Part shown: one piece after another, positions 1 through 27,430 of the stretch
Position numbering within the stretch: position 1 is the first letter of the stretch
How the letters are laid out: each line of letters starts with the position of its first letter
Source of the DNA: a virus
Reading direction: 5' to 3' (one strand)
Virus record (IMG/VR): IMGVR_UViG_3300028581_000203
Location: 1 to 27,430 of that record
DNA length: 27,430 nt
The notes under the pieces: generated by a model
What the model was told of the DNA's origin: nothing
Databases searched by the model: none
Seen by the model: only the letters and a program-made list of their open reading frames with translations
Made by a program: the position numbers and the translations under genes

Positions 1-142
1 CCAGATTGTTGACGTTGGTTTCGAGGGCGTTGGCCTCGGTTACAAACGTTCCGAGCTGCGACAATACCGTATCCATCCGAGAGGAAAACGTAGCGGGCGC
101 GGCACGCGACGGGGCGGGAGACAGGGGGACTGTTATGGGCAT
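1..142 (-). CDS. Distal tail protein, N-terminal fragment (runs off the window)
   Basis: The 47 visible residues start MPITVPLSPAPSRAAPATFS and continue into a stretch rich in Ala, Asn, Glu and Thr (FVTEANALETNVNNL), consistent with the start of a helical region. From memory, a Pro-rich opening followed by an F..R.D..L..L..F..EAN pattern is common at the N-terminus of minor tail or tail-fibre-associated proteins in tailed phages. The ATG at 140-142 is preceded by a purine-rich stretch with GCGAGG about 8 bases upstream. It lies 50 bases after the tail gene at 193-1338 and continues the late operon. The function of the missing remainder cannot be judged. Confidence 0.55.
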   Translation of the reverse strand, partial: MPITVPLSPAPSRAAPATFSSRMDTVLSQLGTFVTEANALETNVNNL

Positions 143-192
143 AATGTTAACCTCGCTTTCTTTGCTTTAATGACGTGCTGTATGTTTTATTT

Positions 193-1338
193 TCATGTCA
201 AGCCCTCTATATCAAGGCTGCAATCGCTGTACGATGGACCCGATATAACGATGCCGAAGCTCTTGAATATGCCGTAGGATATCGTGGCGGCTATCTCATC
301 GATGCCCACCCATACAAGAGGCGTTGCCCGATAAAGACTGAGTACGCGCTCGATCTCATTGATGCTCGTGTTCGGGATTTTCAGCGCGTAGGAGCCCCGC
401 CGGGAGAATGCGCCCTCCGCAATTGAATAATTCCCTTCGTCGTCGGCGGTTTTCCTTGAATAGTCGGTAATGCCGATGGAGGGGCCATAGAGTGTCGTCC
501 CGAGAATAGTCGAGAGGCCCATGATGATTTCGCCGCACTTGGCAATTCCGCCCGTGTTTGTGATTGTGATGGATAGCGTGGCCAGCTCGTAGGGCGGAAG
601 ATCAAAGATCGCTGTGTGGGTCAGGAAAACAAACGGTTCGAAACAATAGGTGTAGGCATCGATGATCGCGGCAGATGACACGAGACCGTAAGTCGCGCTG
701 AACGTCACGCCATCGACCGGATCTGTTTGCACAATCGAGATCGAGGTTGCATCTAAGTTCAAAAACGCAATGCTGTTGATCCGGCCAGGCGCGAGAACGA
801 AAGTCATTGATGTCGTCTTGGACGCCTGCGAGCCGACCTTGTCGTCGAAAACCTTCCACCTGTTGGTAGCGCTAACCAGCTTCCATTTCGGAACGGTAAC
901 AAGGAGATCGTGCGGAGGATAGTTGGAGACATTCCCGGCGGCCAGGGACTCATAGATGTTGTGGACCTTATCCGTGGCGACCGTGACGACCGGATGGGCA
1001 GCGCCCTGGTCTGCGAGCTCTCCCGCCGTGCCTGTGACGCCGACAACCTCGCCCAGCGTAAATGCCCCGCTGCGCTCGCGGATCTGATAGCTAAGGCTGG
1101 TCAGTTGGGCAACCACGCGGCACGTTTTCGAGCTGGTTTGCCCGGTAAGCAACCGCCCGGCCACCCATGCCGTTGCAGGAGCGACATCGAGGGTCAGGAT
1201 TTCAACACCTGTCGAATCCATCACCCGTGCACCGGAAGCATAGGTTGTTCCCATTGCAAATTCGGCGTAGTCCGTTTCCGGGATGTCGGAGGAGACAAGC
1301 ATTGCATCGGTGATCACGTTTGGTCGGATAATTTTCAT
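193..1338 (-). CDS. Minor tail / distal tail protein (381 aa)
   Basis: It lies directly downstream of the tape measure gene (9-base gap), where siphoviruses encode distal tail and baseplate proteins. The N-terminus (MKIIRPNVITDAMLVSSDIPETDYAEF) followed by residues about 120-170 with IYESLAAGN...P..D...W..V.ATNRWKVFDD resembles, from memory, a recurrent tail protein architecture in phages in which a carbohydrate-binding-like repeat carries the N-x-x-x-P and TNRW-x-FD motifs. The rest is rich in beta-branched residues and has no obvious helices or membrane segments, consistent with a beta-structured virion protein. The ATG at 1338 is the first in frame. The tail assignment rests mostly on position; carbohydrate binding is inference. 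Confidence 0.65.
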   Translation of the reverse strand: MKIIRPNVITDAMLVSSDIPETDYAEFAMGTTYASGARVMDSTGVEILTLDVAPATAWVAGRLLTGQTSSKTCRVVAQLTSLSYQIRERSGAFTLGEVVGVTGTAGELADQGAAHPVVTVATDKVHNIYESLAAGNVSNYPPHDLLVTVPKWKLVSATNRWKVFDDKVGSQASKTTSMTFVLAPGRINSIAFLNLDATSISIVQTDPVDGVTFSATYGLVSSAAIIDAYTYCFEPFVFLTHTAIFDLPPYELATLSITITNTGGIAKCGEIIMGLSTILGTTLYGPSIGITDYSRKTADDEGNYSIAEGAFSRRGSYALKIPNTSINEIERVLSLYRATPLVWVGIDEIAATISYGIFKSFGIVISGPSYSDCSLDIEGLT

Positions 1339-1347
1339 TATGCCTCG

Positions 1348-4300
1348 CTATATTGTCAGGAGTCCGTCATTGTCCCATTTTTCGGCATACTGCGCGAGAG
1401 TGCTGGAGTTTTTAAGCAGGCGGAAATTGACCTGCTGGAGATCCGCGCGCAGGCCCTTGATTTCGTCGGCCACTGCCCGAAAATCTGCGCCATCACTGCC
1501 ACCGTTGCGCCATGATTCTGCTGATGGTTTGGTCAGGACCGCTTCACCCTCGTGGGCGTTGATGCGAAAATTGTCATAGGGCACATAGTCCAGGCCGTTG
1601 CGGGCGGAGAAGGCAAACTGGGAGGACTGCGGGGCGATAGAGGCGAGTCCCGGTTGTAGATCGGGGGAACCGGACATGCCGTCAAAGTTGATATTTAGAC
1701 CGCCATTTTCGGCGGGGAAGAGTGCCCCTAGAGCCTGGTTGATTCCCCACTTAATAGCGTAGTTCTTGGCAGCACTTTGCGCCACACTTGATAAATTTGC
1801 CCCATATCCAGCCCCACCTTCTCCACCTGATGACCACCCACTTCCACTAGCCCCTTGCATAATATATGTAAGCACAGCAGCCATACCAGCGTTTTCCATA
1901 GCTGTCTTTCGGTCTGCATGAGTTCCCGCTGCTCCGGCTTGCCAATCTGCCATGATTCCTGATCCTGCAGCAGCTCCTCCTGGACCCCAAATTGCTCCGA
2001 TCACAGGGGCTACAATACCAGCTATTTGTGTGAGCCATTCTGGAGAATTTGCTCCGATCTTCTCTGTTATTCCTGTAACAGATCCACTTGGATCAGCAAA
2101 AGCGTGAATCCAGTCATATATACTCCCGCCACCATTATCGATAAATGTTCCGACAGATGTTCCACCTGTAACGGCAGTAGCGACTGTTGATCCTCCTCCA
2201 GTTGCTATTGATGTAAGAGCATCAACAATCCAACCAAAGCCGCCGCCTGATCCGGACCTGAGCGTCGGATCTCGGAATTGCTTGCTGATGTCCCCACCAG
2301 GGGCAATCTGGTTCGTGATCATGTTGATCAGGTCACCGGGTTTGAATCCATATGGATAGTAACCAGGCATGATGTCCTGCCAACCATCGGCGGTCCGGGG
2401 AATCCATGCTCCAATAGGAAGGTCGTCGCGATACGCGCCGTCATACCGGGCCATTTCTTCCGCAAAGGAGTCGGATGGACCAAACGCATTCAGGGTCGGC
2501 ACAGGATAATTGTAGTATCCTCCATCTGCATATCCGGGGATAAAGCCACCACTTTTCGCAGCATACGCCACCGACTGGTTGTGCTCCATGACGTAGCCGG
2601 GGCCTTGCGGAAATAGCAGTTCCGGGCCGCGTTCACCTACCCACACAGGTCGATTGGCTGAGATAGGGCCACCATCCGCCCTTGCGTCCCCCGGAATAAC
2701 AGCGGTGCTGTCGCCAAGCGACCCGCTTCCTCTCCACCATGTCTCAAGAGCTCCGCCTGCGATTCGGGCAACCTTTCCGATAACCGAGGCCGCCGCGTCT
2801 GTCCAGGTCGCGCCAAATGATAACACCACCTTTTTTAGCGCCGCCTCGACAACCATCTGGCCCATTGTGTCGGTGAACTTTTTCAGCATGGCATCGGCAA
2901 ACGATGTCCAGATCGTCCCCGCATCCACTGTGCCGGTCTTGATCGCCTGGAATAACCCGGTTGACAGGGCGTCGGAACTGGATTTCTGGAAGGTATTAAA
3001 AATCTCATATCCCACCGTGCCGAATGTTTTGGCGTTTCGTTCCATTTCGAGAAATCCGGCGTTGACTCCGGCGACAAAACTGTCGCCCGTCTTGCCCATG
3101 TTGATGTACGCTGTATCGGAATCCGATTGTCGCTTGGCCATGACCTTTGCGTAGTCGGCGCTATCCAACAAGTCTTTTGCCGCCTTTGCATTTATCTCTT
3201 TGATCCGGGCGTTGTAGGCTTCCACCTCATAGCCACGGATACCGCTGATGAGATCGGAATTGAGCTTGTCTATTTTCAGGGCGTTAGCGGATTCCTTTTC
3301 GAGGATCGCGGCGTTTTTGTTGTCATTATATTTTGTCAATAATCCCATGTAGTCGGAATATTTAAGATTGCCGCCCTCCTGGAGTGTGTTGAGGTCGGCG
3401 ACCTTTTTGGTATGGTCTGCAATGATTTTGTTGATTGCCCGTTCGTTTTCGGTTTGGGCGAAGTCGGCTTCTTTGGTGAACATATCCTGATATTTCGCGG
3501 AATCTTTCAGCTTTGTGTCCAGTAGTTTTTCATCCGCTTTTTCGATTTCGGTGTAGAGCTTTGCCGCTGCGTCGCCTGCCTTCTGGGATGCCTTGATCTG
3601 TGCCTCGGATGCCTTTTCGGCGGCGGCTGCGGTTTCCGCTGCAACAAATTCGGCAACTTTGATATCACTCGCCCCGGCATCGGCATATTTCTGGGCCTGG
3701 GAGGTTATCCGGGAGATGTCCTTGTCGTATTGGGTTCGGCCGATTCCTTCAATTTCAACATTTGCTTTTCGGACCGCCTCGGCAATGGATTTCTCAGCAG
3801 CCTCTTTTTTCTTTGCATGCTCTTCCGCCGCGTCGGCGGATTCCTTTTGGTTTGCAAGATCTTTCTGCAGGGCGGCTGTCCCGGCAGCCTTGCTGGTGGC
3901 TTTGGCCTTTGATATGACCCCTTCGGATGCCAGTTCCGCAGCGGTCTTCTTCATTGATGTGGTCACGGCAGCATCCAGCTCTGCCTTGTGCGCGACGATT
4001 GCGACGGCGACGCCATCGGTGACCGCTTCGTAAGCGTTCTTTGCCGATTTCGAAAGTCCGGCCCATGCCGTATCCAGTTGGGTGGCGTAGGACTTGGCAA
4101 GATTGAAGTCCCCGGCAAGCGCCGCACCGAGAGCGCCAAACGCGGAGCCGACAAGCTTTCCGATGTTGAATATGGAGGTGAGGATTTCACCGACAACCGT
4201 GCCCACCGGCTTCAGTATGGCCAGAATATAGCCCCAGCCATTGGCCACCAGCCCGAGAATCGGCAAGACATCGTTGATCATCGGGCCGATAGGCTTGATG

Positions 4301-5220
4301 ACCTCCCACGCCGCCAGGATGACATCCTTGACGGAGATCCAGGCCATTTTCAGCCCCGTGGCGACCATGTCGGAAATATCGGAGATCGCCCCGCTGCTCC
4401 GCATATCCTCCATGCATTTCGTCATGTCTTTGAGCAGATCCGTGACACCTGAAACGGCATCCGTGAGGCCCCCGCCGAACAACTGCCCGAAACCCAACTG
4501 CAATTCGTCGGTCAGGCGCTTCATGGACAGCATCATTTTACCCGCCGTCCCCATTGACGCCTCGTAGGCGCCGGAGATCCCGATCCCGGCCTCCATGACG
4601 ACGTTTGCCCTTGCTTGCGCTTTGTCCTTCTCGACCAGTGCGTCACGGTGCTTGCCGAGGGTTTGGGCCATCCTGACATATCCCTGCTCAAAGTTGACGT
4701 TCAGGCCGATTGTCTCGAGGATTTCCACCCCACCGGAGCGGATACCGTTGATCATCCGGGTAAAGGCTTCGGATGAGTTGATATTCCCTATCACGGCTGC
4801 GTCCTGGGCAATACGGGCGAGCTTCGAGGAATCGGCGACGTTGATCTGCGCCTGGGCGATCTTGATTACGGCATCGTGTGCCGCCTCCGTCGTAATGCCC
4901 ATTTTTTTGACGGAATCAACGTAGGTGCTCATTTCGCCCCGCGAATAACCCGCGTTTTCGCCGACTACCCCCAGGACAACCCCGAGCGTTTCTACCCGGG
5001 CGGCAAGCAGGATCGATTCCTTGGCGAAATCAACCATCTTATCGACGGCGAAAGCGGCCGCCAGCATTCCCGCCATGTTTTTCATAACCCCGGAAAGCGC
5101 ATTGCCTGAGTCGGCGACCTGGTTCAACGACTGCCCGGCGTTCTGGCTGAACTTCTGAATCTCTGCCGAGCCGTTGTCGTTGACTTTGATTTCTATGGCG
5201 ATTGTGTTTTGGTTTGCCAT
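1348..5220 (-). CDS. Tail tape measure protein (about 1290 aa)
   Basis: This is the largest gene in the window, right after the tail assembly chaperone pair, the canonical place for the tape measure that sets siphovirus tail length. A helical N-terminal half is followed by a long hydrophobic stretch at about residues 296-370, then an Ala/Lys/Glu-rich coiled-coil region (about 430-700). A GGPISANRPVWVGERGPELLFP motif near residue 860 is typical of the C-terminal part of many lambda-like tape measures. The tail end is Gly-rich. I chose the ATG at 5220 (MANQNTIAIE) over the upstream in-frame start at 5256 because GAGGAA lies just upstream and the frameshifted chaperone overlaps this start by 28 bases. 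The stretch at about 1745-2235 looks lower in GC than the rest of the gene. Confidence 0.92.
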   Translation of the reverse strand: MANQNTIAIEIKVNDNGSAEIQKFSQNAGQSLNQVADSGNALSGVMKNMAGMLAAAFAVDKMVDFAKESILLAARVETLGVVLGVVGENAGYSRGEMSTYVDSVKKMGITTEAAHDAVIKIAQAQINVADSSKLARIAQDAAVIGNINSSEAFTRMINGIRSGGVEILETIGLNVNFEQGYVRMAQTLGKHRDALVEKDKAQARANVVMEAGIGISGAYEASMGTAGKMMLSMKRLTDELQLGFGQLFGGGLTDAVSGVTDLLKDMTKCMEDMRSSGAISDISDMVATGLKMAWISVKDVILAAWEVIKPIGPMINDVLPILGLVANGWGYILAILKPVGTVVGEILTSIFNIGKLVGSAFGALGAALAGDFNLAKSYATQLDTAWAGLSKSAKNAYEAVTDGVAVAIVAHKAELDAAVTTSMKKTAAELASEGVISKAKATSKAAGTAALQKDLANQKESADAAEEHAKKKEAAEKSIAEAVRKANVEIEGIGRTQYDKDISRITSQAQKYADAGASDIKVAEFVAAETAAAAEKASEAQIKASQKAGDAAAKLYTEIEKADEKLLDTKLKDSAKYQDMFTKEADFAQTENERAINKIIADHTKKVADLNTLQEGGNLKYSDYMGLLTKYNDNKNAAILEKESANALKIDKLNSDLISGIRGYEVEAYNARIKEINAKAAKDLLDSADYAKVMAKRQSDSDTAYINMGKTGDSFVAGVNAGFLEMERNAKTFGTVGYEIFNTFQKSSSDALSTGLFQAIKTGTVDAGTIWTSFADAMLKKFTDTMGQMVVEAALKKVVLSFGATWTDAAASVIGKVARIAGGALETWWRGSGSLGDSTAVIPGDARADGGPISANRPVWVGERGPELLFPQGPGYVMEHNQSVAYAAKSGGFIPGYADGGYYNYPVPTLNAFGPSDSFAEEMARYDGAYRDDLPIGAWIPRTADGWQDIMPGYYPYGFKPGDLINMITNQIAPGGDISKQFRDPTLRSGSGGGFGWIVDALTSIATGGGSTVATAVTGGTSVGTFIDNGGGSIYDWIHAFADPSGSVTGITEKIGANSPEWLTQIAGIVAPVIGAIWGPGGAAAGSGIMADWQAGAAGTHADRKTAMENAGMAAVLTYIMQGASGSGWSSGGEGGAGYGANLSSVAQSAAKNYAIKWGINQALGALFPAENGGLNINFDGMSGSPDLQPGLASIAPQSSQFAFSARNGLDYVPYDNFRINAHEGEAVLTKPSAESWRNGGSDGADFRAVADEIKGLRADLQQVNFRLLKNSSTLAQYAEKWDNDGLLTI

Positions 5221-5474
5221 TTCATCGATTCCTCTACCTGCCCCAGGTCTTCCCACTCTTCCAGGGTCAGGTCGTTTGCGGCGAAGGGGTAACCGGCCAT
5301 TTTCAACTGCCGGATTTTGAACATCTTTATCGTGTAGCCGCTTAAATCACTTTGCTTCCGTTTCTCGCACTGTTCGCATGTCCAAACTAACAACTCGTCG
5401 CCTATTTCCGCCCGGCATTTCTTCTCCTCTTTGTCATCACAGAGCCCCCGGCGGATCGCCGCCAGGTCGGTTAC
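5193..5474 (-). CDS. Tail assembly chaperone, frameshift extension (T-part of a G-T fusion)
   Basis: An uninterrupted reading frame of 93 codons runs from the end of the upstream chaperone gene to 5193, in the -1 frame relative to it. It contains a CEQCEKRK segment and ends inside the start of the tape measure gene. There is no ATG with a ribosome binding site; the only in-frame start near the 5' part is a TTG at 5393. Read as an extension after CCCTTTG at 5474-5480 it begins VTDLAAIRRGLCDD. This matches the lambda G/GT arrangement: a short abundant product and a rare -1 extended product, both needed to load the tail tube around the tape measure. Fusion length would be about 252 aa. The frame analysis is read from sequence; the role is inferred from position and architecture. 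Confidence 0.8.
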   Translation of the reverse strand, partial: VTDLAAIRRGLCDDKEEKKCRAEIGDELLVWTCEQCEKRKQSDLSGYTIKMFKIRQLKMAGYPFAANDLTLEEWEDLGQVEESMKWQTKTQSP

Positions 5475-5480
5475 AAAGGG
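5447..5480 (-). promoter_or_regulatory. Programmed -1 ribosomal frameshift signal
   Basis: On the minus strand the last two sense codons of the upstream chaperone gene, CCT TTG, sit inside the heptamer C CCT TTG (5474-5480), which fits the X XXY YYZ slippery pattern. It abuts the zero-frame TAA stop (5471-5473). Seven bases downstream a stem can form between CCTGGCGG and CCGCCGGG with a CGAT loop (5447-5466; 8 pairs including one T-G). Spacer and stem sizes are typical of stimulatory elements for -1 frameshifting. The extended frame is open from the heptamer to 5193. Confidence 0.8.
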
Positions 5481-5950
5481 TTGGTTTCCTTATCCTCTGC
5501 GCTTGCTGCCGGGGCTGGGGCGGCTGAATCTTCCCACGACTCTTCGTTTTCCGGTAGAATATCGAGGGCGGATGTTTGCTGCGCCACGCTGCGCCCAAGC
5601 GACGACTCAAATACGTGGATTGCCAAGGCTTCGACGATGTCCGAGGCGTGCTGCTTTACGGCTGTCTTCCAGGCGGGGTCATAGTTCGGCTCGCCCGGCT
5701 TGGAGGAGATCAGCCCTTTGTCCGTTTTGAATGCGCCTGTTTTGAAGCCGGTCAGGACGGCGGAACCGGCTTTCATTCGGAGCTCTCCAAGCGTGGAGAC
5801 GATCTGGTTTCCTTTTCTGGTCACATAACCATTCACATATTTCACCCGCTCCTCGGTCGTCGGCATTCGGTAATAGAGGGTGATCTTGTCGCCGGAGATC
5901 CGGTCGTCAAAGGTTACTTCGCAGGGTTCTGCACTTAGTTCTCGGGGCAT
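5471..5950 (-). CDS. Tail assembly chaperone (G-like, 159 aa)
   Basis: This small acidic protein lies between the tail tube gene and the tape measure, the position of lambda G-type tail assembly chaperones. The N-terminal half (residues 1-60) looks beta-rich, with a KITLYYRMPTTEERVKYVNGY segment resembling N-termini of tail assembly chaperones in other siphoviruses. The C-terminus is an Ala/Pro/Glu-rich linker (about 138-159), typical just before a frameshift point. The ORF ends at a TAA immediately after the slippery heptamer, so most ribosomes would make this short form. The ATG at 5950 has a GGGAGAAAGGATT ribosome site upstream. The gap before it (5951-6043) carries a palindromic repeat. 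Confidence 0.8.
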   Translation of the reverse strand: MPRELSAEPCEVTFDDRISGDKITLYYRMPTTEERVKYVNGYVTRKGNQIVSTLGELRMKAGSAVLTGFKTGAFKTDKGLISSKPGEPNYDPAWKTAVKQHASDIVEALAIHVFESSLGRSVAQQTSALDILPENEESWEDSAAPAPAASAEDKETNPL

Positions 5951-5983
5951 GGGTGGAATCCTTTCTCCCGTTGGGAGGGTAGT

Positions 5984-6030
5984 GGGGACACGATGCGATC
6001 CCGCAAGGCGGGCTTCCGCATCATGTCCCC
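5984..6030. repeat. Palindromic repeat, GGGGACA family (long form, with inner hairpin)
   Basis: The segment starts TGGGGACACGATGCG and ends CGCATCATGTCCCC, so its arms pair almost completely. The centre carries a second small hairpin, CCCGCaaggCGGG. It fills much of the 93-base gap between the tail tube and chaperone genes. Related copies lie at 13577-13601, 17744-17772 and 20908-20946. It lacks a T-run, so it is not a typical intrinsic terminator. Its form fits a REP-like dispersed palindrome, of the type often mobilised by Y1 (RAYT) transposases; no such transposase is in the window. Confidence 0.75.
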
Positions 6031-6043
6031 GTTCAAGGTTAGG

Positions 6044-7324
6044 TTACGCCGCGTACGTCGCCTGTAAATTCTTGATCTTTACAATCACGCTGCCATAGGT
6101 GTCATCCTCCAGCACTTGGAGATCTCCCGCTTCACCGAGCCGTTTGCCGTCGGCGCTGATCGGGGCCGACAGGACGGCGACTTTCGGGAAGATGATCTCC
6201 ACCTGGTACTTGTGTGGGGTGTCATAGATGGCCCCTTCCGCGAGGATGTAGATGCCGAGGGTGTCATTGGCCACAAGGTGCTGCTGCAGGATGAATTCTC
6301 GAAACTCGCGGTTTAACGTGATTTTCTGTGTCCGGCCGCCGCGCATGGCTCGGGAGGCATATGCGCCGCCCCCGCCGGGGACGAATTCAACGGCCAGGTT
6401 GTTGTTGAAACTCCAGTCGATGGACTTCATCTCGGCCTGCAGCGACCGACCGCCGACAAAGGCGGATCCCGACCAGGCGCCGCCGACTTTCAGTGTCATT
6501 TCGGAGACACGCAGAGGGGTTTCGTTGACCCGTGCGGGGAAGGTCATCCAGCCGGATTCCGTTGGGATGTAGAGGATGCGAAAGTTGACGACGGTGGCCG
6601 GCACTGCCGGCGCGACGATCGTGATCACGGCAGGCGTGGCGCCGGAGACAGCGGTGTAGGCGACTTCCGTCCATACGCCTGTTGCCAGCTCGACCCGGAT
6701 TCGCTGGACATTCTGAAGCCGGGTAGGTGCGTCAGCACCCTCAACGCCAAGGGCCGCCAACGTCAGTGACGTGACGTTCCCTGCCGCAGCGACTACCTCT
6801 TCAACGACGTTGGTCGTTACCTTTCCGGTTCCCTTGATTGTTCCCGTGATCTTGCACCAGGCGTCTTTGGCAAACGATGCCGAGATGGAATCGACGAACA
6901 TCGAGGCGAACTGCCGACGAAGTACGTTGTTGCCGTATCGCTGGGCTGCGGTGAATGAGGGAAGGGAGCGCTGGCCATCCAGGTCGCCCGTGATCGGGAC
7001 GATGGTATGGACGTGGCCGGAGCCTGCCGCTGCGACACTCGGGGAGCCGAGGGCGTAGGCAAGCAGGAATGCAAAGTGCTGGGGCTGCGCCTTCTCGAAA
7101 TTGAAGGAGGCGTTTGTTAGCGCGCCCAGGTCGTAAACGGCGTCCGGCTCCTCTTTCCCGGTCGCCTCGTTTTCGTTGCTTTCGCGCCGGTGCTCCATGT
7201 TGATGATGTCGCCCAGGGCGCAGAGCATCGTTGTGTCGAGGGTCTGTTCGGTGTTGATGGCTGTCTCTTTGGTGTTGGCCGAGACGGCGATCAGGTCGTG
7301 CGTGGCCATATAAGATCGCGTCAT
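6044..7324 (-). CDS. Tail tube / major tail protein (426 aa)
   Basis: It sits between the head-completion genes and the tail chaperones, where long-tailed phages encode the tube protein. The N-terminus (ATHDLIAVSANTKETAINTEQTLDTTML) and a C-terminal half with alternating beta segments, including NREFREFILQQ and YQVEIIFPKVAVLSAPISADGKRL, fit the tail tube fold, in which many subunits stack as rings around the tape measure. At 426 aa it is longer than lambda V (246 aa), so it probably carries an extra beta domain; residues about 165-240 (VVAAAGNVTSLTLAALGVEG...) look like an insertion. There is no contractile sheath gene beside it. The ATG at 7324 is preceded by GGGAGGAAG. Family membership is my reading; position is strong support. 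Confidence 0.72.
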   Translation of the reverse strand: MTRSYMATHDLIAVSANTKETAINTEQTLDTTMLCALGDIINMEHRRESNENEATGKEEPDAVYDLGALTNASFNFEKAQPQHFAFLLAYALGSPSVAAAGSGHVHTIVPITGDLDGQRSLPSFTAAQRYGNNVLRRQFASMFVDSISASFAKDAWCKITGTIKGTGKVTTNVVEEVVAAAGNVTSLTLAALGVEGADAPTRLQNVQRIRVELATGVWTEVAYTAVSGATPAVITIVAPAVPATVVNFRILYIPTESGWMTFPARVNETPLRVSEMTLKVGGAWSGSAFVGGRSLQAEMKSIDWSFNNNLAVEFVPGGGGAYASRAMRGGRTQKITLNREFREFILQQHLVANDTLGIYILAEGAIYDTPHKYQVEIIFPKVAVLSAPISADGKRLGEAGDLQVLEDDTYGSVIVKIKNLQATYAA

Positions 7325-7327
7325 GAT

Positions 7328-7537
7328 TTACTTCCTCCCTTTCTTGGTGTCACCTGGTGCGTCGGTGGGCTCAGGCCCTTCGACAGGCTCAGGGCGAACG
7401 GGGGCGCCTGTCGTCACGAAATTTCCTGACATGCTCTCCGGAATCTCGTCGTAGGATTTGCCCGGCTCAAACCGCTTGTTTTTGAAGGGGCCTTCCACCA
7501 TCGTGAAAGCCTCTTTGTTCTTCTTCAGTTCGTACAT
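7328..7537 (-). CDS. Small head-tail junction region protein of unknown function (69 aa)
   Basis: I do not recognise a family. The first 45 residues (MYELKKNKEAFTMVEGPFKNKRFEPGKSYDEIPE) form a compact Lys/Glu-rich unit that resembles small proteins encoded between head-completion and tail tube genes in other transposable phages. The last 24 residues contain VRPEPVEGPEP, which is the direct translation of a TTCGACAGGCTCA-type repeat at 7376-7402, so the C-terminus has been rebuilt by a repeat insertion. An AAAGGAGGAATGAA ribosome site precedes the ATG at 7537. The stop lies 3 bases before the tail tube ATG. Confidence 0.7.
   Translation of the reverse strand: MYELKKNKEAFTMVEGPFKNKRFEPGKSYDEIPESMSGNFVTTGAPVRPEPVEGPEPTDAPGDTKKGRK
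7376..7402. repeat. TTCGACAGGCTCA-type dispersed repeat inside a coding sequence
   Basis: The 27-base unit CCCTTCGACAGGCTCAGGGCGAACGGG has short self-complementary ends. It matches the core of copies at 9749-9773 and 13825-13850 (TTCGACAGGCTCA, then CGAACGG). Here it is translated in frame as PVRPEPVEGP on the minus strand without breaking the gene. Confidence 0.75.
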
Positions 7538-7550
7538 TTCATTCCTCCTT

Positions 7551-7967
7551 TTATTCCCACAGGACGTTGCCCATGCGATAATTCAGGCCATAAACAAGAA
7601 GCCCGCCCTCTGCCAGCAGCAGATCCTCCTTGACTGGCCAGAGAATGTCATAATCTTCAACCTGATAGCCGATCAGCTTGTCTCGGACCGCCTCGATGAT
7701 CGTGTAGCAGGAAGAGGCTCCCGCTTCGCGGCTCCGCAGGCTTTTGCCTACGAGGACGATCAGGAAGTCCATTGCAAAAGCGGGCTGATCGCCGCCGATG
7801 GTCCGCTTCTCCTCGAAATCCGATCCCTGATAGATCACATGAAGGGCAGGCAGGCGCTGGGGAGCCTTGAGAAGATCGTCAATATCGCCCTGCCAGACGC
7901 CGACGGTATTTACGCCGGTGATCTCTTCCAGCTTGGAAATGATGGCGTCCTGAATCGTTTCAATCAT
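7551..7967 (-). CDS. Mu gp37-like head-tail protein (DUF1834 family, 138 aa)
   Basis: The protein MIETIQDAIISKLEEITG...LPALHVIYQGSDFEE...FLIVLVGKSLRSREAGASSCYTIIEAVRDKL matches my knowledge of the DUF1834/Mu gp37 family in length and pattern: an N-terminal helix, a central P-x-hydrophobic strand naming the ordinate value, then a helix around the A..CY.I...VR..L motif. Members are found between head-completion gp36 and the tail genes of Mu-like phages and are thought to be tail terminator/connector-like proteins. The start overlaps the gp36-like stop as TGATG, implying translational coupling. Confidence 0.8.
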   Translation of the reverse strand: MIETIQDAIISKLEEITGVNTVGVWQGDIDDLLKAPQRLPALHVIYQGSDFEEKRTIGGDQPAFAMDFLIVLVGKSLRSREAGASSCYTIIEAVRDKLIGYQVEDYDILWPVKEDLLLAEGGLLVYGLNYRMGNVLWE

Positions 7968-8422
7968 CAGTAGTTATCCAATGTTCCGGCGCAGCCGCAG
8001 GATGCTTTGCCCATCGAGAATATTCGGTTTTCCTTTGCCTGCGTCGCCTGCGGCAGGCTGTCGGTCGGCTCGCCCGGATCGTCCCCGCCGAGGGTGTTTA
8101 GCCCCTTTGCCAGATCCCGCAAGAAGCGGATCGCGTTGTCATACCGTTTCTGCCGCTCTTCGGAGATCTTCAAGACCGATCGCCTTGAAAACAGGTGGTA
8201 AATCGCCATGTCCACCGAGTATTTCCGGATGATGACCGGAACGGGCGAGAAGGGCACGGTGTAGCGGCTGCCACAGTAGGAATCGATCTCCGCATCGGCA
8301 TCGGCAATCGAACGGGCGATGACGGATGTGTCAACGGCGCCGCTTCCGGCGTCGTCGGACAAATCGATCAGGTCCGCGTTGGCAATCTGTTCTTCAAGAT
8401 CGGTTTGGGTGCAGTAGGCCAT
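7967..8422 (-). CDS. Mu gp36-like head completion protein (DUF1320, 151 aa)
   Basis: The N-terminus MAYCTQTDLEEQIANADLIDLSDD and the following VIARSIADADAEIDSYCGSRYTVPF...P..IRKYSVDMAIYHLFSRR are hallmarks of the DUF1320/Mu gp36 family, whose members resemble head-completion (gp6-like) adaptor proteins that join the portal to the tail. All helical segments expected for the family are present. The C-terminus has Cys residues (SCGCAG) that could be structural or accidental. The start overlaps the preceding stop as TGATG. The gene keeps the Mu order capsid, gp35, gp36, gp37. Confidence 0.9.
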   Translation of the reverse strand: MAYCTQTDLEEQIANADLIDLSDDAGSGAVDTSVIARSIADADAEIDSYCGSRYTVPFSPVPVIIRKYSVDMAIYHLFSRRSVLKISEERQKRYDNAIRFLRDLAKGLNTLGGDDPGEPTDSLPQATQAKENRIFSMGKASCGCAGTLDNY

Positions 8423-8670
8423 CAGCGTTTGCCTTTCTTTGCCGGCTTGACCGGTTCTTTGCCGCTCACGTCCGCTTTAACCGGCTCGGCGGGAGGATCG
8501 CCTGCATCGATCTGGATGCCGTTCTCTGTGCATTTCTCAAACCGCTGCTTCGACGAACGCAGCAGATCCTCGCCGATGGCGTCCGGGTATTCGCGAACCT
8601 CTCCCTGTCGCTGCGGTTCAAATCCGCCCACATTCACTTCCGGCGATGGCCCGAAATAGATGATCTTCAT
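8422..8670 (-). CDS. Mu gp35-like small protein (82 aa)
   Basis: I chose the ATG at 8670 (MKIIYFGPSPEVNVGGFEPQ) because ACGGAGG precedes it and the 18 upstream in-frame codons are the translation of a repeat (8684-8731). The protein has a short beta-type N-terminus, a helix containing EDLLRSSKQRFEKC, and a Lys/Pro-rich disordered tail ending EPVKPAKKGKR. Small proteins of this layout lie between the major capsid and gp36 in many Mu-like phages (gp35 position); no biochemical role is established. Assignment is by position and general form. Confidence 0.7.
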   Translation of the reverse strand: MKIIYFGPSPEVNVGGFEPQRQGEVREYPDAIGEDLLRSSKQRFEKCTENGIQIDAGDPPAEPVKADVSGKEPVKPAKKGKR

Positions 8671-8683
8671 AAAACCTCCGTAA

Positions 8684-8731
8684 GACAGGAGATAGGGAGA
8701 CAGGAGATATCTGTCATCTCCCATCTCCCAT
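8684..8731. repeat. Short dispersed-type repeat with GACAGGAGAT units and inverted CATCTCCC arm
   Basis: The gap between the capsid stop and the next gene contains GACAGGAGAT twice (8684-8693 and 8699-8708), followed by ATCTGTCATCTCCCATCTCCCAT, which is partly complementary to the first half. It is a third palindromic repeat type in the window, distinct from the GGGGACA and TTCGACAGG types. It has no T-run on the minus strand, so I do not call it a terminator. Confidence 0.6.
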
Positions 8732-8739
8732 CGCCAAGG

Positions 8740-9726
8740 TTATGTCGCGTAGGTGTCCTTGAAGAGGTAGCCGAGATCCGCGTGCACCTGCACGATGTCG
8801 GTCTCTTCCGCCACTTCGTAAACGTCCTGGTGCCGTGAGGCTTCCCGCCAGGTGGATACCCGCCGGGCGGAACCGCCCTCGTAAGCGATGCGGACCTGGA
8901 TTCCTGCCGTTGCCGTCTTGAGGCCGAGCCTCGGGGAGCGGTAGAAGAGGAAGCCCATGCCCTTGCCTGCGTTGATTTCCCAGATTCGCGCTGCAGTCAT
9001 GGCCGAGCCGGAACTGGTCTCTTCATCCGTGTTCTTGATCGCCTTGCCAACGATTACCTCGTCCAGCTCAAGCATCGATGCCAGAAGCGCAGAGCCGAAC
9101 ACAGCCGACTGGGTGTACTTGATCTTCGCCACAATGGCGTCGCACTCTTTCAGCGCGAGGTAGGTGGCGAAATCGAGCACGAGGCAGTTGGCATCCATTC
9201 CGGTCTTGCTCTGGATGGCCTTCTTGGCCGTGACGATGTCTGTAAGGAAGGTGTTGGTTGCGCCGGGAGGCGCCCACAAGCCCTCGGCATCTTCTCCGGC
9301 GACGTTGCCGTCGTTCCAGGTGCCTGCCGTGATGAGCGCTGCCACGCGGATCTCTTTCTTCAGGTCGATCTTGTCGGATGCAAACTCGATGGCATCCTGA
9401 TCGGGCTGGATGGGCGGCGCGTACTTGGATTTCGCGAAACGCCGGTCTTCATCGGTGACTTCCTTGGCGAAAGCGTATTCCTTCGTCGCAACGGAGGTGT
9501 ATTCGAGGTTGTACCCGCCCCGTTTGGCTTCCGTCCCTGCGGCGCGAATTCCGGCCTCATCCCGGAACCAGGCACCCTTTTGGTAGGTGGTGATTTTCGC
9601 TTTGGGGTCCGATCCATCGAGGATGGGGAAGACGCGGTCGGCGATATAGTCCTTGTTGCGGAACAAGTTGGAAATGTTCTGCAAAGGGCCTTCAACGATC
9701 TGCTCTTTTACGTTCGGTGTCGTCAT
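8740..9726 (-). CDS. Major capsid protein (HK97-like fold, 328 aa)
   Basis: It follows the protease/scaffold and decoration genes, and has the length and layout of HK97-type coat proteins. The N-terminal arm has NLFRNKDYIADRVFPILDGSD, followed by an E-loop-like region (KITTYQKGAWFRDEAGIRAAGTEAKRGG), a spine helix near FASDKIDLKKEIRVAALITAGTW, and an A-domain with LELDEVIVGKAIKNTDEETSSG...IWEINAGKGMGFLFYRSP. The C-terminal YEGGSARRVSTWREASRHQDVYEVAEETDIVQVHADLGYLFKDT is a motif I associate with phage coat proteins. It does not look like Mu gpT itself. AAAGGAGGAATAAAAGCA precedes the ATG. Maturation cleavage cannot be deduced from the sequence. Confidence 0.85.
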   Translation of the reverse strand: MTTPNVKEQIVEGPLQNISNLFRNKDYIADRVFPILDGSDPKAKITTYQKGAWFRDEAGIRAAGTEAKRGGYNLEYTSVATKEYAFAKEVTDEDRRFAKSKYAPPIQPDQDAIEFASDKIDLKKEIRVAALITAGTWNDGNVAGEDAEGLWAPPGATNTFLTDIVTAKKAIQSKTGMDANCLVLDFATYLALKECDAIVAKIKYTQSAVFGSALLASMLELDEVIVGKAIKNTDEETSSGSAMTAARIWEINAGKGMGFLFYRSPRLGLKTATAGIQVRIAYEGGSARRVSTWREASRHQDVYEVAEETDIVQVHADLGYLFKDTYAT

Positions 9727-9748
9727 TGCTTTTATTCCTCCTTTTGTG

Positions 9749-9800
9749 GTTCGACAGGCTCACCACGAACGGATTCCCGATCGCCCTGAGCCTGTCGAAT
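9749..9800. repeat. Inverted pair of TTCGACAGGCT repeats
   Basis: The 77-base gap between capsid and decoration genes is mostly two facing copies: GTTCGACAGGCTCACCACGAACGG (9749-9772) and the inverted arm CCTGAGCCTGTCGAAT (9785-9800). The 11-base arms TTCGACAGGCT (9750-9760) and AGCCTGTCGAA (9789-9799) are exact inverted repeats and can form a hairpin in RNA between the two most highly translated late genes. Confidence 0.75.
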
Positions 9801-9803
9801 GGT

Positions 9804-10565
9804 TTAGTGAACCGCCGTTCCGAGGCTGTAAACGGTGACTGCTTCCGTACCGGCGCCAACATCATCAAGACGGCAAAGGAACCGCTTGCTGTTGTCCTGG
9901 GCGATGGTCATCGTTCCGGAGAGGGTCATGCCTGCGCCTGTGGTCAGGGTGATGGTCTCTGCCGCGTTGGCGGTATTGCGAATTGTGAATTCGAAGCTGG
10001 AGCCGACGATTCCGCCAGCATAACCGGCAACGATAGCGGCCGCTGTGGGTGCGACATCGGAGCGGTTCGCGCCGTTCGGGTCCCGGAGGATCAACCCGCC
10101 GATCAGCTCGGCTGCCGTGTAGGTCCGAGCGCCTGCGGTGGCGTCGGTGGTGACGGTGGTCACGAACCAGCCCGTCTGGGTGATTCCGGGAACCTGATTG
10201 CTCAGAAGAACCGAGCAGATGTCATCCTCTGCCCCCGATGCTTCGACGACCACGGCACGGGCATAAGCCAGCGCTGCGGCTTTGGTTTCGCCTTTTCCGG
10301 CGTCGGTCGCGCTGACATACTCGGGACCGACGAAGGTGTTGACGGCAAGGGCGCCTGCTGCGCGCAGTTTGCTGATGCCGTGGATCATGACAGACGCGGC
10401 CTGGCCAGAGGTCGGGGCGTTCTGCAGGATGCCGAACACGGCCTCGGTCTCGTTGTCGGGCCTGCGCACCCCTGTGGAGGTGAGGACAACGAACTTGTAG
10501 CGGTCGGCGCTGAGGTCTTCAATCGCCGGTGCGGAAACTACCAATAAGGGATTCTCTGTGGACAT
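9804..10565 (-). CDS. Capsid decoration protein with C-terminal beta domain (253 aa)
   Basis: Residues 1-125 (MSTENPLLVVSAPAIEDLSADRYKFVVL..., ...NETEAVFGILQNAPTSGQAASVMIHGISKLRA, ...YARAVVVEASGAEDDICSVLLS) follow the layout of DUF2190-type decoration proteins that cap the capsid threefold axes, with the typical small beta barrel and G-x-x-x-N-A-P motif. The rest (130-253: TVTTDATAGARTYTAAELIGGLILRDP..., then FEFTIRNTANAAETITLTTGAGMTLSGTMTIAQDNSKRFLCRLDDV) is a separate beta-rich domain that would face outward. DUF2190 proteins are often only about 110-130 aa, so this looks like a fusion. AAAGGAGAAAAACA precedes the ATG. Exact family assignment is from pattern memory. Confidence 0.75.
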   Translation of the reverse strand: MSTENPLLVVSAPAIEDLSADRYKFVVLTSTGVRRPDNETEAVFGILQNAPTSGQAASVMIHGISKLRAAGALAVNTFVGPEYVSATDAGKGETKAAALAYARAVVVEASGAEDDICSVLLSNQVPGITQTGWFVTTVTTDATAGARTYTAAELIGGLILRDPNGANRSDVAPTAAAIVAGYAGGIVGSSFEFTIRNTANAAETITLTTGAGMTLSGTMTIAQDNSKRFLCRLDDVGAGTEAVTVYSLGTAVH

Positions 10566-10593
10566 TGTTTTTCTCCTTTCGTTTTAGCGGGGC

Positions 10594-11196
10594 TTACCCG
10601 TTGAATTCGGCTGCATACTCTCTGGCCAGATCGGGATTTTCCCGCTGGACTTCGCTGAATGCCGCGCTGTAGGTTAACTCCTTGTTATCCTTCAACCGCT
10701 GCTGCACGAGACCCGCAAGCTTCGCGCCCGCCCCGCCCTGGCCGCCCGCATCCTTGCCACGGGTTGCGATCTCTTTGAACTCGACCACCTTCGGCAGCTC
10801 GGTTTCGAAGAAGGTCTTGAAACGGTCATAGAGGGTGGCCTTCTCTTTCGATTCGCCAAACTCGATCATGTCGTCCTTTTCGGCAAAGGCGGCCATAAAC
10901 TCCGGAACGCCAAATTTGACCATTGCGGGGGTCATCTTTCCTTCCTTGACCTGAGTGTCGCACCAAGAGGCGATCTCTCGCCTGCGGGCATCCTGGCGAG
11001 CCGTGCGCTCCTTTTCGGCAAATTCCGCTGTCACCTTTTCGCGCTCCGCCTTTGCGGCGGCGTCGGCGGCCTGCTTTGTCTGTGCCGACAGATCCGCCTC
11101 GGAGAAGGTCTTTCCCGCAGGGGCGGTACCCGGATCGACCGCATCGACGCCGGCCACCAGATCTTTCAACTTCTGTGTAAACTCTTTGAAATTCAT
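10594..11196 (-). CDS. Nested scaffold protein (Mu Z-like, internal in-frame start of I, 200 aa)
   Basis: Inside the protease gene, the in-frame ATG at 11196 (Met157, MNFKEFTQKLKDLVAG) is preceded by AAAAAGGAGGAAAAAAAG. This is one of the best ribosome binding sites in the window, with the Lys/Glu run KKEEKK in the protease being its translation. The product would be the helical C-terminal half of I. This is the I/Z arrangement of Mu, in which Z is the free scaffold. Independent translation is inferred from the ribosome site and the precedent in Mu. Confidence 0.8.
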   Translation of the reverse strand: MNFKEFTQKLKDLVAGVDAVDPGTAPAGKTFSEADLSAQTKQAADAAAKAEREKVTAEFAEKERTARQDARRREIASWCDTQVKEGKMTPAMVKFGVPEFMAAFAEKDDMIEFGESKEKATLYDRFKTFFETELPKVVEFKEIATRGKDAGGQGGAGAKLAGLVQQRLKDNKELTYSAAFSEVQRENPDLAREYAAEFNG

Positions 11197-11664
11197 CTTT
11201 TTTTCCTCCTTTTTGTTTTCATTGAACCCCAGCTCGTTAAACGTGAATACCGAGGTATCCGCTTCCGTGAATCCGACATCCGGCAGCCCCTTGACCGCAG
11301 GCGGTGCCGCGCCCAGAAACGCAACATGGCGCAGCGACCCGTCCGGGTAGAAGGCCGCCGAGCGTTTCTTGAAGAGCCCATTCTTGACCATCCCGGCAAA
11401 CTCCGGCTGAATCTGCTTGAACTTTGCCATCAGCAAATCGCCGCCCCTGTGCGCCTCTTTCTTCAGCCCCTCCACCCAGCCCCAGGCGGGGGCGTTGTCC
11501 ACCGGGTGGCCGATGCAGGCCGGGGGCTCGTGTTTGGAGGCATTGAAGGTGGCGACCGCATGGTCGATCAGGACATCGCCGTTATGCTCGCGCCCCTGGC
11601 TGTCGGTCTGTTTCCCACCCCGGAAGATGGGCACCCAATCGTCAAAACCTTTGAATTCGTACAT
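10594..11664 (-). CDS. Capsid maturation protease with fused scaffold (Mu I-like, 356 aa)
   Basis: Residues 1-150 match the Mu gpI protease pattern: VPIFRGGKQTDSQGREHNGDVLIDHAVATFNASKHEPPACIGHP, then PAWGWVEGL and FKKRSAAFYPDGSLRHVAFLGAAPPAVKGL. The rest is a charged helical scaffold with a long Ala/Lys/Glu coil (about 195-260). The scaffold helps capsid assembly and the protease then removes it. An internal start for the scaffold alone lies at 11196. The C-terminus (ELTYSAAFSEVQRENPDLAREYAAEFNG) is also typical of the family. The gene lies 3 bases after the gpG-like stop. Specific catalytic residues cannot be assigned with certainty from sequence alone. Confidence 0.88.
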   Translation of the reverse strand: MYEFKGFDDWVPIFRGGKQTDSQGREHNGDVLIDHAVATFNASKHEPPACIGHPVDNAPAWGWVEGLKKEAHRGGDLLMAKFKQIQPEFAGMVKNGLFKKRSAAFYPDGSLRHVAFLGAAPPAVKGLPDVGFTEADTSVFTFNELGFNENKKEEKKMNFKEFTQKLKDLVAGVDAVDPGTAPAGKTFSEADLSAQTKQAADAAAKAEREKVTAEFAEKERTARQDARRREIASWCDTQVKEGKMTPAMVKFGVPEFMAAFAEKDDMIEFGESKEKATLYDRFKTFFETELPKVVEFKEIATRGKDAGGQGGAGAKLAGLVQQRLKDNKELTYSAAFSEVQRENPDLAREYAAEFNG

Positions 11665-11667
11665 GGC

Positions 11668-12174
11668 TCACCTCGTCTTGATGTACTCGTTAATGATATC
11701 TATAATCTCGGTGCTGTTGTCCGCGCTTAAGCCCAGGAACGGGCGGGCGGGGATCACTGAACCGGGATGGTTCACCTTCCTGAATATCCCATAAGGCGTT
11801 CTGAGAGCCTTCTTGTTGCGCGGCCGGATGATGTGGGCCGCCGTTCTTCCGCCGAGTTGATGGATCGCCGCATATTCCACGTTTGTGCCGATGATCACGG
11901 AATTGTTGCCGTTCATCTGGGCGCGGATGCTGTCCCTTAGTATGCCCGACACCGTTAATGTCCTGATGCGCTTCGGGTTGGTATTCTTCGGCGTCTTCCA
12001 GGTCGAGCCGTCCGGGGCGGGGCCGCCGGACTCGAAACGGCGCTTGGTCTGCTCGACCACCCGGTCGCCGATCGCCCGCATGATGGGCGACATGTTGGAC
12101 ATCTTGCCCGCGATCTCCCGGAGGCGTTCAAAAACGGCGTCTGCTTCGTCTATTTTTATGGTTATTTCAGGCAT
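11668..12174 (-). CDS. Virion morphogenesis protein (Mu gpG-like, 168 aa)
   Basis: MPEITIKIDEADAVFERLREIAGKMSNMSPIMRAIGDRVVEQTKRRFESGGPAPDGSTWKTPK is the family signature of phage virion morphogenesis proteins (tail completion S/gpG type): a helix pair followed by T..RF...G..PDG..W. The central YAAIHQLGG and the C-terminal IPARPFLGLS motifs are also conserved in the family. In Mu, gpG acts in head-tail joining. The ATG at 12174 is preceded by AAGAGGTAAGAAGTAA. It follows the 148-base gap containing the structured element (12200-12325), which is unusually large for this operon. Confidence 0.9.
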   Translation of the reverse strand: MPEITIKIDEADAVFERLREIAGKMSNMSPIMRAIGDRVVEQTKRRFESGGPAPDGSTWKTPKNTNPKRIRTLTVSGILRDSIRAQMNGNNSVIIGTNVEYAAIHQLGGRTAAHIIRPRNKKALRTPYGIFRKVNHPGSVIPARPFLGLSADNSTEIIDIINEYIKTR

Positions 12175-12199
12175 TTACTTCTTACCTCTTGACTTACCC

Positions 12200-12325
12200 T
12201 CACTACCGTGGTTCACTGCTGCCGAACACGGTGACAGTAGGAAACTATCGGCGCTGCCTACGGCGTTTCCGGTCGCAAGGCCGGCAGCGGTATGATGGGG
12301 AGAAGCCGGCCATCCACCGTGTTCA
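12200..12325 (-). ncRNA. Structured non-coding element between gpG and MuF genes (possible wRNA/HEARO-like RNA)
   Basis: This is the only long (148-base) gap among tightly packed head genes, and it is full of exact inverted repeats. The pair GAACACGGTG (12224-12233) and CACCGTGTTC (12315-12324) encloses GGCCGGC/GCCGGCC (12279-12285, 12305-12311), GCTGCC/GGCAGC (12253-12258, 12282-12287) and GGAAAC/GTTTCC (12240-12245, 12265-12270). A further pair GTAGG/CCTAC (12237-12241, 12257-12261) would cross these, as in a pseudoknot, and CCGTG/CACGG (12206-12210, 12227-12231) flanks them. No coding function is needed. I infer an RNA on the minus strand. Its compact multi-stem form and the minus-strand string CTTGCGACCG shortly before CGTAGG recall, from memory, HEARO/wRNA elements associated with IscB/IsrB. 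No such protein gene is here, so the name is tentative. Confidence 0.4.
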
Positions 12326-13516
12326 TTTTTTATTTCTTGGGATTTCCACATAACGGTCCCCACTTAAATTGCCTTCTTGAACCTTTCCGGCAGTCACCAT
12401 CAGATTGACTTTCCCCGCCCTTTTCAGCGTATAGTTGACCTCGACAACCATTTTGTTTAACCTCTCATCCGCATTGCTTGGCGCCACATACAGGACGCTG
12501 CCTGCTTCAGTATCAAAGAGGGTTCTTTCAGGCGCCGCAACATAGAACGGAATCTTTTTAACCTCGTCTATCGTCAGGGCGGCGTCTCTTCCATCTTTAG
12601 CGGGGCGGCGAAGATGGCGGATCTGCTTGTCACTGGCAATGATAATGGGCAGTTCCGGCACGATTTCCTGTCCCCTCAAAAAGTCCAGCACGCTATTGTC
12701 AAACCATCCGATTTCGGCGACATCTCCCTTTGTTATGTTCCGGTTCTCGTATCTATCAACGAAAGCCGCGAATGCCCCTTGCCGCGTCGTGTCGTGGGCC
12801 ATCTCGTCTATGAATTGCCGCCGGATGTCTTCCGGGTAGCGATCCAGGGCAGACTGCAAGATCGAATAGGGCTGTTTTTGCGCCTCGCCCACGTTGTAGC
12901 CCCAGCCTTTGTCGATCCCGATGGGTTCACCCGTCTTTGGATCGATCTCCCGTGAAGGCGCCACGCCCTTGCCCACCTGCCTTGCCGCCTCGTATTCCTT
13001 CCTTGTCGATCCGTAAACCCGGCACTTGCAGCCCCAGCCGTTGGGTGGGTAATTCGTCTGCCACCAGGGATCATCTGCCGGCAGCGTCAGGCCGTCCCAG
13101 TAGAGGTGGATCGGTCGCGGGACGCGGCTGTCGCCGTGTTTGTAGGTCAGGTAGGGCAACACCTGCAACTGCTCGGAATCCGTCAACTGTGTCCACCGTC
13201 CTGCGGCATACGACGTCCGAACATTGGTGGAGTAGATGACATTGCTCCGCCAATTCCGGGAGCCGTTGTAGCTCCAGCCGTAGGTAGCGACGATGTTGTC
13301 GAAATCCTGCCGGAATTTCTCCAGCGAGACGCCCTTTGTGATTGCCTTGTCCACGGCGGTCCTGAGGTCGGTCAGCAGGTCGGCCTTGTAGGCGCCGGCG
13401 ACCATGAAGCCTTTTGCGTGCTGGTCTTTCCAGAGATCGTCCCACTTTTGCGTCGGGATGTTCAGCTTGTTTTGAAAGAACGTTGCCTGCTCATTGAAGG
13501 GCAGTTTAAGAGCCAT
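12323..13516 (-). CDS. MuF-family minor head protein with putative C-terminal nuclease-like domain (gp30-like, 397 aa)
   Basis: Residues 1-180 carry the MuF signature: helical N-terminus, YSTNVRTSYAAGRW (95-108), GDSRVPRPIHLYWDGLTLPADDPWW (128-152) and YPPNGWGCKCRVYG (156-169). MuF proteins ride inside the head near the portal and are needed for assembly. Residues about 285-397 (ELPIIIASDKQIRHLRRPAKDGRDAALTIDEVKKIPFYVAAPERTLFD...KMVVEVNYTLKRAGKVNLMVTAG) look like the phage BECR-fold (Barnase-EndoU-ColicinE5/D-RelE-like) nuclease domains often fused to MuF, with the S-x-x-x-x-RHxxR start and IP-x-x-V-x-x-P strand. That fold is known as MuF-associated; whether this copy is active is unknown. 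The gene is 35 bases after the portal stop. The last codons overlap the structured element. Confidence 0.85.
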   Translation of the reverse strand: MALKLPFNEQATFFQNKLNIPTQKWDDLWKDQHAKGFMVAGAYKADLLTDLRTAVDKAITKGVSLEKFRQDFDNIVATYGWSYNGSRNWRSNVIYSTNVRTSYAAGRWTQLTDSEQLQVLPYLTYKHGDSRVPRPIHLYWDGLTLPADDPWWQTNYPPNGWGCKCRVYGSTRKEYEAARQVGKGVAPSREIDPKTGEPIGIDKGWGYNVGEAQKQPYSILQSALDRYPEDIRRQFIDEMAHDTTRQGAFAAFVDRYENRNITKGDVAEIGWFDNSVLDFLRGQEIVPELPIIIASDKQIRHLRRPAKDGRDAALTIDEVKKIPFYVAAPERTLFDTEAGSVLYVAPSNADERLNKMVVEVNYTLKRAGKVNLMVTAGKVQEGNLSGDRYVEIPRNKK

Positions 13517-13551
13517 TGAAAGATCCGGAGAAACTTCTTTCTCCGCGAATT

Positions 13552-15153
13552 TCAGGCTTTTTTTTTACCTTGTGAAGGGGACACGACTCTGTCATGTCCC
13601 CGTATCTCGTAGCGACCCGCCATATCGGCCAGCATCATGCCGCGGGCGATCACCGCGCCGAGGTCTGTGGGGTCCATCTCGCCCCAGAGATCGATGATGC
13701 TGTCCCGGAGGTCTTCCATACTTTCCGCTTTATCGACCAGGCGTTGCAGCGGGGCCATGACGGCATCCGTCGCGGGTCCGGCTTCAGCCGCCGTGCGGTC
13801 GGCGATCTGATCGGCGGCGTCCGGTGGTTCGACAGGCTCACCACGAACGGTTTTTCCTTCGGCGAATTGGGGAATAACGGGGCCGCCTTGCGGCAAAATG
13901 TCCCCCTTATTCTTTGGCGGAACATTGACCAGCTCTTCGCCGTCCGCCGGTTCGGGGATGCCGTAGGTCTCGTAAAAATAGGATCTTCCGATCGGCAGGC
14001 CGATATCGACGGCCAGCTTTTTGTCGATCTCGCTCTGCGCGGTCAGGTCCGGCTTCGATCCGGCATAGGTTTTGATCTTCGGATAAGCGGAGACGCCGGG
14101 GAAGTTGTAATCGACGATCCAACGAATCAGAGATTCATTCAGGCAGGCATCCAGCAGATCCGCGTCGGCCTCGATGATTTCCTGGCGGACGTCGTTGTGT
14201 GTCTGACTGGCGGCGTAGGAGCCCTCGCCCTTGATCTCCGTCGTCAACGTCTGCCCCAGGACCGCTTTGGAGATCTGCCGGTCCATGTAGTCGCAGAGCT
14301 GTTCATGGGAGACCGCGCCCGTGCGTGAGGCCTCCAGAAACTCGATGTCCATCGAATCGGGAATCTTGATGCCTGTATCGGACTGGATCGCTTCGATCGC
14401 TTCCATAAGCGCCTCCTGTTGCTCCGGTGAAGTGCCCGGCGGGTACTTTCCCTTCACCGTCGGCATGCCGAACTTCTCCAGGAAGACCATCCAGAATTTG
14501 ACGCCGTTTTTCTTGAACCACACGGGCCACCAGAGTTTTTGCCCAAGACCGCGGCCATAGGGGTTGTCGCTGTCGCCGTATGTGAAGATGAGGAACTTGC
14601 GATCGGGAAGCGGTTCGCCTTCGATCATGTCTGCCGGCGTAATGAGGCGCAGCTCTCGCTCCATTGTGAAAGAGAAGCGCCGGGGGTGCTTGGCGATCAA
14701 CTTCCGGATGGAGATGTGTGCGGGAACCGCTGCGCCGTCTGATGGGGCCGCTGCTCCGCCATGTCCCCACATAATTTCGGCTACATAGAAACCATAAAGA
14801 ATCGCCCTGAGGATCTCCTGCCGCGCCTGGTCGAAGTTGCAATTCTCCAAAACTTCAGAAACGAAATCGGCGACAACCTTCTCCCGGGAGGTCGATGTCG
14901 GCCGGCCAAGTTTCCGTGCGGATTTCGCCGGGATGATCTCCCATTCCTTGCCGACGACGGCCAGGCAACGCTGCTGCAGGACGGACCCGGCATGGGCGTC
15001 GCGATCCACCTCGTCGTAGAGTTTCAGCCCCTTTCCGGAAGACTCGCTTCGGAGCACGGGGTCAGGGTTTTCCAGGCGCTTGATCCACCCGTAGAATATA
15101 TCGATATCCTTCGCGATGGTGGCAACTTCGTCGATAATCTTCGGCTTTTCCAT
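13552..15153 (-). CDS. Portal protein (Mu gp29-like, DUF935, 533 aa)
   Basis: This is the dodecameric channel through which DNA enters and leaves the head. DUF935/gp29 features are visible: early IIDEVATIAKDIDIFYGWIKRLENPDPVLRSE, then RDAHAGSVLQQRCLAVVGKEWEIIPA, NFDQARQEILRAILYGFYVAEIMWG, LIAKHPRRFSFTMERELRLITP, KFLIFTYGDSDNPYGRGLGQKLWWPVWFKKNGVKFW, and AVLGQTLTTEIKGEGSYAASQTHNDVRQEII. It follows the terminase by 8 bases, with GGGAGATAAGG upstream. Two repeats are translated in frame near its C-terminus: VRGEPVEPP from 13825-13850 and RGHDRVVSP from 13577-13601, which suggests that this end tolerates insertions. Confidence 0.92.
   Translation of the reverse strand: MEKPKIIDEVATIAKDIDIFYGWIKRLENPDPVLRSESSGKGLKLYDEVDRDAHAGSVLQQRCLAVVGKEWEIIPAKSARKLGRPTSTSREKVVADFVSEVLENCNFDQARQEILRAILYGFYVAEIMWGHGGAAAPSDGAAVPAHISIRKLIAKHPRRFSFTMERELRLITPADMIEGEPLPDRKFLIFTYGDSDNPYGRGLGQKLWWPVWFKKNGVKFWMVFLEKFGMPTVKGKYPPGTSPEQQEALMEAIEAIQSDTGIKIPDSMDIEFLEASRTGAVSHEQLCDYMDRQISKAVLGQTLTTEIKGEGSYAASQTHNDVRQEIIEADADLLDACLNESLIRWIVDYNFPGVSAYPKIKTYAGSKPDLTAQSEIDKKLAVDIGLPIGRSYFYETYGIPEPADGEELVNVPPKNKGDILPQGGPVIPQFAEGKTVRGEPVEPPDAADQIADRTAAEAGPATDAVMAPLQRLVDKAESMEDLRDSIIDLWGEMDPTDLGAVIARGMMLADMAGRYEIRGHDRVVSPSQGKKKA
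13577..13601. repeat. Palindromic repeat, GGGGACA family (short form)
   Basis: GGGGACACGACTCTGTCATGTCCCC is nearly self-complementary (GGGGACA facing TGTCCCC). It lies at the 3' end of the portal gene, translated on the minus strand as part of RGHDRVVSP. The last residues of the portal after it are SQGKKKA. Confidence 0.75.
13825..13850. repeat. TTCGACAGGCTCA-type repeat inside the portal gene
   Basis: TGGTTCGACAGGCTCACCACGAACGG is virtually the same as the copy at 9747-9772 next to the capsid gene. It is translated in frame on the minus strand as VRGEPVEPP in a low-complexity part of the portal C-terminus. Confidence 0.75.
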
Positions 15154-15161
15154 CTTGGCCC

Positions 15162-16484
15162 TTATCTCCCCATGAATGCGTTCATGGACTCTCCGGAGGT
15201 CACCCGTTTGACCCCGGTGGATTGAAATTCTATCGGCCCGCCCCAGTTTGCCGCCGCGTAGGCGCCAAGAAAACAGGCCCAGGCGCGGTCGGCGTGGCCG
15301 CTGCTGTCGGAATCGGCTTCGAAGCGGACGCCGCCCGTGGGGGTGGTTACCTTGCGCAATTTGTGCAGGTCGGCGCGGAGATCGGTGTCGCCCATCGGGA
15401 TCCGGATCTTCCGATCCTCGAAGAGCTGCTTGGCCGTTGTGGACAGAACCTGCTTGTTTGGCCCGGTAAAAAGGACGCCCTCTGCCCGGGTTGACCCGTA
15501 GCGGCGCTGCGCATCTTCCACCGGCTTTTCGCCCATGCCGGTTTGATCCATGCAGAGGCGCAATACACGGTATTTCCGCATCAATTCGTCCAAAACCTGA
15601 TCCTGAACGGCGAAAGAGGCGCGCCGCAAGACCTTGATTTCACGGGTCCACAGCACGTCGCCCACCTTCTCCATCACCCAGGCGACCCAGAGGTCGTTTC
15701 GGGCCGCGATGTCGTTGCCGATGTAGCAGGGGCCGTCGGCGTAGAGCTCGGGCTTTCCTGCCTGGTCGTGCTCCACGGAACTGATGAGGTTGTAATCGAG
15801 CCAGGCGGAGGCTTCGTCGAGCCACTTCAGCTCGTATTCCTGCGCCCAGGCGTCGTCGTCGTTGATGCCGGCTTTCAGCTCCTCGATGTTGCGGGGCAGC
15901 CCGTCGGCGACGGCGTCATGGATGTTCGTGGTCTGGCGGCTCCAAACCCCATCGAGGCCTTTGTCCGTCATCAACTCATAGAATTTGTTACCCTTGCCGT
16001 TTGGCGTGGAGACCACGATGATCCGGTGGCCGGCAGAGATGACCGGGAAAAGGGCCTGCCAGATCTTCCGGGAATCGGCGTGAAAGGCAAACTCATCCAG
16101 GAAGACGTTGGCCGAAAATCCACGGGCGGTATCGGGATTCGCCGGCAACGCCGTGATCCGCGAACCGTTGGGAAAGAGCACCTCCAGCGCCTTGTAGGCG
16201 ATATCGCCCACCCATTCGGTGTCAAAGCTCTGGATCGCGGCGCCGTAGGCCTGGCAATGGCGCTTTACGCCCTCCTCCATCGCCTCCTTGGCCTGCCGCT
16301 CCCCGCGGGAGAGAATCACCCAGCGCGCCTTGCGGCCCTGTGTCTCCATCTCCAGGCAGTGGTCCACGATTTCGAGCGTGCTTGTGAAGGTCTTCCCCGT
16401 CTGTCGGGCGAACATCCCCGCCTTGAACCGGCTTTTGTTCCGGATCCATCGATTCTGGTATGGGTAGATGGTCAATGCCGGCAT
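15162..16484 (-). CDS. Terminase large subunit (Mu gp28-like, 440 aa)
   Basis: This packaging motor and nuclease has the expected motifs: a deviant Walker A FARQTGKT (25-32), Walker B VFLDE (127-131), a coupling-type VVSTPNG (157-163), and nuclease acidic residues in IGNDIA (D258), CMDQTG (D313) and GHADRAW (D399). It powers DNA entry into the prohead and makes the cuts. At 440 aa it is a bit shorter than Mu gp28 (551 aa). It overlaps the small terminase stop by one base (TGATG) and precedes the portal by 8 bases. In transposable phages it packages headful DNA together with flanking host DNA. Confidence 0.93.
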   Translation of the reverse strand: MPALTIYPYQNRWIRNKSRFKAGMFARQTGKTFTSTLEIVDHCLEMETQGRKARWVILSRGERQAKEAMEEGVKRHCQAYGAAIQSFDTEWVGDIAYKALEVLFPNGSRITALPANPDTARGFSANVFLDEFAFHADSRKIWQALFPVISAGHRIIVVSTPNGKGNKFYELMTDKGLDGVWSRQTTNIHDAVADGLPRNIEELKAGINDDDAWAQEYELKWLDEASAWLDYNLISSVEHDQAGKPELYADGPCYIGNDIAARNDLWVAWVMEKVGDVLWTREIKVLRRASFAVQDQVLDELMRKYRVLRLCMDQTGMGEKPVEDAQRRYGSTRAEGVLFTGPNKQVLSTTAKQLFEDRKIRIPMGDTDLRADLHKLRKVTTPTGGVRFEADSDSSGHADRAWACFLGAYAAANWGGPIEFQSTGVKRVTSGESMNAFMGR

Positions 16485-17023
16485 CAGACGATTCCGTAAA
16501 TTTCTTCCCGGACGACGCGCAGCGCCTCCGGATCCAGTTTCTGGGACTTCAATTTTTCTTCAATATTTACAAGGGCCTTCTCGGCCTTTTTCTGCGTCTC
16601 CATCTGCCACTTCTTTTGGGCGACTGCCGCGTTGTTCAGCTTTGCAACCGCCACGGTCAGCTTGTTGAAATCGATGCTTTCCGGGTCCAGATCCGTCATC
16701 TTCACCAGCACCTGGAACGCCTTCTCCTGGATCAGCCGCATCAGCGCATCGCCGGTTACTCCCGCATCGTCGCCCACGGCATCGGTGATGGCCCGCGCCT
16801 GCTCGGTTGCAATCTTGATTGCGGCGATCTTCTCCTCGAACTCCTGCCCGTAGCGGTGCGCGGCGGACCGGCTGACGGAGAACTCGAAGCCGGAGGCGGA
16901 AAGTTGCTCATTCAGCCAATCGGTGATCTCTTCATAATGGCTAAAACTCTGCTTAATCAGGAGCTTGTCAAACTCCGCCTTCATCTCCGGCGGTAGCATC
17001 GTGATTTTCGATCTTGCCGGCAT
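16484..17023 (-). CDS. Small terminase subunit-like protein (Mu gp27-like, DUF3486, 179 aa)
   Basis: The protein starts MPARSKITMLPPEMKAEFDKLLIKQSFSHYEEITDWLNEQLSASGFEFSVSRSAAHRYGQEFEEK, a DUF3486 signature: a helix-turn-helix with S-x-x-A-x-H/R-Y-G. The remainder is a long helix-rich, Ala/Lys/Glu region ending near a VVREEIYGIV tail. In Mu, gp27 is the DNA-recognition partner of gp28. I chose the ATG at 17023 with AAGAGGTGG upstream rather than the GTG at 17032. It lies between a gp26-like gene and the large terminase, matching Mu order. Confidence 0.87.
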   Translation of the reverse strand: MPARSKITMLPPEMKAEFDKLLIKQSFSHYEEITDWLNEQLSASGFEFSVSRSAAHRYGQEFEEKIAAIKIATEQARAITDAVGDDAGVTGDALMRLIQEKAFQVLVKMTDLDPESIDFNKLTVAVAKLNNAAVAQKKWQMETQKKAEKALVNIEEKLKSQKLDPEALRVVREEIYGIV

Positions 17024-17025
17024 GC

Positions 17026-17340
17026 TTACCACCTCTTGGGCCGGGCGATCCCCGGCTGACAGGAAACGGTGTATTCCACGACGTCGATGCCGTGGCGGTT
17101 GATCTTTGCAAACCAGACGGGGGTATCCTCCCGGGTGACCGTGACCAGGTCGCGCTCGGCGAGATAGTCCAGCGCTCTGCGGATCTCCAGACAGGTGACG
17201 TCCGGGACGACCGGCAGGATCGCCTGCAGGAGGACCGCCTCTGCCGTGCCGACAGGCTGGGCGGCGTTGAGCGCCCGCAGGATCATCCAGCGCAGCTCTT
17301 CACGGCGGGCCTTTTCAAGGTCGATCAAGTTTTCATCCAT
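17026..17340 (-). CDS. Mu gp26-like winged-helix protein (104 aa)
   Basis: MDENLIDLEKARREELRWMILRALNAAQPVGTAEAVLLQAILPVVPDVTCLEIRRALDYLAERDLVTVTRED reads as a winged-helix domain (helix, helix, recognition helix with RRALDYLAERDLV, wing). Comparable proteins in transposable phages sit between the DUF2730 and small terminase genes and are commonly annotated as VpaChn25_0724/gp26 type; their function is unknown. The start overlaps the previous stop by 8 bases. DNA binding is inferred from the fold only. Confidence 0.75.
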   Translation of the reverse strand: MDENLIDLEKARREELRWMILRALNAAQPVGTAEAVLLQAILPVVPDVTCLEIRRALDYLAERDLVTVTREDTPVWFAKINRHGIDVVEYTVSCQPGIARPKRW

Positions 17341-17641
17341 TCTGTTTCTCCCTTATGTCTTCGATCAGGTCGCGCAGCCGATCCAGTTTCGTGTTGATGA
17401 CCACTTCGTGACGGATAAAATCTTCTTTGCGAACGTAATTGATGGGGAGCTCGGCTTTCAGCTCCAGAATCTGCCGCTCTATGCCCTGATTCCTTTCGGC
17501 AATCGACGCCAGACCCGCCATGCGCTTTTCCAAGGTCTCGGAATTGCGCGACATGAACGTCCTGATGACGCCCAGCAGAATCATATTCCAGGCCGCGACC
17601 AGGCCGGTGATGAATATGACGAGTTGCCAATGTTCCGTCAT
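17333..17641 (-). CDS. DUF2730-like (Mu gp25-type) membrane protein with coiled coil (102 aa)
   Basis: One transmembrane helix (residues about 5-26, WQLVIFITGLVAAWNMILLGVI) is followed by a coiled coil (RNSETLEKRMAGLASIAERNQGIERQILELKAELP) and a charged end. This is the layout of DUF2730/Mu gp25 proteins found just upstream of the terminase genes. The function is not known; a membrane-bound spanin-like role is sometimes suspected because the gene sits in the lysis/packaging junction, but that is speculation. I chose the ATG at 17641, which overlaps the TraR-like stop (ATGA). The in-frame upstream ATGs lie inside the TraR gene. Confidence 0.72.
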   Translation of the reverse strand: MTEHWQLVIFITGLVAAWNMILLGVIRTFMSRNSETLEKRMAGLASIAERNQGIERQILELKAELPINYVRKEDFIRHEVVINTKLDRLRDLIEDIREKQNG

Positions 17642-17880
17642 CGTTTGCGCTCCTTCTTTTCCTGACATTCCACACACCGGGTTGCCGCAGGGTTGGCCTT
17701 CATCCTCGCCTTGCCGATCTCATCTCCGCAGTCGAGGCATTCACGGGGACATGATGCCGCATCGTGTCCCCGCAATGGCGGCAAGGCGTCCCCATTAAAT
17801 CCACTCCGGCGAAAATGGACTCGCAGGGCCTGCTGCCGGAAAAATTCATCATTCTGTTGGCCATAATCCGCCTCGTCCAT
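17638..17880 (-). CDS. TraR/DksA-family zinc-finger protein with inserted palindrome (80 aa)
   Basis: It ends in a C4 zinc finger, CLDCGDEIGKARM...RCVECQ, with Cys at 48/51 and 69/72, which defines the TraR/DksA C-terminal motif. Such short phage TraR proteins mimic DksA plus ppGpp by entering the RNA polymerase secondary channel and changing promoter output. The N-terminal helix (residues 1-23, MDEADYGQQNDEFFRQQALRVHF) fits. Residues 37-46 (RGHDAASCPR) are the translation of the GGGGACA palindrome at 17744-17772 and sit just before the zinc finger, so the linker has been lengthened. The start overlaps the previous stop as TGATG. It is in a lysis cassette rather than an early gene block. Confidence 0.87.
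   Translation of the reverse strand: MDEADYGQQNDEFFRQQALRVHFRRSGFNGDALPPLRGHDAASCPRECLDCGDEIGKARMKANPAATRCVECQEKKERKR
17744..17772. repeat. Palindromic repeat, GGGGACA family, inside the TraR-like gene
   Basis: CGGGGACATGATGCCGCATCGTGTCCCCG can fold with 12-13 base pairs around a CCG loop. Its core is the same as the copy at 20908-20946 read on the other strand. It is in frame and contributes RGHDAASCP-type residues to the protein. Confidence 0.8.
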
Positions 17881-18437
17881 CAGCCGGCCTTCTTCTCCAA
17901 CATGGAGTTGATCGTGGCCGTCTTGTCATGCGATCCTTGCGAACTTCCAAAGAAATATTGAATCACGCCGCTAAACGACCCCGAGAGGGCGCCGAGCAGC
18001 ATGAAGAGCACGCCGGTGGAGTCGGCCATCGCCTTGCCGTTGTAGGAAAACCAGAGCAGCATCCCGGTCAGCAGGAAGAAGACGGCAACCAGCAACCATG
18101 CCAAAACATAGAGGTTGATATCCCGTGTGCCGGTGGCCTTTTCGCCTTCGGTCTGGCGCTTTCGGGCGTCTTGAACATCGGCCAGGCGGATCCGCTCCGC
18201 CTCGATGGAGAGCTTTTGCAGCTCTACCCGGTGGGCCGCTTCAAGCTCTTTCAGCTTCAGGAGCGCATCGGGGTTGCTCCGGATCTCCGCCGCGATGGCC
18301 TCCTCGGAGGGCGCCACCCCCAGCGCGGAGGCGACTATCTTTACGATTCCGCCGATCGCCAACCCGGGCGCGCCGAAAAGCCCCCCGATCATCGGGGCGG
18401 CATTCGTCATTTTCGCGACGGTCTCTTTCCAATCCAT
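17880..18437 (-). CDS. Holin, 3TM/GTA-type candidate (185 aa)
   Basis: Residues 12-40 (NAAPMIGGLFGAPGLAIGGIVKIVASALG) form a Gly-rich hydrophobic stretch, residues 42-95 an amphipathic charged helix (EEAIAAEIRSNPDALLKLKELEAAHRVEL), and two transmembrane helices lie at about 108-131 and 140-163. This is the layout of the GTA_holin_3TM family, whose N-terminal Gly-rich helix and long linker with NP.AL..L are characteristic. Next to the hydrolase it would make the pore that releases the lysin. The start overlaps the preceding stop as TGATG. The family match is by pattern; holin activity is inferred. Confidence 0.75.
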   Translation of the reverse strand: MDWKETVAKMTNAAPMIGGLFGAPGLAIGGIVKIVASALGVAPSEEAIAAEIRSNPDALLKLKELEAAHRVELQKLSIEAERIRLADVQDARKRQTEGEKATGTRDINLYVLAWLLVAVFFLLTGMLLWFSYNGKAMADSTGVLFMLLGALSGSFSGVIQYFFGSSQGSHDKTATINSMLEKKAG

Positions 18438-18721
18438 CAGATATGCCTCATGTTGTTGATCACCACGCACGCATAGCCGGCGACGATGAGGATGTAGACG
18501 CACGTCAGCCAGGTAGAGGGGGCATAGGTCGCCGCGACCAGGAGCATCGCGAGGAGAGTTGTCTTGCTTAAAACCAGCGCCGGGATCACCCCGACCCGAT
18601 TCATCAGCCAGGCCATGAGCTTGTTGGCCTCAACCGCGCCCTTTTTCAGCGCGATCTCGGTTGTGGCGATGTCGAACCCCTGCAGGATTGCGATTGAAAT
18701 CAAGAGAATCCAGATCTCCAT
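18437..18721 (-). CDS. Small integral membrane protein (DUF5658-like, possible holin/antiholin, 94 aa)
   Basis: Three hydrophobic segments at residues about 1-14, 45-65 and 68-88 surround a polar N-terminal motif GFDIATTEIALKKGAVEANKLMAWLMNR. That D-x-x-T...KKG..E.N motif is what I remember for DUF5658 membrane proteins found in lysis cassettes of phages and in bacterial genomes. The function is not established; the lysis location and the partner holin-like gene next door suggest an antiholin or second holin. The ATG at 18721 has AAGGAGCGCATC upstream. It is separated from the hydrolase by 18 bases. Confidence 0.6.
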   Translation of the reverse strand: MEIWILLISIAILQGFDIATTEIALKKGAVEANKLMAWLMNRVGVIPALVLSKTTLLAMLLVAATYAPSTWLTCVYILIVAGYACVVINNMRHI

Positions 18722-18739
18722 GATGCGCTCCTTCGCGGT

Positions 18740-19207
18740 TTACGCGTAAAATTCATGGTGGCCGACGGTGGCCACCCGTGTCATCTTCGTCTTCCAATCC
18801 GGGTTGACCGCCGTGGTGCAATATTGGCACGCGTGGTGCGCGGCGATCTCGGGGGTCCGCTCGATCGAGCCGTCGATCAGGCCGGAGGCGACGACCCAGC
18901 AGGCCCTTAAAGCGTAAGAACAACCGAATCTTGCATCGAAATTCCGGGCGATAATGGCCAGGTCGCCGGAATTCGGGTCGGAGGGGAGAAAACAGGAGAA
19001 TTGCCACGGCATCAGGCAGACTTCCTTGATGGTGTCGCCATCCCAGCCGCGGTGATCGACGCGCTCCAGAATGACGGAGCCGACGGCAATCTGCCCGTCG
19101 CGGCTTTCGCCCCGCGCCTCGCCGTAGAGGGTGAGGGCCAGGAGCTGCTTGTCGGTGAGGTGGCCGAAGGTAGAGAGAAGGTGCGCTTTCAATTCGGTGT
19201 TGGTCAT
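18740..19207 (-). CDS. Cell wall hydrolase, SleB-type endolysin (155 aa)
   Basis: LLALTLYGEARGESRDGQIAVGSVILERVDHRGWDGDTIKEVCLMPWQFSCFLPSDPNS carries the signature of the SleB/Hydrolase_2 family (lytic transglycosylase-like), with the presumed catalytic Glu in YGEARGE (E30). The C-terminal half continues with the family's H-x-x-Y and N-x-x-W-type positions (AAHHACQYCTTAVNPDWKTKM). It has no signal peptide, which fits holin-dependent release. I chose the ATG at 19207 (MTNTELKAHLL); it overlaps the previous stop as ATGA. Lysis genes here are hydrolase, then two membrane proteins. Confidence 0.87.
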   Translation of the reverse strand: MTNTELKAHLLSTFGHLTDKQLLALTLYGEARGESRDGQIAVGSVILERVDHRGWDGDTIKEVCLMPWQFSCFLPSDPNSGDLAIIARNFDARFGCSYALRACWVVASGLIDGSIERTPEIAAHHACQYCTTAVNPDWKTKMTRVATVGHHEFYA

Positions 19208-19458
19208 GGCATATCCCCCGTGGACAGGCACTTCAGCATTTGGGCGTAGTGGATGATCTTGTCGCAATCGGATAATGAAATCGCCTCCCGCTGGCGGTAG
19301 GCGTATTTGATGATGTTGCCGATGGCAAACGGCTGGAGGATGCCGCCTGCGCGGTAGAGGTCGATCGGTTGGACCAGGCCGCTTTTGTAATGACTGGAGC
19401 CATCCTTTTTCAGGGCGTCCCAAGAGCCTTCGATCGGTTTCGGTTTGCGTTCCTGCAT
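19204..19458 (-). CDS. Unknown small late protein (DUF3310-like layout, 84 aa)
   Basis: The start at 19458 (MQERKPKPIEGSWDALKKDGSSHYKSGLVQPIDLY) is chosen for TTTGGAGACC upstream. Residues 25-60 have the pattern HYKSG..QPIDLY..GG..QPFAIGNIIKYAYR, which resembles DUF3310 phage proteins (H-Y..G..QPI....G.....F..GN.IKY..R) often found in nucleotide-kinase-like or unknown phage genes. Such small proteins have no known role, and finding one just before an endolysin is unusual. It is the first gene after the terminator at 19474-19510. Confidence 0.65.
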   Translation of the reverse strand: MQERKPKPIEGSWDALKKDGSSHYKSGLVQPIDLYRAGGILQPFAIGNIIKYAYRQREAISLSDCDKIIHYAQMLKCLSTGDMP

Positions 19459-19473
19459 CGCGGTCTCCAAAAT

Positions 19474-19510
19474 AAAAAAAGAGGCCACCGGTCAATTGAC
19501 CGATGGCCTC
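19474..19510 (-). terminator. Strong intrinsic terminator at the middle/late boundary
   Basis: On the minus strand GAGGCCATCGGTC pairs with GACCGGTGGCCTC (19481-19510) in a 13-bp stem with an AATT loop, followed by seven Ts (19474-19480). Stem quality and T-run are textbook for rho-independent termination. It lies after the Com-like gene (stop at 19592) and before the first late gene (ATG at 19458). Confidence 0.88.
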
Positions 19511-19582
19511 TCAGGGCCTTGAGAACGCGCCGGCATCGTGGATGCTGCCCCCTCCCAGGGGGGTCTCGACGTCATAAATGTG
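19474..19582 (-). ncRNA. Candidate terminator-ended small RNA or antitermination leader
   Basis: Between a promoter-like site (19589-19617) and the terminator the minus strand gives roughly 105 bases without a plausible gene. It contains four local hairpins: CCCCC/GGGGG (loop TGGGA and neighbours, 19549-19564), GCATC/GATGC (loop CAC, 19533-19545), TCTCA/TGAGA (19508-19523) and the terminator stem. Each is exact and they follow each other closely. Such a compact series ending at a terminator is what small RNAs and leader RNAs look like. I cannot tell whether it is a free RNA, the leader of the lysis operon needing antitermination, or just the 3' UTR of the Com-like gene. Confidence 0.5.
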
Positions 19583-19588
19583 TCTGAT

Positions 19589-19617
19589 ACCCTAACGAAC
19601 AATTTCTATTTTGTCAA
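19589..19617 (-). promoter_or_regulatory. Putative sigma70-like promoter inside the 3' end of the Com-like gene
   Basis: The minus strand has a perfect TTGACA (19612-19617), a 17-base spacer, and TAGGGT (19589-19594), which matches TATAAT at 3 of 6 positions. The predicted start would be near 19582, immediately after the Com-like stop. The -10 is poor, so an activator may be needed; late promoters of Mu-like phages are activator dependent. Confidence 0.45.
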
Positions 19618-19792
19618 GAAATTTTTCTATATATTGTGCTTTAATCCACACGTAACCACAAGATTTAGCGTTCTGACATTTTAACTCGATTTCAAAATTA
19701 CCAGTGCAGCGGTTCCCTTTCGCGTCCATAATTCGGCTACCACAACTGGGACACGGAATCGGTATTTCGTCATGTCGCTTCATTGACTTCAT
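19592..19792 (-). CDS. Small zinc-finger protein, Com-like (66 aa)
   Basis: Residues 12-47 hold CPSC (C14, C17), then C29, C39 and C45: a Cys cluster that can bind zinc, with basic neighbours such as RHD and KCQNAKSCGY. The size and Cys-rich beginning resemble Mu Com, the small zinc protein that enables translation of mom mRNA, but the spacing does not match exactly and no mom-like gene follows it here. The gene looks AT-richer than its neighbours (minus-strand KIEIVR end and the ATATAT run at 19628-19634). It has GGAAGG upstream of the ATG. It could be a moron carried between the middle block and the terminator. Confidence 0.6.
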   Translation of the reverse strand: MKSMKRHDEIPIPCPSCGSRIMDAKGNRCTGNFEIELKCQNAKSCGYVWIKAQYIEKFLDKIEIVR

Positions 19793-19806
19793 TTATTGCG
19801 CCTTCC

Positions 19807-20547
19807 TCACATCGCCGCTGCCTGGCAATCGGCGTCGTAGGTGATATTGTTATGGCTCTGCCTGCACGGATCGCAATAGACCCGGCAGAGGGTCACCCCC
19901 GGGTTGAACATCTGCCGCTCGAACTCGATACCGCAATCCGGGCATTTACAGGCGACTATCATCTCCGCATTCCCGGCGATTAGCCTGATAAAGGGCGCGG
20001 CGTCCACGAGGCGGAGGTCGATCTCTTCTGGATGCGCAACGACAAAGGCCCGCACTGATTCCGGGCTGAAATACCATTGGTCGCCACCCTGGCTGGATTT
20101 GCGCAGGGTGCCGCGGCGCTTTCCCCGGAGCCAGCCCTTGGCGATCCACCGGGTGATAATGTGGTGGTTCTCTTGCCCGCCCCACAGAAAATTTTCAAGG
20201 CCGCGCAGGTTGAACCCATCGCCATCCGTGCTGAGGATTCCGAGGCGGCGGATCTTCAGCCTGATCGCCGTGATCGATCGGGGCGAGCCGAGCCGTTTCA
20301 GGCCTCCCCAGAGCTTCTTCATGCCCATTTGCGGATAATGGTCGAGGAGGTAGGTCTCCTCTTTGGGGGACCAGCGGGGCTCTTTGACGCGGGCGAGGCC
20401 CAGCGCCTGGGCCTTGCGTTTGACGTACTGACGCGGATATTTCGACCCGAGCAGGCGCATGATCTTGCAGGTCCGCAGGGTCGAACCGTCATAATGATCG
20501 CGGATGATTTGAAGCTCTTCTTCCGTGGGGTTGTATTTGCGCTTCAT
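19807..20547 (-). CDS. Myb/SANT-like DNA-binding protein with zinc ribbon (246 aa)
   Basis: Residues 5-105 carry two helical repeats, YNPTEEELQIIRDHYDGSTLRTCKIMRLLGSKYPRQYVKRKAQALG and PRWSPKEETYLLDHYPQMGMKKLWGGLKRLGSPRSITAIRLKIRRLG, each with the WSPKE..L...Y...G...I...L..R....I..R...LG pattern of Myb/SANT-type DNA-binding repeats. The C-terminal part has C202-x2-C205 and C225-x2-C228, a zinc ribbon. It sits between early and late genes where Mu has Mor and C, so a transcription activator role is a reasonable guess, but it is not related to Mor/C by sequence that I can see. The ATG at 20547 overlaps the previous stop (ATGA); the longer ORF upstream is not supported. Confidence 0.65.
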   Translation of the reverse strand: MKRKYNPTEEELQIIRDHYDGSTLRTCKIMRLLGSKYPRQYVKRKAQALGLARVKEPRWSPKEETYLLDHYPQMGMKKLWGGLKRLGSPRSITAIRLKIRRLGILSTDGDGFNLRGLENFLWGGQENHHIITRWIAKGWLRGKRRGTLRKSSQGGDQWYFSPESVRAFVVAHPEEIDLRLVDAAPFIRLIAGNAEMIVACKCPDCGIEFERQMFNPGVTLCRVYCDPCRQSHNNITYDADCQAAAM

Positions 20548-20759
20548 AACTTGCACCGTTTCCCGTTTCGAATGAAGTAGTGTTGACCGTTCTCCTCGAT
20601 GCTGACATCGATGCCGTGGAATTTGTGGCGCTGCTCGATCCAGCGCTTCTCCGCCGCGGTGGGCTGGATAACCGGGGGGCGGGGCGGCAGCGGCACGGCA
20701 ATCGCCCAGACGGACCATCCGAACACAAGCCAGGCTGCAAACGACACAATACTTTTCAT
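20544..20759 (-). CDS. Small secreted or membrane-anchored protein of unknown function (71 aa)
   Basis: A hydrophobic N-terminal helix (MKSIVSFAAWLVFGWSVWAIAVPLPPRPP) with a single Lys start could be a signal peptide or anchor, followed by a charged soluble part of about 40 residues ending HYFIRNGKRCKL. No family recognised. AAGGAGAGCGCC precedes the ATG at 20759. The stop overlaps the Myb-like start, so the two are probably co-translated. Confidence 0.7.
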   Translation of the reverse strand: MKSIVSFAAWLVFGWSVWAIAVPLPPRPPVIQPTAAEKRWIEQRHKFHGIDVSIEENGQHYFIRNGKRCKL

Positions 20760-20769
20760 GGCGCTCTCC

Positions 20770-21384
20770 TTATCCGATTTCTGCGATCAATTTCTTCATC
20801 CGCTGGCGGTTGGCCTCGAATTCGGCATCCGTCAGAGGGGTGGTTCGGGGCATCGTTTTCATGCGCGGGGCTTCGATTTGCTCCTCGGGGACGGGGTAGC
20901 CGTCGGGAATAATGGGGACACGATGCGGCATCATGTCCCCATTATTTGCATTGCCGTACATCAGGGACGCCTCCTTGCTGCGGAGCTCTTTCTCCGCCCG
21001 GCGGCCGGACTCTTTTTCTTCCCGCTCGGATATGCCGATCATGATCTTCTTCAGGTAATTGTGGCTGTCCAGGCCGTCGGCGAAATTGCGGTGGACGACG
21101 ATGCCCAGCGCCTCGACCATTCCCGCCTGACTGATCCGGTAGGCCCGTTTCTGGAAGCTGAACGATTCGCTGTCGAAGAGGCGCTTCATCTCTTCCAGGA
21201 GGACACGCCACTTTTTGGTTTTGGATTTCAGCGGTTTCAGTCCGAAAAGCTCCGTATATGCGGCGACGAGGTTGCTGTGCTTGCCGAATGTATTCAGCAT
21301 CTTGATGATGGCAAACAGGTCGCTGTCGTGAGTCAGTTCCATATAATCGATCTCCTTGCGGCACCAGGGGCAGTCAAACTTCAT
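20770..21384 (-). CDS. Unknown protein with N-terminal CPWC motif and inserted palindrome (204 aa)
   Basis: The start at 21384 (MKFDCPWCRKEIDYMEL) overlaps the previous stop as ATGA and has GGAGAAG upstream. C5-x2-C8 suggests half of a zinc site; a second CxxC is absent. The middle (LYLVAAYTELFGLKPL-like region, about 45-145) is helical with many charged residues. Residues about 140-152 (NNGDMMPHRVPII) are the direct translation of the palindrome at 20908-20946, so the protein has tolerated a 39-base in-frame insertion. It ends DAEFEANRQRMKKLIAEIG. I do not recognise a family. Position in the early/middle block suggests a regulatory or replication-associated role. Confidence 0.7.
   Translation of the reverse strand: MKFDCPWCRKEIDYMELTHDSDLFAIIKMLNTFGKHSNLVAAYTELFGLKPLKSKTKKWRVLLEEMKRLFDSESFSFQKRAYRISQAGMVEALGIVVHRNFADGLDSHNYLKKIMIGISEREEKESGRRAEKELRSKEASLMYGNANNGDMMPHRVPIIPDGYPVPEEQIEAPRMKTMPRTTPLTDAEFEANRQRMKKLIAEIG
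20908..20946. repeat. Palindromic repeat, GGGGACA family (39 bp, near-perfect)
   Basis: AATAATGGGGACA faces TGTCCCCATTATT exactly, with a CGATGCGGCATCA centre that folds further. It is 39 bases (13 codons), so insertion keeps the frame. The ends AATAAT/ATTATT are also part of the palindrome, and the other copies in the window lack them. The core matches the copy at 17744-17772 read in the opposite orientation. Confidence 0.85.
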
Positions 21385-21584
21385 AGGATCTTCTCCGAGA
21401 TTCTGCCGATAATCTCCCACTGTTTCGGGGAGATCATCATTACGACGCCGTATTGGTGAAACCGCTCAATCAGCTCCTCGATGAATGTCTGCTCCCAGGA
21501 GGTGAGGTCATCCCAGGCTGCATCGATCTCTCGCTCAATACGCTGCATCCAGGCGAACTCTTTGTCCGTCAGGCCGATGCTCAT
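21381..21584 (-). CDS. Small helical protein of unknown function (67 aa)
   Basis: The ATG at 21584 (MSIGLTDKEFAWMQRIEREIDAAWDDLTSWEQTFIEELIERFHQYG) has GGCGGAGGTGAAGCC upstream and overlaps the previous stop (ATGA). It is predicted to be mostly helix with acidic faces; residues 20-50 are amphipathic. The sequence gives no family. The reading frame upstream to 21617 is not supported by a ribosome site. It lies in an uninterrupted chain of overlapping early genes. Confidence 0.72.
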   Translation of the reverse strand: MSIGLTDKEFAWMQRIEREIDAAWDDLTSWEQTFIEELIERFHQYGVVMMISPKQWEIIGRISEKIL

Positions 21585-21748
21585 GGCTTCACCTCCGCCA
21601 GCGCTTTTCGGGCGCACTCCAGCAGGTGCTGCTCTGTATGAGACGGCAACACCAGATCGCCATATGCAGTGATAATTGCGGTTGCTAAATCAACAAGAAA
21701 AGCTTGCTGGTCGCGCGTTAACGCCTTTTCGTATTTCGTGTCGCTCAT
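21581..21748 (-). CDS. Small unknown early protein (55 aa)
   Basis: The start at 21748 (MSDTKYEKALTRDQQAFLVDLATAIITAYGDLVLPSHTEQHLLECARKALAEVKP) has CAAGGAGGAACGC upstream and overlaps the GemA-like stop as ATGA. The protein is a helical unit with LVDLATAIITAYGD as its hydrophobic core. The longer ORF to 21985 is in the shadow of the GemA-like gene. No known function. Confidence 0.7.
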   Translation of the reverse strand: MSDTKYEKALTRDQQAFLVDLATAIITAYGDLVLPSHTEQHLLECARKALAEVKP

Positions 21749-22236
21749 GCGTTCCTCCTTGATTCCATATGCTTGATCGTTGTGATGATCTGGACGGCCT
21801 TCGCGCTGTCCAGAAAGCGCAGGTCGTTTACGCCTGCAACCCTGCCGACGAAGGCGCGCAGCGCGACCTCCATATTGGCGAATCCTTTCGGCGCCCAGTG
21901 CCAGCGCATCAGCTCCCAGTCCGTCTCGATCCGGGCCAACTGGGCGGCGCTGGCCATGCCGGGCCGCCGCCCGAGGGACTTCCACTTTTTCAGCCTGGCC
22001 GTATAGCCGGTGAATTCGTGCGGGCCATGCGTTTTCGCAAAGCCCACGGTCTCCAGGTGGCGCATGACGGCCTCGAAGCCTCCCTGCGTTAGGTTGAGAG
22101 ACGACCGGACGCCGGCGACGTTTTGCAGCATCGCCCGGTAGGTCTCCTCGTCCATCCCCAGCTTGTTTTTGGCCGTGTGGAGCAGGGCCTTCTGACCGTC
22201 TGTTATGCCGCTGTATTTTCGGTTTGTGTATGCCAT
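21745..22236 (-). CDS. gemA: GemA-like protein (Mu gp16, DUF1018, 163 aa)
   Basis: YSGITDGQKALLHTAKNKLGMDEETYRAMLQNVAGVRSSLNLTQGGFEAVMRHLETVGF carries the DUF1018/GemA pattern (IH.AK..LG.DD.TYR..L....GV.S...LT...F..V...L...GF). GemA in Mu alters host gene expression and DNA topology during early infection. The C-terminal half includes ARIETDWELMRWHWAPKGFANMEVALRAFVGRVAGVNDLRFLDSAKAVQIITTIKHM, also typical of the family. AGGAGGCGG precedes the ATG. It sits in the early block just as in Mu. Confidence 0.9.
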   Translation of the reverse strand: MAYTNRKYSGITDGQKALLHTAKNKLGMDEETYRAMLQNVAGVRSSLNLTQGGFEAVMRHLETVGFAKTHGPHEFTGYTARLKKWKSLGRRPGMASAAQLARIETDWELMRWHWAPKGFANMEVALRAFVGRVAGVNDLRFLDSAKAVQIITTIKHMESRRNA

Positions 22237-22249
22237 GACCGTCCGCCTC

Positions 22250-22897
22250 CTATGCAGCGATCTCGCTCAAAAGCTTCTGAAATTCCGCCGTCTTTGCCTT
22301 CAGCATGGCAACCTTCTCGCGCGGGACGAAGATGTCGCCGTATTTCTCCTGCAACGTCCGGAGCTCGGCGGCGTAGGCCACCGGATCGGAGGAGAACCGG
22401 TCCAGCAGTTTCGTGGCGAGCTGAAACCAGGCCGGGGTGGGATCCTCCTCCGGCAGGAACCTCATGTGCTCGACGGCCGCCTGCGTCTCCGGATTGTCAA
22501 AGCCCAACGTGTACTGATACATTATGTCCACGTATGCCGCCTTGCTGCCGCGGGAAGCCTTGACCAGGCCCGTCATCGAGCGCTTGTGGAAGGTCGTCTT
22601 GAAACGTTCCGTCTCCGCCGTCACGCCGGGGTTATAATATCCGCCGCCCGGCCCCGCCTCACACATGATCGGCTCGGAATGGGTCATAATCAGATGGTTA
22701 ATGAGCGCGCGAAGATTTCGCTTTTCCACCTCTCCGCCGTCACGAAAGAGGTGATCGGCCAGATCGGCGGCAGAGATTGCCGCTGTTTTTCCGCATCCGC
22801 GTTTTAACAGGACACTGATGCACGCCAACTCCAGGGCGGTCAATTCCGCCTGGTGCGTTCCGGTTTTCTTGTTGATGCCGAGCTCCGAGTATGTCAT
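22250..22897 (-). CDS. Winged-helix-like early protein of unknown function (215 aa)
   Basis: I chose the ATG at 22897 (MTYSELGINKKTGTHQAELTALELACISVLLKRG) with AAAAGGAGGGCAAA upstream; the longer in-frame start at 22921 overlaps the preceding small gene. Residues 10-95 (ISAADLADHLF...EKRNLRALINHLIMTHSEPIMCEAGPGGGYY) look like a winged helix with a wing-type GGG-YY turn, similar in style to phage initiation or regulatory proteins. The C-terminal half is helical (QEKYGDIFVPREKVAMLKAKTAEFQKLLSEIAA). Binding to DNA is inferred from the fold, not shown. Confidence 0.65.
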   Translation of the reverse strand: MTYSELGINKKTGTHQAELTALELACISVLLKRGCGKTAAISAADLADHLFRDGGEVEKRNLRALINHLIMTHSEPIMCEAGPGGGYYNPGVTAETERFKTTFHKRSMTGLVKASRGSKAAYVDIMYQYTLGFDNPETQAAVEHMRFLPEEDPTPAWFQLATKLLDRFSSDPVAYAAELRTLQEKYGDIFVPREKVAMLKAKTAEFQKLLSEIAA

Positions 22898-22910
22898 TTT
22901 GCCCTCCTTT

Positions 22911-23066
22911 TTAACGTACAAGCGTCCGAAAACAGGCGATTCCGAAATAGAGCGCCGCGAAGACGATCACCGGCCAAATCACCCACCTCTCCAGGGACTT
23001 CATGCCGACCTCAAGCTGCTCTTCCCAGGGACCTTCGAGGATGTACCGTTCAAGTCTCTTTTTCAT
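22911..23066 (-). CDS. Small membrane protein (51 aa)
   Basis: ATG at 23066 with AAGGAGGTTTGGCGGCC upstream opens a short frame ending with TAA at 22911. The product is Lys/Arg/Glu-rich at the N-terminus (MKKRLERYILEG), then contains one transmembrane helix (about residues 29-46, VIWPVIVFAALYFGIACF) and an RTLVR end. Gene order and ribosome site support it although it is short. The stop lies 13 bases before the next gene's ATG. A topology with cytoplasmic N-terminus is likely. Function unknown. Confidence 0.68.
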   Translation of the reverse strand: MKKRLERYILEGPWEEQLEVGMKSLERWVIWPVIVFAALYFGIACFRTLVR

Positions 23067-23096
23067 GGCCGCCAAACCTCCTTGATTCGCGTTTTG

Positions 23097-23747
23097 TCAC
23101 CGATTACCTTTTATTTTTCCGCATTCGCCCACCAACTCGCCCAAGCGGGATGCAAGGGTTTTCAGGTTGGAAAGGGTCTCTTCATCCAGCTTTTCGACGG
23201 CGAAGAACCGCGCGGCGATCTCCCGGATCTCGTTCATGCAGGCGTCCAGATCTCGCGTTTTGCTCTGCGCCCTCATCACCGGCCAGTCGTCGCTTGTCAG
23301 ATAGGCGTCTTCGCCGAGGTAGAGTGGCGCGTAGGACGTGACGGCCACCTGCGCCCGGCCCTCCTGGCGCACCACGCCCTTTTCCAGCAGCCAGGCTACG
23401 TATTTTTGGGCCATGTAGAGCGAGCACCCGGCCAGCTCGGCGATCCGGCGGGCGGTGAACGGGTTGCCGTTTTTCGAGCGCATCCACATGATCCGCTGCA
23501 TGACCCGCTGGGTTTTGCAGTAGGCGCTCTCGGGGCGGTCGGCCAGGTAGATGTAGCAGCCCCGCTCGGCACGCTCGCACTGTTTCGCCCTCATCAGGTC
23601 GCAGATGGCGCGGTGGACGCGGTTGTAGCCCTCCTCGCCGGAGAGGCCGATCCGGTCGCGGATCTCGGGGACGCGCAGCGGAGCAGATGCTGTTTTCAGG
23701 ACACCACGCACCTTGCCTTGTGTGCTGAGAGGGTTGGCCGTTTTCAT
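23097..23747 (-). CDS. Double winged-helix DNA-binding protein (216 aa)
   Basis: Two similar helix-turn-helix blocks can be seen. The first, residues about 9-66, has KVRGVLKTASAPLRVPEIRDRIGLSGEEGYNRVHRAICDLMRAKQCERAERG; the second, about 82-135, has VMQRIMWMRSKNGNPFTARRIAELAGCSLYMAQKYVAWLLEKGVVRQEG. Each has a winged-helix pattern of two helices, a recognition helix and a polar wing. A C-terminal helical tail (LDACMNEIREIAARFFAVEKLDEETLSNLKTLASRLGELVGECG) follows. It overlaps the MuB-like stop by ATGA, so it belongs to the transposition operon. A role in replication or early regulation is plausible but not established. Confidence 0.72.
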   Translation of the reverse strand: MKTANPLSTQGKVRGVLKTASAPLRVPEIRDRIGLSGEEGYNRVHRAICDLMRAKQCERAERGCYIYLADRPESAYCKTQRVMQRIMWMRSKNGNPFTARRIAELAGCSLYMAQKYVAWLLEKGVVRQEGRAQVAVTSYAPLYLGEDAYLTSDDWPVMRAQSKTRDLDACMNEIREIAARFFAVEKLDEETLSNLKTLASRLGELVGECGKIKGNR

Positions 23748-24520
23748 GATGGCGTCTTCCCCAGTATCCGGATCGATTTCGGATCTTTGATCCCGTACAT
23801 CCGTTTGGTCAGGTTCTCTGCCCGGTTGACGGCGGCGTCGATCATCTTGGGGGCGATCGCGCTCGTCGCATTCGTCCGGCAGGCCTCCTCCAGCGTCAGC
23901 AGGTAGCCGACCAGGTAACGGAAATCTCCCTCGATGTAGCGGCCAAGCAGATCCGCCGCCTCATGGGTGATGGAGAGTCCCGTCCACTCCTTTGTGATCA
24001 TGATAATCTCCGGCGTGGATACCGGCTGAAACTCCACGATCGCCGCCGGCAGGATCCGGCTGAAAAACTGGCCGTGCTTCTGGAGCTTGCCGTGGATCGC
24101 CTCCATCCCGATCAAGATGATCGGAACCTTCGTCATATCGTGGATGTCGCGGATGATGTTCAGCATCCGGCTGCCGCCGTTGAAAAGATAGTCCGCCTCG
24201 TCGATGAAGAGGGGTCGCCCCCAGCGCCTGAAGCCGGCAATGACCTGGTCACAGAGGCGGTCCAGGCGATAGAGCGCGTCGCCGATCTTCGCGATGCTGC
24301 CCGTTTCTTCCAGCAATCGCCGGGCGTTCCAGGTTTCCAGCATCCGGATGTAGAAGGTCTCGCTCTGGCCGTAATAGGCCTCCACCACCTCGGTTTTCCC
24401 ATAGCCCCACTTGCCGTAGATCAGCCCCAGACCGGGGAGCGATGGGTCGCGATTCACCAGGGCCTCGACGGCGGCCGCCACCTTGTTGAAATTGTCCGTG
24501 CGGATAAAACTTTTATTCAT
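23744..24520 (-). CDS. B: DNA transposition protein, AAA+ ATPase (MuB-like, 258 aa)
   Basis: This is the ATP-dependent target-DNA-binding partner of the transposase, which selects sites and activates strand transfer. The Walker A motif is GKWGYGKT (residues 36-43) and Walker B is PLFIDEADYLF (103-113), followed by IIRDIHDMTKVPIILIGMEAIHGKL. Mu B is 312 aa, so this is on the short side and seems to lack the N-terminal helix-turn-helix of Mu B. I chose the ATG at 24520 (MNKSFIRTDNFNKV) because GGGAGGAACC precedes it; the frame open to 24565 only has a TTG. It overlaps the next gene by 4 bases. Confidence 0.92.
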   Translation of the reverse strand: MNKSFIRTDNFNKVAAAVEALVNRDPSLPGLGLIYGKWGYGKTEVVEAYYGQSETFYIRMLETWNARRLLEETGSIAKIGDALYRLDRLCDQVIAGFRRWGRPLFIDEADYLFNGGSRMLNIIRDIHDMTKVPIILIGMEAIHGKLQKHGQFFSRILPAAIVEFQPVSTPEIIMITKEWTGLSITHEAADLLGRYIEGDFRYLVGYLLTLEEACRTNATSAIAPKMIDAAVNRAENLTKRMYGIKDPKSIRILGKTPS

Positions 24521-24533
24521 TGGTTCCTCCCTT

Positions 24534-24575
24534 TCAGAATAGGTTTCGCTCCCGTAATTGATCAATATTAATCAT
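24534..24575 (-). CDS. Possible 13-codon coupling mini-ORF between transposase and MuB-like gene
   Basis: ATGATTAATATTGAT overlaps the transposase TGA (ATGA) and reads MINIDQLRERNLF then TGA, ending 13 bases before the MuB-like ATG. It would keep ribosomes moving from the transposase to B, as do other ATGA overlaps in this operon. It could equally be chance; no ribosome site supports it. Confidence 0.25.
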   Translation of the reverse strand: MINIDQLRERNLF

Positions 24576-26989
24576 CTATTCTCTCCCTTCGATACAAGGT
24601 ACTGCATATATTTAAATTGCTCCTCGTATAGCTGTTGCGAATCCCTATATTCCTGAGATTTTTCAAACTCTCCCCGCGCTAACTGCTGCTCCGGCGTCAG
24701 ATCCCAACCTCCGGCCAACTTGGGGAGGATTTGTCCCTTGTACCGGTCCGCCCGGCGGATAAACATGAGCTCATCATAGGGGCAAGCCTCCTCCCCAGGG
24801 GCCGTCTGTGCGCCCTCGCTGGCGGGCGAGGCTTCGCCCTCGTTTTCCGTCATGTCCGTTGCGGGCTGATACTCCGGCATGGCCACCCCGTCCCCCTGCG
24901 TGATCGCCAAGAGCGCCGCCGCCTCGTTTGCCTCTTCCTGCACGGCCGGGTGATCCTGGATCATCTTGATCGTTCCAACGGAAGACCGTTTCTGATAAGC
25001 GCCCAGCTTCAGTTTATCGACCATCACCGGATCGTTCGGCGTGACGAAGGAGGCCCGGTTCAGCAGGCGGGCGTTGCATTGCCAGACGCCATCCTTGTAA
25101 ACCCGGACGGTTTTGTAATCGTAATCGAAAAAGATGGTTGCCCATGTACCGATCAGAATATTCAGGATATTCCCGCCCTGGAGGTTCACGGGCACGGCAA
25201 GTTCAAACTGTTTTCCGTTTAAGTTGAAGCCCCAGTTGTGGATTTTCACCGATTCCTTTTTCAGGAGGGCAAAGTCCAGGAGCTGCGGTTCGCAGGTTTG
25301 CGGCGTGGGCATGAGCGAGGCGAAGACCTCGTCGGGCGTCCGACCGTCCATCCCGTGGCCGCGGTGGGGCGTCTTGTGGTATTTGTTCACGACCCAGCCG
25401 TAGAACCGGTCGCAGAATTCCTCGATGGTGAGGATCATCTGGCCGCTTTTCAGCTCGAAGGTCAGCTTTTCGGGCCGATGTTCATGACCCGATCCGCACC
25501 AACCCGGCAGGTCACGCGAGAAGGATTGCACGAGGGTGCGGTGGAAGCGTTCGATCGGCTTCGCCCAGGGATGGTAGGCCGTGGCGTAGCGCTGGCCGAT
25601 TCCCAGCCTTGCATAGACACCGCCCACGCGCACGCCCTTGATTTCAATGAACTTGTCGCCGTGCTTCTTTACCCAGGCGTTTTGTTCCGGATCAAACTCC
25701 AGGTCGATGTAGTAGGGGTCGATCCCCAGGGCGGCGAACCGCTCGATGATGTCCGGATAATCGATCTTGCCGATGACGATCTCCTCGCCGTTTAAATATT
25801 TCGCCCGGTAATCCTTGCCGTTGTCGATGTAGACGGAAGAGGGGATGCCGCACTGGAGATAAGCCGGGTCGTCTTTGGGGCTGATGGCGTGGGCCAGCGC
25901 CATTGCAATCGTCCGGGAGTTCGGCGCGAAGGAGATGCACCAGCCCATGAGCGACCGGCTCCGCATGTCCAGCCAGGAGGTCAGCCAGGGGCGCTTGTAT
26001 TGCCAGCCGCCCTTGCCGTCCGGCAGTTTCACGAAGACATCAAAGATATGATGATCGCCGCACCACATGAAATTGGGCGGGATCTCTTCGTAATTGCGGA
26101 GAATCTTGTTGATATGGTCGGCGTCAAAGCGCTTCTGGCCTTCCCTGGCCAGGGTGGTGGTGGCCGGATCGAGGCGCTTGAGGTAATTGCAGAGGGATGC
26201 GTAGGTGCCGACCTGCCAATTCTTCCCCGCGGCATAGGCGATGGTCTGCTCATAGGTGTCCCGCATGTTGCGCATCTGGCCCGTTGTATGGAGGGAAAAG
26301 GCGTAGATCACGGCGTTTTTGTCGAAGGCGCGGACCTTGTCTTTGTTTCTTCCCCACTTCGGCGTCAGCGCCGCGATCTGGGCCATGATGGTGTCTTCGC
26401 CCTTCTTTTGGGCGGCCTTCATCGCCTTGTCGGCGCGTCCCAGCAAACGATAGAGCGACCGGTAGTGAAAGCCGACGCTTGCGGCATAGGCCGTGAGCGC
26501 GGGCGTGATCTTGTTTTTGGGCGTCGTGGCCTGGATGTCCCGAACCTTGTTGATGATTGACAGGATGTCATAGCTCTTGTCGCGGCTGGATTCGGGCAGG
26601 GATTGCCAGGCTGCGACCGGCGTCATGGCCGTAAGGTCGCTGCCGCCGCCGTTGGGGTTGATAATCTCCTGCAGGTCAACGATCTTGCTTTGCTTTTTTA
26701 GCGCCGGGGGCAGTGCCGCGGGGACCGGAACGGGGAGGTTTTCGGGGTTGGTCACTGTGCTATTAGTATTATATGTGTGTTCCTCGCGGTGTTTTTCGAG
26801 CCAGAGGCTCTGAATCTTGCCTGGGAGGGCATGGAGAATATATTTTTTAATCACGCCACCATTCCCACGCTCTTCAATGAAAGCCCAAGATTCCGTTGCC
26901 GCGCGTTTCCTGATCGCCTGCTTAGATATGTTCGTTAGTTCGGATAAGTCTTTGGCTGTCAATAGTGCTGTTTGTCCGCTCTCATGCAT
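24572..26989 (-). CDS. A: Phage transposase, DDE recombinase (MuA-like, 805 aa)
   Basis: The enzyme cuts phage ends and joins them to target DNA for integration and replicative transposition. The N-terminal helix-turn-helix is residues 1-67 (TAKDLSELTNISKQAIRKRAATESWAFIEERGNGG). The catalytic core has MWCGDHHIFDVFV (D312), SVYIDNGKDYRAKY (D389) and AKPIERFHR (E480), which align by eye with Mu A D269, D336 and E392. A Mu transposase C-terminal domain follows from about residue 560 (KESVKIHNWGFNLNGKQFELAVPVNLQGGNILNILIGTWATIFFDYDYKTVRVYKDG). At 805 aa it is about 140 aa longer than Mu A (663 aa). It begins 12 bases after an upstream unknown gene. The extra length is mainly between about 70-150 and at the acidic C-terminus (700-805). 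Confidence 0.95.
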   Translation of the reverse strand: MHESGQTALLTAKDLSELTNISKQAIRKRAATESWAFIEERGNGGVIKKYILHALPGKIQSLWLEKHREEHTYNTNSTVTNPENLPVPVPAALPPALKKQSKIVDLQEIINPNGGGSDLTAMTPVAAWQSLPESSRDKSYDILSIINKVRDIQATTPKNKITPALTAYAASVGFHYRSLYRLLGRADKAMKAAQKKGEDTIMAQIAALTPKWGRNKDKVRAFDKNAVIYAFSLHTTGQMRNMRDTYEQTIAYAAGKNWQVGTYASLCNYLKRLDPATTTLAREGQKRFDADHINKILRNYEEIPPNFMWCGDHHIFDVFVKLPDGKGGWQYKRPWLTSWLDMRSRSLMGWCISFAPNSRTIAMALAHAISPKDDPAYLQCGIPSSVYIDNGKDYRAKYLNGEEIVIGKIDYPDIIERFAALGIDPYYIDLEFDPEQNAWVKKHGDKFIEIKGVRVGGVYARLGIGQRYATAYHPWAKPIERFHRTLVQSFSRDLPGWCGSGHEHRPEKLTFELKSGQMILTIEEFCDRFYGWVVNKYHKTPHRGHGMDGRTPDEVFASLMPTPQTCEPQLLDFALLKKESVKIHNWGFNLNGKQFELAVPVNLQGGNILNILIGTWATIFFDYDYKTVRVYKDGVWQCNARLLNRASFVTPNDPVMVDKLKLGAYQKRSSVGTIKMIQDHPAVQEEANEAAALLAITQGDGVAMPEYQPATDMTENEGEASPASEGAQTAPGEEACPYDELMFIRRADRYKGQILPKLAGGWDLTPEQQLARGEFEKSQEYRDSQQLYEEQFKYMQYLVSKGENR

Positions 26990-27001
26990 TGCGAAGCCCC
27001 T

Positions 27002-27361
27002 CTATGACTGCGTGTTTTCTGCCCACTCGTGCCACGTGACGAAAATCTTTGAGCAAATCGCGGCGATGGGAACATGGATCGTTTCCAGATCTTCCCCCGC
27101 CCACATCCGGAGCGGATAACCCTCGATGCTGCCGTTGACGACCCGTCCTTTTGTGGACATCATGAGACAATCCGGGCGACCCTCCCGGTCGGTCCCGCAG
27201 TGCTCCCAGATCGCATCGGGGATGGCATCGGGATTCACGTCGAAGGAGAGCTGGACGCCGCCGCGGCAACTGTGCCCGGCATATTTTTTAATAATCCTCT
27301 CGGCGTTTTCTTCGGTAAGCTTCCTGATAACGCCTTCCATCGCCCTCTTTTCTCTTTTCAT
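27002..27361 (-). CDS. Unknown early protein (119 aa)
   Basis: MKREKRAMEGVIRKLTEENAERIIKKYAGHSCRGGVQLSFDVNPDAIPDAIWEHCGTDREGRPDCLMMSTKGRVVNGSIEGYPLRMWAGEDLETIHVPIAAICSKIFVTWHEWAENTQS gives no family that I recognise. It has a helical basic N-terminus and a beta-rich middle part. Met1 at 27361 has ACGGAGGGATAGG upstream. It lies just before the transposase gene, at about the place of Ner or other early accessory proteins in Mu relatives. It has no helix-turn-helix that I can see. Confidence 0.7.
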   Translation of the reverse strand: MKREKRAMEGVIRKLTEENAERIIKKYAGHSCRGGVQLSFDVNPDAIPDAIWEHCGTDREGRPDCLMMSTKGRVVNGSIEGYPLRMWAGEDLETIHVPIAAICSKIFVTWHEWAENTQS

Positions 27362-27364
27362 GGC

Positions 27365-27430
27365 CTATCCCTCCGTGTTGCTCTCCATGACTCCGAGGAG
27401 AGTCGTTTTTTCGCCTTCCGCTTCTTGATC
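27365..27430 (-). CDS. C-terminal fragment of an upstream gene (cut by the window end)
   Basis: The minus strand reads DQEAEGEKTTLLGVMESNTEG then TAG at 27365-27367, just before the ribosome site of the next gene. A second frame in the same region is also open to a TGA at 27358-27360 overlapping the next ATG. I cannot decide between the two. Confidence 0.35.
   Translation of the reverse strand, partial: DQEAEGEKTTLLGVMESNTEG

Follow-up and report, generated by a model that had tools for sequence, protein, structure and literature searches.

A terminated leader with Com-type hairpins before the late genes of a transposable phage: a candidate switch by regulated readthrough

How are the late genes of a transposable phage turned on when no recognisable activator of the Mu kind accompanies them? 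Mu itself activates its middle and late genes through Mor and C (PMC4287176, PMC4461284). The stretch analysed here, a virus record of 27.4 kb (27,430 nucleotides; the window), belongs to a transposable phage, as is apparent from genes for a transposase (24572-26989), a MuB-type protein (23744-24565) and GemA (21745-22236). These, the terminase and portal genes that are also present, and all other features discussed below are on the minus strand. No Mor/C homologue (PF08765) was found in the window. At the junction between its middle and late genes there are a promoter, a series of hairpins and a strong terminator, which the preliminary description took for a new small RNA or the leader of an antiterminated lysis operon, or more simply for the 3′ UTR of a Com-like gene.

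The gene directly upstream of the junction (19592..19792) encodes a protein of 66 amino acids with a CCCC zinc ribbon, which is Com-like and a candidate RNA-binding antiterminator. Upstream of it is a gene (19807..20547) whose 246-aa product has a basic N-terminal half and, at the C-terminal end, a CxxC zinc motif. This larger protein matched no known family, and the single relative found for it, 58% identical, is likewise just upstream of a late leader/terminator module (contig L007); it is possibly a second late regulator. The stretch around the zinc-ribbon gene is AT-rich, with 38.5% GC as against about 60% in the surrounding region. The window DNA had no match in the phage collection, and either of the two upstream proteins, as sole query, yielded few relatives or none. 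On the other side of the terminator are lysis and late genes, as had been described, though the SleB-type hydrolase is the second of them and not the first. First comes DUF3310 (19204..19458; Pfam PF11753, E = 3e-11), its ATG at 19458 being 16 nt past the T-run, and then the SleB-type cell wall hydrolase (Hydrolase_2, 18740..19204; Pfam PF07486, E = 4e-15), the presumed endolysin of the late operon.

The promoter has the elements originally ascribed to it, a −35 TTGACA (19612..19617) and a −10 TAGGGT (19589..19594) separated by 17 nt, and just 5′ of the −35 is an A-tract (19618..19628) that is UP-element-like and conserved in relatives. From the sequence, RNA is expected to start near 19582. 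In correction of the preliminary description, the −35 is inside the 3′ end of the zinc-ribbon gene. Because the −10 is weak (3/6), a plain sigma70 scan misses this promoter. A matrix trained on 26 relatives, with the window phage excluded, placed it above every other site on either strand of the window, with a score of 24.0 versus 19.5 for the next site, and no further late promoter was seen in the matrix scan of the window. Of 39 relatives, 22 have an exact TTGAC within 90–200 nt 5′ of the junction terminator, the distances running from 125 to 193 nt, where dinucleotide shuffles gave 2.9 on average and never more than 8 in 500; other terminators of the same DNA have it in 14 of 84 cases. Relatives aligned on TTGAC share the A-tract in front of it (72–92% A at positions −9 to −5 relative to TTGACA) and a −10 at 17-nt spacing; no common spacer motif is visible in 25 aligned promoters.

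The transcript expected from this promoter, if terminated, is ~105 nt long. Its intrinsic terminator is exact as reported, with a stem of 15 pairs (around 19481..19512) and the T-run TTTTTTT at 19474..19480; many relatives have a strong terminator at the same place. The window leader folds better than all 200 of its shuffles (z = −3.9), and the best Rfam matches to 19300-19800 are far below gathering scores. The first part of the leader is a three-way junction (19527..19572) for which covariation provides the evidence. Within it P1 (ACGUCG/CGGCGC) encloses AGA, then P2 (CCCCC-CUGGGA-GGGGG, 19548..19563), CA and P3 (GCAUC-CAC-GAUGC, 19533..19545, variable in sequence). A further hairpin, P4 (GGCC-CUGAGA-GGCC, 19505..19518), overlaps the terminator stem and is a candidate antiterminator. 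The three hairpins of the preliminary description fare differently on this model. That at 19533-19545 is exact and that at 19549-19564 is off by one, the real limits being 19548-19563. The third, UCUCA/UGAGA at 19508-19523, exists and is unconserved, what relatives share instead being P4.

Is this arrangement peculiar to the window? Searches with portal and SleB turned up about 145 related loci, and many of these have a strong intrinsic terminator 3–5.5 kb before the portal gene, usually 20–30 nt ahead of a lysis-type gene. The recurrent module consists of an A-tract and TTGACA promoter, a structured leader of 95–150 nt, a strong intrinsic terminator and a lysis-type gene, the first genes after the terminator encoding Amidase_2, GH108, M15 peptidases, SleB or short membrane-type proteins. 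Since the start codon is usually 20–30 nt past the T-run, there is no room for a promoter between the two. Leader sequences are unlike between groups, and it is thus the architecture that is conserved and not the sequence. With all leader groups taken together, a hairpin overlapping the base of the terminator occurs in 15 of 27 modules, where 4.35 would be expected.

Several loci depart from the window in detail. Eight (L011, L081, L080, L086, L100, L107, L141 and L119) have the layout of promoter, leader and terminator before late genes with unrelated leader RNA and no zinc-ribbon match; other regulators probably serve the same layout there. In L306:4300-4600 a P4-type hairpin (CC UUC GAG) and a terminator come immediately after a zinc-ribbon gene and before the gene for a large, presumably structural, protein; promoter, P1–P3 and lysis gene are missing, and the locus may represent the switch in minimal form in another type of phage. 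In the leader at L114:4200-4330 about 53 nt are duplicated in tandem (GAGUGGCCAGGGUGUCCCCCUGUGGUACGCUGCAGGGCGC twice), and at L001:2690-3060 many degenerate short GGC-rich repeats (ggcaaggc, ggcgaggt) are upstream of the zinc-ribbon gene.

One leader structure is common to at least 11 distinct phages: P1 enclosing AGA, the P2 hexaloop, CA (CU in one phage of the 11) and P3, with P4 and the terminator following. The group was assembled by pattern search and filtering, the loose DNA pattern giving mostly chance matches from which those with a terminator were retained; a first covariation count was made on 8 phages. MAFFT aligned the leader poorly and the structural alignment was made by hand, with N padding, slid-pair controls and held-out matches serving as guards against circularity. 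Over the 21 pairs in the 11 phages, 99.1% of cells are standard pairs versus 33–45% when the partners are slid by 1–3 columns. Two-sided compensatory changes are present in 16 of the 21 pairs, every one of P1–P3 has such changes (P3 in all 6 of its pairs in relatives), and none of 500 shuffles reached any of the covariation measures. The comparison in homologues that the preliminary description had called for thus gives a strong result. A covariance model of 8 phages, the window being one of them (its match to the window has E = 2.2e-9), also matches three held-out phages (E = 6e-9 to 1.5e-6) that had been chosen by their P4/terminator pattern and not by P1–P3. Inside the group P4 does not vary (GGCC/GGCC), and the search pattern that brought in several of the phages included P4. 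What speaks for P4 is accordingly not covariation among these phages but the fact that it recurs in other leader groups, together with loop matching. On comparative grounds, then, the leader is a strongly covarying structured RNA that is absent from Rfam. Searched with the covariance model, the DNA pattern or a zinc-ribbon profile, genomes from the class or phylum of the relatives gave nothing or chance matches, and virus contigs are thus the only source of the element in this analysis.

What might such an RNA be recognised by? The site of Mu-type Com, as defined by SELEX, gel shift and SHAPE, is a hairpin with a six-base loop, 5′-CC(N)2-3GAG-3′, in which the closing pair is C-G and the GA is essential (PMC6483171). 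Both P2 (CC UGG GAG) and P4 (CC UGA GAG) fit this site, each having the hexaloop CCNNNGAG closed by C-G and adjoining the zinc-ribbon gene, and they are the only Com-type hairpins with a stem of at least 4 bp on the minus strand of the window. Two or more such hairpins occur in 0.02% of shuffled leaders, and of 17 loci, 8 have a Com hairpin in the P2 zone where 0.34 would be expected. Run on known Com phages as a positive control, the scan picked out the mom site of Mu and equivalent sites in four further phages, though not in a fifth; the hairpin is 25–32 nt before the target start in Mu, JD024, B3, Mcat3 and UMP151. Within a phage the P2 and P4 loops are alike (CUUGGA twice in L129, L211 and L296, CGGGGA twice in L124, CAGGGA twice in L312), as is expected if one protein reads both. 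P2 of L167 is without GAG, and a second group has GCG in its place. A second subgroup (L072, L092, L109 and L319) has CUGAGC loops (CCNNNGCG) and a distinct zinc-ribbon subfamily, type of loop apparently tracking type of protein; the leader of L072 and L092 is four-way rather than three-way. Sites of the CsrA type were set aside by eye, GGA being missing from many loops. The preliminary description was silent on the match of the hairpins to Com sites and on the Com-like gene as their likely partner.

The leader appears to work like a Com target, while the zinc-ribbon protein is no more than a possible member of the Com family. Its four cysteines (C14, C17, C39 and C45) are invariant in 8 relatives. 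Com of Mu and of B3 match Pfam Com (PF10122); the window protein and its close relatives fall below the cut-off and do not. In an hhalign comparison of the window-type protein with the Com family the probability was 57% (P = 1.1e-4), colinear over all four cysteines, compared with P = 0.07 for a TraR-type control, and the relationship to Com is suggestive. In most members the relatives of the zinc-ribbon gene end near the leader promoter, usually about 50–100 nt before P4, and in L124 and L312 the gene is further off. Of 27 module loci, 14 have such a gene no more than 1 kb upstream, as against none of 8 Mor phages, and about half of module loci have no zinc-ribbon match nearby. In L298 the protein upstream of the same arrangement of P2, P4 and terminator is Com by the Pfam cut-off (26.3 > 22.9). 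At L298:6780-7010 (minus strand; also in L299 and L302) the last codons of the Pfam-Com gene overlap a P2-type hairpin, GUCC-CCUGAGC-GGAC, after which come P4 and the terminator, a 60-aa ORF and an apparent terminase start.

The relation between P4 and the terminator is what gives the arrangement the look of a switch. GAG of the P4 loop and the GGCC of its 3′ arm are the 5′ base of the terminator stem, and therefore P4 and the terminator are mutually exclusive. Unaided, the terminator is the more stable by 2–15 kcal/mol in all 14 leaders folded, which makes termination the default and means that P4 needs help; P4 is present in the nascent minimum-energy fold of just 8 of the 14. On balance it is probable, judging from sequence, that the region is a late-gene switch acting by regulated readthrough, with the Com-like protein lifting the terminator through P2 and P4. 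The sigma70-type promoter in the 3′ end of the com-like gene would make a leader of ~105 nt that by default ends at the terminator, keeping the lysis and late operon off. The protein encoded just upstream would meanwhile accumulate, which would set the timing, and would then bind P2 and P4 on the nascent RNA. P4, being held, would occupy GAGGCC, the 5′ foot of the terminator, and so block it, and RNA polymerase would read through into the DUF3310, SleB, holin, packaging and capsid genes. This would be the main late switch of the phage.

Consistent with such a role, the module and Mor are, in the contigs compared, mutually exclusive. Mor is present in none of 24 phages with the module versus 9 of 22 without it (46 phages compared; Fisher p = 0.0005, rising to 0.0013 with a required minimum of 1 kb upstream, p-values that are weakened by fragmentary contigs and shared ancestry). 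One of the nine, L123, has a weak Mor-like match below the curated cut-off together with a strong junction terminator, and in L009 and L010 a Mor-type gene is directly before SleB with no terminator. Transposable phages would then not all use Mor/C for their late genes. Of the readings originally offered, that of an antiterminated lysis-operon leader is well supported by the conserved promoter and pre-lysis terminator, the lack of promoter room, the covariation and the exclusion of Mor.

The main rival to readthrough by the Com-like protein is control of the Q kind, in which a DNA-binding antiterminator, for example the 246-aa protein, would load on polymerase at the promoter and the leader RNA would have a minor or other role. 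The late promoter of lambda has the same layout of regulator gene, promoter, short leader, terminator and lysis genes (PMC6606751), some module phages are without a zinc-ribbon match and have unrelated leaders, and the 246-aa protein is upstream in both the window and L007. A conserved leader RNA is not needed by Q-type factors, yet this leader covaries strongly and carries Com sites. With the scanned upstream proteins matching no known Q family or antiterminator (Pfam, PHROGs), and the 246-aa protein occurring in one other contig only, Q-like control is unlikely.

Translational activation through such a hairpin is the only known job of Com (PMC6483171), and the position of the hairpin 25–32 nt before the target start in Com phages invites the thought that here too a protein on the leader hairpins alters translation or stability of the late mRNA, the terminator merely ending the middle operon. 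This is quite improbable, as the ribosome site and start codon of the first late gene are 3′ of the T-run and outside the hairpins, T-run and promoter are both conserved, and a late promoter would not fit 3′ of the terminator.

A promoter, a structured body and a strong terminator are also what a gene for a small RNA looks like, and a trans-acting RNA of ~105 nt was one of the original suggestions, the late genes then using another route. For a simple small RNA the overlap of P4 and terminator would be superfluous, the leader sequences are wholly different among relatives while the pre-lysis position is kept, and another late promoter is not seen. A small RNA is unneeded to account for the locus and can be given little credence; nothing points to a role in trans, and the terminated transcript is a probable by-product of the off state.

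The put RNA of HK022, of ~70 nt with two stem-loops, suppresses intrinsic terminators alone (PMC9378689), and the present leader, similar in size and highly structured, might on that precedent bind polymerase when folded and need no phage protein. With a constitutive element of that sort directly ahead of it, a conserved terminator would serve no purpose, and both the zinc-ribbon linkage and the Com-site match would be left unexplained, so the chances of this reading are slim. Slimmer again are those of a Com-like protein that stabilises termination as a brake or timer keeping the late genes off: protein on nascent hairpins could act either way, but P4 competes with the terminator for shared bases, and binding at P4 should weaken the terminator. 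Least credible is an ordinary 3′ UTR of the com-like gene with its terminator, promoter and hairpins being coincidental, for though the −35 is inside the gene and the −10 is weak, the promoter between gene and leader is kept in 22 of 39 relatives and has the top matrix score in the window, and the leader covaries.

If readthrough by the Com-like protein is what the locus serves, it would be a third solution to late control in transposable phages, beside activation by Mor/C and antitermination by Q. To our knowledge, the main function known for Com is translational activation of Mu mom, and Com-like genes are scattered through many phages with no known target; the leader gives these proteins a plausible main role and predicts their exact binding sites. 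A wider proposition is narrowly favoured, that the Com-type zinc-ribbon family are RNA-guided antiterminators which, through paired hexaloop hairpins in a terminated leader, switch on a whole late operon, with protein and loop sequences co-diverging. The open-licence papers searched contained no report of antitermination by Com-type proteins, nor of transposable phages that use antitermination for their late genes. The parts are of known kinds (Com-type RNA binding, a terminated late leader, a protein-stabilised antiterminator) and their combination is apparently undescribed. The result would be a small RNA-protein antitermination switch that is easily tested.

Several known systems are close to it. 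Mor/C of Mu (PF08765) likewise switches late genes in transposable phages, and in L009 and L010 a Mor-type gene has this very place; however, it is activator-dependent initiation without a terminated leader, and neither the window nor any of the module phages searched has Mor. HK022 put, like the leader a nascent phage RNA with two hairpins, overrides termination (an override that is only proposed here), but it is protein-free and acts far downstream through the zinc domain of polymerase, whereas the site in the window overlaps the terminator. Lambda pR′-tR′ and Q share with the window a constitutive-looking promoter, a short terminated leader and lysis and late genes behind the terminator. 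Q loads through DNA at the promoter, whereas in the window no Q homologue is seen and the leader RNA is conserved with sites for RNA-protein contact. The antiterminators BglG and LicT act through a protein-stabilised hairpin overlapping the 5′ arm of a terminator, a stabilisation that is proposed here; no protein with CAT/PRD domains is among the scanned neighbours in the window, and the zinc ribbon, hexaloops and two copies of the site are distinctive of the present case. Com/mom of Mu (PF10122, Zn_ribbon_Com) controls translation of a DNA-modification gene, whereas the proposed target of the window leader is the late operon, its two sites are in a separate leader transcript with one overlapping the terminator, and the window protein is below the PF10122 cut-off. 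Shared by both are a small CCCC zinc-ribbon protein, the C-G-closed six-base loop CCNNNGAG, and binding that is assumed to alter a competing RNA structure in cis beside the com gene, and in L298 a Pfam-Com gene is joined directly to P2, P4 and the terminator.
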